Assembly (NCBI RefSeq): GCF_030345095.1
Contig: NZ_CP128360.1
Location: forward strand, 4,960,001-5,024,000
Length of the DNA stretch: 64,000 nucleotides
DNA from: Solwaraspora sp. WMMA2056
GTDB taxonomy: Bacteria > Actinomycetota > Actinomycetes > Mycobacteriales > Micromonosporaceae
Direction: 5' to 3'
Below are positions 1-64,000 of this stretch, one piece after another. A program made the position numbers and the translations under genes. Below the pieces are notes generated by a model, which saw nothing but the letters and a program-made list of their open reading frames with translations, was not told the origin of the DNA and searched no databases. Within the stretch, counting starts at the first letter, position 1. Each line of letters starts with the position of its first letter.

Positions 1-814
1 CGGCGGGCACCCCGCCGCGTACCGCCCGCAGGCAGGCCTCCATCTTCGGCACCATGCCGGCGGCGAGGGTGGGCAGCAGGCCGGCCAGGTCGTCGGCGGT
101 GATCCGGCTGATCAGGCTGGCGGTGTCGGGCCAGTCGGCGTACAGGCCGGGCACGTCGGTGAGGACGACCAGTTTGCGGGCCTCCAGCGCGATGGCCAGC
201 GCGGCGGCGGCGGTGTCGGCGTTGAGGTTGTGCAGGACGCCGTCGACGTCGGGGGCGACCGTGGAGATCACCGGAATCCGGCCGGCGGCGATGATGTCGG
301 CGACCGCCGACGGGTTGACCGTGTCGACGTCGCCGACCTGGCCGACGTCGACCGGTTCGCCGTCGACGTACGCGGGGCGGCGCACGGCGGTGAACAGGTG
401 GGCGTCCTCACCGGACAGACCGACCGCGTACGGCCCGTGCTCGTTGATCAGGCCGACGAGTTCCCGGCCGACCTGGCCGACGAGCACCATCCGGACGACG
501 TCCATCGCTTCCGGGGTGGTGACCCGCAGGCCGCCCTTGAACTCGCTGGCGATGCCGAGCCGGCGCAGCATGCTGGAGATCTGCGGCCCGCCGCCGTGCA
601 CCACGACCGGCCGGATGCCGGCGTAACGCAGAAAGACCATGTCCGCGGCGAACGCCCGCTGCAGCTGCGGGTCGATCATGGCGTTGCCGCCGTACTTGAC
701 CACGATCGTCTCGCCGTGGAAACGGGCCAGCCAGGGCAGCGCCTCGATCAGGGTGGCCGCTTTGGCCTGGGCGGCACTGAGGTCCCGGCTGAGCTGGGTG
801 TGCGGGTCGATCAT
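1..814 (-). CDS. argB: Acetylglutamate kinase, 3' end outside window
   Basis: This enzyme phosphorylates N-acetyl-L-glutamate with ATP in the second step of arginine synthesis. Reading the minus strand from an ATG at 814 gives [20 protein letters not shown], followed by the nucleotide-binding motif VVKYGGNAM and the substrate-binding motif [11 protein letters not shown] downstream stretch reads [15 protein letters not shown] and then [11 protein letters not shown], as in known ArgB proteins. About 271 codons are visible, so only a short C-terminal part is missing at the left edge. The start overlaps the argJ stop (ATGA), so translation is probably coupled. Identification is very secure from motifs and from the argC-argJ-argB order. 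Confidence 0.97.
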
Positions 815-1980
815 GTCGAGTACGCCGAGTTCTCGTGCACGTACGCGTGGGACAGGTCGTTGGTCCAGATGGTCGCGGTGTCGGTCCCGGCGTGCAGGTC
901 GACGCGGATGTGCACCTGCCGGCCGGTTAGGTCGACCTGGTCGCGGGGCGCGGCGGCGGCCCCGTCCCGGCAGATCCACACGTCGTTGATCGCCACGTCG
1001 AGCTGGTCGGGGTCGAACGCGGCGCTGGTGGTACCGACCGCCGCGAGGATCCGCCCCCAGTTGGGGTCGTTGCCGAACAGCGCGGTCTTGACCAGGTTGT
1101 TGCGGGCCACTGCCCGGCCGACCTGCACCGCGTCGGCCTCACTGGCCGCGCCGAGCACCTCGATGGCGATCTCCTTGCTGGCCCCTTCGGCGTCGGCGAT
1201 CAGCTGCCGGGCCAGGTCGGCGCAGGCGGCGGTGACCGCGGCGGTCAGCTCCTCGACCGACGGGGTGACCCCGGAGGCGCCACTGGCCAGCAGCAGCACC
1301 GTGTCGTTGGTGGATAGGCAGCCGTCGGAGTCGATGCGGTCGAAGCTGGTCCGGCAGGCCGCATGCAGCGCGGCGTCGAGATCGGCGGCGTCGGCGAGCG
1401 CGTCGGTGGTCAGTACGCAGAGCATCGTCGCCATGGCCGGGGAGAGCATCCCCGCGCCCTTGGCCATCCCGCCGACCCGCCAACCCGCGCCGTCGATCAC
1501 CACCGTCTTCGACCGGGTGTCGGTTGTCATGATCGCCTCGGCGGCGGCCGGTCCGGCGTCGGCGGACAACGCCGCCACCGCGGCATCGACCCCGGCGAGC
1601 AGCTTGTCCATCGGCAGCCGCTCCCCGATCAGCCCGGTCGAGCAGACCGCGACCTCACCTGCCCCGACGCCCGTACCGCCTGCTTTGGTGAGCGTCGCGG
1701 CGACGTGTTCGGCGGTGGCGTGGGTGTCCTGGAAGCCGGCCGGCCCGGTGCAGGCGTTGGCCCCGCCGGAGTTGAGCACCACCGCCCGCAGCGCACCGAC
1801 GCGCAGCACCTGCCGGCTCCACCGCACCGGTGCGGCCTGCACCCGGTTGGCGGTGAAGACCCCGGCGGCGGCAGTGGCCGGCCCGTCGTTGACGACCAAC
1901 GCCACGTCGGCCGCACCGCTGGCCTTCAGCCCGGCGACCACCCCGGCCGCCCGGAACCCTTTCGGTGCCGTGACGCTCAC
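811..1980 (-). CDS. argJ: Bifunctional glutamate N-acetyltransferase/amino-acid acetyltransferase
   Basis: ArgJ moves the acetyl group from N-acetylornithine to glutamate, and in many species also uses acetyl-CoA, which makes the arginine pathway cyclic. The protein has the autoprocessing motif [14 protein letters not shown], whose Thr becomes the N-terminal nucleophile of the beta chain, and the motif [15 protein letters not shown] near the C-terminus. I chose the GTG at 1980 (VSVTAPKGF), the usual ArgJ start, over the GTG at 1989; 389 residues is normal for the family. It lies 55 nt after argC and overlaps argB by four bases, which fits one arg operon. Whether it is mono- or bifunctional cannot be read from the sequence. 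Confidence 0.96.
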
Positions 1981-2035
1981 CTGAGCCACCCTTCGTTCGC
2001 GACTGCGGGACTCCGCTGCGCTGCGTTCCTCGCGC

Positions 2036-3061
2036 TCACGGCGCGACCCCGAGCGCAGTCAGGCCGGTGGTCTCCGGCAGGCCGAGCATCAGGTTGGCGC
2101 ACTGTACGGCCTGGCCGGCGGCACCTTTGCCGAGGTTGTCGATGGCGCTTGTCACGATCACCCGTCCCGAGTCGATGTCGGTGGTCACCTGCAGGTGGCA
2201 GGCGTTGGAGCCAAGGGTCGCGGCGGTGGTCGGCCAACTGCCGGCGGGCAGCAGGTGCACGAACGGTTCGTCGGCGTACGCGGCGGTCAGCGCCTCGCGC
2301 ACGGCGGCGGCCTGGTCTCCGGCGGCGTCGGCACCGCCGGCCGGGCGGGCGGTGACCGTGGCCAGGATGCCCCGCGGCATCGGGGCCAGCACCGGAGTGA
2401 AGGAGAGGCTGGTCGCGCCGGTGGCCTGCTTGATCTCCGGGACGTGCTGATGCGCGCCGACCTTGTACGGCGACAGGCTGCCCATCACCTCGCTGGCCAG
2501 CAGGTGTGTCTTGGCGGCCCGGCCGGCGCCGGAGGTGCCGCTGGCGGCGACCACCACGACGTCGGTGGGGTCCACCGCGCCGGCGGCGATCAGCGGGGCG
2601 AGTGCCAGGGTGATGGTTACGGCGTAGCAGCCGGTGGCGGCGACCCGGTCGGCGGCGGCGATCCGGTCCCGCTGGCCGGGCAGCTCCGGCAGGCCGTACG
2701 TCCAGGCACCGGCGTGCCGGCCGCCGTAGTAGCGGTCCCAGGCGGCGGCGTCGGTCAGCCGGTGGTCGGCACCGAGGTCGACGACCTTGACCCCGGCGGG
2801 CAGGGTCGCGGCGATCGCTGCGGACTCCCCGTGCGGCAGGGCGAGGAAGACCAGGTCCGCGTCGGCGAAGCTGGTGGCGTCGGTGCCGGCGAAGGTCAGG
2901 TCGAGGCCGGCCAGATGCGGATGTACGGCGGCGACCGGCGCGCCCGCCTGACTGTGCGCCGTGGCGGCGACCAGATCCAGTTCGGGGTGCCCGGCGATCA
3001 GCCGCAGCAGTTCTCCCCCGGCGTACCCGCTCGCGCCGGCGACGGCGACCCGGATGCCCAT
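2036..3061 (-). CDS. argC: N-acetyl-gamma-glutamyl-phosphate reductase
   Basis: ArgC reduces N-acetylglutamyl phosphate to the semialdehyde with NADPH, the third step of arginine synthesis. The N-terminus is a Rossmann motif, GASGYAGGELLRL, and the catalytic Cys lies in ATGCYAVT. The length of 341 residues is normal. I prefer the ATG at 3061 because a GGAGG sits five bases upstream; a GTG two codons earlier (3067) is the alternative. This is the first gene of the argCJB operon. The 90 bases upstream hold a palindromic repeat (3122-3200), which may lie in the leader or promoter region. Confidence 0.96.
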   Translation of the reverse strand: MGIRVAVAGASGYAGGELLRLIAGHPELDLVAATAHSQAGAPVAAVHPHLAGLDLTFAGTDATSFADADLVFLALPHGESAAIAATLPAGVKVVDLGADHRLTDAAAWDRYYGGRHAGAWTYGLPELPGQRDRIAAADRVAATGCYAVTITLALAPLIAAGAVDPTDVVVVAASGTSGAGRAAKTHLLASEVMGSLSPYKVGAHQHVPEIKQATGATSLSFTPVLAPMPRGILATVTARPAGGADAAGDQAAAVREALTAAYADEPFVHLLPAGSWPTTAATLGSNACHLQVTTDIDSGRVIVTSAIDNLGKGAAGQAVQCANLMLGLPETTGLTALGVAP

Positions 3062-3121
3062 ACCCACCTCCGCATTTCTATGCAGTGGAAGGTATCAGGA
3101 TGCAGCTGCCCCGGCAAGACC

Positions 3122-3200
3122 CTCCCAAGATCCTCGCGATCTTGCAGTTGTCGATCGACAATTCCGACAAATGCTCTCGATAACTGCAAGATCGTCGCGG
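3122..3200 (+). repeat. Dispersed palindromic repeat, copy 1
   Basis: A 79-bp element whose ends form an inverted repeat: GATCTTGCAGTTGTCGA (from 3139) pairs with TCGATAACTGCAAGATC (ending 3194) with one mismatch. A second copy in inverse orientation lies at 14045-14120, with roughly 80 percent identity by eye. The copy sits between argC and the DUF427 gene, both on the minus strand. It encodes nothing obvious and resembles a REP- or MITE-like unit, but no transposase was seen with it. Confidence 0.8.
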
Positions 3201-3231
3201 ACTGAGGGGGTGGAGGAGTGACGTGCCGCTG

Positions 3232-3516
3232 TCAGTCGACGACTTCGACGTCGCGCCAGAAGGCGACCCGGTCCCGGATCATGTCAGCCGCCGGTAGCGG
3301 CTCCGGGTAGTACCAGACGGCGTCGGCGCTGCGCTGACCCTCGTGCTCCAGCGAGAAGTAGGATGCGTCGCCCTTCCACGGGCAGTGCGTGTGGGTGTCG
3401 GAGTCGCGTACCAGGTCGTCACGCAGCGACGACCTGGGGAAGTAGTGGTTTCCTTCGACGACGACCGTGTCGTCGCTCTCGGCAATCACGAGCCCGTTCC
3501 AGATGGCCTTCGGCAT
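3232..3516 (-). CDS. DUF427 domain-containing protein
   Basis: A 95-residue protein of the DUF427 (NTP_transf_9) family. Typical features are the N-terminal MPKAIWNGLVIAESDDT, the block EGNHYFPRSSL, the motif THCPWKGDASYF and the C-terminal AVWYYPEPLPAA. The biochemical role of the family is not established; the fold is a small beta-barrel and the protein is probably cytosolic. A longer reading frame begins at 3591, but the conserved family start is the ATG at 3516. It is a single gene, divergent from the cyclase-Nudix gene. Confidence 0.88.
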   Translation of the reverse strand: MPKAIWNGLVIAESDDTVVVEGNHYFPRSSLRDDLVRDSDTHTHCPWKGDASYFSLEHEGQRSADAVWYYPEPLPAADMIRDRVAFWRDVEVVD

Positions 3517-3703
3517 ACCGCCCAGCCTAACCACCACCGGTGCCGACGCGGTCGGTGTCGAGGTACGGACAGTCGATCCACAGCTGTCCATTGTCGGCTA
3601 AGGTCGACACACCGACCCTTGGACGCGAGACACCTTCAGAAGACACCCCGGCGATGCGGTATCGGCGGATGTGTCGCAGCCGGCGATCGGGACGGCTCCT
3701 GCC

Positions 3704-3709
3704 TAGCAT
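3704..3709 (+). promoter_or_regulatory. Probable -10 element of a leaderless promoter
   Basis: TAGCAT fits the actinobacterial -10 pattern TANNNT and ends seven bases before an ATG at 3717. That spacing would put the transcript 5' end on the start codon. No ribosome binding site precedes that ATG. No convincing -35 box is seen. Confidence 0.45.
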
Positions 3710-3716
3710 CGGCAGC

Positions 3717-4802
3717 ATGGACCGGGCAGATCACCAGCGGAGCCGTGCGGGACCCGACGAGGCGGTGGGAGCGCACATGGCGGAGGACCGCAGCGTCCTG
3801 GCGATCTTCGTCGACGTGCGCGGATTCACCCGGTGGTCCGAGACCAACGAGGTCTTCATCAACCTCGACCAGTTCATCGCCGGGTTCTTCACGATCCTGC
3901 GGCGACGCTTCCCCGAGACGTACAGCCTCAAGCCGCTCGGCGACGGTGCCCTGCTGATCTGCGAGATCCCGGAACGCAACAGCCCTCGTGAACTGGCGGC
4001 GATGCTCTCCCGGGTGCTGACGATCGTCAACCGCGTCGACGCCGACTTCGCCCGACACTGTGCTGAGTTCGCCAACCGGGTCGGCCACCGCACCGACCTA
4101 CGACTCGGCTGGGGCGTCGTCCGCAAGGTCATCCGCACCGGCGACGACTGGGCCGGGCACAACCTCAACAAGTGCTCCCGGCTGTGCGCCGAGGCCCGCC
4201 CGTTCGGCATCGTCATCGACCGCGACGACTTCCCCGAGCTCCCCCGCGACGTGCGCGGCATGACCAGCCAGATCCGTCGGCTACGCGGTATCGGCGAGGT
4301 GCCGGTCTGGGTGAGTCACGAGATCGCCTCGCAGTTCGTGCCGCGTGAACGGCTGCGCGAGACGCCCGAGGTGCACGTCGCCGGGATCTGTTTCACCGAG
4401 GACCACAGCGGCGGCATCCGGCTACTGCTGGCCCGTCGGTCGGCCGAGCGGGCGCTGTTTCCCGGCCTCCTGGAGGGCTGCGGAGGGCAGCTTCGCTACT
4501 CCGAGACGTTCACTGACGGCGTCCGCCGGCACTTTCAGCAGGAGATGGGCCTGGACGTCGAGGTCCGCGAGGACCTGCACTGCTTCTACACGATCCGGGA
4601 GGCCGACGTGCCGGTGATCCCGGGCATCCGGTTCCTCTGCCGCCGGGTCGGGCGCGGTGAGCCGTCCTCAGGCAATCACTCCGAGCTGCGCTGGATGAGC
4701 GAGGAGGAGTTCGCGGCGATCCCGGCCACGGAGTTCGTCGGCGGGTTGAAGGCCGAGGTGCTGGAACTGCTGGCCCGTTACCGGCAGACCCGGCAGCGGT
4801 GA
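3717..4802 (+). CDS. Class III nucleotide cyclase-like domain fused to a Nudix domain
   Basis: A 361-residue soluble protein with two domains. Residues about 20-200 match the class III adenylate/guanylate cyclase fold: FVDVRGFTRWSE carries the first metal Asp, LGDGALL the second, and GHNLNKCSRLCAEARPFG supplies the Asn and Arg that stabilise the transition state, so catalysis is plausible. Residues about 220-350 look like a Nudix hydrolase: the box runs from GGQLRYSE to RHFQQEMGL and departs from GX5EX7REUXEEXGU at two acidic positions (RE becomes RH, EE becomes QE). The start could be the leaderless ATG at 3717 or the ATG at 3777, which has GGGAG five bases upstream. Substrate and product are unknown. 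The domain pairing suggests nucleotide signalling, which is inference. Confidence 0.8.
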   Translation: MDRADHQRSRAGPDEAVGAHMAEDRSVLAIFVDVRGFTRWSETNEVFINLDQFIAGFFTILRRRFPETYSLKPLGDGALLICEIPERNSPRELAAMLSRVLTIVNRVDADFARHCAEFANRVGHRTDLRLGWGVVRKVIRTGDDWAGHNLNKCSRLCAEARPFGIVIDRDDFPELPRDVRGMTSQIRRLRGIGEVPVWVSHEIASQFVPRERLRETPEVHVAGICFTEDHSGGIRLLLARRSAERALFPGLLEGCGGQLRYSETFTDGVRRHFQQEMGLDVEVREDLHCFYTIREADVPVIPGIRFLCRRVGRGEPSSGNHSELRWMSEEEFAAIPATEFVGGLKAEVLELLARYRQTRQR

Positions 4803-4809
4803 CCTCGGG

Positions 4810-5238
4810 CTACCCGGGCGACGGCACCCCGAGCAGGACCAGCAGACCGGCGACGGCGCCCAGCAGGGCGGCGACGAAACCCAGACCCTCCCCGACGCGG
4901 CGCGCCACGGCTGAACTGCGGCCCGGCGGCAGCGCTACGGCCGACCCGCCCTGGCGGTCGCCGGCCGGGGTCCGTGGTTGCGCGCCAAGGAGCCGCTCGA
5001 TCTTGTCGAGGCGGTGCAGGTGGCAGCCGACCAGCAGACCAGGCCCCAGGTACGGGCAGTCGCCGTCGCGCCACAGCGGCTCGCCGCACCGCGCGGGAAT
5101 GGCGAGGACCGCGTACGGCAGCCCGACGGCGAGCGTGAGGAACCAGCCCCAGTCCGGCTGGCCGGTGGTGAACGCGGCCACCGCGAACACGACGATCGAC
5201 GCGCCGGCGACCAGACGTGTCGTCCGCCATTGAGGCAT
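4810..5238 (-). CDS. Small membrane protein of unknown function
   Basis: A 142-residue protein I do not recognise. A hydrophobic segment lies at residues 8-24 (LVAGASIVVFAVAAF), a second near 31-47 (WFLTLAVGLPYAVLAIP), and a third at the C-terminus (about 117-138, GFVAALLGAVAGLLVLLG). The central cytosolic or loop part contains CGEPLWRDGDCPYLGPG with two Cys, then a basic stretch HLHRLDKIERLLG. It converges on the cyclase-Nudix gene with seven bases between stops, and no terminator separates them. No ligand-binding or enzymatic motif is visible. Confidence 0.65.
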   Translation of the reverse strand: MPQWRTTRLVAGASIVVFAVAAFTTGQPDWGWFLTLAVGLPYAVLAIPARCGEPLWRDGDCPYLGPGLLVGCHLHRLDKIERLLGAQPRTPAGDRQGGSAVALPPGRSSAVARRVGEGLGFVAALLGAVAGLLVLLGVPSPG

Positions 5239-5433
5239 GCCTGCATCCTAGTCGGAGGGTCGGCCCACGTTTCGCCCACATCGGAACCGAGACCTGACCT
5301 GAAGAAGTCTCAGAGCTGGATGATCCCGACGGTGGCGGCGAGACGCGCGACGTCGGCGGGAGTGGGACCGGCTTCCGCTCCCGCGTTCCCCGCTGCGGGA
5401 GCCTGCCACAACCGCGACGCAACCACCTGGATC

Positions 5434-5481
5434 GATATATATATCTATCATTGTCAATCGGCCCGACGTCCGGTCGGGCCG
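5434..5481 (+). promoter_or_regulatory. AT-rich palindrome and stem-loop ahead of the SGNH hydrolase gene
   Basis: Two elements lie close together in the 260-bp gene-free stretch. GATATATATATC (5434-5445) is a perfect AT-only palindrome apart from its ends, and stands out in this GC-rich DNA. CGGCCCGAC (5459-5467) and GTCGGGCCG (5473-5481) form a perfect nine-bp stem with a five-base loop, ending just before the strong ribosome site AAAAGGAGG. The palindrome may be an operator or promoter core; the stem-loop may tune translation or decay. Both roles are inferred. Confidence 0.5.
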
Positions 5482-5499
5482 ACCGAAAAGGAGGTGGGC

Positions 5500-6843
5500 G
5501 TGCGTCCCAGCGACAATCACACCTACACGGCTGACTCAACCACCCCGGTCCGAGGTACCCGATCAGCGGGGCGGGCGGCGGCGTTCAGCGGTGGCTCAGT
5601 CCTGGCGGTCACGATCGCGGCCGCGCTCGCCGCGACCGTCGGCGCGGCCGCACCCTCAGGGCCCTCGGCACACGCCCGACCGGCGGGCACCGACGGGCGC
5701 GGCGCGACATGGGTCGCCGCCTGGGCGCCGAGCCCGGTCGAGGGCAGCACGATTCCCTGGTCGGACTGCCCGGCCGGGGACGGGCTGGCCGACCAGACCA
5801 TCCGCAACGTCGCCTTCGTCAGCGCCGGCGGCACGGCGGTGCGGGTACGGGTCACCAACACGTTCGGCACCCGGGCACTGAAGGTCGGCCGGGCGTCGGT
5901 CGCCGTCCAACGCGACGGTGCGACCGCTGTCGCCGGCTCGATGCGGGAGCTGACCTTCGGCGGGCAGCGGGAGGTCACCGTGGCCGCCGGCGGGCGGGCA
6001 CTCAGCGACCCGGTGCCGTTGCGGGTCGCCGCACTCAGCACCCTGCTGGTCAGCGTCTACGTACCGGAGCCGACCGGGCCGGTGACCAACCATCCGTTCA
6101 CCGCCCAGGGCAACCACCTCGCGGCCGGTGACCGGGCGACCGCACCGACCGCCGACGGGTACGCCGACACGCCGTGCTGGATGCTGGTCGACGGAATCGA
6201 CATACAGGCGGGCCCCAGGGTCGTCGGCAGCGTCGTCGCGCTGGGCGACTCGATCACCGACACCGCCAGCACCACCGGCAACGCCAACCAACGCTGGCCG
6301 GACCATCTCGCCCGCCGGCTGCACGACCGCCCCGGACCCACCCTGTCCGTGGTGAACGCCGGGCTCGGTGGCAACCGGCTGCTCGCCCCGCGCGACGGCG
6401 AACCGTACTGGGGTGTGCCTGCGCTGGCCCGCCTGGAACGCGACGTCTACGCCCAGACCGGGGTACGGGCGGTGATCCTCCTGGAGGGCACCAACGACAT
6501 CGGCTACAGCACCCCGGCCGCCGACATCATCGCCGGCTATCAGCAGGTCATCGTGCAGACCCGGGCACAGGGGCTGCCGATCTTCGGTGGCACCGTGCCG
6601 CCGTTCGGCGGCTCGTTCCTGGACACTCCTGAGCGGCAGGAGATCTGGCACGACGTCAACCACTGGATTCGGACCAGCGGCGCGTTCGACGGGGTTATCG
6701 ACTTCGCGGCGGCGCTGGCCGACCCGACCGATCCGAACCGGCTGGCGGCCACCTACGACAGCGGCGACCACCTGCACCCCAACGACGCCGGCTGCGCCGC
6801 GATGGCCGACGCCGTCGACCTCGCCGCCCTGCTGCGCCGCTGA
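5500..6843 (+). CDS. Secreted SGNH/GDSL-family hydrolase
   Basis: A serine esterase or lipase of the SGNH family, probably exported. The start is the GTG at 5500, chosen because AAAAGGAGGTGG lies directly upstream. Residues about 30-60 form a signal peptide (SVLAVTIAAALAATVGAAA). The catalytic blocks are block I VALGDSITD (Ser near residue 251), block II GLGGNRLL, block III LLEGTNDIG and block V DHLHPND (Asp near 423, His near 426). The N-terminal half (about 65-235) is a beta-rich region seen in this actinobacterial subfamily. Length is 447 residues. The natural substrate is unknown; carbohydrate esters or lipids are possible. The gene converges on pheT across a strong hairpin. Confidence 0.9.
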   Translation: MRPSDNHTYTADSTTPVRGTRSAGRAAAFSGGSVLAVTIAAALAATVGAAAPSGPSAHARPAGTDGRGATWVAAWAPSPVEGSTIPWSDCPAGDGLADQTIRNVAFVSAGGTAVRVRVTNTFGTRALKVGRASVAVQRDGATAVAGSMRELTFGGQREVTVAAGGRALSDPVPLRVAALSTLLVSVYVPEPTGPVTNHPFTAQGNHLAAGDRATAPTADGYADTPCWMLVDGIDIQAGPRVVGSVVALGDSITDTASTTGNANQRWPDHLARRLHDRPGPTLSVVNAGLGGNRLLAPRDGEPYWGVPALARLERDVYAQTGVRAVILLEGTNDIGYSTPAADIIAGYQQVIVQTRAQGLPIFGGTVPPFGGSFLDTPERQEIWHDVNHWIRTSGAFDGVIDFAAALADPTDPNRLAATYDSGDHLHPNDAGCAAMADAVDLAALLRR

Positions 6844-6863
6844 CCACGGTCGCTGGCAGTCCA

Positions 6864-6908
6864 GTCTGCCCGTGGTCCCGGCCTGGTCCGCCGCGACCAC
6901 GGGCAGAC
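6864..6908. terminator. Bidirectional hairpin terminator between the SGNH gene and pheT
   Basis: GTCTGCCCGTGGTC (6864-6877) and GACCACGGGCAGAC (6895-6908) form a perfect 14-bp stem with a 17-base loop, placed exactly between two convergent genes. There is no U-tract, which is common for actinobacterial terminators. Confidence 0.8.
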
Positions 6909-6935
6909 CGGGCCGGGACTCCGGCGTCGGTACGG

Positions 6936-9515
6936 TCAGGCGCCGCGCAGGGTGGCCCCGAGCCGCGTAGCGGCCTCGGCGACCGCGCCGTCGCGGGCCG
7001 CCACCGCCTCCTCCACAGTCAGCGTGCGGTCCGGGGCCCGGAACACCAGCTTGTACGCCAGAGACTTGCGCCCGGCGCCGAGCTGCTCGCCGGCGTACAC
7101 GTCGAAGAGCCGGACCGATTCGAGCAGCTCGCCGGCACCGGCCACCAGCGCGGCGCGGACCTGCGCCGCCGGGGTGGCCTCGTCGACGACCAACGCGACG
7201 TCGATCAACGCCGGCGGGAAGCTGGCGAAGTCCGGTGCCGGCACGACCGGAGCCGGCGGCACCGCGTCCAGGTCCAGCTCCATCGCGCAGGTACGCCGAG
7301 GCAGTTCCAGCGCGGCGACCGCCGCCGGGTGCAGCTCCCCGGCGTGGCCGACCACGACCCCGTCGACCAGCAGCTCGGCGCAGCGGCCGGGATGCCAGGG
7401 TGCGTACTCGCCGGCCCGGACCTCGACCCGGCCGGCCGGGACGCCGGCGGCGTCGAGCACGATCCGGCCGGCTTCGACGGCGTCGGCCCAGCTGGCCGGG
7501 CGTCCGGCACCCCACCAGCCACCCGGGGCCACCTCACCGGCGAGCACCACGGCGACGTGCCACGGCTGGTGCGGTACGGCGGCGTCGGCGGCGGCGAACA
7601 CCGCGTCGTCGGGCCGGTCGTCGACGCCCATCGCCGGTGGCGCGGCAGCGCCCGTGCGGGGCTGGAACACCACGCCGATCTCGTAGAGCGCGACGTCGCG
7701 CTGCCCCCGGCCGATGTTGCGCCGCAGCGTCGCCAGCAGTGGCGGCAGCAGGGTGGTGCGCAGCAGCGGGTCGGTGTCGGCCAGCGGATTGGCCAGCCGG
7801 ACCGCGTCGCGGCGCGGGTCGTCGGCGGGCAGCCCCAGGTCGTCGGCGGCCCGCGGGGAGACGAACGGGTAGCACAGCGCCTCGACGTGGCCGGCTTCGG
7901 CCAGCGCCCGCGCCACCGACCGGCGTCGCCGCTGGGTGGCGGTGAGCCCACGCCCGGCCGGGGCCGGCGGCAAGGCGCTGGGCACGTTGTCGTAGCCGTC
8001 CAGCCGGACCACCTCCTCGACCAGGTCGGCCGGGTCGGTCAGGTCGGGCCGCCAGCTCGGCGGGGCGACGACCAGCGGCGCGGCGCCGTCGTCGGGTGCC
8101 GACGCCGCCGAGGTGGCGGTCGCCGCCCCGGTCGCGACGGTGCTGGCGCTGGCCACTCCGGCCCGCGCGCCGGTCGCCACGGTGCAGCCGACGGCTTCCA
8201 GCAGTTCGACGACCCGCTGCGGCGGGTACGCCACCCCGACCCGGCGGCCCGGCAGCCCGGCGTCGATCACGATCGGGGCCGGTGGGGCGACGTGGTCGAT
8301 GTCGAGGATCTCCGCGCCGGCCTCGCCGCCGGCGTGTTCGGTGAGCAGCCGGACGGCACGGTCGATGGCGACCAGCGGCAGCGCCGGGTCGACGCCGCGT
8401 TCCCACCGCTTGGCGGCCTCGCTGAACAGCTTGTGCCGCCGGGCGGTGCGCCCGACCATCACCGGGTCCCAGTGGGCGGCCTCGAACAGCACGGTACGGG
8501 TGTCGGCGACGACCTCGCTGGTCTCGCCGCCCATCACGGCGGCGAGCGAGATCGGCCCGGTGTCGTCGCAGATCACCATGTCCTCGGCGTCGAGGACCCG
8601 GGCCACCCCGTCCAGGGTGGTCAGCTTCTCCCCCGCGACCGCCCGGCGCACCACCAGCGGGCCGGCGATCCGGTCGGCGTCGAAGGCGTGCATCGGCTGG
8701 CCGAGTTCGAGCATCACGTAGTTGGTGATGTCGACGGCGAGGCTGATGCTGCGTACCCCGGCGGTGGTCAGCCGGCGGACCATCCACTGCGGCGTCGGCG
8801 CGGTCGGGTCGATGCCGCGCACGATCCGGGCGGCGAACCGGTCGCAGCCGACGGTGTCGCGGACCTCGACCGGGTACGCCGGGGTGTCGGTGGCGCCGGG
8901 TGCGTCGACAGCCGCCGGGTCCCGCCACGGTACGCCGAGCGCCTGGGCGAGTTCCCGGACGATCCCGCGTACCGACATGGCGTACCCCCGGTCGGGGGTG
9001 ATCTCGACCTCGACCACGACGTCGTCGAGGCCGACGACGGGCCGGGCGTCGTCGCCGGGCGCGGCGGTGACGTCCGGTGGCAGCACGATGATGCCGGCGT
9101 GGTCGTCGCTGACGCCCAGTTCGCGGGCGGAGCAGATCATGCCGTTGGAGTTGCGCCCGTAGGTTTTGCGGGCGCCGATGGCGAAGCCGCCGGGCAGCAC
9201 CCCGCCGGGCAGGATGACGACGACCTTGTCGCCGGCGGCGAAGTTGGTGGCGCCGCAGACGATTTCCTGTGGTTCGCCGGTGCCGTTGGCGGTGCCGACG
9301 TCGACCCGGCAGAACCGGATCGGCTTCTTGAAGCCGGTGAGTTCCTCGATCTCGCGGACCTCGCCGACGACGAGGGAGCCGGTGACCGAGCCGGCCAGGT
9401 CGACGATGGACTCGACTTCCAGGCCGAGCCCGACGAGGGCGTCTTCGAGCTGCTGCGTCGTCAGGTCGGCGGGCAGGTCGACGTGTTCGCGCAGCCAGGA
9501 GATTGCGATCCGCAT
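6936..9515 (-). CDS. pheT: Phenylalanyl-tRNA synthetase beta subunit
   Basis: The large subunit of the alpha2-beta2 enzyme that charges tRNA-Phe. It is 859 residues, close to normal. It begins MRIAISWLREHVDLP, then has the EMAP/tRNA-binding domain (LVVGEVREIEEL... ICSARELGVSDDHAGI), the B3/B4 editing domain, the B5 domain (ending WRPDLTDPADLVEEVVRLDGYDNVPS), the class II-like core, and the C-terminal anticodon-binding FDX-ACB domain (FPPALIDVALVVDEATPAAQ... FDVYAGEQLGAGRKSLAYKL). An Ala/Ser/Thr-rich insertion near residues 450-485 (VASASTVATGAATATSA) is low-complexity and probably a loop. It follows pheS by three bases and is certainly co-transcribed. Confidence 0.98.
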   Translation of the reverse strand: MRIAISWLREHVDLPADLTTQQLEDALVGLGLEVESIVDLAGSVTGSLVVGEVREIEELTGFKKPIRFCRVDVGTANGTGEPQEIVCGATNFAAGDKVVVILPGGVLPGGFAIGARKTYGRNSNGMICSARELGVSDDHAGIIVLPPDVTAAPGDDARPVVGLDDVVVEVEITPDRGYAMSVRGIVRELAQALGVPWRDPAAVDAPGATDTPAYPVEVRDTVGCDRFAARIVRGIDPTAPTPQWMVRRLTTAGVRSISLAVDITNYVMLELGQPMHAFDADRIAGPLVVRRAVAGEKLTTLDGVARVLDAEDMVICDDTGPISLAAVMGGETSEVVADTRTVLFEAAHWDPVMVGRTARRHKLFSEAAKRWERGVDPALPLVAIDRAVRLLTEHAGGEAGAEILDIDHVAPPAPIVIDAGLPGRRVGVAYPPQRVVELLEAVGCTVATGARAGVASASTVATGAATATSAASAPDDGAAPLVVAPPSWRPDLTDPADLVEEVVRLDGYDNVPSALPPAPAGRGLTATQRRRRSVARALAEAGHVEALCYPFVSPRAADDLGLPADDPRRDAVRLANPLADTDPLLRTTLLPPLLATLRRNIGRGQRDVALYEIGVVFQPRTGAAAPPAMGVDDRPDDAVFAAADAAVPHQPWHVAVVLAGEVAPGGWWGAGRPASWADAVEAGRIVLDAAGVPAGRVEVRAGEYAPWHPGRCAELLVDGVVVGHAGELHPAAVAALELPRRTCAMELDLDAVPPAPVVPAPDFASFPPALIDVALVVDEATPAAQVRAALVAGAGELLESVRLFDVYAGEQLGAGRKSLAYKLVFRAPDRTLTVEEAVAARDGAVAEAATRLGATLRGA

Positions 9516-9518
9516 GAT

Positions 9519-10610
<1,092 letters not shown>

Positions 10611-10634
10611 TCACCGGGGCCGATGACCGGCAAG

Positions 10635-10640
10635 AGTCTA
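10635..10640 (-). promoter_or_regulatory. Possible -10 element for pheST
   Basis: On the minus strand TAGACT fits the TANNNT -10 pattern and would start a leader of roughly 50 bases ahead of pheS. No clear -35 box and no Phe-rich leader peptide were found. Confidence 0.35.
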
Positions 10641-10710
10641 CGGACGCGCGGCGTTGCCGCAGCCCGCCGGTGGGTGCCAGGGAGCAGGGTGGTGTCGGTT
10701 CAGCCCTGCT

Positions 10711-10730
10711 GCCCGCCGGAACCGGCGGGC
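10711..10730 (-). terminator. Hairpin downstream of the rRNA methyltransferase gene
   Basis: GCCCGCCGG and CCGGCGGGC are separated by two bases, a perfect nine-bp stem 74 bases beyond the methyltransferase stop. It lacks a U-tract. It may separate the infC-to-methyltransferase transcript from pheST, or be only a processing hairpin. Confidence 0.45.
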
Positions 10731-10803
10731 CGGGTAAACAGCTGACGAGGTGGCACACCGCAACCACGGCGCCGGTGACGGCGCATCGGCTGGTCGCTGA
10801 CGC

Positions 10804-11700
10804 TCATCGCGGGGGCCTTCCTGGGCGCTGTGCTCTGGCCGAAGTGTACAGGCAGACGGCGGCGGCGGCAGCCAGGTTCAGGCTCTCGGCGCGCCCGTAC
10901 AGCGGGACCCGGACCCGGGCGTCGGCGCGGTCGACCAGTTCAACGGGCAGGCCGTGGGCCTCGGTGCCGAAGAGCCAGGCGGTGGGCGCGGCCAGCGCCC
11001 CGGAGTCGGCGAGGTCGTCGAGGTCGGTGTCGCCGTGGCCGGTGGTGGCCAGCACCCGCAGGCCGGCGGCGCGGAGCGCGTCGACGGCGTGGGCCGGGTC
11101 GTCGTGGCGGACCACGTCGAGGTGGAACAGGCTGCCGGCGCTGGCCCGGACGCACTTGCCGTTGTAGGGGTCGACGGCGGCACCGGCGAAGATCACCGCG
11201 CCGGCTCCGGCGGCGTCGGCGGTGCGCAGGACGGTGCCGGCGTTGCCGGGGTCGCGGATCTCGGCGAGGGCGGCGACCAGGGTGGGGCGCCGGCCCAGCG
11301 CGGCGTCGAGGGTGACGTCGACGTGGTCGCAGACGGCGACGACGCCCTGCGGGGTGACGGTCTCGGTCAGCGCGGTGAGGGCGTCGTCGTCGACGGTGGA
11401 GACGGTGGCACCGGTGGCGGCCGCCGCGTCGACGAGGTCGGCGTACCGGTGCAGGCCGGCGGCGGTGGTGAACAGTTCCCGGACCACGCCCGGCGCGGCG
11501 AGGGCTTCGCGGACCGCCTGCGGGCCTTCGGCGAGGAAGCGCCGCGTGGCGTCGCGGTCGCGGCGGCGGTGCAGCCGCCGGGCGGCCACGATCCTGGGGG
11601 TACGGGTGGTGAACGGTGCCGCTGTCCGCCCGCCCGGGGACTGGCCCGTTGCCTCGGCCGGAACGTGGTCGAGGCGTCCGGCTGGCCGTGGTGCGGTCAT
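10804..11700 (-). CDS. SpoU/TrmH-family RNA 2'-O-methyltransferase
   Basis: An SPOUT-class enzyme that probably methylates a ribose 2'-OH in rRNA or tRNA with SAM. Residues about 30-110 form the substrate-binding domain (RDATRRFLAEGPQAVREAL), and the knotted catalytic domain follows: motif 1 is LAEIRDPGNAGTVLRTADA with the catalytic Asn and Arg, motif 2 is WLFGTEAHGLP, and motif 3 is RVPLYGRAESLNLAAAAAVC. The ATG at 11700 is preferred, giving 298 residues, because an upstream extension to 11952 would overlap rplT. It sits between rplT and pheS, as in many actinobacteria. The exact target nucleotide cannot be deduced. Confidence 0.92.
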   Translation of the reverse strand: MTAPRPAGRLDHVPAEATGQSPGGRTAAPFTTRTPRIVAARRLHRRRDRDATRRFLAEGPQAVREALAAPGVVRELFTTAAGLHRYADLVDAAAATGATVSTVDDDALTALTETVTPQGVVAVCDHVDVTLDAALGRRPTLVAALAEIRDPGNAGTVLRTADAAGAGAVIFAGAAVDPYNGKCVRASAGSLFHLDVVRHDDPAHAVDALRAAGLRVLATTGHGDTDLDDLADSGALAAPTAWLFGTEAHGLPVELVDRADARVRVPLYGRAESLNLAAAAAVCLYTSARAQRPGRPPR

Positions 11701-11818
11701 GCCGGACGCCTCGTTTCGTGCCGTGTGTCGTGCTGTGTGCTGTTGCGCTTCGCGGCTGGTGCCGCGGTGCGCGTGCTGCTGCTCGCCTGCCGCTGTGCGC
11801 GGATCAGGTTCGTGCGGG

Positions 11819-12211
11819 TCAGGCGGCCTGGGCCGCCGCGCCGCCGGTGCCTTCGGCGGCCACTGCGGTACGGGCCACCTCGACCAGCGCCGCGAAGGCG
11901 GGGGCGTCGTTGACCGCGAGATCGGCGAGGATCTTGCGGTCGACCTCGACACCCGCCAGGCGCAGGCCCTGGATGAGCCGGTTGTAGGTCATCCCGTTGG
12001 CGCGGGCCGCCGCGTTGATCCGGGTGATCCACAACTGCCGGAAGTCGCCCTTGCGGTCACGACGGTCCCGGTAGGCGTACTGCATCGAGTGCAGCACCTG
12101 CTCCTTGGCCTTGCGGTACAGCCGGGAGCGCTGGCCCCGGTAGCCGCTGGCGTCCTCCAGCAGGGTACGGCGCTTCTTCTGAGCGTTGACGGACCGCTTG
12201 ACGCGTGCCAT
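11819..12211 (-). CDS. rplT: 50S ribosomal protein L20
   Basis: L20 is an early-assembly protein of the large ribosomal subunit. The start [15 protein letters not shown], the block [16 protein letters not shown] and the motif [18 protein letters not shown] are diagnostic. Its 130 residues include a short Ala-rich C-terminal tail beyond the conserved core, common in actinobacteria. It is the third gene of the infC-rpmI-rplT operon, 31 bases after rpmI. Confidence 0.98.
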
Positions 12212-12242
12212 TTCACCTACTCCTTCAGGTCAGTGGCGCGCG

Positions 12243-12437
12243 TCAGCGGCCGAGCAGCTTCTTGATGCGCTTGACGTCGGCCGGGGACACCTCGACGGTG
12301 CCGGTGAGCCGACGGGTCCGGGTGGAGGGCTTGCCCTCCAGCAGGTGGCGCTTGCCGGCCTGCTCGGACAGGATCTTGCCCCGTCCGGTCACCTTGACCC
12401 GCTTACCCATGCCGGTGTGCGGCTTCATCTTTGGCAT
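12243..12437 (-). CDS. rpmI: 50S ribosomal protein L35
   Basis: A 64-residue basic ribosomal protein beginning [20 protein letters not shown] and ending [12 protein letters not shown]. The ATG at 12437 is the family start; a longer open frame reaches 12515 but would run into infC. It lies between infC and rplT in the conserved operon. Confidence 0.98.
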
Positions 12438-12456
12438 TTGTTGCGTCTCTCCCCTG

Positions 12457-13089
12457 TCACTCGCCGGTGTTGCCGGCGGGTTCGACCTCGGCGGCCGGTG
12501 TTCCCTCGGCGACACCGTCGCGCGGTTCGCGGCCGGGTCCGACCCGGGCCGCGGTGGCGGCGGCCGCCGCTGCCTTGGTGGCCCGGTGCGGGGCCAGCAC
12601 CATGATCATGTTCCGGCCGTCCTGCTTGGGGGCGGCCTCGACGTACCCCAGATCCGAGATCTCCGATTCGAGCCGGCGCAGCAGCCGGTAGCCCAGCTCC
12701 GGTCGGCTCTGCTCCCGACCACGGAACATGATCGTGACCTTGACCTTGTCGCCGGCCTTGAGGAACCGCACCACGTGACCCTTCTTGGTCTCGTAGTCGT
12801 GCGGATCGATCTTGGGCCGGAGCTTCATTTCCTTGATGACGGTCTGCTGCTGGTTACGCCGCGCTTCGCGCGCCTTGAGTGCGCTCTCGTACTTGAACTT
12901 GCCGAAGTCCATGAGCTTGCACACCGGCGGGCGCGCCATCGGCGCAACCTCAACCAGGTCCAGGTCGACGTCCGCGGCCAGCTGCAGGGCGCGCTCCAGC
13001 GGGACGATGCCCACCTGCTCACCTTCAGGGCCGACCAGTCGGACCTCACGTGCCCGGATCTGCTCGTTCACGCGTGGTTCGACGCTGAT
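12457..13089 (-). CDS. infC: Translation initiation factor IF-3, probable AUC start
   Basis: IF-3 binds the 30S subunit and checks start-codon pairing. The 210-residue protein has the N-domain ([40 protein letters not shown]) and the C-domain ([49 protein letters not shown]). The conserved N-terminus [10 protein letters not shown] is not preceded by a usual start; AGGAGG lies four bases before an ATC codon at 13089. A rare start such as AUC or AUU is a known autoregulatory feature of infC, since IF-3 discriminates against such codons. The longer in-frame extension to 13239 crosses a leader hairpin and is rejected. Confidence 0.93.
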
Positions 13090-13171
13090 GGGGCCTCCTC
13101 GAGTCGTAATCTGCGTGGTGCCGTCGCCCGCCGCAGGCACCCCCCGGTTGGGGACACCTGGGGAAAGCAGA

Positions 13172-13197
13172 AGGCCCTGGCACACATGCCAGGGCCT
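13172..13197 (-). promoter_or_regulatory. Leader stem-loop upstream of infC
   Basis: AGGCCCTGGCA and TGCCAGGGCCT form a perfect 11-bp stem with a four-base loop about 80 bases before the infC start, followed by a pyrimidine-rich stretch containing TTT. It lies in a 400-bp gene-free region (13090-13491) and could be an attenuator or an mRNA-stability element of the infC-rpmI-rplT transcript. A TTGACA hexamer is present on the same strand at 13393-13388, but no well-spaced -10 was seen. Confidence 0.5.
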
Positions 13198-13491
13198 GCT
13201 CGACCGGTCAGCTGACGCCGTCGACGGCGTCGACCCCACAGGCGGCGGGGATCCGTCGCGTGTCGGGTGACCGGACCCGACCGCTGGAGGTTGATCCGCG
13301 ATGCGGGTGGGAGCAGGCGCTCCGCTTTCGTGACCGCCGCCGACCAGGCTCCGACAGGAGCGCGGGACGGCGACAGCATGGTCGACTTGTCAACGATACC
13401 AGGCGCACCGCAAACCGTGGGCCAGGCCCACCCTCGGCCTGGCGAACTCACCGCCTGGTGGCGACGGTCGCCCGTGGCGGTGTGGCGGGGC

Positions 13492-14028
13492 TCAGCCGTT
13501 CGTGGCGGCGGCGTGCAGCGCCCGCAGGGCGCGGACGGCCTCGACGGCGTGCTCCCGGTCGACCGCCTGCAACGCCAGCACCGGGACCAGCTCGTCGTCG
13601 CGCAACTCCAGGCTGGCCCAGGCGGCGTCCCGGTCGAACCGCACCGCGACCACGAGCTCCCACGGCAGCTCGTACGAGCGCAGGACGTTGCGGACCCGGA
13701 TCCCGGCGGCGTCGGCGGCGACCCGGGGCCGGGTGAACATCAGGATGATCAGTGCACCGAGCACGCCCAGGCCGATCATCGCCGCCTGGTCGCCACGCTG
13801 GAAGGTGCCGAGGTTCTCCCCGGTGGAGCCGGTCAGGCCGAAGCTGACGGTCGTGAACACCACCACCAGCGCGGCCGCCAACGACCAGCACATCACCCGG
13901 ATCCGGCGCGGCCGGACGACCACGTTGCCCGTACCCCCCGGGGCGGGCGTCGCCGTCGGTGGGGACTCCTTTGTCAGCTCGTCTGCCACCCGCCCAAGTC
14001 TGCCACCCTGCGACGCGGCGCCGACCAC
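13492..14028 (-). CDS. PH-domain-like membrane protein
   Basis: A 178-residue protein with a cytosolic N-terminal tail rich in Pro and Thr, two transmembrane segments (about residues 46-66, VMCWSLAAALVVVFTTVSFGL, and 82-98, MIGLGVLGALIILMF), and a C-terminal domain resembling the bacterial PH domain (DAAGIRVRNVLRSYELPWELVVAVRFDRDAAW then ELRDDELVPVLAL). Such proteins are common and poorly characterised in actinobacteria. The start is either the GTG at 14028 or an internal GTG at 13989; neither has a strong ribosome site. It ends about 400 bases upstream of the infC start. The second copy of the palindromic repeat lies just upstream. Confidence 0.75.
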   Translation of the reverse strand: MVGAASQGGRLGRVADELTKESPPTATPAPGGTGNVVVRPRRIRVMCWSLAAALVVVFTTVSFGLTGSTGENLGTFQRGDQAAMIGLGVLGALIILMFTRPRVAADAAGIRVRNVLRSYELPWELVVAVRFDRDAAWASLELRDDELVPVLALQAVDREHAVEAVRALRALHAAATNG

Positions 14029-14044
14029 AGCAGGTCCCCCGCCG

Positions 14045-14120
14045 CCGCGATCTTGCAGTTATCGAGAGTTTTTGTCGCTTTTGTCCATCGATTTCTGCAA
14101 GATCGTCGCGATCTTGGGAG
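14045..14120 (-). repeat. Dispersed palindromic repeat, copy 2
   Basis: A 76-bp copy of the element at 3122-3200 in inverse orientation. On the minus strand it begins CTCCCAAGATC and ends AACTGCAAGATCGCGG. The arms are kept while the centre has diverged. It overlaps the last codons and the TAA stop of the DMT transporter gene, so the repeat supplies that protein's C-terminus. Confidence 0.8.
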
Positions 14121-15135
14121 TCGGAGGGGTGGTGCGGGCAGGCTGACGGGCACCCCGGCCGGAGACGACCACCGCGACGATGATCAGTGCCGCGCCGGCC
14201 AGCAGTCCCCAACTGGCACCGGGTCCGCCGGGGACGGCTACGTCGATCAGCAGCGCGCCGACGAGCTGGCCGGCGACCACCCCGAGACCGGTCCGCAGCA
14301 CCCCCACCGACCGGACCCCGACCAGCAGCGCCACCACGATGCCCACCCCGAACAGCCCACCGAGGTAGAGGTACCACTCGCCCGGCCAGGGACGGCCAAC
14401 AGCCGCCCCGTACGCCCCCAGCAGGCCGGCGGCGATCAGCACCAACGGGGTACTGACCACGAAGTTCGCCACGATGCCCATGGCGGTGGTGCTGGCCGCC
14501 GACACCCGGCCGTTGAGCGCGGACTGGATCGACACCGCCAGCCCACCGACGACGGCGAGCACGATCAACCCGACCGCAAACTGCCCCACCGGCCGCCCCA
14601 GCTGGGCCACCACGACCGCGCCGACGCCGAGCAGCGCCCCGGCCAGCCGGGGACCGGTGACCGCGAGCCGGCCGGCGGGCGCCAGCCCGACCCGGTCCAC
14701 GACGAGCCCGCCGAGGCTGTTGCCGGCCACCTGGGCGATGGTCAGCACCGCCACCCCGAGCACCGGCACCGCGTAGGTGGCGGTGGTGACGAAGAACGCC
14801 CCGCCGATCCCACCCAGGTACGTCCACCAGGGCAGCCGGGCCGCCCGCAGGGTGCGCAGCCCGGACCGCATCGACGGCAGGAGCACCAGTCCGGCGGCGA
14901 CCAGCAGGGAGCCGCCGATGTTGTTGGCGACCGCGCCGATGGCGGCGCTGCCCATCCGGGCGCCGAGTTCGGCGTTGACCGCGCTCTGCGAGGCGGACGC
15001 GACGCCGCCGAGGCCGGCGACGACCAGCGCCAGCCAGGGCGCCAGCACCCCGGGAAGGCGGCGCGCCGCCGGCCGTACGGTGGGTGGCGGATCGTCCGGT
15101 GTGCTCACCCACCCACTGTCACAGCCGGCCGCCAC
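14059..15135 (-). CDS. DMT-family transporter (DUF606/YdcZ-like)
   Basis: An integral membrane protein of 358 residues made of two YdcZ-like halves with about ten hydrophobic segments: for example LAPWLALVVAGLGGVASA, IGAVANNIGGSLLVAAGL and, in the second half, FAVGLIVLAVVGGLAVSIQSALN. The motif SQSAVNAELG in the first half is mirrored by SIQSALNGRV in the second, showing internal duplication. The substrate is unknown. The last 18 or so residues (KIATILQKSMDKSDKNSR) are encoded by the palindromic repeat and are hydrophilic, so a repeat insertion seems to have replaced the original C-terminus. A GTG at 15108 (VSTPDD) is an alternative start. Confidence 0.85.
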   Translation of the reverse strand: MAAGCDSGWVSTPDDPPPTVRPAARRLPGVLAPWLALVVAGLGGVASASQSAVNAELGARMGSAAIGAVANNIGGSLLVAAGLVLLPSMRSGLRTLRAARLPWWTYLGGIGGAFFVTTATYAVPVLGVAVLTIAQVAGNSLGGLVVDRVGLAPAGRLAVTGPRLAGALLGVGAVVVAQLGRPVGQFAVGLIVLAVVGGLAVSIQSALNGRVSAASTTAMGIVANFVVSTPLVLIAAGLLGAYGAAVGRPWPGEWYLYLGGLFGVGIVVALLVGVRSVGVLRTGLGVVAGQLVGALLIDVAVPGGPGASWGLLAGAALIIVAVVVSGRGARQPARTTPPTPKIATILQKSMDKSDKNSR

Positions 15136-15180
15136 CGGTGTCTGTGACCGAGATCGCCGCCGCCGGGTCCGTACCGCCGG

Positions 15181-18100
15181 TCATTGGAAGTCGATCCGGT
15201 AGGTCCGGGTCCGGGTGCCGTCCTCGCTGGTCACCACCACGGTCGCGGTCGGCGCGTCGGGCTGCGCCTGGGTGACGGTCAGGTCGGCGTACGGGTCGGC
15301 GGGGGTCGCGTCGACCTGCCCGGGGCGCTCACCCGCCGGTACGGCGTACTGCGTGCGCCCGGGGTCGAAGTCGGCCAGCGGCACCCCGTCGACGGCGATG
15401 CTCCCGGCGTCGGCGACCGCCGACGTGCCCGGCGCGGCCACCACGACCTCGATCTCACTGAGCGTCATGTGCCGGTCCGGGTGGGCGGTGAGGAGCAGCC
15501 GGACCGCGTCGGTGGTGGCGGTGACCGGCACGTCGACCACCGGCGCGGTCGGCGTCGGCGTCGGTACGGTGACCGGCTCCCCGGCGTCGACCCAGTTGCC
15601 GGCGCCGTCGCGCAGCTGGGCGGTGACGCTGCGGGCGTAGCTGTCCGAGCCGTCGCGGTAGAAGTGGACCCGGACCCGGTTGAGGGTGTGTTCCCGGGGC
15701 AGGGTGACGGTGAGGGTGTCGGTGGCGTTCTTGGTGCCGGAGCGCCAGTTGGACCAGGCCTTGTCGGTGAGGTTGCCGTTGGTCAGGCCCACCGTGGAGT
15801 AGCCGGGTTCGGTGAAGCTGGCCTCGACCCCGGCGACCGGCGTGGTCGCCTCGACCGGCGCGGTGACCTGGACCCGTACCGTCGCGGGCAGGGTGACGCC
15901 GGCACCGGCGTCGGCGCGGCCGGTGAGGGTGACCACTCCGACCTCGTCGAAGGCGCCGGGCGGTGCGGTGTCCCAGTCGACCGGCCGGGTCACCGTGATC
16001 CCCTGGCTCGACGTCGCGGTGACGGTGGCCGGCAGGTCGGGGGTGCCGCCGACGAACGTCTTGGCCCGGGTCGGCACGGTGGATTCGAGAGTGTCGACCA
16101 CGACGGTGGCCCGGGCGAGGTGGGTGCGGCCCTGGGCGTCGACGACGCGGCCGGTGACCGCGACGGTGCCGGTCTCGCGCCACCGGACCGGGGCGATGTC
16201 GCGCCAGGTCACCGGCAGTGCGCCCCGGGGTCCGTCCGGGTGCACCGGGACCACCGTCGCCGGCAGCGTCGGCGCGACCCCGGGGGTGGTGAACAGCTCG
16301 ACCGGGGTGAGGCCGACCACCCGTTCGTCGATGATCCGCCAGCGCTGGTTGGCGCCGGAGTTCGGCAGCCAGACGGAGACGGCGGCACCGTCGTTGGTGG
16401 CCTGACCGCCGACGTCGAGCAGCCGACCGGTGGCGACGTTGACGACGGTGTACGTGCCGTCGCCGGTGGTGGAGAGGATCCACTGCGCCTGCGGACCGGG
16501 CGTGCCGGTGGCGTCGACCAGGGTGGCGGTGTCGTCGACGACGGCGAGCCAGCGGTCACCGTCGACGGTGCCGACGGTGTAGCGGGCCCGGTTGTCGTAG
16601 CCGTCGGTCAGCCGGGTGAGCTGCCACAGCTGTTCGGGGGCCTGCGGCACGTCGGTGCGGATCACCAGGGCGGAGCCGGACGGGGTCAGCGACCGTCCGC
16701 TCGGCACGCCCTGCAGCCGGTAGACGTGGGTGTCGCGGATCAGGGTCTCGTCGAGCAGGACACCGGAGACGCCGTCGATCAGGAAGGTGGTCACCGACTG
16801 GGCCGGCACGTCCAGGCTGGCGGCGCGGTCGCGGACCGGGACCGGGGTGCCGGTGCGCAGCGCACCGTCGGCGCTGGTCACCACCGGGGTGACGGTGGCG
16901 TCGGCGGTGACGGTGCGAAACGCCGACAGGTCCAACCGGACGGTACGGGCGGCGGTGGTCGCGTTGACGTGCACGACGGTTGCCCGTTTGCCGGTGGCGA
17001 GGGCGGCGACGCTGTCCGGGTCGTCGACGGCCATCAGCCGGTCGCCGGGGCGGATGTGGTGGGTGAAGTTGCGCAGCGTGTCGAACTTGGTGTTGGTGTA
17101 GATGGGGCAGGTCTGCAGGGTGTCGGTGGCCGTGCAGTCGAACGGCACCTGGATGCTGCCCCAGTTGGATCCGGCCGGGAACTCGCCGCCGGGGGCCATG
17201 TTGTCGTAGTCCTCGACGGGCTGCCAGAGCACCCAGGCCGCCGGTTCCAGCTCCCGCAGGTCGTCGACGACGTTGCGGGCGATGCCGAGGCCGGGCAGCA
17301 TGCTGGTGAAGTCCTGCCCGCCGCTGCCGTAGGAACCCTCCACCTCGCTCATCCACAGTGGCTTGCCTTCGGCCTTGGCGAGGTCGCGGACGGCGGTGCG
17401 CTGCCCGGTGCCGTACGTGTGGACGTTGAGCTGGGCGATCCGCGCCCGGGTCGCGGCGCTGTAGGCGTTCCAGTTGGTCAGGAACGTGCCCGGGTTGGTC
17501 TCGTCCATCGCGGCGATGGCGGTGTCGCTGCCGGCGGCCCGCAGCGCGGCGTCGACGGCGGCGATGACCTGCTGCTGGCTGGTCGGCCCGGCGTGGGCAC
17601 CTTCCTGGCGGCCGCCGACCGGCTGGCCGTCGGGGCCGAGCCGGGTCGACCAGTACGGGGTGTTCGGCTCGTTGAGCGGGTCGATGGTGGCGACGTCGAT
17701 GCCGTGTGCCTGTTCCAGGTGCTCGGTGACGCGGACCAGGTAGGTGGCGAAGTCGTCGACGGTGTCCGGGCGGATCTGGTCGGTGGTGGCGTCGAAGCCG
17801 CCGGAGACGTACCCGCTGACGGTCTGGAACCACGGCGGCGAGTTGCTGAACGTCTCCCAGTGGGTGACGTCGGCCTTGATCCGGTCCACCCACCAGCGTT
17901 GCGCCGGGTCGGCGGCCCAGTTCCAGTGGGTCGGGTCGTCCGGGTTCCACCAGTCGCGGTCGGTGCGGGTGGTGCCTTCGGGCGCCTGCCACCAGCCGGG
18001 TACGGCGCCGCCGGGGCGCAGGTAGTCGGGCACGTCGGGGGCGTTGCCGCCGCCGATGTTGTAGCGGGCGATGTTGAGGTTGAGTCCGTCGTCGCCGAAG

Positions 18101-18387
18101 AGCAGGTCGGCGAGTTCGTCGCGGATCTCGTCGGGGTAGTCGCCGGTGGCGTTGGCGAACCAGACCAGGCTGGTGCCCCAGCCCTGGAAGGGCTGTCCGA
18201 GGTAGGCCGGATCCGGTCGGACGGTGACCACTGCCGCCGCGTCGACGTCGGCGGTGGCGGTGGAACCGGGGGAAGCGGCGGAGGTGTCGGTGGCGGCGTG
18301 GGCGGGTCCGGCCACGCTGGCGCTGACACCCACGATCACCGCGCTGACCGCCGTGGCAAGTCGCCGGGTGGTGCTGTGTCTGTTCAC
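15181..18387 (-). CDS. Secreted glycoside hydrolase family 30 enzyme with lectin and Ig-like modules
   Basis: A large exported polysaccharide-degrading enzyme of 1068 residues. The GTG at 18387 is chosen because GGAGG lies upstream and a signal peptide follows (LATAVSAVIVGVSASVAGPAHA). The GH30-type barrel spans about 45-520: FQGWGTSLVW near the start, acid/base Glu240 in DPLNEPNTPYW, and nucleophile Glu348 in LWMSEVEGSYGSG. Next come a ricin-B-like lectin region (about 560-690, ARYTVGTVDGDRWLAV, GRLLDVGGQATNDGAAV), two Big_4-type Ig-like repeats (SVVPVHPDGPRG-like and TFVGGTPDLPATVTATSSQG), and a galactose-binding CBM-like region (WSNWRSGTKNATDTLTVTLP). The target is probably a beta-1,6-galactan or similar plant glycan; this is inference from family resemblance. 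Confidence 0.88.
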   Translation of the reverse strand: MNRHSTTRRLATAVSAVIVGVSASVAGPAHAATDTSAASPGSTATADVDAAAVVTVRPDPAYLGQPFQGWGTSLVWFANATGDYPDEIRDELADLLFGDDGLNLNIARYNIGGGNAPDVPDYLRPGGAVPGWWQAPEGTTRTDRDWWNPDDPTHWNWAADPAQRWWVDRIKADVTHWETFSNSPPWFQTVSGYVSGGFDATTDQIRPDTVDDFATYLVRVTEHLEQAHGIDVATIDPLNEPNTPYWSTRLGPDGQPVGGRQEGAHAGPTSQQQVIAAVDAALRAAGSDTAIAAMDETNPGTFLTNWNAYSAATRARIAQLNVHTYGTGQRTAVRDLAKAEGKPLWMSEVEGSYGSGGQDFTSMLPGLGIARNVVDDLRELEPAAWVLWQPVEDYDNMAPGGEFPAGSNWGSIQVPFDCTATDTLQTCPIYTNTKFDTLRNFTHHIRPGDRLMAVDDPDSVAALATGKRATVVHVNATTAARTVRLDLSAFRTVTADATVTPVVTSADGALRTGTPVPVRDRAASLDVPAQSVTTFLIDGVSGVLLDETLIRDTHVYRLQGVPSGRSLTPSGSALVIRTDVPQAPEQLWQLTRLTDGYDNRARYTVGTVDGDRWLAVVDDTATLVDATGTPGPQAQWILSTTGDGTYTVVNVATGRLLDVGGQATNDGAAVSVWLPNSGANQRWRIIDERVVGLTPVELFTTPGVAPTLPATVVPVHPDGPRGALPVTWRDIAPVRWRETGTVAVTGRVVDAQGRTHLARATVVVDTLESTVPTRAKTFVGGTPDLPATVTATSSQGITVTRPVDWDTAPPGAFDEVGVVTLTGRADAGAGVTLPATVRVQVTAPVEATTPVAGVEASFTEPGYSTVGLTNGNLTDKAWSNWRSGTKNATDTLTVTLPREHTLNRVRVHFYRDGSDSYARSVTAQLRDGAGNWVDAGEPVTVPTPTPTAPVVDVPVTATTDAVRLLLTAHPDRHMTLSEIEVVVAAPGTSAVADAGSIAVDGVPLADFDPGRTQYAVPAGERPGQVDATPADPYADLTVTQAQPDAPTATVVVTSEDGTRTRTYRIDFQ

Positions 18388-18448
18388 GATGGCGGGCCTC
18401 CGTCCGCTGGTTCCGGCCACCGGGGCGGTGCCCGGTCGCCACCACAGT

Positions 18449-18468
18449 CGATGTTTGCGCAAACATCG
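18449..18468. promoter_or_regulatory. LacI-type operator 1 of the GH30 gene
   Basis: CGATGTTTGCGCAAACATCG is a perfect 20-bp palindrome with a central CG, the usual form of a LacI-family operator. It lies about 60 bases upstream of the GH30 start codon. Confidence 0.8.
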
Positions 18469-18549
18469 CCGGTCCGGTGGTGGCGGAGGGGGATCTCCCC
18501 CGGGACACCACCGATGGCCACCGAACGCGTTACCGCAACACGCCGGCAA

Positions 18550-18563
18550 TGTTTGCGCAAACA
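18550..18563. promoter_or_regulatory. LacI-type operator 2 of the GH30 gene
   Basis: TGTTTGCGCAAACA is a perfect 14-bp palindrome with the same core as operator 1, centred 98 bp away. The spacing allows DNA looping or cooperative binding. No LacI-family gene is present in this window, so the regulator must be encoded elsewhere. Confidence 0.75.
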
Positions 18564-18585
18564 GTGGTGCAGATGGTTGCACCAC
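18564..18585. promoter_or_regulatory. Inverted repeat beside operator 2
   Basis: GTGGTGCA and TGCACCAC are separated by six bases, forming a perfect eight-bp inverted repeat directly adjoining operator 2. It may be a second regulator's site; nothing else supports a function. Confidence 0.4.
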
Positions 18586-18646
18586 CGTCGGGCACCGTCA
18601 ACCCCCGTGACCGGCCCGGAGTCAGCTGCCGCCTGAGAGCCCGGAG

Positions 18647-20443
18647 TCAACTGTCGACTGAGAGAACGTGTCGCAGCGCCGCGCCGAGCGCCTGGCGCGG
18701 ATCCGCAGGCAGCCGTACGCAGCGCCAGCCCACGTAGTTGTCCGGACGCAGCAGCACACATCCGGTGTCCTCGACCTCGCGCAGCCGCGCCCAGTCACCG
18801 TAGCGGTCCTCGTAGTCGCCACCGGGGCCGATCAGGTGACCGACGACGTCGACGCCCAGGTCGGCGGCGAGCGCGGTGGCGGCGGCCAGCCACGGCCGTC
18901 CACCCACCCCGGTCAGCACGGCGAACCGACCCCGGCCGCCCAGATCCAGGGTGGACACGGCCTCGGTGCCCCGGCCCAGCCAGGCGTGCGGCACCTTGGC
19001 ACCCGGCCAGGTGGTGGGATGGTGGTACAACTCGGCGTCGCGTGGGTTCACCGGCGGCGGCGTACCGTCGGACAGCACCGCACCGGAGACGTACCGCTGG
19101 TCCAGCTCCACCCCGTGCGTGTTGAACTCGTAGTCCTTGACCGCGATCGCCTCGCGCAGCTCCCGCCGCTGTGTCTCGAACGCCGCACCGGCCCGGGTCC
19201 GGGCCGCCATGTTCGCCCGCATCTGCTCGGGGTCCTCGGTCGACAGCAGCCCCAGCGCCTGGAAGATCCGTCCGGTCTCGCCGATGCTGCGGTTCGCCCG
19301 GTCGACGATCTGCCGCCCGACCGGCGCGCGTTCGGCCGAGTACGACTCCAGCAGCCGTGGGTCGGCCGCGCCGGAGAGCACCAGCTTCAACTTCCAGGCC
19401 AGGTTGTACGCGTCCTGGATGGAGGTGTTGCTGCCCAGCCCGTTCGACGGCGGATGCCGGTGCACGGCGTCGCCGGCGCAGAAGACCCGCCCGCTGTGGT
19501 AGCGCTCGGCGTACAGGTGGTTGACCGTCCAGGCCGACGACGAGGTGATCCGCAGCGGGATCGACTCGTCGCCGATCAGCCGGTACGCCACCTGCCGCGC
19601 GTACTCCTCGGTCAGGTCCGGCGGCGGGCCGTCGATGTCGTAGCCCCACACGATCAGCCATTCGTTCCACGGCCGCACGCAGCGCACCAGGCCCATGCCG
19701 ATGCCGCCGACGTCGGCACCGGTCTGCAGCACCCAGTAGAGCGTGCTCGGCCGGTGCGCCACGTACCGGCTCAGATCCGCCTCGAAGACGATGTTGATGC
19801 TGCCGGCGACGCCCATCCGGCCGACCATCGGCAGCCCGATGTCCTCGGCGACCCGGCTGCGCCCGCCGTCGGCACCGATGAGGTACCGGGCGCGGATCTG
19901 GTACTCGTCGCCGCGCAGCCGGTCGCGGACGGTCGCGGTCACCCCGTCGGCGTCCTGGACGAGCGACAGGTACTCGGTGTCGTAGCGCAGCCGGGTGCCC
20001 CGGGCGACCGCCGCGTCGACCAGCACCGGCTCCATCAGATGCTGCGGCATGTCGCAGATCGCCGTCGGGGAGGCGAGGTCGTGGTCGGCCTGCCGCGCCG
20101 GGTGGGTGTACCAGGTGTGCAGCCGACCGAACTCCTCCCCGGCCAGACTGGTGCAGAACGGGGTCTGCCCCATCAGCCGCTGCGGGGTCGCCTGGGCGAC
20201 CACCTGCTGCTCGATCCCGACGTCGCGCAGCACCTCCATGGTGCGCTGGTTGGTGATGTGCGCCCGGGGCGTGTCGGCCAGCCGGCCGTACTTGGTCACC
20301 ACGATGTTCGGCACGCCGTACGTGCTCAGCAGCAGCGCCGCCGCGCCACCGGCCGGGCCGGAGCCGACGATCAGCACGTCGGTCTCGACGGGGCCGCTGT
20401 CGCGTGAGGTCGTCACGGGGCCACGGTCGGCGGAGGTCGTCAC
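18647..20443 (-). CDS. FAD-dependent aromatic monooxygenase (phenol hydroxylase family)
   Basis: A class A flavoprotein hydroxylase of 598 residues that uses NAD(P)H and O2 to hydroxylate a phenolic ring. The ADP-binding motif VGSGPAGGAAALLL is near residue 27, the DG motif is in GADGGRSRVAED, and the FAD-ribityl motif is FCAGDAVHRHPPSNGLGSN. The last 100 residues form the thioredoxin-like domain of PheA/TfdB-type enzymes. It starts at a GTG with GGGAG upstream; a ten-residue motif VTTS..(D)GPV is repeated at the N-terminus, so a second GTG at 20416 is possible. It lies 17 bases after the fused reductase-dioxygenase and probably makes its substrate hydroxyquinol, for example from resorcinol. 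The exact substrate is inferred. Confidence 0.9.
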   Translation of the reverse strand: MTTSADRGPVTTSRDSGPVETDVLIVGSGPAGGAAALLLSTYGVPNIVVTKYGRLADTPRAHITNQRTMEVLRDVGIEQQVVAQATPQRLMGQTPFCTSLAGEEFGRLHTWYTHPARQADHDLASPTAICDMPQHLMEPVLVDAAVARGTRLRYDTEYLSLVQDADGVTATVRDRLRGDEYQIRARYLIGADGGRSRVAEDIGLPMVGRMGVAGSINIVFEADLSRYVAHRPSTLYWVLQTGADVGGIGMGLVRCVRPWNEWLIVWGYDIDGPPPDLTEEYARQVAYRLIGDESIPLRITSSSAWTVNHLYAERYHSGRVFCAGDAVHRHPPSNGLGSNTSIQDAYNLAWKLKLVLSGAADPRLLESYSAERAPVGRQIVDRANRSIGETGRIFQALGLLSTEDPEQMRANMAARTRAGAAFETQRRELREAIAVKDYEFNTHGVELDQRYVSGAVLSDGTPPPVNPRDAELYHHPTTWPGAKVPHAWLGRGTEAVSTLDLGGRGRFAVLTGVGGRPWLAAATALAADLGVDVVGHLIGPGGDYEDRYGDWARLREVEDTGCVLLRPDNYVGWRCVRLPADPRQALGAALRHVLSVDS

Positions 20444-20460
20444 GGTGGTCTCCCTGGGGG

Positions 20461-22371
20461 TCAGGTGGTGGGGGCGATGCGGAACGTGTACGTGACGGTG
20501 CGCCAGTCGGTCACCGCCCGCCCGTGCGGCGGCGTGCCGGCACCGGGCGGGAACTCGACGACGAGGTCCTGCTTGACCCCGAAGACCGCGTCGGAGTTCA
20601 GGTAGGCGCCGCCGGCAACGAAGAGCTGGGTGACCAGCCGGCGGTGGCCCGGCGCGCTGATCATGAAATGCAGGTGCGGAGCCCGGTACGGGTGCCGGCC
20701 GGTGCCGGCGAGCAGCTGCCCGACCGGACCGTCGTCCGGGATCGGGTACGCCGACGGCAGGATCGACCAGAAGTACACCCGGCCGTCGGGGTCGGCGTGG
20801 AACCGGGCGCGCAGCACCGGACCGGCGAGCTCCGGCAGCTGTACGTCGTAGAATCCGTCCTCGTTGGACTGCCAGACGTCGACCACGGCACCGCCCACCG
20901 GCGCCCCGGTCAGGTCGACGATCCGCACGTCGGCCCAGAGCGGGACGCCGGGCAGGCCGGCGGCGATGTCCGCGCCGAGCGCCTCGGCGGGCGGGCCGGG
21001 CAGGTAGAACGGGCCGAGCACGGCCGACGGGGTGGTCTGCGGGGTCCGGGAGTTCGCCAGCAGGTCCACCACGCTGGACACACCCAGCGCGTCCGACAGC
21101 AGCACGAACTCCTGGCGGCGGTCGTCGCAGAGCTGCCCGGTACGGGTGAGGAAGTCGATCGCGTACTGCCACTCGTCCTGGGTCACCTCGTTGCTGGCGA
21201 CGAAGTGGTGCAGGTGCCGGACCAGGTCGGCGGCGAGCCGGCCGACCCGGGCATCCGGCGCGGCCGCGAAACTCGCCACCACCTCATCGGTGAGCCAGCC
21301 GACGTCGGGCGGCCCGGCCGGGCGGGCGCCGGCCCAGGCGTCGCGCAGCAGCTGCCCGACACCGGCCTCGGTGACCTCCCGGGGGTTCGGGTACGGCCGG
21401 TCGGTGGCGGCCCGCGCGACCGACGGCAGGTCGTCGACGTCCAGCCCGAGTTCACGCAGCGACGTCGGGCCGCCCAGCGACGCGATCAGGTCGTACATGC
21501 CGCTCGGCGCGTCGGGCCGGCCCAGTGCCGCCGCGACCCGGCGCATCGCCTGTGGCGCGGCGGCCGCGTTGTACGCCATCGCGTACGGCAGGACGACGGT
21601 GTGCGTCGGCGCGTGGGCCAGCCCGTACGACCCGCCGAGCAGGTGACACAGCCGGTGGTGCAGACCCATGCCCACCGCGCCCAGGCAGACACCGGCCAGC
21701 CAGGCACCGAGCAGCGCGTCGGTGCGGGCCTGCCGGTCGGCGGGGTCGGCCACGATCCGCGGCAGGGCGGCGGCCAGCCGGGTGATCGACTCGACGGCGA
21801 TGGCGTCGGCCATCGGGTTGGCGCTCGGCGCGTAGAGCGCCTCGACGGCGTGCGCGATCGCGTTCACGCCGCTGGTCACGGTCAACGGCACCGGCAGCCC
21901 GACGGTCAGGTCGACGTCGTAGATGACGGTCTCCGGCAGGATCCGCGCATCGGTACGGGTGACCTTGCCGGTGGTGTCGGTCTCGCCGAGCACCGGGGTC
22001 ACCTCCGACCCGGCGTACGTGGTCGCGACGGCGATCTGCGGCAGACCGGTCCGCACCGACAGTGCCTTGCCGAGCCCGGTGGCCGAGCCGCCGCCGAGGC
22101 TGACCACGCAGTCGGCACCGGTGTCGCGCAGCAGGCGCAACGCCGATTCGGTCACGTCGACCGGGGTGTGCATGGCGACCCGGTCGAAGTGGCCGGCGTG
22201 CAGCGGCCCGAGCAGGTCGGCGACGGACGCCGCGAGCGCGGGCCGACCGGTGCCGGCGACGGTGAGCACCCGGCCCCGGCCGAGCCGGTCGACCTCGGCC
22301 GGCAGCTGCGTGATGCTGCCGGCGCCGAACACGACACGGTTGGCGGTGCCGGTGTGCACGAACGACGTCAC
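20461..22371 (-). CDS. Fused maleylacetate reductase / hydroxyquinol 1,2-dioxygenase
   Basis: One 636-residue polypeptide with two successive enzymes of the hydroxyquinol pathway in reverse order. Residues 1-355 are an iron-type alcohol dehydrogenase of the maleylacetate reductase type (GAGSITQLP, SLGGGSATGLGKAL, ATTYAGSEVTP, HHRLCHLLGG, HAPTHTVVLPY). Residues about 365-636 are an intradiol dioxygenase: N-terminal helix RLAADLVRHLHHFV, then LGPFYLPGPP, PVGGAVVDVWQSNEDGFYD, Tyr ligand in PSAYPIP, and the His ligands in PHLHFMI. The second enzyme opens the ring to maleylacetate, which the first reduces to 3-oxoadipate. The fusion is expected to be soluble. Similar fusions occur in some actinomycete proteins. 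Upstream lies a tandem repeat likely bound by the adjacent AraC protein. Confidence 0.93.
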   Translation of the reverse strand: MTSFVHTGTANRVVFGAGSITQLPAEVDRLGRGRVLTVAGTGRPALAASVADLLGPLHAGHFDRVAMHTPVDVTESALRLLRDTGADCVVSLGGGSATGLGKALSVRTGLPQIAVATTYAGSEVTPVLGETDTTGKVTRTDARILPETVIYDVDLTVGLPVPLTVTSGVNAIAHAVEALYAPSANPMADAIAVESITRLAAALPRIVADPADRQARTDALLGAWLAGVCLGAVGMGLHHRLCHLLGGSYGLAHAPTHTVVLPYAMAYNAAAAPQAMRRVAAALGRPDAPSGMYDLIASLGGPTSLRELGLDVDDLPSVARAATDRPYPNPREVTEAGVGQLLRDAWAGARPAGPPDVGWLTDEVVASFAAAPDARVGRLAADLVRHLHHFVASNEVTQDEWQYAIDFLTRTGQLCDDRRQEFVLLSDALGVSSVVDLLANSRTPQTTPSAVLGPFYLPGPPAEALGADIAAGLPGVPLWADVRIVDLTGAPVGGAVVDVWQSNEDGFYDVQLPELAGPVLRARFHADPDGRVYFWSILPSAYPIPDDGPVGQLLAGTGRHPYRAPHLHFMISAPGHRRLVTQLFVAGGAYLNSDAVFGVKQDLVVEFPPGAGTPPHGRAVTDWRTVTYTFRIAPTT

Positions 22372-22445
22372 CGAAGACTCCGATCCGCTGCCGTCCCGGT
22401 CGGACGGGTCAGACGAGTATCGGCCGCGTCACCGAAGCATTTCCT

Positions 22446-22489
22446 GCACGTTTCTGCTGCCGTATCGGCACGTTCCTGCTGCCGTACCG
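22446..22489. promoter_or_regulatory. Tandem 22-bp direct repeats, probable AraC-family operator
   Basis: Two abutting copies differ at two positions: GCACGTTTCTGCTGCCGTAT (from 22446) and GCACGTTCCTGCTGCCGTAC (from 22468). A 22-bp repeat period places both half-sites on the same DNA face, as for AraC-family proteins. It lies between the AraC gene and the fused reductase-dioxygenase gene, about 75 bases upstream of the latter. Confidence 0.7.
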
Positions 22490-22502
22490 GCCGGCGCGCT
22501 GG

Positions 22503-23414
22503 TCAGGAACCGCGCCGCAGCGCGGCCGGTGTCGTCTGCAGGCGCGCCCGCATCACCCGGGTCAGATGCTCCTGGTGGGAGAACCCGCACCGCAACGCGA
22601 CCGTGGCGATCGGCAGGGTCGGGTCACGCAACAGCCGACAGGCCGCCTCGACCCGCAGGTTCAGCAGGTACTGGTGCGGCGCCACCCCGGTGCGGGCCTT
22701 GAACTGCCGGGAGAACTGGCTGACGCTGAGCCCGGCCACCGCCGCCATCTGCGCCAGCGGGACCGGCTCGGCGAGCCGGTCGGCCAGCAGCGCGCGGACC
22801 CGGGCGAACTGCCGGTCGCCGAGCCCGGTCTGGCGCCGGGCCGCCGGTTCGTCACGAGCCCGCCGCACGCTGTGCCGGCGGGCCAGCTGCCCGGCGAGCA
22901 GCGTCACCACCTGGTCCAGATAGGTACGCGCGGCCGGTTCCCAGGTGCGCATCGTCTCGTCCAGGGTCAGCACCAGTTGCCGCAGCAGCGGGTCGACGAC
23001 GCCGAGCTGCTCGGTCAGCTCGACCGGGGCGCCGTCGTGCGCGGCCTGCAGCGCCTCGTCGCGCAGGTAGACATGCACCGTGTCCAGCGGGCCGCCCAGT
23101 TCGACGGTGAGGTCCTTGCCGGCGGGGTGGACGAAGAACCCGCCGGGTGCCACCGTGCACGACGAGGTCAACCCGAGGTGACCGCGGCGCACCCGGACCG
23201 GCCCGTCGCGGTGCAGGATCAGCAGGTGGCTCGGGGCGGGATCGAACTCCGCCCGGTACGGCTGCTCCCGCTGGGTCGACACGTACAGGTCGGACCAGCC
23301 GAGGCCGGCGCTGGTCCGGTCCGGCCGGACCCAGGGTTGCCGGAGAATGCCGGTGGTGTCCTGGAGCGACAGCTCCCGCACCGGGTGGTGCCCGGTGCCC
23401 CTCGGGCGGCTCAC
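22503..23414 (-). CDS. AraC-family transcriptional regulator
   Basis: A 303-residue regulator with an N-terminal cupin-type effector domain (AraC_binding_2 style, residues about 30-180, containing HLLILHRDGPVRVRRG and GGFFVHPAGKDL) and a C-terminal double helix-turn-helix (about 205-300): MAAVAGLSVSQFSRQFKARTG and ATVALRCGFSHQEHLTRVMRAR. It probably activates the catabolic genes in response to an aromatic inducer. The start is the GTG at 23414, seven bases after the aldehyde dehydrogenase stop; the long upstream extension to 23504 overlaps that gene and is not used. The tandem repeat at 22446-22489 is the likely target. Confidence 0.88.
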   Translation of the reverse strand: MSRPRGTGHHPVRELSLQDTTGILRQPWVRPDRTSAGLGWSDLYVSTQREQPYRAEFDPAPSHLLILHRDGPVRVRRGHLGLTSSCTVAPGGFFVHPAGKDLTVELGGPLDTVHVYLRDEALQAAHDGAPVELTEQLGVVDPLLRQLVLTLDETMRTWEPAARTYLDQVVTLLAGQLARRHSVRRARDEPAARRQTGLGDRQFARVRALLADRLAEPVPLAQMAAVAGLSVSQFSRQFKARTGVAPHQYLLNLRVEAACRLLRDPTLPIATVALRCGFSHQEHLTRVMRARLQTTPAALRRGS

Positions 23415-23421
23415 CGGGCGC

Positions 23422-24882
23422 TCAGAACGGGAACCGGCTGATGGTGCCCTGCATGGTGAGCCACTGCGTTTCGGTGAACGCCTCGATGTTCGCCGCCGGC
23501 CCACCGAACCGGCTGCCGGTGCCGGAGGCGCCCACCCCGCCGAAGGGCGCGACCGCCTCGTCGTCCACCGTCTGGTCGTTGATGTGCACGATGCCGCTGG
23601 GAATCCGGTCGGCCAACGCCATCGCCGCCATCACGTCCCGGCTGAGGATGCCCAGCGACAGGCCGTACTCGGTGTCACTGGCCAGGGCGACGGCCTGGTC
23701 GAGGTCGGCGAAGGTCGCCACCGGCGCGACCGGGCCGAACACCTCCTGGGCGAACGCCGGGGTGGCCGGGGTGACGTCGGCGAGCACCGTCGGCCGGTAG
23801 AACAGTTCGTCGTAGGTTCCCCCGGCGGCCAGCCGGGCACCGGCGTCGACGCTGGCCGTGACCAGTGAATGGATCTTGTCCCGCTGGTGTTCGTCGATGA
23901 TCGGGCCGAGCGCAACCTGCTCCTTCGCCGGGTCGCCGACCGGCAGGTGATCGGCCTTGGCCGCCAACTGCTCGACGTAGCGGTCGGCGATCCGCTCGTG
24001 CACCAGGTGCCGGCCGGTGGCCATGCAGATCTGCCCCTGGTGCAGGAACGACCCCCAGGCGCCGGCGGAGACCGCGAGGTCCAGGTCGGCGTCGTCGAGC
24101 ACGATGAGCGCCGAGTTGCCGCCCAGCTCCAGGTGGGCCCGCTTGAGGTGACGGGCGGCCGCCTCACCGACCTTGCGGCCGGCGGCGGTGGAGCCGGTGA
24201 AGCTGATCACCCGGACCCGGGGGTCGGCGACGATCGCCTCACCGACGTCGGCGCCGCCGGGCAGCACGTGCAGCAGCCCGTCGGGCAGACCCGCCTCCTG
24301 GAACACCCGGGCGATCGACACCCCACCGCAGACCGCCGTACGCGGGTCGGGTTTGAAGACCACCGCGTTGCCCAACGCCAGGGCCGGCGCGATCGACCGG
24401 ATGGACAGGATCAACGGAAAGTTGAACGGCGCGATGACCCCGACGACCCCGACCGGTAGCCGGCGGGCCAGGCTGAGCCGGGGCTGCCCGGTCGGCAGGA
24501 TCTCGCCGAGCGGCTGCGAGGCGAGCGCCGCCGCCTCGTAGCACTCCTGGGCGGCGGTGGTGGTCTCGACCGCCGCTTTCGGCGGGACCGAGCCGGCCTC
24601 CCGGATCAGCCAGTCGCCGATCTCGTCGGCGTACTGCTCGAACAGCGCCCCGGCGCGGCGCAGCACCGCCGCCCGGTCGAGGTAGCGGGCACCCGCCCAG
24701 TCCCGCTGCGCGGCGGCGGCCCGGGCACAGGCCCGCGCCACGTCGTCGGCGTTGCCGACGCCGACGCGGCCGATCTCCTGCCGGGTGGCCGGGGAGGTCA
24801 CGGCCATGGTGCCCCCGGCCGCCTCGGTCCAGCCGTCGCTGTAGACGGCACCGTGCCACATAGTCGTGTCGAGCAGAGCCAT
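23422..24882 (-). CDS. Aldehyde dehydrogenase (benzaldehyde/vanillin dehydrogenase type)
   Basis: An NAD(P)-dependent enzyme of 486 residues oxidising an aldehyde to the acid. The catalytic Glu252 is in LELGGNSAL and Cys286 in HQGQICMATG; the cofactor loop is ISFTGSTAAGRKVG and the conserved Asn sits in IAPFNFP. The N-terminus MALLDTTMWHGAVYSDGW resembles benzaldehyde and vanillin dehydrogenases. The ATG at 24882 has AGGAGG five bases upstream, so the longer frame to 24954 is not used. It begins the same-strand run ALDH-araC-fused enzyme-hydroxylase, suggesting the substrate is an aromatic aldehyde that feeds the ring-cleavage pathway, which is inference. Confidence 0.9.
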   Translation of the reverse strand: MALLDTTMWHGAVYSDGWTEAAGGTMAVTSPATRQEIGRVGVGNADDVARACARAAAAQRDWAGARYLDRAAVLRRAGALFEQYADEIGDWLIREAGSVPPKAAVETTTAAQECYEAAALASQPLGEILPTGQPRLSLARRLPVGVVGVIAPFNFPLILSIRSIAPALALGNAVVFKPDPRTAVCGGVSIARVFQEAGLPDGLLHVLPGGADVGEAIVADPRVRVISFTGSTAAGRKVGEAAARHLKRAHLELGGNSALIVLDDADLDLAVSAGAWGSFLHQGQICMATGRHLVHERIADRYVEQLAAKADHLPVGDPAKEQVALGPIIDEHQRDKIHSLVTASVDAGARLAAGGTYDELFYRPTVLADVTPATPAFAQEVFGPVAPVATFADLDQAVALASDTEYGLSLGILSRDVMAAMALADRIPSGIVHINDQTVDDEAVAPFGGVGASGTGSRFGGPAANIEAFTETQWLTMQGTISRFPF

Positions 24883-25057
24883 GGTGAACCTCCTGTCGAA
24901 CCGGTTGTCGTAACCTTCCCGGAACAACGGGGAATCCACCACTGGAACCGGCATTCACCGGCAGGATCGGCGCGGCCGGTCACCCGACCGTGGCCAGCCG
25001 GCGGCCCGTCGTCGGTCGACGCCGACCGACCGCGCTCAGCGGGGAGCGGCTCGGCTG

Positions 25058-25906
25058 TTACAGGCGGCAGGCGTGGATGGAGGTGACCAGGATGGCGCGG
25101 GCGCCGACCTCGTACAGCTCGTCCATGATCCGGTGCACCTCGGCGCGGCGGACCATCGCCTGCACCGCCACCCAGCCTTCCCGGTGCAGCGGCGAGATGG
25201 TCGGCGACTCGATGCCCGGGGTCAACGCGCTGGCCTGTTCCAGCAGGTCGGCGCGCACGTCGTAGGCGAGCATCACGTACCGGCGGGCCACCAGGACCCC
25301 CTGCAGGCGGCGGATCAGCTGGTCGGCCTGCCCGGTGGTGGCGGTGCCGGCCGGGTGCACCAGCACCGCCGAGGAGCGCAGGATCGGGTCGCCGACGGTG
25401 ACCAGGCCGGCCTGGCGCAGCGTCGCACCGGTCTCCACCACGTCGGCGATGACGTCGGCGACGCCGAGCCGGATGGCGTTCTCCACCGCGCCGTCGAGCC
25501 GGATCACGTCGGCCTTCAGGCCGTGTTCGCCCAGGTAGCGTTCGACCACCCCGGGGTAGGCGGTGGCGATGCGCCGCCCGGCGATCTCCTCGGGCACCCG
25601 GGTCAGGGTCTCGGGTCGGGCTGCGAACCGGAACGTCGCCCCGCCGAAGTCGAGGTCGAGCAGTTCCTCGGCCGGGCTGGCCGAGTCGATCAGCAGGTCC
25701 CGGCCAGTGATGCCGAGCTCCAGTTCACCGGTGCCGACGTAGGTGGCGATGTCACGGGGCCGCAGGTAGAAGAACTCGACGTCGTTGGCCTCGTCGCGGC
25801 AGACGAGGTCCTTGGGGTCGGTGCGCTGGCGGTAGCCGGCCTCGCGCAGCATGTCGGCGGCCGGTCCGGAAAGGGTGCCTTTGTTCGGTACGGCGATGCG
25901 CAGCAT
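25058..25906 (-). CDS. hisG: ATP phosphoribosyltransferase
   Basis: HisG joins ATP and PRPP in the first step of histidine synthesis. The 282-residue long form has the N-terminal MLRIAVPNKGTLS, the block ELGITGRDLLID, the PRPP-binding region (DVIADVVETGATLRQAGL) and the C-terminal ACT-like regulatory domain (TISPLHREGWVAVQAMV) that senses histidine. The ATG at 25906 is preferred over 25939 because the family begins here. It lies 48 bases after hisE. The terminal AILVTSIHACRL is typical of actinobacterial HisG. Confidence 0.97.
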   Translation of the reverse strand: MLRIAVPNKGTLSGPAADMLREAGYRQRTDPKDLVCRDEANDVEFFYLRPRDIATYVGTGELELGITGRDLLIDSASPAEELLDLDFGGATFRFAARPETLTRVPEEIAGRRIATAYPGVVERYLGEHGLKADVIRLDGAVENAIRLGVADVIADVVETGATLRQAGLVTVGDPILRSSAVLVHPAGTATTGQADQLIRRLQGVLVARRYVMLAYDVRADLLEQASALTPGIESPTISPLHREGWVAVQAMVRRAEVHRIMDELYEVGARAILVTSIHACRL

Positions 25907-25954
25907 CTCGGTCTCGCTCCTGATCGATCGACGGTTCACGGTCGCAAGGGCGGG

Positions 25955-26218
25955 TCAGAGATGTCGGTAGACGTCCTTGAGTTCCAGTCCGGTGGCCAGC
26001 ATCAGCACCTGCGCCTGGTAGAGCAGCTGGGAGATCTCCTCGGCGGCCCGGTCCGGGCTCTCGTGCTCGGCGGCCATCCACGCCTCGGCGGCCTCTTCGA
26101 CGACCTTCTTGCCGATGGCGTGCACCCCGCGCTCCAGCGCGGCGACCGTCGACGAGCCGGGGGTCCCGGCCGCCGCCTTGGCCTGCAGCTCGGCGAACAG
26201 CTCCTCGAACGTCTTCAC
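25955..26218 (-). CDS. hisE: Phosphoribosyl-ATP diphosphatase
   Basis: HisE removes pyrophosphate from phosphoribosyl-ATP in the second step of histidine synthesis. The 87-residue all-alpha MazG-like protein starts at a GTG ([12 protein letters not shown]) and has the metal-binding pattern [16 protein letters not shown] followed by [16 protein letters not shown]. The frame is open upstream to 26278, but the family start is here. It is the promoter-proximal partner of hisG. Confidence 0.97.
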
Positions 26219-26321
26219 GGTGCCCGATTGTGGCAGCCCGGTGACGGGCGGGTCGGCACCGGGTCCGCACCGGTCCATCTGCTGATCACGGTACGGCGGT
26301 CGGGCGGGTCGCCAGGTGACG

Positions 26322-27422
26322 TCAGCGTACGGTGACCGCCGCGTCGACGAGGTGCCGTTCGCCTTCGCCCTCGACCATCGACTCCTCGTACGCCTCGATG
26401 GTGTAGTCGCCCGGCGGCAGGGTCAGCTCGGCGAAGCCCTCGCCCCGGCCGGGCGCGCCCGCGTCGAGGGTGACGTACCGCTGGTGGACGATCTTTTCAC
26501 CCTGGCGGACCCGCAGCTGGGCGGTGGCCTCGTGGACGCTGCCGGCGAGGTGCACGGTGAAGGTCCGCCCGACGGTGTCGCCGTGCTGCGGGTCGATCAG
26601 CCAGAGCATGGCCAGGGTGTCCAGCGCGGCCCCCTTGGTGATCTCGTCGCGGGTGTCGACGTGACCCCACAGCCGGGGCACCGGTTCGCCGTCGAGCAGC
26701 AGCCGGATCCGGGGGTCGCCGCCGACGACGCCGGCCACGGTCCAGACGAGCTGCTGTACGGCGGCGGCGGCCCCGGCGGCGTCGAGGTTGGCGACGTCGG
26801 CGCCACTGATGTTCACCCCGACGATGTCGTATTGGGTCCAGACGCTGGTCAGCTCGGCGCCGACCGGCCAGAGGGTGCGGTAGTCGGGGTCGCGCAGCCG
26901 GGCACCGGTGAGCATTTCGCCGAGCGCGGCGCGCAGTTCGCCCAGGGTGCCGGCGCCGGTGGCGGTGAACCGGTGATACTCGCGGTAGAGCCGCAGCTGG
27001 CCGTCGGCCCCGCCGACGTAGTAGACCGGCAGCGTCGCCACCGGGTCGCCGGCCTGGTCGCTGGCGGTCGGGTCGTCTCCGGGTGCGCCGACGGCCGGGG
27101 CGTCGCCGGCCGACGCGGGGCCGACCGGGCCGGTGGCACCCACCCCGGGGGTCACCGGACCGCTGCTGCTGGCGGCGGGTGGCGGGTCGGAGTGCGGCAT
27201 CGTCGGTAGGCAGCCGACCACGCCGACCAGGGTGGCGGCGGCGGTCGCGGCGGCGGTGCCGGCCAGGGCGACCGGGATGCGGCGTCGCTGCCGGGCGTCG
27301 ACCCTTTCGCGGATCGCGGTCAGGGCGTCGGGTCGTACGTCGACCCGGTCGGCTTCGGCGCGCAGCGCCCGCCGCAGCACATCACCGGTACGGGCGTCGC
27401 CAGGGGTGTCGTCGGTGTCCAT
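26322..27422 (-). CDS. GerMN/Gmad2-domain membrane protein coupled to a sigma factor
   Basis: A 366-residue single-pass membrane protein. Residues 1-48 are cytosolic ([26 protein letters not shown]), residues about 49-70 form the membrane segment ([20 protein letters not shown], followed by Cys), and the rest is outside. After a Pro/Gly-rich linker, a GerMN domain (about 135-255, [20 protein letters not shown]) and a Gmad2 Ig-like domain (about 280-366, [15 protein letters not shown]... [14 protein letters not shown]) follow; both are known from spore germination and cell-surface proteins. The start overlaps the sigma-factor stop (TGATG), so translation is coupled. The short cytosolic part may act as an anti-sigma region; that is inference. 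Confidence 0.82.
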
Positions 27423-27946
27423 CACAGGCCGTCCAGGCTGGTGCGCAGCGCGGCGATTCCGCGCGCGGTGTGGCTCTTGACCGCTCCCCTGCTGACCCCC
27501 ATCGCGTCGGCGATCTGCGCCTCGGACAGGTCGGCGTAGTAGCGCAGGACGATCGCTTCCCGCTGGCGGGGCGGCAGGGCACGCAGTGCGGTGATCACGT
27601 CGTCGTGGCGCAGCTGGTCGAGGGCGCCGGCTTCGGCGCTGGGGGCGTCCGGGCCGGGCCGGGCGGCGGCGAGGTGGGCCTGTACGACGCGTCGGTGCCG
27701 GATCGCCGACCGGCAGCGGTTGACCACGGTGACGCGCAGATAGCCGACCGCCTTGTCCGCGTCGCGCAGCCGCCACCAGCGGCTGTGCAGGGCCACGTAG
27801 GCGTCCTGCACGATCTCCTCCGCCATGCCCGGTTCCCGCAGCAGCAGGGTGGCGAGGCGCACCAGCGGACGGTAGTGCGCGGCGAACAGGGCGGTGACCG
27901 CCTCGTCCGCCGCCCACGTCGACGTCGGTGTCCGCTGCCGCAGCAT
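27422..27946 (-). CDS. SigE-family ECF RNA polymerase sigma factor
   Basis: A 174-residue group 4 sigma factor. Region 2 spans about residues 15-85 (FAAHYRPLVRLATLLL, EEIVQDAYVALHSRW), and region 4 spans about 115-170 (LPPRQREAIVLRYYADLSEAQIADAMGVSRGAVKSHTARG) with the helix-turn-helix. It directs polymerase to a small regulon, probably including its own operon. I prefer the ATG at 27946, preceded by GGGGAGG; a GTG at 27988 extends the frame by 14 residues. The overlapping downstream membrane protein is likely its regulator. The signal sensed is unknown. Confidence 0.88.
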   Translation of the reverse strand: MLRQRTPTSTWAADEAVTALFAAHYRPLVRLATLLLREPGMAEEIVQDAYVALHSRWWRLRDADKAVGYLRVTVVNRCRSAIRHRRVVQAHLAAARPGPDAPSAEAGALDQLRHDDVITALRALPPRQREAIVLRYYADLSEAQIADAMGVSRGAVKSHTARGIAALRTSLDGL

Positions 27947-28095
27947 CGTCCTCCCCGGGTGCAGGCCGGTGACCAGTTCGGGTGCCACGTCAACTACGAC
28001 GTGTCACCGGCGCATCTGGTTTACCGCGCGAGCGGCGGGAACGTGACGGGTGCGGACCGGGTTGCCTGTCGGGTGCGGACCGGGTCGTGTCGCGG

Positions 28096-28581
28096 TCAGC
28101 CGGCCGGTACGGCGTGCACCGCGCGGAGCGCGAGCGCGGCGTCGAGGACGGCGACCATCGACGCCCACCCCTTGTCCTCGGCCGAGCCGGGCAGTCCGGC
28201 CCGGTCGCGGGCCTGCGCGATGGTCTCGACGGTGAGCACTCCGTGGCCGACCGGTGTGGCTTCGTCCAGCGACACCCGGGTCAGCCCGTCGGTGACCGAC
28301 CGGCACACGTAGTCGAAGTGCGCGGTGGCACCGCGTACCACGACGCCGAGGGCGACCACCGCGTCACAGCGACGGGCCAGCGCCTGGGCGAGCACCGGTA
28401 GTTCGACCGAGCCGGCCACCCGGGCGACCTGTACCTCGGTGACGCCGCAGGCCTCGGCGGCGGCCACGGCCCGGCCGAGCATGACGTCGACCAGGTCGGC
28501 GTGCCAGCGGGCGGCGACGACGCCGACCCGTAGTCCGGCGGCGTCGACCCGGATGACACCTGGTTCGCCGAATCCCGCCAT
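28096..28581 (-). CDS. ribH: 6,7-dimethyl-8-ribityllumazine synthase
   Basis: Lumazine synthase joins the pyrimidine intermediate and 3,4-dihydroxy-2-butanone 4-phosphate, the penultimate step to riboflavin. The 161 residues have the substrate loop VARVAGSVELPVLAQAL, the phosphate-binding GVVVRGATAHFDYV with the catalytic His, and PVGHGVLTVETIAQA. The start codon overlaps the ribBA stop by one base (TAATG). It is the last gene of the rib operon. Confidence 0.97.
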   Translation of the reverse strand: MAGFGEPGVIRVDAAGLRVGVVAARWHADLVDVMLGRAVAAAEACGVTEVQVARVAGSVELPVLAQALARRCDAVVALGVVVRGATAHFDYVCRSVTDGLTRVSLDEATPVGHGVLTVETIAQARDRAGLPGSAEDKGWASMVAVLDAALALRAVHAVPAG

Positions 28582-29828
28582 TACGCCCTACCTCCGGAGA
28601 GTTCGCCGACGGGGTCGAGCCCGTCGAGCAGATGGCCCATCCGGTCGCGCTTGGTCCGCAGGTAGCGCAGGTTCTCCGGGTGGGGGTGGATGGTCAGCGG
28701 TTCCCGGCCGACGACGGTGAGCCCGTACCCGGCCAGCCCGGAGAGCTTGTCCGGGTTGTTGGTGAGCAGCCGGATCGACCGCACACCGAGGTCGTGCAGG
28801 ATCTGCGCGCCGGTGCCGTAGTCGCGGGCGTCGGCGGGCAGCCCGAGCTCCAGGTTGGCGTCGACGGTGTCACGGCCCTGGTCCTGCAGCTGGTAGGCGC
28901 GCAGTTTGTGGGCCAGCCCGATGCCGCGCCCCTCGTGGCCGCGCAGGTAGAGCACGACGCCACGGCCTTCGCTGGCGACCCGGCCCAGCGCGGCGTCCAG
29001 CTGCGGGCCGCAGTCGCAGCGCAGCGAGCCGAACACGTCACCGGTGAGGCACTCGGAGTGCACCCGGACCAGCACGTCGCGGCCGTCGTCGATGTCGCCG
29101 AGGACCAGGGCGAGGTGCTCGGCGGGGTCGTGGGCGACCCGGTAGCCGTAGGCGCGGAACACCCCGTACGCCGTCGGTAGCCGGACCTGGGCGACCCGCT
29201 CGACGTGGGTCTCGGTCCGTCGCCGGTGGGCGATCAGGTCGGCGATGGTGATCAGGGTGAGCCCGTGGTCGGCGGAGAACTTCTCCAGGTCGGGCAGGCG
29301 CATCATGGTGCCGTCGTCGTTGACCAGTTCGCAGAGCACCCCGGCGGGGTGCAGTCCGGCGAGGCGGGCCAGGTCGACGGCGGCCTCGGTGTGGCCGGGC
29401 CGGTGCAGGACTCCGCCGGGGCGGGCCCGCAGGGGCACGATGTGGCCGGGGCGGGCCAGGTCGGCCGGGCTGGTGGCCGGGTCGGCGAGCAGTCGCAGGG
29501 TGTGTGCCCGGTCGGCGGCGGAGATGCCGGTGCTGACCCCTTCGCGGGCGTCGACGGTCACTGTGTACGCGGTGCCGCGCCGGTCCTGGTTGGTGTGGTA
29601 CATCGGCGGCAGTTCGAGCCGGTCGCAGTCGGCTTCGGGCAGCGGCGCGCAGATGTAGCCGGAGGTGTGGCGCACCATGAAGGCGACGAGTTCGGCGGTG
29701 GCGTGTTCGGCGGCGAAGATCAGGTCGCCTTCGTTCTCCCGGTCGGCGTCGTCGACCACGACCACCGCCCGGCCGGCGGCCAGGTCGTCGAGGGCCTGTT
29801 CGACGGTGCCGAACTCGGCGGCCGTCAC
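28581..29828 (-). CDS. ribBA: 3,4-dihydroxy-2-butanone-4-phosphate synthase / GTP cyclohydrolase II
   Basis: A bifunctional enzyme of 415 residues supplying both precursors of riboflavin. Residues 1-205 are the butanone-phosphate synthase ([18 protein letters not shown], the motif [24 protein letters not shown]). Residues about 210-400 are GTP cyclohydrolase II, with the zinc ligands in [17 protein letters not shown] and the motif [11 protein letters not shown]. The GTG at 29828 overlaps the riboflavin synthase stop by four bases, so the long upstream extension to 30122 is rejected. Both active sites look intact. Confidence 0.97.
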
Positions 29829-30469
29829 GGGCGGACCCCGCTGGTGGGTGCCGGCTGGCGCAGTTGCTTCGCCACGTACTTCGCGATCACGTCGACCTCC
29901 AGGTTGACCAGGGACCCGACCGGTTTGCGGCCAAGTGTGGTGAGTTGCAGGGTGGTGGGGATCAGTCCGACGCTGAACCAGCCGGCGTCGTCGCCCGTCA
30001 CGGCGGGTTCGTCGTCGGACACCTCCATCACGGTCAACGAGACGCCGTCGACAGCGATCGAACCTTTTTCCACGAGGTAGCGGCCAAGGCCGGCGGGGAG
30101 GCTGAACCGCACCTGCTCCCACCGGTCGCCGGGGACGCGCTCGACGATGGTGGCGACGCCGTCGACGTGGCCCTGCACCAGGTGTCCGCCGAGACGGGTG
30201 GCGAGGGTGGCCGCGCGTTCCAGGTTGACCGGATCGCCGGGGCGCAGCCCGCCCAGCGCGCTGCGGTCGAAGGTCTCCTTCATGACGTCCACGGTGAACC
30301 GTGCGCCGTCGACCGCGACGACGGTCAGGCAGACCCCGTCGACGGCGATGGAGTCGCCGTGGCGGGCGTCGGCGGCGACCAGCGGACCGTGGATCGTGAG
30401 CACGCCGCTGTCGCCGTGCCAGTCCAGGGTGCCGGCCTCGCCACGCTCCTCGATGATGCCGGTGAACAT
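29825..30469 (-). CDS. ribE: Riboflavin synthase (alpha chain)
   Basis: This enzyme dismutates two lumazine molecules into riboflavin and the pyrimidine precursor. The 214-residue protein has the canonical N-terminus [10 protein letters not shown] and two homologous lumazine-binding barrels: [25 protein letters not shown] and, after [22 protein letters not shown]. It follows ribD by four bases. The symbol ribC is also used in some species. Confidence 0.96.
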
Positions 30470-30473
30470 CGGC

Positions 30474-31538
30474 TCAGCCTTCCTTCTTCTGCCGGGGTTC
30501 GGCGGTGATCCGCAGGTCGGGGCCGACCTGGGTGACGTCGACGATGGTCAGGTCGAGGGCGTCGCCGATGGTGTACGCACCGGCGTCGCCGAGCGCGGCG
30601 GGGCCCGCGCCGAGGAGTCTGGGCGCGAGGTAGCCGACGACCCGGTCGACCAGGCCGTCGCGCAGGAACGCCCCGGCCAGCGTCGGTCCGCCTTCGAGCA
30701 GCGCGCCACGCACCCCCCGGTCGTAGAGGCCGGTCAGCAGGGCGCTGAGGTCGACCCGCCCCCGGTGGTCGGTACCGACTCCGGCGGCGGTGGCGATCCA
30801 GGTGTCGGCGGCGCCGTCGCGGACCCGGGCGTCGGCCGGGGTACGTCCGTGACTGTCGACGACGACCCGTAGCGGCTGGCGGATGGCGAGGGTGCCGTCG
30901 CGCGGGTGGCGCACGGTGAGCCGGGGGTCGTCGGCGAGCACGGTGCCGACCCCGGCGATGATCGCGTCGGTGGTGCCGCGCAGCGCGTGGACGTCGGCGC
31001 GGGCCACCTCCGAGGTGATCCACATGCTGGTGCCGTCGGCGGCGGCGGAGCGACCGTCGAGGGTGGCGGCGTACTTCCAGATCAGGTAGGGCCGGCGGCG
31101 GCGTACCGCGGTGAGCCAGGCGATGTTGGCGGCCTCGGCGCGGTCGGCGTGCAGGCCGACGGCGACGTCGATGCCGGCCGCGCGCAGCGTCTCGGTGCCG
31201 CCGGCGGCGATCGGGTTGGGGTCGGGTACGGCGAGCACGACCCGGGCCACACCGGCGTCGACCAGGGCGGTGGAGCAGGGTCCGGTCCGGCCGACGTGGT
31301 TGCACGGTTCGAGGGTGACCACGGCGGTGCCGCCCCGGGCCCGTTCGCCGGCCTGGGCCAGGGCGACGATCTCGGCGTGCGGGCCGCCGGCGTAGGCGTG
31401 GAAGCCTTCGCCGACGACGTGGCCGGCCGGGTCGAGCAGGACGCAGCCGACGATCGGGTTGGGGCTGACCGCGCCGAGGCCGCGCAGGGCGAGGGCGATC
31501 GCGTGTCGCATCGCCTCGTCTTCGGTGAGGGTCGCCAT
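30474..31538 (-). CDS. ribD: Bifunctional pyrimidine deaminase/reductase
   Basis: RibD performs the second and third steps of riboflavin synthesis. Residues 1-145 are the zinc deaminase (PNPIVGCVLL, HAEIVALAQAGERA with the catalytic Glu, and LEPCNHVGRTGPC with the zinc Cys residues). Residues about 150-354 form the DHFR-like NADPH reductase (YLIWKYAATLDGRSAA, MWITSEVARADVH, VDSHGRTP, LLEGGPTLAGAFL). The ATG at 31538 is the family start; the longer frame to 31895 runs through the FMN riboswitch and is not real. It is the first gene of the operon. Confidence 0.97.
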   Translation of the reverse strand: MATLTEDEAMRHAIALALRGLGAVSPNPIVGCVLLDPAGHVVGEGFHAYAGGPHAEIVALAQAGERARGGTAVVTLEPCNHVGRTGPCSTALVDAGVARVVLAVPDPNPIAAGGTETLRAAGIDVAVGLHADRAEAANIAWLTAVRRRRPYLIWKYAATLDGRSAAADGTSMWITSEVARADVHALRGTTDAIIAGVGTVLADDPRLTVRHPRDGTLAIRQPLRVVVDSHGRTPADARVRDGAADTWIATAAGVGTDHRGRVDLSALLTGLYDRGVRGALLEGGPTLAGAFLRDGLVDRVVGYLAPRLLGAGPAALGDAGAYTIGDALDLTIVDVTQVGPDLRITAEPRQKKEG

Positions 31539-31745
31539 CGCCGTCGTCGTCTCCTCGCCAGCCGGGCCGGGTACGCGCGACGGGTGGCGGGAGGTGCCGG
31601 GCCCCGGGGCGGGGTGCCGGCGACAGCGATGCGGCGGCGGGTGCGACCCCGGGGTCGTCACCGGCCCACGTGGGACCGGCACCGGGGTGCCGCACGGGCA
31701 TGGCGGTGCCGTTTCGGGCACGCCACACCTGGGCGTCCGTATCCG

Positions 31746-31931
31746 CGCGCTGTCTCCCATCCGGACTGTCTGGGCCGGTCCGTGCCGTGGTGGCACGATC
31801 TGGCCCAACCGTCGGCCCTGGATTTTCACCAGGTCCACCGGGCGTCGTGTCGACGACCGGGTCGCGGGCTGACCACGACTGGTGCCGTGGATCACCGCCG
31901 GTTCGGAATTTCACCGAGTCCCGCCAGCGCG
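31746..31931 (-). promoter_or_regulatory. FMN riboswitch (RFN element) of the rib operon
   Basis: Read on the minus strand, the conserved RFN blocks occur in order: GACTCGGTGAAATTCC, ACCGGCGGTGAT, CAGCCCGCGACC, CTGGTGAAAATCCAGG, GCCGACGGTT and CAGTCCGGATGGGAGA. The outer stem P1 is formed by CGCGCTG at the 5' end and CAGCGCG at the 3' end. The element ends about 210 bases before ribD. By analogy FMN binding lowers expression, either by termination or by blocking initiation. Confidence 0.95.
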
Positions 31932-32048
31932 TGGTGGGTGCTGATTCCGAGTCTTACACGGATCCCGGTGGCCTCGGCCAGGGACGCGGCGGACATCACA
32001 ACTGTCGGATAGCTGACAGAGTCCGGCGGTGGGGAGGGGATTCCCAGC

Positions 32049-33011
32049 TCAGCTGGGGGACAACCGCCGGTCGACCGCGATGTACGACCCGGGCTGACTC
32101 TTGGCCACCGACTTCATCTCGTTGGCCACGGTGATGATCTCGCGGGGTTCACTGAACCGACGGGGACCGGCCGACACCGCGACCCCCACCGAGAGGGTGA
32201 CCAACGCCGCCTTCTGCAGATTGCCGCGCCGGTCCTTGACCTCGACGTAGCCGCGTGCGGCGTCGCCCGGATCGTAGAGCTCGTCGGCGGCCTTCTCGAA
32301 GTCGAGGATCGCCTTCTCGATGATCGGCCGCACCTGCTCCGGCGCGCAGACCACCACGAAGTCGTCGCCGCCGATGTGGCCGAGGAAGGCCGGCGGCAGC
32401 CCCACCGACACCACCGCCCGGTGCATGCACCGGGCCAGGGTGGAGATGAACTCGTCGCCGCGGCCGAACCCGTACACGTCGTTGACGCTCTTGAACCGGT
32501 CGATGTCGACGTACCCGACGGCGTAGTCGGCGCCGCTGCGGACCCGGTCGGTGATCTCCCGGCTGACCCGGGTGTTGCCCGGCAGGCCGGTCAGCGGCGA
32601 CACCTCGCGGTACTCGCGGTTACGCCGCAACGTGGAGGTCACCCGGGCGATGAGCTCCGAGGTGTCGAAGGGTTTGACCAGGTAGTCGTCGGCGCCGGCG
32701 GTCAGCCCGTTGACCTTGTCGGCGGTCATCCCCTTCGCGGTGAGCATGATGATCGGCAGCGCGGCGGTCATCGGGTCCGCGCGCAGCTTGCGGGTCAGCT
32801 CCAGACCGGTGATGCGGGGCATCATCAGGTCGACCACCGCCAGGTCGGGGCGGTGCCGTTCGATGACCTCGATCGCCTCCTGACCGTCGTGGGCCAGAAT
32901 CACGTCGAACCCGTGCAACCGCAGGTTGACCTCGACGAACCGGGCGATGTCGACATCGTCGTCGACGACCAGGATCAGATCGGGCCGGGGCTCGGCCCCG
33001 TCGGGGCTCAC
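32049..33011 (-). CDS. Response regulator with receiver and GGDEF domains
   Basis: A 320-residue PleD-like protein that probably makes c-di-GMP. The receiver spans residues 11-130, with the acidic pair in VVDDDVD, phospho-acceptor Asp61 in VVDLMMP, and Lys113 in LVKPFD. The GGDEF domain spans about 137-310: [26 protein letters not shown], and the catalytic motif GGDDF (residues 214-218), a conservative change of GGDEF. The start is a GTG overlapping the rpe stop by four bases. No cognate histidine kinase is adjacent. Activity depends on whether GGDDF is tolerated; I would expect it to be. Confidence 0.9.
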
Positions 33012-33688
33012 CACCGTGGCGCGGTCCGCTCGGCGGCCCGGCGGAGTCTGCGTACCGCTTCGGCGGGGTCGGCCGCGCCGTAGACGGCGGTGCCGGCGAC
33101 GAAGGCGTCGGCACCGGCGGCGGCGGCCTGCTCGATGGTGTCGGCGGCGATCCCGCCGTCGACCTCGATCCGCAGCTCCAGGTGGCCGCTGGCCACGTGC
33201 CGACGGGCGGTGCGGACCTTGTCGAGCATCTCGGGGATGAACCGCTGCCCGCCGAACCCGGCCTTGATCGTCATGATCAGCAAAGTGTCGAAGCTGGGCA
33301 GCAGGTCGAGATAGTCGTCGACCGGGGTGTCCCGGTCGATCGCCAACCCGGCCTTGGCCCCGGCCGACCGCAGCTCCTTGGCCAGCGCGACCGGGTCGTC
33401 GCACGCCTCGGCGTGGAACGTCACGTTGTACGCCCCGGCGTCGGCGTAGCCCGGTGCCCAGCGACGCGGGTCGGTGATCATCAGGTGCACGTCAAACGGC
33501 AACGTGGTGGCCGGCAGCAGACTCTGCACGACCGGCAGGCCGATCGTGAGGTTCGGCACGAAGTGGTTGTCCATCACGTCGACGTGCAGCCAGTCGGCCG
33601 CCCCCTCGACCGCGTGCGCCTCGTCGGCCAGGCGGGAGAAGTCTGCGGCCAGGATGCTGGGTGCGATGATCGGCGCTGGTGCGGTCAC
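33008..33688 (-). CDS. rpe: Ribulose-phosphate 3-epimerase
   Basis: Rpe interconverts ribulose 5-phosphate and xylulose 5-phosphate in the pentose phosphate pathway; ribulose 5-phosphate is also the precursor used by RibBA nearby. The TIM-barrel protein of 226 residues shows [11 protein letters not shown], the metal site in [33 protein letters not shown] and [10 protein letters not shown] with the catalytic Asp. It starts at a GTG. It overlaps the GGDEF protein gene. Confidence 0.97.
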
Positions 33689-33981
33689 CGCGCCAGTCTA
33701 CGAACGTGAGCAAGCGTTCCACATCCGCCACCGCGGATCGGCTCCGATTGTCCGCATATCGGGACAACTCAGGCATCGGGTCGTCGTGTCAGGCCGGACC
33801 CGCGCGGGTCGACGGACAGCCCTCCACCCGCAGTCGCCGCCGTTGCCGCAGTGAATCCCTCCTTCCCGAAGATTGACCACGATCAAGACATATCACAACA
33901 AATCCAAGAAATTTCCCAGAAGAATCGTCAACCATCGATCTATTGGGCCGCAAGAGGCGGCCCGGGATCGAGGAGCAAGCC
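33689..33981. promoter_or_regulatory. AT-rich intergenic region with a leader hairpin
   Basis: This divergent stretch between rpe and the adenylation gene has an AT-rich core (about 33868-33945, for example CAAGACATATCACAACAAAT), unusual here and typical of promoters bound by Lsr2-type silencers. GGGCCGC (33945-33951) and GCGGCCC (33957-33963) form a perfect seven-bp stem with a five-base loop just ahead of the ribosome site GAGGAG. No confident -35/-10 pair was found. Confidence 0.45.
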
Positions 33982-35613
33982 ATGCTGTCGCACCGCACCG
34001 GCATGATCGACGACGCACCGCCGCGCACCAGCGGCCCGACCGTGCCGACCATCCGCCCGCTGTCGACCGATGGTTGGCAGGGGCCGCTGCTGCACCACCT
34101 GCCACCCCGGGACCGCCAGTTGTTCCGCCAGTTCGGGCAGGGCCCGACGGTCGCCGCGGCGCCGCCGGGGATTCATCTCGCGGTGCGACGCTGGGCGGCC
34201 ACCACACCGGACGCGATCGCGGCCGAACACCTCGGCACCACCATCAGCTACCGCGAACTGGACCGCCAGGCCGACCGGCTCGCCCACCGGCTGATCGCCC
34301 TGGGTGTGCGCACCACGGACGCGGTCGGCGTCTTCGCCAGCAGGTCGATCCCGATGCTGGTGGCCATCCTGGCCAGTCTGAAGGCCGGCGCGGCATACGT
34401 GCCGCAGGACGTGCGGATCACACCCGTCGGACAGCTGCGGCAGATCGCGTCGACCGCCCGGTGCCGGGTCGTCCTCACCACCGCCGACGCGATGCACCGG
34501 ACACCGCACCTGCCGGCGGTGCCCCGGATCGCGGTCGACGAGCTGATGGCCCAGCCGGTGCCACCGGTGCCCCCGGCGCGACCGTCCCGGCCGGTGCGGG
34601 CCGACGACGGCTGCTACATCCTGTTCACCTCCGGCACCACCGGACGGCCCAACGGGGTCACCGTGACGCACGGCAACGTGGCCAACATCGTGCTGACCTC
34701 CCCCGGGGACCTGGGCATCCAGCCGGGATGGCGGGTGGCGCAGCTGCTCAACGTGGCGTTCGACATGGCGGCCTGGGAGATCCTCGGCTGCCTCAGCCAC
34801 GGTGCGACGCTGCTGATCCGCGACCGCGACCTCACCGCCACCGCCGCCCGCTGTGACGTCGTCATCGCCACCCCCACCGTGCTGGGCCGCATCGACCTGG
34901 CCCGGTGCGACCAGGTCAAGGTGGTGGCGGTCGCCGGCGAGCCATGTCCGCGGCCGCTGGCCGACCGGTGGTCCGCCGGCCGGACCTTCTACAACTGCTG
35001 CGGGCCCACCGAGACGACCATCGTCAACACGATGCACCGGCACCACCCGGCGGCCGACCGGCTCACCATCGGCCGGCCCACCCCTAACAACACCGTCTAC
35101 GTGCTCGACGCCGACGGCCGGCCGTGCCGCATCGGCGAGGTCGGCGAGATGTGGGCCGGCGGTGACTGCGTCTCGGCCGGGTACCTGGACGACCCGGAGC
35201 TCACCGCGCAGCGGTACGCACCCGACCCGTTCCTCGGCGGCGGCCGGCTGATGTTCCGTACCCGTGATCTCGGCCGCTGGACCGCCGACGGCGAACTGGA
35301 GCACCTGGGCCGCACCGACGACCAGGTGAAGGTCCGCGGCTTCCGGGTCGAGCTGGACTCGGTCTCCGCCGTGCTGGAGACCGTGCCGGGTTGCCGGCAC
35401 GCGGTCACCCTCAAGCTCTCCGACCGTGAACTGGTCTCCTTCGTGACCCCCGCCGAGGTGGATCCCGTGCGGTGCCGCGACGCGGTCGCCGCCGCACTGC
35501 CCTACTACTGCGTGCCGGCGGCCGTGCACCCGCTGCCCGAGTTGCCGATCACCGGACGGGGCAAGGTGGACCGGGCCGCTCTGCACCGGCTGGCCACCGG
35601 GGCACAGCGGTGA
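33982..35613 (+). CDS. Stand-alone NRPS-type adenylation enzyme
   Basis: An AMP-forming acyl or aminoacyl adenylation enzyme of 543 residues. Core motifs are ISYRELDRQADRLA (A1 region), LKAGAAYVPQD (A2), LFTSGTTGRPNGVTVTHG (A3), NCCGPTETTI (A5), MFRTRDLGRW (A7), GRTDDQVKVRGFRVEL (A8) and LPITGRGKVDRAAL (A10, with the catalytic Lys). No carrier or condensation domain is attached. The ATG at 33982 has GAGGAG upstream. The next gene begins inside its stop (GTGA). The specificity pocket is not decodable with certainty here. It probably activates a substrate that is passed to another protein or to CoA. Confidence 0.87.
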   Translation: MLSHRTGMIDDAPPRTSGPTVPTIRPLSTDGWQGPLLHHLPPRDRQLFRQFGQGPTVAAAPPGIHLAVRRWAATTPDAIAAEHLGTTISYRELDRQADRLAHRLIALGVRTTDAVGVFASRSIPMLVAILASLKAGAAYVPQDVRITPVGQLRQIASTARCRVVLTTADAMHRTPHLPAVPRIAVDELMAQPVPPVPPARPSRPVRADDGCYILFTSGTTGRPNGVTVTHGNVANIVLTSPGDLGIQPGWRVAQLLNVAFDMAAWEILGCLSHGATLLIRDRDLTATAARCDVVIATPTVLGRIDLARCDQVKVVAVAGEPCPRPLADRWSAGRTFYNCCGPTETTIVNTMHRHHPAADRLTIGRPTPNNTVYVLDADGRPCRIGEVGEMWAGGDCVSAGYLDDPELTAQRYAPDPFLGGGRLMFRTRDLGRWTADGELEHLGRTDDQVKVRGFRVELDSVSAVLETVPGCRHAVTLKLSDRELVSFVTPAEVDPVRCRDAVAAALPYYCVPAAVHPLPELPITGRGKVDRAALHRLATGAQR

Positions 35614-36950
35614 GCGCCGTCTCGACCCGACGGTCACCGACGGCACCGTCCACCGGTGAACCGACGCCCGGCACGACGCTGCCACCGGTCCTGCCCGGGT
35701 GGCGTGGGCTGCTCGCCCACCCCCGGCTCATGCACCATCACCGGCTGGTCGCGACGGTGCTCGCCGGCAACCTCGCGCTGCTGGGGTACGGCGCCAGCGC
35801 CGGCTGGTGGGCCGGGCCGAACGGGGTGCCGGCGCTGGGCGCGGCGGCCCTGGCCAACGTGGCGCTGGCGGTCCTGGTCCGCCAGCAGTACGTGATCAAC
35901 CTGCTGTTCCGGCTCGCCACCTGGGCGCCGGTCAGCTGGCCGCTGCGGGTCCGCGCGAGCCTGGCGAAGGTGTACCACTTCGGCGGCCTGCACGTGGGCG
36001 CGGCGCTGGCCGGCACCGCCTGGTTCCTGGGGCAGTTGTCGGCCATGACCGTCCATGGCGGGCCCGGCGGTACGGCGGCGCTGCTGACCGCCTACGCGGT
36101 GGCCGTCCTGCTGCTGGGGATGGTGGCCACCGCGCTGCCGCCGGTCCGGTCGGCGCACCACGACCTGTTCGAACGGGTCCACCGCTTCGGCGGCTGGGCG
36201 GCGCTGGCGCTGCTGTGGGCGCAGACCGCACTGGTGGCCGGCTCCCCCGCCGACCTGGCCGGCACACCCCAGGCCTGGATACTGGCCGTGCTGACGGTCA
36301 GCGTCGCGCTGCCCTGGCTGCGGCTGCGCCGGGTCGCCGTCGAGGTGGTCCGCCCGTCCTCGCACGTCGCACTGGTCCACTTCGACCACGGCGTGACACC
36401 GTTTCCCGGATCGTCCACCCCGGTCAGCCGCAGCCCACTGCGGCAGTGGCACTCGTTCGCCAACGTACCGGCGCCCGGGCGCGGCGGCTTCCGGCTGGCG
36501 GTGTCCCGGGCCGGCGACTGGACCGGGCAGTTCATCGACGACGCACCGGAGCAGGTGTGGATCCGGGGCATCCCCACCGCGGGGGTGGCCAACATCGAGA
36601 CGCTGTTCCGCCGGGTGGTGTACGTGGCCACCGGCAGCGGCATCGGCCCGGTCCTGCCGCACCTGCTGGCCGGGCACGTGCCGGCCCGGCTGGTGTGGGC
36701 GGCCCGCCGGCACCGGGAGACGTTCGGCGACGAGTTGGTGGCCGAGATCCTCGCCAGCAGCGCCGACGCCGTGCTGTGGGACACCGACCGCGACGGCAAG
36801 CCGGACATCCTCGCGCTGGCGTACCGGGCGTACGTCGAGTTCGACGCCGAAGCTGTCATCTGCATATCCAACCGCCGGCTGACCTGGCAGGTGGTGCACG
36901 GGCTGGAACGGCGCGGAATTCCGGCGTACGGCGCCATCTGGGATTCCTGA
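35610..36950 (+). CDS. Membrane flavo-reductase (TmpA/ferric-reductase-like)
   Basis: A 446-residue protein with about six membrane segments in residues 45-250 (for example LVATVLAGNLALLGYGASAGW, VGAALAGTAWFLGQLSAM, WAALALLWAQTALVAG) followed by an NADPH-type reductase domain (about 250-446). His residues flank the membrane segments: HHHRLVATV, KVYHFGGLHVGAAL and FERVHRFGGW, which could bind haem as in ferric reductases. The soluble part carries VYVATGSGIGPVLPHLLAG, the NAD(P)-binding motif. The family resembles fungal TmpA-type proteins, which occur beside or fused to NRPS-like adenylation enzymes. The start overlaps the adenylation gene by four bases. The redox substrate is unknown. Confidence 0.75.
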   Translation: MSAVSTRRSPTAPSTGEPTPGTTLPPVLPGWRGLLAHPRLMHHHRLVATVLAGNLALLGYGASAGWWAGPNGVPALGAAALANVALAVLVRQQYVINLLFRLATWAPVSWPLRVRASLAKVYHFGGLHVGAALAGTAWFLGQLSAMTVHGGPGGTAALLTAYAVAVLLLGMVATALPPVRSAHHDLFERVHRFGGWAALALLWAQTALVAGSPADLAGTPQAWILAVLTVSVALPWLRLRRVAVEVVRPSSHVALVHFDHGVTPFPGSSTPVSRSPLRQWHSFANVPAPGRGGFRLAVSRAGDWTGQFIDDAPEQVWIRGIPTAGVANIETLFRRVVYVATGSGIGPVLPHLLAGHVPARLVWAARRHRETFGDELVAEILASSADAVLWDTDRDGKPDILALAYRAYVEFDAEAVICISNRRLTWQVVHGLERRGIPAYGAIWDS

Positions 36951-36977
36951 CCACGACGCGGCAGAGGGAGAACCCGA

Positions 36978-37742
36978 ATGAGCATCATGATCGACAAGGC
37001 CGACCGGGTGGTCACGGTGACGCTGTGCCGCCCGCAGGTACGGAACGCGCTGGACACCGCGACGGTGGACGAGCTGGTGACGGCGCTGACTCCGCTGGAC
37101 CGCGACCCCGGGGTGGGCTGCTTCGTCGTCACCGGCTCGGCGCCGGCGTTCGCGGCCGGCGCCGACATCCGGGAGATGGCCGGGAAGTCGTTCCTCGACG
37201 TCGCGTCGACCGACCACTTCGCCGGCTGGGACGCGTTCGCCGCGCTGCGCACCCCGAAGATCGCCGCGGTGGCCGGGTACGCACTCGGCGGTGGCTGCGA
37301 GCTGGCCATGATGTGCGACCTGATCTTCGCGGCCGAGGACGCCCGCTTCGGCCAGCCGGAGCTGAGCCTCGGGGTGATGCCCGGAATGGGCGGCACCCAG
37401 CGGCTGACCCGGCTGGTGGGTCGGGCGCGGGCGATGGACCTGATCCTGACCGGCCGGCAGGTCGACGCCGTGGAGGCGGAGCGGTTCGGTCTGGTGTCGC
37501 GGGTGGTGCCGGCGGACCGGCTGCTCGCCGAGGCGCAGGCCGCGGCGGCCACCATCGCGGCCCGGAGCAAGTTGGCGACGCAGCTGGCCCGCGAGGCGGT
37601 CGCCCAGGCCGAGGAGGTCGGCCTGAGCGCCGGCGTGCTGTTCGAGCGCCGGGTCTTCCACAGCCTGTTCGCCACCGGGGACCAACGCGAGGGCATGGCG
37701 GCGTTCGTCGACAAGCGACCGGCCCGGTTCACCGGGCGCTGA
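36978..37742 (+). CDS. Enoyl-CoA hydratase/isomerase family protein
   Basis: A crotonase-fold enzyme of 254 residues acting on CoA thioesters. The oxyanion-hole segments are [10 protein letters not shown] and [14 protein letters not shown]; the two catalytic Glu residues of true hydratases are present, in GGGCELA and [17 protein letters not shown]. It starts at an ATG with GAGGGAG upstream, 27 bases after the membrane reductase, so the three genes are likely one operon. It could supply an acyl-CoA substrate or process the product of the adenylation enzyme; that link is inferred. Confidence 0.9.
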
Positions 37743-37753
37743 CGGCGACGGGG

Positions 37754-37799
37754 CGGCCGGTCGGCCGGGGGCGTGCCACCGCCTCCGGTCGACCGGCCG
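37754..37799. terminator. Bidirectional hairpin terminator
   Basis: CGGCCGGTCG (37754-37763) and CGACCGGCCG (37790-37799) form a perfect ten-bp stem between the convergent enoyl-CoA hydratase and regulator genes. No U-tract is present. Confidence 0.65.
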
Positions 37800-37801
37800 G
37801 G

Positions 37802-38506
37802 TCACAGGGTGCCGATCTGGTACCCGAGCCCGTGCACCGTCCGCACGACGCCGTCGCCGAGTTTGCGGCGCAGGTAGTGCACGTAGGTATCCACTGTGGT
37901 CGGGGAACGACCGGCGCCGAACACCCGGTGGCGCAGCTGTCCCCGGCTGTGCACCGTCCGGGGATGGGTGGCCAGCAGCCGGATCAGCGCGAACTCCCGG
38001 GCGCTGAGCGCGACCTGGTGGCCGTCGGGCAGGCGTACCCGGCGTTGGGCCAGATCGAGCTGCGCCGCACCGATCGGGACCAGCTCGGCGGTGTCGAACC
38101 GACGGCGGGTCAGTGCCCGGACCCGGGCTCTGAACTCGGCCACGTCGAACGGCCTGACCAGGTAGTCGTCGGCACCGGCGTCCAGGCCACGGACCCGTTC
38201 GGCCGGATCGGCCAGGGTGCTGACCAGCAGCACCCGGGCGGCGACCGCGCGGCGACGTAACCGCCCGACCAGGTCCATACCGTCGATCACCGGCAGCCGC
38301 CGGGCGAGGACGATCACCTGGTACCGCTGGCACAGCGCAAGATGCAGGCCCTGCTGGCCGTCGCGGGCCAGGTCGATCCGGTAGCCGTCGACGCGCAGCG
38401 GCGCGACGAGCGTGCCGGCGACGTCCGGATCGTTCTCGACGACGAGCAGGTGGCCGCTCGTCCCGCCGGGCAGGTCGTCCATGGAGACATGTTCGCATCG
38501 AAACAT
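37802..38506 (-). CDS. OmpR/PhoB-type regulator with a degenerate receiver
   Basis: A 234-residue DNA-binding protein with a receiver-like domain (18-130) and a winged-helix domain (about 140-234: LSAREFALIRLLATHPR, TTVDTYVHYLRRKLGDGVVRTVHGLGY). In the receiver, the position of the phospho-acceptor Asp reads VLARRLPVIDG, so Ala68 replaces Asp, and the switch Lys is Arg (LVRPFD). Phosphorylation in the usual way is therefore unlikely. There is no neighbouring kinase gene. It lies divergent from the P450-terpene operon across an AT-rich region holding 22-bp-spaced direct repeats, so it may control that operon and itself. The ATG at 38482 is an alternative start. Confidence 0.88.
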   Translation of the reverse strand: MFRCEHVSMDDLPGGTSGHLLVVENDPDVAGTLVAPLRVDGYRIDLARDGQQGLHLALCQRYQVIVLARRLPVIDGMDLVGRLRRRAVAARVLLVSTLADPAERVRGLDAGADDYLVRPFDVAEFRARVRALTRRRFDTAELVPIGAAQLDLAQRRVRLPDGHQVALSAREFALIRLLATHPRTVHSRGQLRHRVFGAGRSPTTVDTYVHYLRRKLGDGVVRTVHGLGYQIGTL

Positions 38507-38880
38507 CGAATAGTTAACCCGTCAAAATTCGACCCGACAACAGTCAAAACTTGAACTATTCCAGTCTGGGCCTTCCCGGACGACGACCCCGCACGTGCGG
38601 CCACACCATCTCTCCATCCTCGACAGAGCTAAGTGGGCATTCGTTACCTAACCGACATCACGGAACATTCTCCCCGCAACTCAGAAACGACCTCAAGGAC
38701 CACAATTGTCAAAACAAATTGTTGTTTGTAGTGGAGTCGCCACCTTCGGTAAGGTGATCACCGCAGAGCGGACAGAAACCAAGAATCCATGATCACATGA
38801 CCCACCGACAGCTTCTTTGCGCTCAGGAAACAATCTGAAACGACAGCGACATCAGCCTGACACAAATCGGTGACAATGCG
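38507..38880. promoter_or_regulatory. AT-rich divergent regulatory region upstream of the terpenoid operon
   Basis: This 374-bp gene-free stretch is markedly AT-richer than its surroundings. GTCAAAA occurs at 38521 and 38543 (22-bp period, like OmpR-type sites) and again at 38708. GAATAGTT (38508-38515) and AACTATTC (38554-38561) form an inverted repeat around the first pair. ACAATT (38702-38707) and AATTGT (38717-38722) form another around the third copy. A TAAGGT near 38750 could be a -10 for the P450 operon. These are candidate binding sites for the degenerate-receiver regulator and for an Lsr2-type silencer. Confidence 0.5.
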
Positions 38881-40401
38881 ATGATCGCCGAGTATTCACT
38901 GCCAACCCACCACCCCAGCAGCGACCCCGACCCGGGAAGGCGCGTCGCCATGTCCTCCGACCAACGCGGCCACGTCACCACCGCAGCCAGGGAGATTCCC
39001 ACCATTCGATTAGGCAGCGGAGTCGGCGGCACCCTCGCCTTCAAACGCGACCAGATCACCTTCCTGCGGCGCGGCATCGACCGGTACGGCGACATCTTCC
39101 GGTTCCGGCCGCTGGGCATCCCGATGGTGCTGGTCAACCACCCTGACTACATCCGGCACGTCCTCGTCGACGAGGGGGAGAAATACGACAAGAACGCCGT
39201 ACTGTTCAAAGTGGTCCGACCGGTCCTGCGTAAGGGCCTCATCGCGAATCCCGACATGGAACTGTGGCGGCGACAACGGCGGATGATGGCACCGCACTTC
39301 ACACCCCGTACGGTTGCCACGTTCACCCGCAACATGACAGATGAAACCGAGCAGATGCTTGACCGGTGGGAGCGGAACTACGGCCCCGGTGGCACCATCG
39401 ACGTGACAGACGAGATCGGTCAGCTCGCACTGCGAATCGTCAACCGGTCACTGTTCAGTGCCGAGGTCGGCGCCAGCGCACAGGCGTTCGAACGCGCATT
39501 CGGCGAGGCCAACGCGATTCTCGGGGCGTTCTTCCGTTTCCCGTTCCCACCGCTGACCGTACCGATCCGCCGGCACCGCCGGCTGCACGCCGCGATCGCC
39601 ACCATGGACGACTTCGTCTCCACCTTCATCCAGCGGCGACTGCACGTACAACCGCCGGACACCGCAGCGGACGCCGGGACGGCCACTGGATCGGCCACCG
39701 GCGCGGACCCGGCCGGGCAGTCGGAGCCCACCGACCTGCTGACCTTGCTGCTGCACACCGTTGACGTCGAGGACGGCAACGGCATGGACCTGGAGCAGCT
39801 GCACCACGAGGTGCTCAACATCTGCATCGGCGCCTACGAGACCACCACCAACACCCTGTCCTGGGCGTTCTACCTGCTCGCCCGGCACCCGCAGGCCGAG
39901 GCACGACTGCACGCCGAGGTCGACACCGTCCTCGCCGGACGGCTGCCGACCGTCGACGACCTGTCCCGGTTGCCGTACACCCGGATGGTCGCCGACGAGA
40001 CGCTGCGCATCTACTCCCCCGCGTACCAGTTCATGCGCCGGGCCAGCGCCGACGACGTGATCGACGGCTACCGGGTGCCGGCCGGCACCAACATGCTGAT
40101 CAACAGCTACTTCCTGCACCGCCACCCGGACTTCTGGGACGACCCGGACCGCTTCGACCCGCTGCGGTTCACCCCCGAGCAGATCGCCCGCCGCCCGAAA
40201 CACGCCTACGTGCCGTTCGGCAGCGGCCACCGGGTCTGCATCGGCAAACACTTCGCCCTCGCCGAACTGGTGCTGGTGCTCGCCACCGTGGCCAGCCGGT
40301 ACCGGCTGGTGTCGCCGCTGGGCGCACCCGAGGTACGACCCGAGGCCCTGATCACCCTGCACCCCCACGGCGGGGTCCATCTCACCCTGGAGCGCCGGTG
40401 A
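38881..40401 (+). CDS. Cytochrome P450
   Basis: A haem-thiolate monooxygenase of 506 residues. The I-helix motif is AYETTTNTL, the K-helix ExxR is DETLR, the PERF-like region is DPDRFDPLRF, and the haem motif FGSGHRVCIGKHFA carries the Cys ligand near residue 453. It resembles the CYP102/4-like bacterial family more than short CYP105 types. A long Ala/Thr/Gly linker (DTAADAGTATGSATGADPAG) lies near residue 260-280. Redox partners are not encoded nearby, except possibly the membrane reductase at 35.6 kb. It probably oxidises the terpene made by the next gene, which overlaps its stop by four bases. It carries a TTA codon at 39010. The ATG at 38950 is an alternative start. Confidence 0.93.
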   Translation: MIAEYSLPTHHPSSDPDPGRRVAMSSDQRGHVTTAAREIPTIRLGSGVGGTLAFKRDQITFLRRGIDRYGDIFRFRPLGIPMVLVNHPDYIRHVLVDEGEKYDKNAVLFKVVRPVLRKGLIANPDMELWRRQRRMMAPHFTPRTVATFTRNMTDETEQMLDRWERNYGPGGTIDVTDEIGQLALRIVNRSLFSAEVGASAQAFERAFGEANAILGAFFRFPFPPLTVPIRRHRRLHAAIATMDDFVSTFIQRRLHVQPPDTAADAGTATGSATGADPAGQSEPTDLLTLLLHTVDVEDGNGMDLEQLHHEVLNICIGAYETTTNTLSWAFYLLARHPQAEARLHAEVDTVLAGRLPTVDDLSRLPYTRMVADETLRIYSPAYQFMRRASADDVIDGYRVPAGTNMLINSYFLHRHPDFWDDPDRFDPLRFTPEQIARRPKHAYVPFGSGHRVCIGKHFALAELVLVLATVASRYRLVSPLGAPEVRPEALITLHPHGGVHLTLERR

Positions 40402-41429
40402 CCCTCGATCCCGTACAGCAGATCCTCGACCGCTTCCCGTACCAGGTCAACCCGCACGTCGCCCGGGCCCGCGCGCACCTGACCGAATGGGTACGCGACA
40501 CCGGCCTGGTGCTGCGCGACAGCGCCCGTGCCCGCTTCGACCACGCCGACTTCGGCTGGTTCGCGGCCATGGTCTACCCCCGCGCCGACGCCCGGCACGC
40601 CGAGCTGACCGCCGACTGGTTCGCCTGGCTGTTCCTGGTCGACGACCAGCTCGACGACGGCGCGGACGGGCGCGACCCGCAACAGCTGGCCGAGGTGATG
40701 GCCGCGATGCGGGCGGTGCTGACCGCCGCCGACCACGGTGCCGCGCTCGCCCGACGCCGCGACGTGCCCCGGGCGGTGTCGTCGCTGGCCGACCTGTGGC
40801 AGCGGACCGCTCCGGACGCCTCGCCCCGCTGGCGACAGCGGTTCGTCCGGCACCTGCAGGAGTGCCTGACCACCGCCGCCACCTGGGAGGCCGGCAACCG
40901 GCTCGCCGGCATCGTGCCCGACGAGGCGACCTACATCGCCAACCGCCGGCACACCGGGGCGATCTACGTCTGCATGGACCTGATCGAGATCGTCGAACGG
41001 ATCGACGTACCCGACGTCGTCCACGACAGCCCGCCGGTGCGGACCGCGCTCGACGCCGCCTGCAACGTGGTCTGCTGGACCAACGACGTCTACTCGTTGG
41101 ACAAGGAACGCTCCCTCGGCGAGGTGCACAACCTGGCGTACATCGTGCAGCACCACCACGGGCTGGACCGGGACGCGGCGGTGGACCGGGTCGTGCGGGC
41201 GATCAGGGCCGAGACCGCGCTGTTCCTGTCCGTCGAAGCGGCGGCGCTGGCCGACCACCCCCGGCACGCGGCGGTGCTGGTGCCGTACCTGGCCGGGATG
41301 CGCAGCTGGATGCGGGGCAACGTCGACTGGTCCGCCCGGACCCGCCGCTACCGCCCGGCCGGGTCGGTCGACGCCGCCGCACCGCCGGCCGAGTACCTGG
41401 AGGCGGCCCTGCTCGGGAGCCAGCATTGA
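40398..41429 (+). CDS. Class I terpene synthase
   Basis: A 343-residue all-alpha cyclase that ionises a prenyl diphosphate. The acidic motif DDQLDD begins at Asp82, the NSE triad NDVYSLDKE begins near Asn229, an upstream effector Arg is in RRHTGAIYVCMDL, and the C-terminal RRYRP is the RY pair that senses diphosphate. It starts at a GTG inside the P450 stop and overlaps the next gene. The product is unknown. The adjacent prenyltransferase suggests it uses FPP or GGPP supplied locally, so either a sesquiterpene or a diterpene scaffold is possible. Confidence 0.93.
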   Translation: MTLDPVQQILDRFPYQVNPHVARARAHLTEWVRDTGLVLRDSARARFDHADFGWFAAMVYPRADARHAELTADWFAWLFLVDDQLDDGADGRDPQQLAEVMAAMRAVLTAADHGAALARRRDVPRAVSSLADLWQRTAPDASPRWRQRFVRHLQECLTTAATWEAGNRLAGIVPDEATYIANRRHTGAIYVCMDLIEIVERIDVPDVVHDSPPVRTALDAACNVVCWTNDVYSLDKERSLGEVHNLAYIVQHHHGLDRDAAVDRVVRAIRAETALFLSVEAAALADHPRHAAVLVPYLAGMRSWMRGNVDWSARTRRYRPAGSVDAAAPPAEYLEAALLGSQH

Positions 41430-42451
41430 CCGCAGCGGCCACCACGCCACGTGACGTCCGGGCCCGGCTGGCGACCGCGCGGTCGCTGCTCGAACCCCCA
41501 CTGCGCCACGCGGTACGCCGCCTCGCCACCCCGGTGCGCACCGTCGCCGAGTACCACTTCGGCTGGTGCGACGCCGCCGGTGACCCCACCGACGCAGGCT
41601 GGGGCAAAGGGCTGCGGGGCGGGCTGACCCTGGCCGCCGCCGACGCGGTCGGCGGGTCGGCCGCGTCGGCGGTGCCGGCGGCGGTCGCGGTCGAACTCGT
41701 GCACAACTTCACCCTGCTGCACGACGACGTGATGGACCACGACCAGGTCCGCCGGGGCCGGCCCACCGCCGGCGCGGCGTTCGGTGACGCGCAGGCCATC
41801 CTGGCCGGCGACGCGCTGCTCGCGCTGGCCCTCGACACGGTACGCGGGCGGCCGGCCGCCACGGCGGAGGTGTGCCGGGCGCTGCTGGACCTGGTGAGCG
41901 GGCAGAGCGCCGACGTGGCGTTCGAGTCCCGTACCACGGTGGGGTTGGATGCCTGCCTGACGATGGCGGCCGGCAAGACCGCGGCGCTGATCGCGGCCGC
42001 CTGCGCCCTCGGCGCACTCAGCGCCGACGCCGACGCCGACGCCGACCGGGTCGACGGGCTGCGCGGCTACGGCCACCACCTCGGGATGGCGTTCCAGTTG
42101 ACCGACGACCTGCTCGGCATCTGGGGCGACCCGGCGGTGACCGGCAAGCCGGTCGGCGCCGACCTGCGGCGGCGTAAGAAGTCACTGCCGGTGGTGTACG
42201 CGTTGACCAGCGGCACCGCCGCCGGGGCCGAGCTGGCGTCGCTGTACGCGATCCCGGGCGCGTCGACCGACACCCAGGTACGCCGCGCGACGCAGCTGGT
42301 CGAGCAGGCCGGTGGCCGTGACTGGGCCCGGCAGGAGGCCGACCGGCACCGGCTCGACGCGCTGGCCTGCCTGGCGGCGGCCCGTCCGGGCCGGGACGGC
42401 GCGGCGGTGCTCGCCGGTTTCGCGGACCTTGCCACCACCCGCGACCATTGA
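41426..42451 (+). CDS. Polyprenyl diphosphate synthase (FPP/GGPP type)
   Basis: A trans-prenyltransferase of 341 residues that elongates allylic diphosphates with IPP. The first Asp-rich motif is LLHDDVMDHDQVRRG (Asp100 first) and the second is FQLTDDLLGIWGD; GKPVGADLRRRKKSLPVVYAL follows. The start is probably the TTG at 41426, because TTGA overlaps the terpene synthase stop and no closer ATG or GTG precedes the conserved N-terminal helix. The long open frame back to 40487 is a shadow of the upstream gene. It supplies the terpene synthase with substrate. Chain length is not certain. Confidence 0.92.
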   Translation: MTAAATTPRDVRARLATARSLLEPPLRHAVRRLATPVRTVAEYHFGWCDAAGDPTDAGWGKGLRGGLTLAAADAVGGSAASAVPAAVAVELVHNFTLLHDDVMDHDQVRRGRPTAGAAFGDAQAILAGDALLALALDTVRGRPAATAEVCRALLDLVSGQSADVAFESRTTVGLDACLTMAAGKTAALIAAACALGALSADADADADRVDGLRGYGHHLGMAFQLTDDLLGIWGDPAVTGKPVGADLRRRKKSLPVVYALTSGTAAGAELASLYAIPGASTDTQVRRATQLVEQAGGRDWARQEADRHRLDALACLAAARPGRDGAAVLAGFADLATTRDH

Positions 42452-42475
42452 CCCGACGGGGCGATGCCGTAGGCT
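42448..42475 (+). promoter_or_regulatory. Promoter candidate ahead of the Septum_form lipoprotein genes
   Basis: TTGACC (42448-42453) and TAGGCT (42470-42475) are separated by 16 bases and fit -35 and -10 consensus reasonably. The -35 overlaps the stop codon of the prenyltransferase gene. The lipoprotein ATG lies 37 bases after the -10. Confidence 0.5.
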
Positions 42476-42512
42476 CGCCGGCCGGGTCACGGCGACGGAG
42501 GGCAGGCAGGGC

Positions 42513-43448
42513 ATGGCGCGACAGTGGATCGTCGGGTCCGGCAACGGACGACGAGCTGTGCTGGCCACGGCGCTGACGCTGACGGTGGCGACCGTCGCCG
42601 GGTGCGGACAACTGCCGGACGGAGTGGACGGTGACCTGACCGGTGGGTGGACTCCACTCGCCGAGCCGGTCCCGTTCGTGCCCGAGGCCGGTGTCTGCCA
42701 CAACCGGGAAACGACCTCCGGTGCCATGGTCGACTACATCCCGATCGACTGCACCCAGATGCACCTGCTGGAGATCGTGCACGTCGGCGAGTTCACCGGC
42801 GAGCACGCCGCGGCAGACACCGCACCGGAGCCGGGGTCGGCCGCCCGGCTCGCCGCCCGCGCCGAGTGCGATCAGCGGGTCACGGAGTTCATCGGCGGCT
42901 CCTGGCGGTCCGGGACGCTGCGGCTGGTGGTGGTCACCCCGTCGCAGCAGGCCTGGGACGGCGGTGCCCGGTGGTTGCGCTGCGACCTCGGGGAGACCCA
43001 GGGCACCGACTTCGACAACATCATCTTCCGGTCGGTCACCCTTGCGGGTGTGCTGACCGACGCCGAGAGTTCGGTGCCGCTGCGCTGCTTCGACTCGGCG
43101 TCCGTCGCCAGCGACGGCGAACTGCTCGTCGAGCGCGTCGACTGCGACGCACCGCACCAGTCCGAGTTCGCCGGGACGTACGTCGAGGACAAGCTCAGCC
43201 ACCAGGAGGTACGGTCGAACGCCGACGAGGTGCACCGCCGGTGCAAGACGGTGGTGGCCGGGTTCGCGAAGGTGCCGGATGACGGTGACCTGCAGTACCG
43301 GGTCGGCACCGTCTACAGCTACCCCGCCGCGTCGGACTGGGCCGACGGTGACCGGACCATCCGCTGCTACGCCTGGCGGGCCGATCCGCTGCTGACCCGG
43401 TCGGTGCGCGCCGGCGGCACCAGCGCTCTGCCGGTGCAGTACGCGTGA
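42513..43448 (+). CDS. Septum_form-domain lipoprotein, paralogue 1
   Basis: A 311-residue predicted lipoprotein. Its N-terminus has a hydrophobic segment ending in the lipobox VAGC (LTLTVATVAGC). The mature protein begins GVDGDLTGGW, then a Cys-rich extracellular region resembling the Septum_form (DUF4190-associated) family: VCHNRETT, PIDCTQMHLLEIVHVGEF, AECDQRVTEFIGG, ARWLRCDLGE, DCDAPHQSEFAGTYVE and RTIRCYAW. It is tandem with paralogue 2, which begins in its stop. The role is unknown. Members of the family are linked to cell-envelope or division processes, but this is not shown here. Confidence 0.8.
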   Translation: MARQWIVGSGNGRRAVLATALTLTVATVAGCGQLPDGVDGDLTGGWTPLAEPVPFVPEAGVCHNRETTSGAMVDYIPIDCTQMHLLEIVHVGEFTGEHAAADTAPEPGSAARLAARAECDQRVTEFIGGSWRSGTLRLVVVTPSQQAWDGGARWLRCDLGETQGTDFDNIIFRSVTLAGVLTDAESSVPLRCFDSASVASDGELLVERVDCDAPHQSEFAGTYVEDKLSHQEVRSNADEVHRRCKTVVAGFAKVPDDGDLQYRVGTVYSYPAASDWADGDRTIRCYAWRADPLLTRSVRAGGTSALPVQYA

Positions 43449-44380
43449 CGCGGCGGCAGACTCCCGCGCCGGTGCGGGCCCGACTGGCGGCGTTGCTGAC
43501 CGCCGCCGCACTGTCCGTGGTGGCCGGCTGCGCACCGCCGCCGTTGGAAGGCGTCGACGGTGACCTCGCCGACGGGTGGGCCGGGTTCGACACACCGACC
43601 GTCTTCGTCCCGGCGAACTACGTCTGCCATCGCAGCGAGGCGGTCTCCGGCAGCGCCCAACGCTACGAGCCGGTCGACTGCGACCGGCTGCACCGGGCCG
43701 AGACGGTGCACGTGGGCACCTTCACCGGTGCCGACGCGGAGCTGACGATCGTACCGGCGCCCGCAACGCCGACCCGGGTCTCGGCGCGTGCCGAGTGCGG
43801 CACCCGCTCCGCCGAGTTCCTCGGGCAGTCGCTGCAGCACGGCCGGCTCACCCTCCGGGTGGTGGTGCCGACGCAGCAGGCCTGGAACGCCGGGGCGCGC
43901 TGGTTCCGGTGCGACCTGGCCGAGATCAGCAGCGTGTTCCTCGGCCAGGTGGTGCCGCGCACCGGGAGCCTGCGTGGCGCCCTGACCGGCGAGTCGCCGC
44001 TGGCGCTGGGCTGCCACGAGCCGATCTGGAACATCAACGACTATCTCGCGGCCATCGATCCGGTAGCGTGCAGCGAGCCGCACTACAGCGAGTTCGTCGG
44101 CGCCTACGCGGAGAGCGACGCCTTCGACTACGACGATTTCAACGTCGAGGACGACACCGTCCACGAACGGTGCCTCCAGTTGATCGCGCGTTACGCGGCA
44201 CTGCCGGTCGACGACGATCTGGCGAACCGGGTCGGCACGCTCTACTTCGAGCCGAGCCGGCAGGAGTGGGTCGACGGAGACCGTCAGGTCCGCTGCTTCC
44301 TGTACCTGTGGGACTCCCATCCGCCGCTCACCCGGTCGGCGAGGAACGGCGGACCCGACCTGCTGCCGGTGGTGTCCTGA
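43445..44380 (+). CDS. Septum_form-domain lipoprotein, paralogue 2
   Basis: A 311-residue predicted lipoprotein, homologous along its length to paralogues 1 and 3. The lipobox is VAGC (SVVAGC), followed by GVDGDLADGW, VCHRSEAV, PVDCDRLHRAETVHVGTF, AECGTRSAEFLG, ARWFRCDLAE, GSLRGALTG and CSEPHYSEFVGAYAE. It is closer to paralogue 3 than to paralogue 1. The start is a GTG that overlaps the paralogue 1 stop by four bases, so the two are co-translated. The function is unknown. Confidence 0.8.
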   Translation: MTRRQTPAPVRARLAALLTAAALSVVAGCAPPPLEGVDGDLADGWAGFDTPTVFVPANYVCHRSEAVSGSAQRYEPVDCDRLHRAETVHVGTFTGADAELTIVPAPATPTRVSARAECGTRSAEFLGQSLQHGRLTLRVVVPTQQAWNAGARWFRCDLAEISSVFLGQVVPRTGSLRGALTGESPLALGCHEPIWNINDYLAAIDPVACSEPHYSEFVGAYAESDAFDYDDFNVEDDTVHERCLQLIARYAALPVDDDLANRVGTLYFEPSRQEWVDGDRQVRCFLYLWDSHPPLTRSARNGGPDLLPVVS

Positions 44381-44417
44381 CCCGGTGCGGGCCTGGTACG
44401 TTCCGTCCAGTGCCTGC

Positions 44418-46031
44418 TCAGCGCGGCAGCGTGATCGACATGGCGTGGTGGAACAGGTCACGCGGATCCCAACGGGCCTTGACCCGCTGGAGCCTGCGGT
44501 AGTTGTCCTTGTAGTACAGGGTGTGCCACGGCACTCCGGAGGTGTTCCATCGCGGGTCGGTGGTGTCGACGTCCGGGTAGTTGATGTACGAGCCGTCGTT
44601 CACGCTGCTCGGGACCGGCACACCGCCGGTGTCGGCGTACATCGCGGCGTACCACCGCCGGATCCAGTCCAGGTTCGCCTGCTCGCGGTCCGGGTCGGTC
44701 CAGATGACGACGTACACCGCTTTCATGATGCTGTCCCGCTGGGGCATGGCGGTCGCGTCCGGTGCCACGGCGTTGACCTTGCCGCCGTACGACACCAGCA
44801 GCAGCATCGCGGTCTCGTTCTGGTGGTCCGCGCTGGTCAGGTAGGTGTAGGCGGTGGCGATCTGCGCGTCGGTGAAGCTCTTGCGCAGGTAGGCCGCCTT
44901 CAGCTTGTGCATCCCGGCCTCGTCGGCCTGGCCTAGTGACTGGGCCTTCACCCCGGCCAGCCACGGCAGCCGGCGGGGCGGCTGGACCGTGATCGTGCCC
45001 GGTACGCCGTCGGTGACCTCGGCGACGTGGTCGCGGAGCAGCCGGTCGGCGTCGGGCAGGGTGCCGTCCAGGGCGGTCACCATGGCGAACGCGCCGGGGT
45101 CCGCGCCGGGGTTGCGGCGGGTGATCGGCAGCAGGCTGAAGAGACTGGCGTACGGGGAGTCGGGCGCGCTGTGGCGCTCGTGCCATTGCCCGTAGTTGCG
45201 CAGCAGCCGGTGGAACGACTCCTCGGTCATCGCGTCCCAGCTCCACGCGATCGTCGTCTCCAGCGTCACGGCGGGTGGCCTCGGCAGCAGCCGGGTGGGA
45301 TCGTCGCCGGTGGCTTCGGGGGTGCGCATCCAGTACCGGGTGACCACTCCGAAGTTCCCGCCCCCGCCCCCGGTGTGCGCCCACCACAGGTCACGATTGG
45401 CGTCATCCGGTTCGCGGGTCGCCACGACCGCCCGCGCCCGGCCTGCGCGGTCCACGACGACGACCTCCACCGCGTACAGGTAGTCGACCACTGAACCCAG
45501 CTGCCGCGACAGCGCGCCGTACCCGCCGCCCTGGATGTGCCCGCCCGCCGCGACGCCGCCGCACTGGCCGCCGGGAATGGTGACGCCCCAGCCGAGGTAG
45601 AGCCGCTCGTACACCGTCCAGAGGCTGGCACCTGGCTCGATCATGAACGCGGTGCGGCGCCGGTCGAACGTGACCTGCCGCATCGCGGACATGTCGATGA
45701 CGACCTCCGCGCCGGCACCGACGAAGTTCTCGTAGCAGTGCCCGCCGCTGCGCACGGTCACCCGCTTGCCGGCACGCACCGCGTCCTGCACCGCCCGCAC
45801 CACCTGCTCGGTGGTGGTGGGCAGCCGGAACGATCCGGGCCGTGGGAAGAAGCGCTCGTTCGTCCGGCGCAGCACCAGGTCCTCGTAGCGGGGGTCGTCC
45901 GGCAGGATCACCGGAGACTCCCGTACGCCCTCTTTGGACGGCACCCCCGCTGCCGCCGGAGCGCCGGTCAGCATCACACCTCCCAGCGCCGCAGCGCCGG
46001 CGATCAGTCCACGACGGGTCGGACCAGACAT
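44418..46031 (-). CDS. Tat-exported BBE-type FAD oxidoreductase
   Basis: A berberine-bridge-like flavoenzyme of 537 residues with a twin-arginine signal (PTRRGLIAGAAALGG). FAD is probably bound twice covalently: His98 in RSGGHCYENF and Cys157 in GGQCGGVAAGGH. The FAD-binding domain is followed by GGGGGNFGVVTRYWMRTP, and the C-terminal BBE motif lies near NYPDVDTTDPRWN and YYKDNYRRLQRVKARWDPRDLFHHAMSI. These enzymes oxidise sugars or secondary metabolites with O2; the substrate is unknown. The start at 46031 has GGAGAAGG upstream. It lies on the opposite strand between two Septum_form paralogues, with a perfect palindrome in the divergent promoter region. Confidence 0.9.
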   Translation of the reverse strand: MSGPTRRGLIAGAAALGGVMLTGAPAAAGVPSKEGVRESPVILPDDPRYEDLVLRRTNERFFPRPGSFRLPTTTEQVVRAVQDAVRAGKRVTVRSGGHCYENFVGAGAEVVIDMSAMRQVTFDRRRTAFMIEPGASLWTVYERLYLGWGVTIPGGQCGGVAAGGHIQGGGYGALSRQLGSVVDYLYAVEVVVVDRAGRARAVVATREPDDANRDLWWAHTGGGGGNFGVVTRYWMRTPEATGDDPTRLLPRPPAVTLETTIAWSWDAMTEESFHRLLRNYGQWHERHSAPDSPYASLFSLLPITRRNPGADPGAFAMVTALDGTLPDADRLLRDHVAEVTDGVPGTITVQPPRRLPWLAGVKAQSLGQADEAGMHKLKAAYLRKSFTDAQIATAYTYLTSADHQNETAMLLLVSYGGKVNAVAPDATAMPQRDSIMKAVYVVIWTDPDREQANLDWIRRWYAAMYADTGGVPVPSSVNDGSYINYPDVDTTDPRWNTSGVPWHTLYYKDNYRRLQRVKARWDPRDLFHHAMSITLPR

Positions 46032-46118
46032 GCCTTCTCCGATCTGGAACAGATGTGCCGTACGAAGCGATGCTTGCACCGTCCGCGCGGCGAATCGTCG
46101 TCCGAACGCAGGCGGGCC

Positions 46119-46138
46119 GCTACCGCGATCGCGGTAGC
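46119..46138. promoter_or_regulatory. Perfect 20-bp palindrome in the BBE/paralogue 3 divergent region
   Basis: GCTACCGCGATCGCGGTAGC reads the same on both strands. It lies between the divergent starts at 46031 (BBE gene) and 46217 (lipoprotein paralogue 3), where an operator for both genes would be expected. TACCCT at 46159-46164 could be the -10 for the rightward gene. Confidence 0.55.
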
Positions 46139-46216
46139 CGCGACTGGCGCCGGTGTCGTACCCTCGCCGCCTGTGCTGGCGGACATCGAGCTGGCGGACG
46201 TGGAGGCAGTCGGATC

Positions 46217-47161
46217 GTGACACAACGGCGAGGCGGTGGCCGGTCGCCGGCCCTGGCGGCACTGGCGGCGCTGCTCACAGTCTTGTCCCTGCTCGTGACA
46301 GCCGGCTGCGCGCCCCCGCCTGAGGGCATCGACGGTGACCTGGCTGACGGCTGGGCCAGCTTCGGCGAGCCGACTCTGTTCACCCCGCAGGCCGGCACCT
46401 GCCACCGCGACAAGGCCACCTCCGGCAGCGTCAGGTACTACCTGCCGGTGGACTGCACGCGGCTGCACCGGTTCGAGACGGTGCATGTCGGGACCTTCAC
46501 CGGGGCCGCCGCACGGCGGACGACCACCCCGGTCGGTTTCGATCAAACGTATGAAGCGGCCCTGGAGGAGTGCGAGACACGCGCCGCCGAGTTTCTCGGC
46601 GACATCTGGCAGCACGGGCTGATCAAGTTGACCGTGGTGATGCCGACGCAGACCGCCTGGAGCAACGGGGCTCGCTGGTTCCGCTGCGATCTGGCCGAGG
46701 TCAGCGGCGTGATGACTCCCATCAAGGTGACCCCGCGGACCGGGAGCCTACGCGGCGCGCTGGCCGGCGATGCTCCGCTCCGGTTGGGCTGCTACCAAAC
46801 GCCGTTGGACAGCGACGGCTATGTCGCGGCGATGGAACCGGTCGACTGCCGCGTGCCGCATCACAGCGAGTTCGTCGGATCGGTCGACCGGCGAACTCTA
46901 CCGACTGTCGACCTCGACACCACTGGGACCGAGTCGGACATGCTGCATCAGCGATGTCTGCAGCTGGTCGCCGAATACGCGGAGCTGCCGGTCGACGACG
47001 ACCTGCCCAACCGGATCGGCACGGTCTGGTTCGACATTGAGGACAGGTTCAGATGGGACGGCGACCCACGGGTGCGGTGTTTCCTGTACATGGCGGATTC
47101 GTTTACCCTGCTGACCGAGTCGGCCAAGGGCGGCGGGCCTGAGCTGCTGCCGGTCCGGTGA
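46217..47161 (+). CDS. Septum_form-domain lipoprotein, paralogue 3
   Basis: A 314-residue predicted lipoprotein. A hydrophobic segment ends in the lipobox TAGC (SLLVTAGC), followed by GIDGDLADGW, TCHRDKATSG, PVDCTRLHRFETVHVGTF, ECETRAAEFLGD, ARWFRCDLAE and GSLRGALAG, matching paralogue 2 almost block by block. The start is the GTG at 46217, with GGAGG ten bases upstream. The function is unknown. It appears to be a duplicate separated from its sisters by the inserted BBE gene. Confidence 0.8.
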   Translation: MTQRRGGGRSPALAALAALLTVLSLLVTAGCAPPPEGIDGDLADGWASFGEPTLFTPQAGTCHRDKATSGSVRYYLPVDCTRLHRFETVHVGTFTGAAARRTTTPVGFDQTYEAALEECETRAAEFLGDIWQHGLIKLTVVMPTQTAWSNGARWFRCDLAEVSGVMTPIKVTPRTGSLRGALAGDAPLRLGCYQTPLDSDGYVAAMEPVDCRVPHHSEFVGSVDRRTLPTVDLDTTGTESDMLHQRCLQLVAEYAELPVDDDLPNRIGTVWFDIEDRFRWDGDPRVRCFLYMADSFTLLTESAKGGGPELLPVR

Positions 47162-47348
47162 CCTGGCCCCTCAGGCGCAACCGCCAACAGGCCGCACACG
47201 ATGAGTACCGGTGGCCCGCTGACGTCGCAGTACCTGTCGGGGGTCACGCTCAAGGTGCGGGGTATGGCAGCCGGAGGTCGGCCCGGTCTTCTACGTCGGG
47301 CTGCGGCACCGTCCTTGCGCCACCCACCCGCTCTGACCGCCGTACCGG

Positions 47349-47711
47349 TCAGTACAGCCAGATGAGGTCCAGCTCGTCGATGGTGGTGCCGACGTAGACC
47401 TCGGCCAGGAAGCGACGCATCAGGCTGCCCGGATCGGCGGCGTCCTCGATCTGGATCAGCACGCCACGTCCGTGGGCGACGACCGCGTCGAGCACGAGAC
47501 GTTCGATCTTCTCGGCGTTGACCGGGCCGGGCCGGCAGCCGCACGGTGCGCCGTACGCCCGGCCGCTGAGCGTCTGCAGGCAGGCGAGCCGACGGTCGCA
47601 GCCGGCACAGGTCAGCAGTCCGTCGAGCGGAAACTCGGACCGGCCCGCGCGGTCGACGCGGGACACGCCGGTCGGCGGTACGTGTCCGTCGTTGGCGGTG
47701 CGCTCACTCAT
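47349..47711 (-). CDS. Small zinc-ribbon protein, recombinase C-terminal fragment
   Basis: A 120-residue protein. Its centre (FPLDGLLTCAGCDRRLACLQTLSGRAYGAPCGC) resembles the recombinase zinc-ribbon domain (CxxC then CxC) of large serine recombinases, and the following helix NAEKIERLVLDAVVAHG also fits that family. The catalytic domain is missing. Either it is a decayed recombinase or a domesticated stand-alone ribbon protein; a proper start with GGAGG nine bases upstream argues that it may still be expressed. The 187 bases downstream to the lipoprotein gene hold nothing obvious. Confidence 0.6.
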   Translation of the reverse strand: MSERTANDGHVPPTGVSRVDRAGRSEFPLDGLLTCAGCDRRLACLQTLSGRAYGAPCGCRPGPVNAEKIERLVLDAVVAHGRGVLIQIEDAADPGSLMRRFLAEVYVGTTIDELDLIWLY

Positions 47712-47919
47712 GTTCGCAAACCTCCGTCATGAGATACCGGATTCCATGAATTGACCCCTGTGGCGGACCACATTTCCAGCCCGCGTACGGCAGACTCAAT
47801 CGTGGACGCCGGCTCGTCTCCACTGTGATGTGGCGAATTCGGCGACCGACCCGACCAGCGGTTCCGTTGTGAAACATTGGCGCGGGTGCTGGGTGTGGCG
47901 ACGAGAGGAAGGTGAAGCG

Positions 47920-48747
47920 ATGCCGGTCACCGGACCGACTGTGGTGCGCCGTCAGCTGGGGCGACGACTGCGCCGGCTGCGGGAGGAGTCGTCCCGCACC
48001 GAGCAGGAGGTGGAGCGGGCGAAGGTCTGTTCGCGTACGACGTTGTGGCGCATCGAGACCGGCAAGTTTCCGGTCAAGATGAACACCGTTCGCGGGTTGT
48101 GCTGGTTCTACGGTGCCGATCCGGAGACGACAGACGCGCTGACCCGACTCGCCGCCGCCAGTGATGATCACGGGTGGTGGGAGTCGCACGGCGACGCCGT
48201 ACCGGATTGGTTCCGCCTGTACGTCGGCCTCGAAGCCGCCGCCACCGAGATCCACAACTACAACCCGGAGTTGATTCACGGCCTGCTTCAGACGCCGGAC
48301 TACATGCGCGCCGTCTTCCGCGCCGCCGACCCGCAGGCATCCGACCAGCAGATCGAACGCCAGGTCTCACCACGGCTGGATCGGCAGATCTCCTACTACG
48401 ACCGCGAGCAGCCGGCTCGGATCGTGGCGGTCCTCGGTGCCGGCGCGCTGGTCCGCGAGGTCGGCGGCCCAGCGGTGATGGCCGAGCAACGCGCCCACCT
48501 GGCCAGTCTGGGTCGACGGGTCCGGGTCGAGGTCCGCGTCCTGCCCTGGTCCGCCGGTGCACACGCCGCGATGGTCAGCCCGTTCACTCTGCTGGACTTC
48601 GCCGACCCGGACGACCCGGACATCGCCTACGTGGAGTCCCATGTGGGCGCTCGTTACCTGGAGCGCCCGGAGGAGTTGGCGGAGTACCGTCGAATTTTCC
48701 GGCTGATCCGTGAGCAGTCGGTCCCGATCGAGGAGCATCTGCGATGA
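47920..48747 (+). CDS. XRE-family regulator with DUF5753 domain
   Basis: A 275-residue actinobacterial regulator. The N-terminal XRE helix-turn-helix (residues about 8-65) includes LGRRLRRLREESSRTEQEVER and RTTLWRIETGKFPVKMNTVRGLC. The DUF5753 domain (about 95-270) includes YNPELIHGLLQTPDYMRAVF and AHLASLGRRVRVEVRVLPWSAGAHAAM. The ATG at 47920 has GAGGAAGG upstream; an upstream in-frame ATG at 47830 is less likely. It overlaps the DUF397 gene by four bases. Such pairs (like AbaA/WhiJ-type genes in Streptomyces) affect development, and some are proposed to be toxin-antitoxin modules. Confidence 0.9.
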   Translation: MPVTGPTVVRRQLGRRLRRLREESSRTEQEVERAKVCSRTTLWRIETGKFPVKMNTVRGLCWFYGADPETTDALTRLAAASDDHGWWESHGDAVPDWFRLYVGLEAAATEIHNYNPELIHGLLQTPDYMRAVFRAADPQASDQQIERQVSPRLDRQISYYDREQPARIVAVLGAGALVREVGGPAVMAEQRAHLASLGRRVRVEVRVLPWSAGAHAAMVSPFTLLDFADPDDPDIAYVESHVGARYLERPEELAEYRRIFRLIREQSVPIEEHLR

Positions 48748-48938
48748 AGCCCGACACCCCCTGGTTCACCTCCAGCCGCAGCGGTGGCAACGGCGGCGAG
48801 TGCGTCGAGGCCCGCCGGCACGCCGGCCAGGCCGAGGTACGCGACAGCAAGGACCGCACCGGCCCCACCCTCACCTTCACCACCCGCCAGTGGGGCACCT
48901 TCACCACCGCCCTACAAACCGGCACCCTCCCCCACTGA
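48744..48938 (+). CDS. DUF397 protein, partner of the XRE regulator
   Basis: A 64-residue protein of the DUF397 family. The signature is TPWFTSSRSGGNGGECVEARR near the N-terminus and DSKDRTGPTLTFTTRQWGTF later. It starts inside the XRE stop codon (ATGA). It is likely to interact with its XRE partner, either as a cofactor or as the toxin of a proposed pair. The transcript ends at a strong hairpin just after the stop. Confidence 0.9.
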   Translation: MKPDTPWFTSSRSGGNGGECVEARRHAGQAEVRDSKDRTGPTLTFTTRQWGTFTTALQTGTLPH

Positions 48939-48948
48939 CACCTCTCCC

Positions 48949-48999
48949 GGCACGGGGCACGGTCTGCCGGCTCACTGGGTCCAGACCGTGCCCCGTGCC
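48949..48999. terminator. Long perfect hairpin between DUF397 and the DJ-1 gene
   Basis: GGCACGGGGCACGGTCTG (48949-48966) and CAGACCGTGCCCCGTGCC (48982-48999) form a perfect 18-bp stem with a 15-base loop. It overlaps the last codons of the convergent DJ-1/PfpI gene. The stem would serve as a terminator on both strands. Confidence 0.8.
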
Positions 49000-49682
49000 T
49001 GGTATTCGAGGGCTTCCTCGACGCGGATGGCGACGTCCGCGCCCAGCAGACGCTTCACCAGGTGCAGCCCCAGATCCAGGCCGGAAGTGATGCCGGCGGC
49101 GGTGACGAGGTCGCCGTCGTCGACGACACGGGCGTTCTTGACGATGCCGCCGCGCGAGGCCAGCTGCTGCTTCGCGACGGTGTGCGTTGTGCAGGGACGG
49201 CCATCGACCAAGCCGGCCACGGCAAGGAGCACCGCGCCGGTGCACAACGACGACATGATGAGCCTCGGCCGGGGAGCCGCCGCGAGTGCGCTGGGCAGCG
49301 CCCCGTCTTCGATCTCCGCCCAGATGCCGGGCTCGCCGGGTCGACCACCACCGGGCACGATGATCACGTCAGCTGTCTCGGGCTGCCAACCGTGCTTGAC
49401 CCGTACCTCGGTGCCGAACGCGGCGGTGACCAGGCGTGGCCAACCGTGCACCATGTAGTTGACGTCGATCTCCCGCTCGCTGTACCACCCAGCCAGCGAG
49501 AACACTTCCTTCGGGGCGATGAAGTCCTGCTCCTCGACACCATCGAACATTACGATCCGTACCCGCAAGGGTCTGTTGGTGTCACGCGGCGGCGCGGCCG
49601 TCGCCGCAGCCGCAACCGGTCCGCCGGCCAGCGCTCCGACGCCCACCGCCGCCCCACCCGTCAACATCGCCCGTCGCTTCAT
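48972..49682 (-). CDS. DJ-1/PfpI-family protein with export signal
   Basis: A 236-residue protein with a Tat-like signal (KRRAMLTGGAAVGVG, residues 3-17) and a DJ-1/PfpI domain (about 40-225). The nucleophile elbow is MSSLCTGAVLL with Cys147, the conserved acidic position precedes in DVIIVPGGG, and the downstream TTHTVAKQQLAS fits the family. These proteins act as glutamine amidotransferase-like hydratases, chaperones or regulators; this subfamily's activity is unknown. The start MKRRAML is the ATG at 49682. The 3' end overlaps the terminator hairpin shared with the DUF397 gene. Confidence 0.88.
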   Translation of the reverse strand: MKRRAMLTGGAAVGVGALAGGPVAAAATAAPPRDTNRPLRVRIVMFDGVEEQDFIAPKEVFSLAGWYSEREIDVNYMVHGWPRLVTAAFGTEVRVKHGWQPETADVIIVPGGGRPGEPGIWAEIEDGALPSALAAAPRPRLIMSSLCTGAVLLAVAGLVDGRPCTTHTVAKQQLASRGGIVKNARVVDDGDLVTAAGITSGLDLGLHLVKRLLGADVAIRVEEALEYQARGTVWTQ

Positions 49683-49772
49683 CTACGTCCTTCCGTCACC
49701 AATGCCAGCTGATAGATAGTCGGCGATAAAACCGTGCTGGTTCCGGGTGACGCACGGGAAGGATCCTTTGGT

Positions 49773-49933
49773 TCAGCCGAAGCTGGCCGCCAGGAACGCT
49801 CCGAGGCCGAGCAGCGCCAACGGCAGCGCCGTGGCGAGGCTGAAGATCCGGTTGCGGGTGGTCCGACCAGCCAGGACGATCACCAGTACGCCGAGCACCG
49901 CACGGGCCACGACATGCGGAATCGTCTCGCTGC
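49773..49933 (-). pseudogene. 3' fragment of a membrane-protein gene
   Basis: On the minus strand the frame reads HVVARAVLGVLVIVLAGRTT and then LATALPLALLGLGAFLAASFG before a stop, a hydrophobic pattern like the C-terminus of a small membrane protein (DUF4267- or DoxX-like). The 5' part is missing and the sequence abuts the end of a TnpB element at 49934, which appears to have interrupted the gene. There is no start codon in frame with a ribosome site. Confidence 0.55.
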
Positions 49934-50323
49934 CTTGACATCCTCGCCGCCCGGAAGGACGGCGATTCCAGCCACGCTGCGCGTGACACGCGCGGCGTTC
50001 CGGTGGGTTACCGTTTCACCGCGCGGTACCGGGACGAGTCCCGGTCCTACCCGCGCTCGACGGTCGTTGAAGTCCGCCTGCCCGGCGGCCTTGATGTTGA
50101 TGGCGGCGTTGACGTCCCGGTCATGGTGACTGCCACAGGCGCAGTCCCACGCTCGAACGTCGAGCGCCGTCTTCTCGTCGACGCGTGCGCAGTCGGAGCA
50201 CATCCGGGTGGACGGGAAGAACCGGTCCATCCGGCCGAACGTCCGCCCGTGCCGCGCGGCCTTGTACTCCAACATGCTGGTGAAGCTGGCCCACCCGGCG
50301 TCACGAACGCCGAACCGTCCCGG
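49934..50323 (-). mobile_element. Decayed IS200/IS605-family element, TnpB 3' remnant
   Basis: The minus-strand frame reads GRFGVRDAGWASFTSMLEYK, then the TnpB zinc finger with CSDCARVDE, CACGSHHDRDVNAAIN and an Asn-rich helix, typical of the C-terminus of TnpB/OrfB. An in-frame TAA at 50324-50326 cuts off the N-terminal part and the RuvC catalytic residues that would lie upstream. At the other end a short hairpin (CGCCGTCC and GGGCGGCG around a TTCC loop, 49945-49964) is followed by GAGGATGTCAAG, the usual right end of such elements and the end of the omega RNA. No TnpA is present, so the element is immobile. Confidence 0.75.
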
Positions 50324-50502
50324 TTAGGCACTGCTCGGGCCTTGGCGACCCTCCCAGTGCGGGCTTCACCGCCCAGCCGAAGGCCGGAGCACTGGCCCGC
50401 ATTCCGGTAGCTACGGACGTCCGGGTGGGCCGGCATGCGCGCGTGCCTGTGCACTTCAGCTGTGCGCTTCGCCTTGGGCCGGTAGTGGAGGAGGATGTGC
50501 GG

Positions 50503-51198
50503 GTGCCGGTGCCACGAGTCCTGGTCGTCGACGACGACGCGCAGATCCGCGAGTTACTCGAGTCGACCCTGCGGTTCGCCGGCTGGGAGGTGCACGCCGT
50601 GCCCGACGCCGCTACGGCGTTGGTGCGCCTGACCGGCCAGGAGTTCGATGTTGTCGTGCTCGATGTGATGATGCCTGGCCTTGATGGGTTCGAGACCGTC
50701 CGGCTGCTGCGCGGCCGGGGCAAGACCACGCCGGTGCTGTTCCTGACCGCGCGGCAGGAGGTGGAGGACCGGATCCAGGGGCTGCGGCTCGGCGCCGACG
50801 ACTATGTCACCAAGCCGTTCAGCGTTGCCGAGGTCGTCGCCCGGCTGGAGGCGCTGGTGCGACGGACGGCGGGCACCGACGTGCCGTCCAAGGACAACCG
50901 GCTGCTGCTCGCCGACCTGGCCGTCGACCTCGATGCTCACCTGGTTACTCGTGCGGGGCGGCCGGTGCACTTGTCGCCGACCGAGTTCCGGCTGCTTGTC
51001 TTTCTACTCAACAATGCGGGGCGGGTGCTGTCCAAGAGCCAGATCCTGCAGCACGTGTGGGGGTATGACTTCGGTGGGGACGCCAACGTCGTCGAGCGGT
51101 TCGTCGCCAATCTTCGCCGCAAGATCGATGACGGTGCGTCCGTGCCGCTGATCCACACCGTGCGTGGTTTCGGGTACGCGGTGAGGGAGCCCCGGTGA
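50503..51198 (+). CDS. OmpR-family response regulator
   Basis: A 231-residue regulator. The receiver (1-120) has the acidic pocket in VVDDDAQ, the phospho-acceptor Asp54 in VVLDVMMPG, the Thr in FLTARQ and the Lys in VTKPFS. The winged-helix output domain (about 135-230) includes [13 protein letters not shown] and [19 protein letters not shown]. The GTG at 50503, eight bases after AGGAGG, is preferred; a GTG at 50497 is too close. A TTA codon, rare in these genomes, is codon 18 (50554-50556). The histidine kinase gene overlaps its stop by four bases, so they form an operon. The output regulates probably the MMPL gene downstream. Confidence 0.93.
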
Positions 51199-52682
51199 GG
51201 GTGCGGCGGCCCGTGCGGCCGCTGTCGATCCGTCGCCGGCTCCTGGTCCATCTGCTCGTCCTGCTGCTCGTCGGGCTGGTCGGCGGTCCTGCCCTGACCT
51301 CGTTGTTCCTGCAGCGCTACCTCGCCGAGCGGGCCGAGGAGCGGCTGTGGAACATCAACGCCTCCGTCGGCGGGATCCTCAGCGGACGTGACCGGGTGGT
51401 GATCGAGCCGGACGCGTTGCCCGCCTTCGCCGGCGTGGTCGTGGTCGGTCTGGACATGAGCGGCCGGCCGGCGTTCACATTCGACCGGCTCCAAGATGGC
51501 CCACCACCACCGGCGGGCGACCTCGTCGCAGCTACCCGCGACCTGCCGATCGGGGAACCCGCCGACCTGACCGCTGGGGGCCGTACGTTCCTGGTGGCCC
51601 GTGCCCGGGCCACGGGACTGGTCGTGGAGTCCGGCGACGGCACGTCGATCCCGCTCGGGTTCCTTGTCGTCGCCGTCGACCGGACCGACGACGTGGCGGT
51701 GATCGTCCGCCTGCGGCGGACCGGGTTCGGGTTCGCCGTCGCCGCGTTGATCGTGCTGGGGTCGGTGGCCGCGTTGAGCCTGCGTCGCGGCCTGCGCCCG
51801 CTGGAACGGATGGCTGAGGCCGCCGACCAGATCGCCGGAGGCGCCGGGGACCACGACTTCGGCGATCTCGCCCACGGCTCCGGTACCGAGACGGTCCGGC
51901 TGGCCGCGGCCCTGACCGAGGCGTTCGAAGCCCGGCGCCGCGCCGAGCAGGCCCTGCGCTCGTTCGTGGCCGACGCCTCGCACGAACTGCGCACCCCGCT
52001 CACCGGCATCAGCGGCTGGCTCGACCTATACGTGCAGGGCGGCCTGGAGGACCGCGACGACCTGGACCGGGCGATGGGCCGGATGGAGGCCGGGGTGGGC
52101 CGGATGCGCCTGCTCGTCGAGGATCTGGCCCTGCTCGCCCGGATGGACGCCGGGCGGCCGCTCGCCGCCGAACCGGTCCCCCTGCTGCCCCTGCTGGAAG
52201 GCGTCATCGAGGACGCGCGCGTGATCAAGCCGGACCGGGCGATCACCCTGCAGGCGGCCGGACCGGTCACCGTGCTCGGCGACGCACCGCGGCTGGAGCA
52301 GGTGTTCCGCAACCTCGTCGGCAACGCCGTCCAGCACACCCCGGCCGGCACGCCCGTCGAACTGGCCGTCGGCCCCGCCGCCCGCAGCGAGGTCGCCGTC
52401 GAGGTCGTCGACCACGGACCGGGCATCGCCGAGCACGACCTGGCCCGGGTGTTCGACCGGTTCTACCGAGTCGACGCCGGCCGGTCCCGGGACGGATCCG
52501 GCTCCGGGCTGGGGTTGTCCATCGTCCGAGCCCTGGTGACCGCGCAGGGCGGCGAGGTCACCGGCCGGTCGGTGGTCGGCGAGGGCACCACGATCACCGT
52601 CCGGCTCCCGGTCGCGGCACCCACAGCGCTGCCGTCAGCCAACCATCAGGTTCCCGGCAGGGGCTCGTCAGGGTCCGGATAG
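51195..52682 (+). CDS. Sensor histidine kinase
   Basis: A 495-residue two-TM kinase with an N-terminal membrane segment ([16 protein letters not shown]), an extracellular sensor domain (about 45-165), a second membrane segment ([17 protein letters not shown]), a HAMP linker ([18 protein letters not shown]), the HisKA box [15 protein letters not shown] with the phospho-His, and the ATPase domain with N box [12 protein letters not shown]1 DHGPGI and G2 [10 protein letters not shown]. It probably phosphorylates the adjacent response regulator. The ligand is unknown. The gene is 80 bases ahead of the MMPL gene. Confidence 0.93.
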
Positions 52683-52762
52683 GCGCACCGTCAGCTCATG
52701 CCGGTCGACTGGACGGCGAGCGGGCATCCGGCCCGCCGGACAGCGGAAGGGACGACGAGCTG

Positions 52763-55700
52763 ATGGCCCGGTTGTTGCAGCGCGTAGGCAGGTTCGCGCA
52801 CCGGCAGAGATTCATCGTGATCGGAGGCTGGGTGCTGCTGCTCCTGGCCCTCGTGGGAGGCCTCGCGGCGCGCGGGAGCGCCCTGACCGACGAGTTCACC
52901 ATCCCCAGTTCGGAATCCCAGGCGGCCCTGAACGTGCTGCAGGAGGAGTTCCCCAGTGCAGGCGGGACCTCGCTGCAGATCCTGCTGGAGGCACCCGACG
53001 GCGGGACAGTGAGCGACCCGGCCTACACCGCCGCCGTCCAGCGGTCGCTGACGGCGGTGTCCAAAATCGACCACGTGCGGGCCGTCGCGCCACCGCAGGC
53101 CCCGGGCACGGTCAGCGCCGACGGTCGATCCGGGCTGGCCATCGTGCAGTTCGACGTACTCAAGGGCGAACTGCCCGACTCGACAGGCGACGACGTCCGG
53201 GCTGCGATGGCCCCGGCCGAGCAGGCCGGGCTGACCGTGCTCCTCGGCGGCAACGCCCTCTCCGGCGGGCCGAGTTCCGCCTCGCACGCGGCGGAGGTGA
53301 TCGGCCTCCTGCTGGCGGTCGTCGTCCTCGCGGTCACCCTCGGGTCGGTGGTCGCCGCCGGGCTGCCCCTGCTCACCGCGCTCGTCGGCGTCGCCGCCGG
53401 GCTGGTCGGTATCTGGGTGGCCTCGACCCTGACCACGATCTCCACGACCGCCCCGACGCTCGCGCTCATGCTCGGGCTCGCGGTCGGTATCGACTACGCC
53501 CTGCTGCTGGTCGTCCGCCACCGCGCCGAACTGGCCGCAGGGGCGGACGTCGCGCAGGCCGTCGCCCGGGCCACCGCCACTGCGGGGTCGTCGGTGGTGT
53601 TCGCCGGGTCGACCGTGATCATCGCCCTCCTTGGCCTGGCCGTGGCGCAGGTGCCGTTCCTCACCGTGATGGGGGTGTCCTCGGCGGCGACCGTGCTCCT
53701 CGCGGTGCTGGTGGCGATCACGTTGCTGCCGGCCCTACTGTCGGTGGCCGGGCGGCGGCTGGCGCCGCGCCCGGGCGGGCGGGACAGCCGGCGGGCCACG
53801 GCCGTCGCCGAGGGCCGCGCGGTCCCCGGCGCCGAGCGCTGGGTGCGGGGCGTGCTGCGCCGGCCCGTCGTCATCCTCGCCGCCGGGGTCGGCGCGCTAC
53901 TCGTCCTGGCGGTGCCGGTGACGGGCATGCGACTGGCGCTGCCCGACAACGGGAGCCTGCCGAACAGCGACCAGGCGCGCCAGGTCTACGACACGGTCTC
54001 CGACGAGTTCGGACCCGGGCTCAACGGTCCGGTCCTCGTGCTCGCCGACCTCTCCAGGTCCAGCCAGCCGGACACGGCCGCCACGGCCGTCGCCGAAGGT
54101 CTCAGCGACATTCCCGGGGTAGCGTCGGTAGCGCCGCCGCGGATTTCCGCCGACGCCCGGTACGCGCTGATCCAGGTGATCCCCGCGACCGGACCCGCCG
54201 ACCCGGCGACCGCCGACGTGGTGCAGACGATCCGGCACGAGGCCGCGGACATCACCGCCACGACCGGCGCAACCATCCAGGTCAGCGGGACGACCGCGCT
54301 CGGCGTCGACGTCTCCGCCCGGCTGCTTACCGCGATCCTGCCGTTCGCCCTGGTCGTCGTCGGCCTGTCGATGGTGCTGTTGACGATGGTCTTCCGCTCC
54401 CTGCTGGTGCCCCTCATCGCCGCGGTCGGCTACCTACTCACCCTCGGCGCGACCCTCGGCGTCACCGTGGTGCTGTTCCAGTGGGGCTGGCTCGGCGGCA
54501 TCCTCAGCGACGGCGCCACCGGCTCCCTGGTGAGCTTCATGCCGATCATCGTGATGGCTGTGCTGTTCGGTCTGGCAATGGACTACCAGGTCTTCCTCGT
54601 CTCCCGGATCCACGAGGCGGTCATCCACGGCCGCGAGCCGAGGGAGGCGGTACGCGAGGGAGCACGGCACGCCGGCAGGGTCGTCGCGGCCGCCGCACTG
54701 ATCATGATCGGGGTCTTCGCCAGCTTCGTGGTCAGCGGGACGGCAACGGTCCGCCCGATCGCCTTCGCGCTGGCCCTCGGCGTGCTCCTGGACGCCTTCC
54801 TCGTCCGGATGACGCTGGTCCCCGCCGCACTCGGGCTGCTCGGCACACACGCCTGGACACTGCCGCACCGCCTCGACCGTCTGCTGCCCGCCATGGACGT
54901 GGAAGGTGTCGCACTGGACCGCCCGGCCGACGGGGACGCCGCCGGCTCCGTCGAGGGACACACCCGCACCGAGGACGACATCACCCGCGCACCATCGCCG
55001 CCGTCGGGATCCGATCCCGATCCCGACGGCACTCCATCACCTGGCAAAGGCAGTGACAGGGGTGCCCCAACCAGCAGGAAGCCGTCCTCCTCAAGAGGAG
55101 GCACCGCCGGTAGCACGGGCCGCACGAAAGCGCTTATCACCGATCTCTCAATCAATTCGATCAGGGAGGTTCGCATGCCCACCCGCCCTCTGGCAGCCAT
55201 GTCGGTAACCGTGATCGCAGCGCTCGTCGGGTGCCTCGCGGTGCCGTCAGGCGCCCAAGCCACCGCGTCGACAACGACGTCCGGCATCGACGCCTACCTA
55301 TACGGTTACGCTCCGGTCGTTGCCGCCCGCACCCGGGCCAACCAACTGTGCGCCATCGGGAACGTCAACACGCTGGCGAGCTCGCCTGAGCTCACCACTC
55401 CCGCCAGCCGTGACGTGGTGGCACCCAACGTCGACACCCTCTACTCCATCGCATGGCTCGACCTGCGTCGTGGGCCGGTCGTGCTGACGGTACCGGCGAT
55501 CGACGACCGGTACTACAACTTCCAGTTCCTCGACATGTACACCAACGTGTTCACCAACATCGGCACCAGCACCGTGGACCCTGCGGGCGGCAGGTACGCA
55601 ATCGTTCCGCCCGGATGGTCCGGTGAGCTTCCGACCGGCGTCACGTCGGTGTCCGCGCCGACCTGGGACGTATGGCTGCTGGGTCGCACACTCGTGAAGA

Positions 55701-56548
55701 ACCCCGACGACGTGTCCGCCGCCTGGGCTGTCATGGCCGGGTACCAGCTCGCCGTCCTCGAAACGCCCGCCACCGGCACGCCGCCGCCGCTGCCTACGCC
55801 CGACTGTGCGAACCTGCCACGGCCACAGACCCCCTACGACGCCGGCGCCGCCTTCTTCGACGAACTGGCCGCCGTGCTCGCGGCCGACCCGCCACCGGCC
55901 GCCGACGCGCCGGCACTCGCCGGTCTCGCCGCGCTCAGCGTCGAGCCGGGCGGGAACCCGAGCCAAGGGGATCCGCAGGCCGTCGCCACCCTGGAGGCGG
56001 CGGTGACCGACGGGCAGGCGTACCTCGCCGCCGGCCACGCGGAAGCCGCGTTCCCCACCGCCGGGCGGACGTGGCGGTCGAGCCTCAGCGCCGGCACCTA
56101 CGGCACCGACTACCTGCTCCGAGCCGGCATCGCCGCCGGCGGCCTGGGCGCCAACGTGCCCGCCGAGTCGACGTACTATTTCTCCCAGTCCGATCTGCTC
56201 GGCCAGCCACTCAGCGGTGAACACTCCTACCGACTGCACTTCCGGCCGGGCGCTCTCCCACCGACGAGCGCGGACGGATTCTGGTCGGTGACAATGTACG
56301 ACGAGAACTACTTCCTCGTTCCCAACGAGCTCAACCGGTACGCCCTCAGCGATCGTTCCGCTCTCACGGTGAACCAGGACGGATCACTCGACCTGTTCCT
56401 GTCCACCACTCCACCACCCGGCGGGACGGCGAACTGGCTGCCCGCCCCGACCGGCACCTTCCACGTCTACATGCGGGTCTACCTACCCACCGACGACGTG
56501 CTGACCGGCGAGTGGCAGCCGCCGCGCATCACCCGGTGGTTCTGCTGA
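52763..56548 (+). CDS. MMPL-family transporter read in frame into a DUF1254/DUF1214 protein
   Basis: A 1261-codon open frame. Residues 1-710 are an MMPL (RND-like) transporter: an N-terminal helix, an extracellular loop, a first membrane bundle with the motif GLAVGIDYALLLVVRHR, and a second with LFGLAMDYQVFLVSRIHE. About 90 low-complexity hydrophilic residues follow. A second signal-like segment (MSVTVIAALVGCLAVPSGAQA) leads into DUF1254 (YLYGYAPVVAARTRANQL) and DUF1214 (GFWSVTMYDENYFLVPN). No stop separates the halves, yet an RBS and an ATG at 55175 exist. So the protein could be a true fusion, or two proteins sharing a frame after loss of the stop. The two-component system upstream may regulate it. 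Confidence 0.8.
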   Translation: MARLLQRVGRFAHRQRFIVIGGWVLLLLALVGGLAARGSALTDEFTIPSSESQAALNVLQEEFPSAGGTSLQILLEAPDGGTVSDPAYTAAVQRSLTAVSKIDHVRAVAPPQAPGTVSADGRSGLAIVQFDVLKGELPDSTGDDVRAAMAPAEQAGLTVLLGGNALSGGPSSASHAAEVIGLLLAVVVLAVTLGSVVAAGLPLLTALVGVAAGLVGIWVASTLTTISTTAPTLALMLGLAVGIDYALLLVVRHRAELAAGADVAQAVARATATAGSSVVFAGSTVIIALLGLAVAQVPFLTVMGVSSAATVLLAVLVAITLLPALLSVAGRRLAPRPGGRDSRRATAVAEGRAVPGAERWVRGVLRRPVVILAAGVGALLVLAVPVTGMRLALPDNGSLPNSDQARQVYDTVSDEFGPGLNGPVLVLADLSRSSQPDTAATAVAEGLSDIPGVASVAPPRISADARYALIQVIPATGPADPATADVVQTIRHEAADITATTGATIQVSGTTALGVDVSARLLTAILPFALVVVGLSMVLLTMVFRSLLVPLIAAVGYLLTLGATLGVTVVLFQWGWLGGILSDGATGSLVSFMPIIVMAVLFGLAMDYQVFLVSRIHEAVIHGREPREAVREGARHAGRVVAAAALIMIGVFASFVVSGTATVRPIAFALALGVLLDAFLVRMTLVPAALGLLGTHAWTLPHRLDRLLPAMDVEGVALDRPADGDAAGSVEGHTRTEDDITRAPSPPSGSDPDPDGTPSPGKGSDRGAPTSRKPSSSRGGTAGSTGRTKALITDLSINSIREVRMPTRPLAAMSVTVIAALVGCLAVPSGAQATASTTTSGIDAYLYGYAPVVAARTRANQLCAIGNVNTLASSPELTTPASRDVVAPNVDTLYSIAWLDLRRGPVVLTVPAIDDRYYNFQFLDMYTNVFTNIGTSTVDPAGGRYAIVPPGWSGELPTGVTSVSAPTWDVWLLGRTLVKNPDDVSAAWAVMAGYQLAVLETPATGTPPPLPTPDCANLPRPQTPYDAGAAFFDELAAVLAADPPPAADAPALAGLAALSVEPGGNPSQGDPQAVATLEAAVTDGQAYLAAGHAEAAFPTAGRTWRSSLSAGTYGTDYLLRAGIAAGGLGANVPAESTYYFSQSDLLGQPLSGEHSYRLHFRPGALPPTSADGFWSVTMYDENYFLVPNELNRYALSDRSALTVNQDGSLDLFLSTTPPPGGTANWLPAPTGTFHVYMRVYLPTDDVLTGEWQPPRITRWFC
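55175..56548 (+). CDS. Possible independently translated DUF1254/DUF1214 protein
   Basis: Same frame as the 3' part of the preceding entry. GGGAGG lies five bases before an ATG at 55175. The N-terminus MPTRPLAAMSVTVIAALVG is a signal peptide with cleavage likely after AQA. The 457-residue protein is complete by family standards: DUF1254 (about 35-160), DUF1214 (about 330-430) and a C-terminal YMRVYLPTDDVLTGEWQPPRI. The enzymatic role of DUF1254 proteins is not settled. Whether this product is made alone or only as a fusion cannot be told from sequence. Confidence 0.6.
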   Translation: MPTRPLAAMSVTVIAALVGCLAVPSGAQATASTTTSGIDAYLYGYAPVVAARTRANQLCAIGNVNTLASSPELTTPASRDVVAPNVDTLYSIAWLDLRRGPVVLTVPAIDDRYYNFQFLDMYTNVFTNIGTSTVDPAGGRYAIVPPGWSGELPTGVTSVSAPTWDVWLLGRTLVKNPDDVSAAWAVMAGYQLAVLETPATGTPPPLPTPDCANLPRPQTPYDAGAAFFDELAAVLAADPPPAADAPALAGLAALSVEPGGNPSQGDPQAVATLEAAVTDGQAYLAAGHAEAAFPTAGRTWRSSLSAGTYGTDYLLRAGIAAGGLGANVPAESTYYFSQSDLLGQPLSGEHSYRLHFRPGALPPTSADGFWSVTMYDENYFLVPNELNRYALSDRSALTVNQDGSLDLFLSTTPPPGGTANWLPAPTGTFHVYMRVYLPTDDVLTGEWQPPRITRWFC

Positions 56549-56564
56549 GGCGTGTGCTGATCAC

Positions 56565-56596
56565 GCGATCGGGTCAGCACCGGCTGACCCGATCGC
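56565..56596 (+). terminator. Strong hairpin terminator after the DUF1254 gene
   Basis: GCGATCGGGTCAGC (56565-56578) and GCTGACCCGATCGC (56583-56596) form a perfect 14-bp stem with a four-base loop, 17 bases after the stop codon. Confidence 0.85.
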
Positions 56597-56682
56597 CGCT
56601 GCTCCGGATCGCGGCGCCAGCCGCAGCGCGTCGGTGATCCGCGGACCGCGGCGCATGAGAATGACCGGGACCAGCCGGTAGT

Positions 56683-57015
56683 CCCGACCGTGACGTCACG
56701 GCGGTGGAACCGTCGGCGGTCATGCGGGCGCAGCGGCCCCCGGGTGCAGCGCGTGTCTGGCCGCCGCTGCGGAGAGCCTGCCGTTCGATGACCAGTCCTT
56801 TGACGCCGCGATGGCGGTCAGCACCGCCCATCACTGGCCGGACCCCGTCGCCGGGTTGCGGGAGATGCGGCGGGTGGCCCGCCGCGTGGTGGTGTTCACG
56901 TACGACGCCGCTGACACCGGCTGGCGTGAGCGGTTCTGACTCACCCGCGACTACCTCCCCGAGTTCGCCGACCTCCTCGTCGACTGGCCGTCGCTGGCCG
57001 ACACATGGATCCGGT
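56683..57015 (+). pseudogene. Degraded SAM-dependent methyltransferase
   Basis: The frame at 56683 reads DRDVTAVEPSAVMRAQRPPG, the class I methyltransferase acidic-loop region, and is followed, after a frameshift near 56755, by AAAAESLPFDDQSFDAAMAV and HHWPDPVAGLREMRRVARRV. An in-frame TGA replaces the Trp expected in the motif RFWLTRDYLPEF, and the frame continues LTRDYLPEFADLLVDW. The SAM-binding start of the gene (GAGTG motif) is not seen. The rest of the 535-bp gap between the DUF1254 and aldo/keto reductase genes holds only the terminator. Confidence 0.75.
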
Positions 57016-57084
57016 GGCTGCTCCCGGGTCCGCCGCCGCCCGGCAGCGGCAGGACCAGCTCCGGCAGCCGGGCGGGCCGGGCGG

Positions 57085-57948
57085 TCAGGCGGCCTGGTCG
57101 AGGCTGGCCAGGTGTTCGGCCGACAGCGTGAGGTCGGCCGCCGCGACGGAGTCACGGATCGTCTCCGGGCGCGACGACCCGGGGATCGGGATCACCACCG
57201 GCGACTTCGCCAGCATCCAGGCCAGGCAGACCTGCTGCGGGCTGACCCCGTACTCCTTCGCGACCTGCGCGAACGCCGCGAACCGCGACCCGAGGTCGGC
57301 GGCGCTGGAGATACCGCCAAGCGGACTCCACGGCAGGAACGCGATGCCGAGTTCGGCGCACAGCTCCAGCTCCGGTTCGCTGGAGCGGAAGGCCGGGGAA
57401 AACTGATTCTGTACGCTGACCAGCCGGCCACCGAGGATGTCGTTGGCGAGCCGGATCTGCTCCGGGTCGGCGTTGGAGATGCCGGCGAGGCGGATCTTGC
57501 CGGCGTCGAGCAGGTCGCGGATCGCGCCGACCGAGTCCGCGTACGGCACGTTGGGGTCGGGCCGGTGGAACTGGTAGAGGCCGATCGCCTCGACGCCGAG
57601 CCGCTTCAGCGACGCGTCGCAGGCGCTCTTCACGTACTCCGGCGAGCCGTTCTGCGTCCAGGAGCCGTCGCCGGGTCGCAGGTGACCGCCCTTCGTGGCG
57701 ATCAGCACGTCGGAGGTGTCGCCACCGTAGGTCGCCACGGCGCGGGCGATCAGCGACTCGTTGTGGCCGACGTCGTTGGCGTACAGATGGTAGGCGTCGG
57801 CGGTGTCGATCAGGGTGACACCGGCGTCCAGCGCGGCGTGGATCGTGGCGATCGACCGCTGCTCGTCGGGACGTCCCTCGATCGACATCGGCATACCGCC
57901 GAGCCCGATCGCGCCGACGCCGACCTCACCGATGTAGCGGGTGTGCAT
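57085..57948 (-). CDS. Aldo/keto reductase
   Basis: A 287-residue TIM-barrel NADPH-dependent reductase of aldehydes or ketones. The catalytic tetrad is present: Asp48 and Tyr53 in LIDTADAY, Lys86 in LIATKGG, and His128 in YQFHRPD. The cofactor-binding block is PIPGSSRPETIRDSV. The start at 57948 has GGAGGAG upstream. The 78 residues beyond, in the open frame to 58167, are not part of the protein. The substrate is unknown. It is a separate unit near the triple-fusion gene. Confidence 0.92.
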   Translation of the reverse strand: MHTRYIGEVGVGAIGLGGMPMSIEGRPDEQRSIATIHAALDAGVTLIDTADAYHLYANDVGHNESLIARAVATYGGDTSDVLIATKGGHLRPGDGSWTQNGSPEYVKSACDASLKRLGVEAIGLYQFHRPDPNVPYADSVGAIRDLLDAGKIRLAGISNADPEQIRLANDILGGRLVSVQNQFSPAFRSSEPELELCAELGIAFLPWSPLGGISSAADLGSRFAAFAQVAKEYGVSPQQVCLAWMLAKSPVVIPIPGSSRPETIRDSVAAADLTLSAEHLASLDQAA

Positions 57949-58051
57949 GCAGACTCCTCCTGGAAGCTGTTCGGTGCGTTGCGGGATGACGTACCCGCTC
58001 TGCCCGGATTTCACCCTCTCCCGTGAGCGGCTGATCTGTCCAACGGCAGAG

Positions 58052-59821
58052 TTACCGCCCGACCGCGATGGTACGGATGACGCCGACCATGTCGAGCGCC
58101 CCGTCGCCGCGCCGCACGGCGTCGGCGTAGAGAGCACGGCACAGGTCGCTGAGCGGGACGGCGGCACCTGCGGAGACAGCCGCGTCGACGATGAGCGCGG
58201 AGTTCATCTGTACGTCGGAGATCGCTGCCTGCGCGGTGAGGTCGCCCGCGACCAGCTTCGCGGTCTTGACCCGGGAGATCGGGGAGGACATCTGCCCGGC
58301 GTCGAGGATCTCACGCAGCAGGCGTGGATCGAGACCGTGCCTGTCCGCGAAGTGGAACGCCTCGGCGAGGCCGGTCACGAGGGCGATCAGGAACACGTTG
58401 ACGGCAAGCTTCATCGTGATACCGGATGGCACGGGTCCGCAGATGGTGATCTGCGCGCACATCGGATCGAGCAGCGGGGCGACGCGTCGGACGGTGTCGG
58501 GACGGCCCGCCACCATCGCGACGAGGTTGCCGTCCTGCGCCGGCACCCGGGAGCCGGAGACCGGCGCTTCGACGTAGTGTCCGCCGGCGCTCTCGACCTC
58601 GTCGGCCAGCGCCTTCGAGTACTCCGGGGAGAGGGTTCCCATGTTGACGATCGTGCGTCCGGCGACGAGACGGGCGAGCCCTCCAGGGACGTCGCGGAGG
58701 ACCTGGTCGACCGCGTCGGCGTCGCGCAGCATGACGAACACCGTGTCACTGCGGGCGAACACCTCCGTGACGTCGACGGCGGTGCGGGTGCCGGCCGAGT
58801 CGAGTTCCTCGTCGGCCTTCGGGGTGCGGCTCCACACGGTCAGCCGGACGCCGCTGTGCGCGAGCCGCCGGGCCATCGGCAGGCCCATGATGCCCAGCCC
58901 GATGAAGCCGACTCCGCCAGGTGGGGCACCGGTGCCGCCGCCGGGCAGCGGTTTGACGAACCAGTGGTGTGCGTACGGCTCGTCGTTGAACGGGGCGACC
59001 TCGTCGTACCCGGCTGCCCGGTACAGGCCGATCGCCTCGGTGAGGGACCTGTTGGTCTCCAGCCGGACGGCGCTCGCCCCGAGGGACGTGGCCGCCTGCT
59101 CGGCCGCGTCGAGCAGGCGCCGGCCGACTCCCAGCCCGCGCAGCTCGGGCGACACCCAGAGTCGTCGGATCGCTGCCGCCGTCTCGTCGACCTTCGTGAC
59201 GGCGACGCATCCGACGGGGCGGTCCTGCAACGTCGCCAGCAGGAACTGTCCGGACGGGGGACGCAGTGTGTCGTCGACGGCGGGAATGCTGCGCTCCGGC
59301 CGGAACCCGCCGTCGAAACGTTCGTCGAGCGTACGGTGGTACGCGTCGACCGCCCACCGCGCCGCGTCGCTGGCAGGGTCGACCGCAGCGATCGTGACCG
59401 CTGACGCGGTGAACATGCGTCGCACGGTCGTCGCCGCCGCGACGAGCTCATCTCGCTGACGTTCGGTCAGTGGAGCCAGAATCGTCTCGACGAGTTCGTC
59501 GGAGAGCCGGTCCAGCACCGTCAGCTCTGCCAACCCCGCAGGCGTGAGCGTTGCTCGACGGACCCGGCTGTCGTGTTCCGACGCGGACACGGCGACCAGA
59601 CCTTCCTGCTCCAGGGCGCGGAGCTGCCGGCTCGTGTAACCGGAGTCGAGCCCGAGACGGCTGCGCAGCTCGCGGACTTCGATGCCAGCCTCGCCGATCT
59701 CCCACAGCAGACGGTCGAGGCTCAGTGGCCGGTCGCGGGCGAGGTAGCGGTCCTCCAGCACGCCGATTCTCTCGGTGACGAGGCGGTTGAACGCACGGAT
59801 GGTCTGGGTCTGAGACGTCAT
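58052..59821 (-). CDS. MarR / GNAT / 3-hydroxyisobutyrate dehydrogenase-like triple fusion
   Basis: A 589-residue protein with three domains. Residues 1-138 are a MarR winged helix (LRSRLGLDSGYTSRQLRALEQEGLV, EHDSRVRRATLTPAG). Residues about 142-295 are a GNAT acetyltransferase with the acetyl-CoA motif SPELRGLGVGRRLLDAAE; this MarR-GNAT pair is known on its own. Residues about 303-589 are an NAD(P)-binding beta-hydroxyacid dehydrogenase: GFIGLGIMGLPMARRL, substrate motif EAPVSGSRVPAQ and the catalytic Lys in ITMKLAVN. All motifs look intact. A perfect palindrome lies eight bases upstream of the ATG and overlaps a TATAGT -10, so the MarR part probably represses its own gene. Substrates are unknown. 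Confidence 0.88.
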   Translation of the reverse strand: MTSQTQTIRAFNRLVTERIGVLEDRYLARDRPLSLDRLLWEIGEAGIEVRELRSRLGLDSGYTSRQLRALEQEGLVAVSASEHDSRVRRATLTPAGLAELTVLDRLSDELVETILAPLTERQRDELVAAATTVRRMFTASAVTIAAVDPASDAARWAVDAYHRTLDERFDGGFRPERSIPAVDDTLRPPSGQFLLATLQDRPVGCVAVTKVDETAAAIRRLWVSPELRGLGVGRRLLDAAEQAATSLGASAVRLETNRSLTEAIGLYRAAGYDEVAPFNDEPYAHHWFVKPLPGGGTGAPPGGVGFIGLGIMGLPMARRLAHSGVRLTVWSRTPKADEELDSAGTRTAVDVTEVFARSDTVFVMLRDADAVDQVLRDVPGGLARLVAGRTIVNMGTLSPEYSKALADEVESAGGHYVEAPVSGSRVPAQDGNLVAMVAGRPDTVRRVAPLLDPMCAQITICGPVPSGITMKLAVNVFLIALVTGLAEAFHFADRHGLDPRLLREILDAGQMSSPISRVKTAKLVAGDLTAQAAISDVQMNSALIVDAAVSAGAAVPLSDLCRALYADAVRRGDGALDMVGVIRTIAVGR

Positions 59822-59829
59822 GCCCACAA

Positions 59830-59849
59830 TCTCTGACTATAGTCAGAGA
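59830..59849. promoter_or_regulatory. Perfect 20-bp palindromic operator of the MarR fusion gene
   Basis: TCTCTGACTATAGTCAGAGA is identical on both strands. On the minus strand the central TATAGT is a good -10 hexamer 14 bases before the ATG at 59821, so a bound dimer would block the promoter. Confidence 0.85.
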
Positions 59850-59899
59850 ACAGCCGCGCAGGGTGCCGGCGGGGCCGTCGAACTGACCCAGATCCCCGG

Positions 59900-61225
59900 T
59901 TACCGGCCCAGGTTGAGTCGGGGGACGGTGAAGGTGCCGTTGCCGACGGAGTGCACCAGCGGCCACAACTCGCGCGGCCAGCCGGCCTGCCGGGCCGACC
60001 GGACGCCCAGGCCGACCGCCACCTCCTGGGGGACCTGCGCGCCCAGCAGGATCGTCGCGCCCGGTGCGCTGGCCGCCTGCTCGGCGATCCACTGGGCCGC
60101 CGTCGCCACGATCTGCGGATAGTCCTGCCAGTGGTGGTGTGTCTCCCCCGGCCGGGGCAGGTAGCGCCGTTCGCGCAGCGTCGTCGACACGGTCTCCGAC
60201 AGGCCCAGCCCGGCGGCGTCGTGCAGCTCGACGACGAGCGGTTCGCGGTCGCTGGCGGCGGCCGCGTCGTCGTGGGCGGCCCGCTGGGTCAGATCGGCCG
60301 GCAGTCTCGGCAGTGGGCCGAACTCGTGATGGTTGGTCCGCAGCACCAGCAGCAGGATCTCCGGCGTCGCCCCGTCGTCGGTGGCGACGACCGAGGAGGC
60401 GACCCCGGCTGTGGCGACGCCGTCTGTGGCGACCCCGTCTGTGGTGACCCGCAGCCTCGCCGGGTGGCGCTGCACCCGCAGCTCCCCGGAGAGCCCGCCG
60501 TCGGGTCGGTCGGCCGGGCCCTGGAAGGTGTGCCCGGGCTCGACCGGGCCGACCCGCAGCGGCCCCTGCCGGCCGAAGCTGTCACGCTGGCGGACCTGCA
60601 GCGCCCGGCCCCGTTCAGCCACGGTCACCTTGTGTCCGAAGGCCGCCGCCACCGGCCACGGCGCCCAGACGAACAACGACCGGTCCAGGGCGGCGTCCCG
60701 GCCGTCCGGGTCGTAGCTTGCCACCTGGAAGTGGCGGACCAGGTTGTCGACGTCGCGGCCCCAGCGGACCGCCTCCGCCCCCTGCGGCCAGACCGCCGCC
60801 CGGTCGAAGGTGCGCAGCGGCGGCACCGGCCGGAACACGGCGAACCGGCCCCGGACGTCGTTGAGGAAGCCGTCCTTCTGCTCCGGAGTCCAGCCGGCCG
60901 CCACCTCGTTGACGACGTAGGCGACGCCGAGGCGGTCGCGGAGCCGGTTACGCCACCACCAGGCTCCGACGCCGACGGCAAGGGTGACGACCCCTGCCAG
61001 GGTGAACGCCACCAGCCAGCCGCCCCGGCCGCCGGTCCAGCCCTCGGCGGCCAGGTCCGGTGCGATGCCACCGGCCGCGCTGAACGCGGCCGTCGCGACG
61101 GTGAAGAAGACCCCGACGACGCCGGGGCCCGCCGGACCGGCCAGCCACCGCCCGACCCGGGCGACGTCGACGGTACGGCGGACAGCCCGCACCTGCTGCG
61201 GCTGCTTCTGATCCACCTCGGACAC
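59900..61225 (-). CDS. Two-TM protein of unknown function with a possible SAVED-like C-terminus
   Basis: A 441-residue protein I do not recognise with confidence. Two membrane segments lie near residues 33-55 (GVVGVFFTVATAAFSAAGG) and 69-88 (WLVAFTLAGVVTLAVGVGAWW), then a large cytosolic region. The middle carries a five-residue tandem repeat (TDGVATDGVATAGVA, DNA 60409-60453). The C-terminal part ATILLGAQVPQEVAVGLGV followed by PLVHSVGNGTF has the rhythm of a SAVED-type ligand-sensing domain, but the match is by eye. It starts at a GTG with GAGGTG upstream. There is no cyclase or nuclease next to it. It could instead be a family-specific envelope protein. Confidence 0.5.
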   Translation of the reverse strand: MSEVDQKQPQQVRAVRRTVDVARVGRWLAGPAGPGVVGVFFTVATAAFSAAGGIAPDLAAEGWTGGRGGWLVAFTLAGVVTLAVGVGAWWWRNRLRDRLGVAYVVNEVAAGWTPEQKDGFLNDVRGRFAVFRPVPPLRTFDRAAVWPQGAEAVRWGRDVDNLVRHFQVASYDPDGRDAALDRSLFVWAPWPVAAAFGHKVTVAERGRALQVRQRDSFGRQGPLRVGPVEPGHTFQGPADRPDGGLSGELRVQRHPARLRVTTDGVATDGVATAGVASSVVATDDGATPEILLLVLRTNHHEFGPLPRLPADLTQRAAHDDAAAASDREPLVVELHDAAGLGLSETVSTTLRERRYLPRPGETHHHWQDYPQIVATAAQWIAEQAASAPGATILLGAQVPQEVAVGLGVRSARQAGWPRELWPLVHSVGNGTFTVPRLNLGR

Positions 61226-61325
61226 GGGTCACCTCGTCGTCGTCACCGGTACGGTCAACCGACCGTAACCAGTGGGCCGGCGGGCGCAATCCTCCGGGTG
61301 GATCTTCCGCTGCCGCGCTCGTCAC

Positions 61326-62003
61326 TCAGCGGGCCGGACCGGAGGGCGGCTCCAGCAGGCCGGCCCGTTGGGCGAGCATGGCCGCCTGGACCCGGTTCTC
61401 GCAGCCGAGCTTGGCGAACACCCGGTACACGTGGGTCTTCACGGTGCCTTCGGAGACGAACAGCTGTTGGCCGATCTCGGCGTTGGACAGGCCCTGGGCC
61501 AGCAGTACCAGGACTTCGCGTTCCCGATCGCTGAGCATGTCGACTCTTTTCAGGTCCTCTTCTGGACGTACAGTGACAGTGGGTAGCCGGTTGAGCACCT
61601 GTCGGGTGATCTTCGGTGACAGGTAGGCGTTGCCGGCGGCGGCGGCGCGCACGGCGTACACGAGTTCGTCGACGGCGGACTCCTTGAGCAGGAAGCCGGC
61701 GGCTCCGTCGGCGAGCGCCTGGGCGACGTACTCGTCCTCACCGAAGGTGGTCAGCACCACGATCTGGACCGCCGGGGCCAGCCGGCGGATCTCCCGCAGC
61801 GCCGCCAGGCCGTCGAGGACCGGCATCTGGATGTCCAGCAGCGCCACGTCCGGTCGGTGCCGTACGGCCAGGTCGATCGCGGCCCGCCCGTCGGCGGCCT
61901 GGGCGATCAGCTCGATGTCGGTCGCCGGTCGCAGCACCGCGTCGATCGCGGTACGGATCAGCGAGTCGTCGTCAGCCAGGAGCACCCGTACGGGGTCGGC
62001 CAT
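61326..62003 (-). CDS. NarL/LuxR-family response regulator
   Basis: A 225-residue regulator. The receiver (1-120) has ADDDSLIR, phospho-acceptor Asp57 in ALLDIQMPVLDG, Thr in VLTTFG and the Lys in FLLKES. The LuxR helix-turn-helix is near the C-terminus (LSDREREVLVLLAQGLSNAEIGQQLFVSEGTVKTHV). The ATG at 62003 has GAGGGA upstream; a slightly longer frame begins at 62018. It lies 25 bases after the histidine kinase gene and is its likely partner. Confidence 0.94.
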   Translation of the reverse strand: MADPVRVLLADDDSLIRTAIDAVLRPATDIELIAQAADGRAAIDLAVRHRPDVALLDIQMPVLDGLAALREIRRLAPAVQIVVLTTFGEDEYVAQALADGAAGFLLKESAVDELVYAVRAAAAGNAYLSPKITRQVLNRLPTVTVRPEEDLKRVDMLSDREREVLVLLAQGLSNAEIGQQLFVSEGTVKTHVYRVFAKLGCENRVQAAMLAQRAGLLEPPSGPAR

Positions 62004-62028
62004 CGTGTCGTCCCTCATCGTCGTCGGA

Positions 62029-63642
62029 TCACTGTCGCGGTTCCTTGACGATCTGTTTGTCGACGAGCGTTGCGTCGCGGAAACAGAACCGGTACAGGGT
62101 CCGCTCGGTGCCGGAGTCGGCCTGGTCCAGGATCGACGAGTCGTAGTCGACGCAGGTGGCACCGGCGGGCGTCCGGCGACCGGCACCGTCGGCGTCGACC
62201 ACGCCCACGTCGACGTCGGGCAGCACCGCCCGGACCTCGTCCTCCGACTGGCCGATCCGCACCGCGTCGTAGGTGTCGCGGTCGACCACGACCAGCGTCA
62301 TGGCCAGCCAGGCCCCGGCCAGACACAACGCCAGGCAGGCGGCGATGGCCAGCCCGGTGACCGCCAGGGTGAGCCGGGACCGGCGCTGGTGCCGCTCGAT
62401 CAGGCCGTCGAAGTCGGCCCCGGCCACCGGTGGGGGACGGTGCCCGGCGGCAGCGGGTTCGTCACCCAGGTACGGCAGGGTGGCCGCCAGCCGGAAACCG
62501 CCGTCGGGCGTCGGACCGTGGTAGAGCATGCCCTTGGCGATCCGGACCCGTTCGGCCAACCCGATCAGTCCCTGTTGGGAGGTGGACCGGGCGACCCGGT
62601 GCCCGGCGGTGTTGGTGACGGCGGCCACCAGCGCGTCGGATTCGTAGCGCAGCAGCAGGACGATCACCCCGCCTCTGGCGTGGCGCAACGCGTTGGTCAG
62701 GCCCTCCTGGATCACCCGGTACGCCGCGTGTTCGGTCAACGCCGCCAGCGGTCGGGCTTCTCCCTGGCGGACGACCTCCACTTCGGCGCCGCCGGCCCGG
62801 GCCTGCGCGGCCAGCTCGTCCAGACCGGTCAACGGCCGCACCGCGGACTGGCTGTCGTCCTGGCCGAGGATGCCGAGGATCTGCCGCAGCTCGGTCATCG
62901 CCGCCGAGGAGGTCTGCCGCACCAGGTCGGTGGCCTCGGTCCGCTGGTCGCCCTCGGAGGTCCGCAGCATCCCGGCGTACAGCGAGATCAGGGTGAGCTT
63001 GTGACCCAGCGAATCGTGCAGGTCCCGGGCGATGCGGGCCCGTTCCCGGGTCTGCGCCTGACGGGCGATCTCGCCCTGCTCCCGGCGCAGCGCGACGTTG
63101 CGGTGGTGCAGCGCCGCCAGCAGGCGGCGGCGCCGCCGCACCAGCCGGGCCACACCGGCCGGGAAGATCGCCACCAGGACGAACAGCGCCGAGTACGCGA
63201 CAGCCAGTTCCGCCGTCACCGGTTCCGACCAGCGGGTCGACCCGACGTAGCTGACCCAGGCGACGGCCAGCGCGGCGACGACCTGCCACCACCGGGCCAC
63301 CCGGTACGCCAGCACGGCGCTCAGCACCGCCAGCAGCAGACTGTTCTGTCCGCCGGTGGCGAGGCCGATCAGTGCCGCGGCGACGTACGCCGTCGTCGGG
63401 TGGAGCAGCCGCAGCACCATCAGCACCGGTGTGGTGAGCCCGACCAACCAGGGCGCGAGCGGGTACCAGTCGGCGCCGACGGCGGCCAGGGTCGCCATCA
63501 CGGTGACCAGCGCCACCAGGCAGATCTCGTAGAGCAGGCGCCACGGCCCGGCCCCGACCACCTGGGTACGCCACCGCCGTGCCCGCTCAGGCCACCGGGC
63601 TGTCCGGTCGTGCCACCACGCCGCCCACCGGAACGTCGTCAT
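62029..63642 (-). CDS. NarL-type sensor kinase with a C-terminal extracytoplasmic domain
   Basis: A 537-residue histidine kinase. Five or so membrane segments fill residues about 35-168. The dimerisation domain holds the phospho-His in ARDLHDSLGHKL (His209), and the ATPase domain includes EGLTNALRHARGG and GLIGLAERVRIAKG. Unusually, a further membrane segment (about 418-447, LTLAVTGLAIAACLALCLAG) follows, with about 90 residues beyond it containing IGQSEDEVRAVLPDVDVG and RFCFRDATLVDK. That tail resembles the partial gene at the right edge. Such a second sensor module on the output end is rare. It ends just before the regulator gene. Confidence 0.9.
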   Translation of the reverse strand: MTTFRWAAWWHDRTARWPERARRWRTQVVGAGPWRLLYEICLVALVTVMATLAAVGADWYPLAPWLVGLTTPVLMVLRLLHPTTAYVAAALIGLATGGQNSLLLAVLSAVLAYRVARWWQVVAALAVAWVSYVGSTRWSEPVTAELAVAYSALFVLVAIFPAGVARLVRRRRRLLAALHHRNVALRREQGEIARQAQTRERARIARDLHDSLGHKLTLISLYAGMLRTSEGDQRTEATDLVRQTSSAAMTELRQILGILGQDDSQSAVRPLTGLDELAAQARAGGAEVEVVRQGEARPLAALTEHAAYRVIQEGLTNALRHARGGVIVLLLRYESDALVAAVTNTAGHRVARSTSQQGLIGLAERVRIAKGMLYHGPTPDGGFRLAATLPYLGDEPAAAGHRPPPVAGADFDGLIERHQRRSRLTLAVTGLAIAACLALCLAGAWLAMTLVVVDRDTYDAVRIGQSEDEVRAVLPDVDVGVVDADGAGRRTPAGATCVDYDSSILDQADSGTERTLYRFCFRDATLVDKQIVKEPRQ

Positions 63643-63751
63643 CGCGGAGGTGCTCCTTCGGTGGTGTCAGGCGTGGACGACGGCGGGTCGGTGGGATTCT
63701 GGCCGATCGCCGGCCGTCGCGCCGGTCGGGGGCCACCGGGGGCGGGCGGCG

Positions 63752-64000
63752 TCACTGCGGGATCGTGATGGCGCTCTTCTCCGCGAGCGCGCCGTCGACG
63801 AAGCAGAACCGCCACAGGTCCGGGCCTTCGGCCTCGAACGGGGTGATCGTGTAGTAGACGCACGAGGCACCGGCGGGCATCCCGAGTTTGTCCGGGTCGT
63901 CGCCGTACAGTTCGTGGTCCTTGATGTCGGTCAGCGGCTCCGGCAGCGCCGCCCGCACCTGCGCCTCCGGCGTGCCGACCCGTTGGACGGCGAACTCCTC
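63752..64000 (-). CDS. Partial gene with a domain shared with the preceding kinase's tail
   Basis: Only the 3' end (82 residues) is inside the window. It reads EEFAVQRVGTPEAQVRAALP and ends RFCFVDGALAEKSAITIPQ, matching the C-terminal tail of the kinase at 62029 in the EAQVRAALP/DEVRAVLP and RFCF positions. It may be the end of another kinase or a stand-alone secreted protein. The start is beyond the right edge. Confidence 0.6.
   Translation of the reverse strand, partial: EEFAVQRVGTPEAQVRAALPEPLTDIKDHELYGDDPDKLGMPAGASCVYYTITPFEAEGPDLWRFCFVDGALAEKSAITIPQ

Follow-up and report, generated by a model that had tools for sequence, protein, structure and literature searches.

To our knowledge, few repressors are joined to the enzyme under their control, and a handful of them are well studied. 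PutA of E. coli is a trigger enzyme in which DNA binding and two enzyme activities share one polypeptide that represses its own gene, and it exemplifies single-target trigger enzymes as an established type (PMC8249747). PutA also controls putP, and membrane binding is its switch (PMC8249747). It is the closest functional analogy for the locus described here, which would likewise combine one polypeptide, two (here predicted) enzymes, self-repression and a single target; the domains of the two proteins are unrelated, and neither a putP-like second target nor a membrane switch was found for ours.

The fusion is a rare third-domain extension of the known MarR-GNAT proteins ("bifunctional helix-turn-helix transcriptional regulator/GNAT family N-acetyltransferase"). 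A literature search, with most subscription journals outside its coverage, found among the papers listed no account of a MarR-GNAT or a MarR-GNAT-dehydrogenase protein. Residues 1-292 align end to end with stand-alone members at 49-61%, so that the order of a MarR winged helix and then a single GNAT domain is shared over an alignable length of about 290 aa, and the same operator core adjoins the start, a criterion drawn from the present analysis and not from published work. Whereas 91 of 100 MarR-GNAT loci end at 280-349 aa, the fusion alone adds a C-terminal dehydrogenase. That third part shares with the beta-hydroxyacid dehydrogenases (3pef/3pdu, 1yb4/GlxR, HIBADH, GLYR1) the full-length fold, the cofactor motif, SGS and a catalytic-type Lys, and differs from them by the attached regulator and by scores below the equivalog cut-offs.

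Architecture of the fusion gene

The gene occupies the minus strand at 58052..59827 of the window, by which we mean the whole 64,000-nucleotide stretch analysed. It runs from GTG 59827 to the TAA stop at 58052-58054 and encodes 591 aa with no internal stop, or 589 aa if read from ATG 59821, from which residue and Pfam positions are counted throughout. GTG 59827 is the likely true start, because two members of the genus have ATG at the same place, and the orthologue from Myceligenerans shares the GTG but lacks any ATG, GTG or TTG at the position of 59821. A preliminary description of this DNA had read a MarR regulator, an acetyltransferase and a beta-hydroxyacid dehydrogenase in one frame with intact motifs, and the open reading frame, Pfam and motif alignment bear this out.

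The MarR part, residues 1-141 (59399..59821, minus strand), has long predicted helices flanking the winged helix, with a Pfam core at 38-86 (59564-59710; E 8e-8). It is followed by the GNAT domain, residues 142-292 (58946..59398, minus strand; Acetyltransf_1 176-272, E 5e-18), delimited by Pfam, conservation over 71 aligned rows and the structural model; it carries the acetyl-CoA motif RGLGVGRR and the family motif FNDEPYAHHWF, in which N279, D280, Y283, A284, H285, H286, W287, F288 and also K290 are kept in at least 97% of the 71 rows. A Gly/Pro-rich linker, residues 293-302 (58916..58945, minus strand), differs in length between homologues and leads into the dehydrogenase part, residues 303-587 (58061..58915, minus strand), with an N-terminal Rossmann domain (NAD_binding_2 304-462, E 3.5e-38) and a C-terminal NAD_binding_11 domain (466-584, E 3.6e-14), as expected of a beta-hydroxyacid dehydrogenase. 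All four Pfam matches exceed the curated cut-offs. An AlphaFold2 model built from 102 aligned sequences has a mean pLDDT of 92.1, falling below 50 only at 295-300, between GNAT and dehydrogenase; with a pTM of 0.55 the parts are predicted to be well folded and their mutual placement is not fixed, and therefore no allosteric path from dehydrogenase to MarR part is visible in the model.

The dehydrogenase part carries VGFIGLGIMG, SRT, PVSGS at 420-424 and K471 (58409-58411); we take PVSGS to be the substrate motif and K471, together with a downstream Asn, the catalytic-type lysine. K471 and S-G-S are invariant in all 40 aligned dehydrogenases of the clade, fused and non-fused, and in the Mycolicibacterium copy (L035) a serine replaces the asparagine four residues after K471 (K-x3-N). 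Among the best 50 of 1999 Foldseek matches, at about 30% identity (24-33%), are gamma-hydroxybutyrate dehydrogenases (3pef/3pdu), GlxR, tartronate semialdehyde reductase (1yb4), GLYR1 and L-serine 3-dehydrogenase; these best 50 are dehydrogenases exclusively and are therefore uninformative on MarR-GNAT structures, and a sequence search returning five chains found no solved structure spanning both MarR and GNAT. The dehydrogenase lies far under every NCBIfam equivalog cut-off listed, including tartronate semialdehyde reductase (161 against 340.75 bits) and 3-hydroxyisobutyrate dehydrogenase proper (TIGR01692; 137.8 against 291.6 bits), so "HIBADH-type" names the fold only and assigns no substrate. 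In the reading favoured below, both the GNAT and the dehydrogenase part would be catalytically active.

Selection on the coding sequence was assessed by dN/dS (NG86, 21 pairs from 7 sequences), with ratios of 0.10-0.25 for MarR, 0.27-0.52 for GNAT, 0.15-0.41 for the dehydrogenase N-part and 0.05-0.41 for its C-part. The lowest values fall in MarR and the dehydrogenase C-part and the highest in GNAT, and the codon comparisons show purifying selection acting on every part of the fusion.

Distribution and origin of the fusion

Of seven genomes from the genus, counting the present one, six have the full-length fusion; the other five copies are 83-91% identical and one genome (G060) lacks it. A seeded scan of 84,980 species, each represented by one genome, in which the best 80 of 196 relatives were kept, added three more among those 80, in Myceligenerans indicum (L033, 76%), Phycicoccus endophyticus (L034, 65%) and Mycolicibacterium palauense (L035, 65%), and Pfam detects all domains in each. 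The architecture thus recurs in nine fused homologues counting the window protein, all actinobacterial. The preliminary description had singled out residues 295-303 as the place where a hidden stop might separate the parts, and had raised the prospect of homologues always encoded as separate genes. Both outcomes are excluded: no stop is found there in the window protein, and translation likewise continues across the linker in each of the eight further fused copies. An assembly or frame artefact is ruled out by this read-through in nine genomes, including this one.

The fusion is real but rare. At E 1e-100 its own genome alone matched in samples of 298 genomes from the order and 396 from the phylum, and none of 203 matching plasmid records covers 80% of the protein. 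A Ktedonobacteria locus (L045), whose match reached residue 365, was excluded as a further case because a stop follows its GNAT part. No other C-terminal partner of MarR-GNAT was seen in 100 loci, where lengths are 280-349 aa save for the nine fusions.

One metagenome-assembled (MAG) contig, L036, carries a MarR-GNAT gene (62%) and a dehydrogenase gene (65-66%) in different frames, overlapping by GTGA. This two-gene arrangement is probably the pre-fusion state; a sequencing error there is possible, since the MAG is a draft and contig coverage is near 1. In the dehydrogenase tree a branch (93/72; recovered in 94% of 200 bootstrap trees) sets the nine fused copies and L036 apart, with L036 outermost. 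The tree of MarR-GNAT parts clusters the fused copies weakly (89/40) and puts L036 with stand-alone Microbacterium proteins (99/96), in a group that is sister to the fusions (100/97). The simplest story from these trees is that a two-gene operon became a single gene once, with subsequent transfer among actinobacterial families; the dehydrogenase apparently joined an existing MarR-GNAT later, in a single event and in one clade.

A predicted operator shared across the MarR-GNAT family

A perfect 20-bp palindrome, TCTCTGACTATAGTCAGAGA, lies at 59830..59849 and stops 2 nt short of GTG 59827. It is the predicted operator of the MarR part and is kept in relatives; variants named beside it are CTGACTAAAGTCAG and TTGACTATAGTCAA. 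A search allowing up to three mismatches finds it once in the window and never in 100 shuffles. Counting this one, there are four perfect palindromes of 20 bp in the window, so palindromy alone is not unique, and 59830-59849 is the only one known to be conserved in relatives. The other three are CGATGTTTGCGCAAACATCG, GCCCGGTGCATGCACCGGGC and GCTACCGCGATCGCGGTAGC, at window positions 18449, 32416 and 46119.

Comparison across the family gave a far clearer picture. We matched 104 MarR-GNAT loci which, after setting aside one cut by a contig end and three duplicates, left 100 distinct loci, ten of them the nine fusions and the MAG; these are the best-scoring relatives, with many from Streptomyces, and do not represent 100 independent events. 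Their retrieval relied on protein similarity and thus did not select for the operator. Nevertheless the core CTGACTANNGTCAG precedes the start with at most one mismatch in all 100 and exactly in 96. Its distance to the nearest in-frame start codon is 3 nt in 59 loci, 4 in 29 and 5 in 9 (97 of the 100), with the remaining three at 0, 6 and 11. Ten core positions are invariant throughout, no upstream column between -35 and -5 exceeds 0.37 bit, and the family -35 signal is weak, at most 0.35 bit over the same 100 loci. Each of the nine fusions, like L036, has the palindrome itself or a close variant next to its start. Judged by their record titles, the loci belong to Actinomycetota, Pseudomonadota, Chloroflexota, Acidobacteriota, Gemmatimonadota and Dormibacterota, several of them being MAGs. 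Autoregulation through the palindrome, as proposed in the preliminary description, is thereby supported far more strongly than a single sequence could allow: the conserved site fits a repressor whose target is its own gene.

The next-ranked 18 relatives, at 32-49% identity, were examined separately. All seven at 41-49% have the core with 0-2 mismatches, variation that is expected if protein and operator co-evolve; it lies 2-32 nt from the residue-1 position, and this looser placement makes the tight spacing a feature of the nearer family. The core CTGACTANNGTCAG, with its CTGAC, is absent from the eleven at 32-34% (L157-L167). By eye, these eleven have TTGAC...GTCAA-like repeats close to the start instead, which suggests an operator that changed together with the protein.

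The fusion's own genome (G000) has the exact core at a single place, as do six of seven further genomes; the seventh (G079) has it at two. With other exact cores nearly absent from the searched genomes, the MarR part seems to act locally, on its own gene and on almost no other target. The operator as the mark of a wider regulon was considered and is unsupported, with eight extra one-mismatch sites in its own genome against 13 for a control pattern. The second exact core in G079 (L182 1501-1514; G079:C1:4606821-4606834) stands shortly before an open reading frame that by eye resembles an XRE-type regulator.

As to the overlap of the palindrome with a -10, TATAGT at 59836..59841 (minus strand) is a plausible -10 inside the operator; a simple promoter scan reports no -35/-10 (sigma-70) pair at the site, which weakens it. 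Family-wide, T-A-N-N-G-T within the core is a possible -10. The mRNA is likely leaderless, since the start codon sits where a transcript from this -10 would begin, and at the window locus the spacing from TATAGT to GTG 59827 would suit such a transcript. Protein bound at the operator would then mask both -10 and start, and the control would be repression.

A proposed self-repressing enzyme and its alternatives

The reading we favour, with moderate confidence, is that of a trigger enzyme that has two catalytic domains, represses its own gene and follows PutA-like logic. The MarR part, presumably as a dimer, would bind the palindrome over the -10, nearly touching the start codon, and so keep its own mRNA, which is probably leaderless, from being transcribed. 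Release from the operator would come from a small molecule, and the fresh protein would act on this inducer or its products with two tethered enzymes: the GNAT part would acetylate inducer or product, and the dehydrogenase part would oxidise or reduce a small hydroxy-acid or semialdehyde. Once the inducer is consumed, repression would resume. Such a scheme supposes that inducer and substrate are the same and that the two enzymes are coupled. More tentatively, MarR-GNAT genes in several phyla may be one-gene circuits whose operator, -10 and leaderless start are inherited together and work wherever they land, the fusion being a two-step version with sensor, acetyltransferase and dehydrogenase for one compound.

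The preliminary description suggested that ligand, acetyl donor and reduced product might be linked; genome comparison speaks against a close metabolic link. Among 143 family genomes outside the fusion clade, with presence taken from a ranked match list, stand-alone MarR-GNAT and stand-alone dehydrogenase occur together in 11 where 9.1 are expected by chance (Fisher p 0.38), and no dehydrogenase match besides that in L036 lies in the flanks (1.5 or up to 5 kb) of non-fused MarR-GNAT loci. Its phrase "one-protein metabolic switch" is plausible as an interpretation and is not a result. The same figures bear on a fusion of convenience, in which unrelated enzymes share one autoregulated promoter without a shared pathway: the stand-alone parts do not co-occur, a read-through of the list for 30 stand-alone dehydrogenases revealed inconsistent neighbours, and the fusion arose apparently once. 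We nonetheless hold this to be distinctly unlikely, as four genera have kept the fusion, purifying selection acts on each of its parts, and the MAG has both genes as one overlapping pair.

The dehydrogenase might instead serve as a cofactor sensor, NADP(H) on its Rossmann domain tuning DNA binding or acetylation in place of catalysis. Catalytically dead enzyme relatives serve as sensors elsewhere, and here the dehydrogenase is joined to a regulator, the best structural matches include N-PAC, a nuclear-protein domain that resembles a dehydrogenase, and the Mycolicibacterium copy is without the N of K-x3-N. We regard this, too, as distinctly unlikely, given the invariance of K471 and SGS in 40 of 40 dehydrogenases, purifying selection on the substrate-binding C-part, and a flexible linker across which the model offers no visible signal route. 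A further reading is that the acetylation target of the GNAT part is a protein, either the attached MarR part or a different one; the switch would then follow the level of acetyl-CoA, and the dehydrogenase would be a passenger co-expressed through the fusion. This would fit the attachment of GNAT to MarR in every relative examined, where its motif set is invariant, and the later addition of the dehydrogenase in one clade. This too seems unlikely, because the invariant N279, D280, Y283, H285, H286 and W287 resemble a putative small-molecule pocket and no candidate acetylation site was identified.

In this family the control site can be read from the DNA almost unambiguously across phyla, and at most one other exact copy per searched genome was seen, which makes ligand screens simple, with one promoter and one protein to follow; the fusion's second enzyme should be trackable by NADPH absorbance and would help to find the ligand of the whole MarR-GNAT family. 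Gene neighbourhoods offer no shortcut: beyond the genus, no conserved neighbours point to a substrate for the fusions, and 34 stand-alone MarR-GNAT loci have none either, the widest family being ABC-transporter-like open reading frames in six groups, so the MarR-GNAT gene is a self-contained unit.

Several neighbours in the window deserve mention. An aldo/keto reductase gene (57085-57948, minus strand) lies on the same strand 103 nt downstream of the fusion gene, leaving no room for a LysR-like gene between them; an ancestral operon of the two was rejected, as a gene that by eye is LysR-type intervenes in L118, L120 and L121. A 441-aa protein at 59900-61225 (minus strand), without a Pfam match, is also encoded close to the fusion at each of the five further loci examined in the genus. 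Further away, a single 1261-aa open reading frame at 52763-56548 (plus strand) joins an MMPL transporter to DUF1254 and then DUF1214, has a 90% homologue in another genus member (L122), and is possibly a second unusual fusion.
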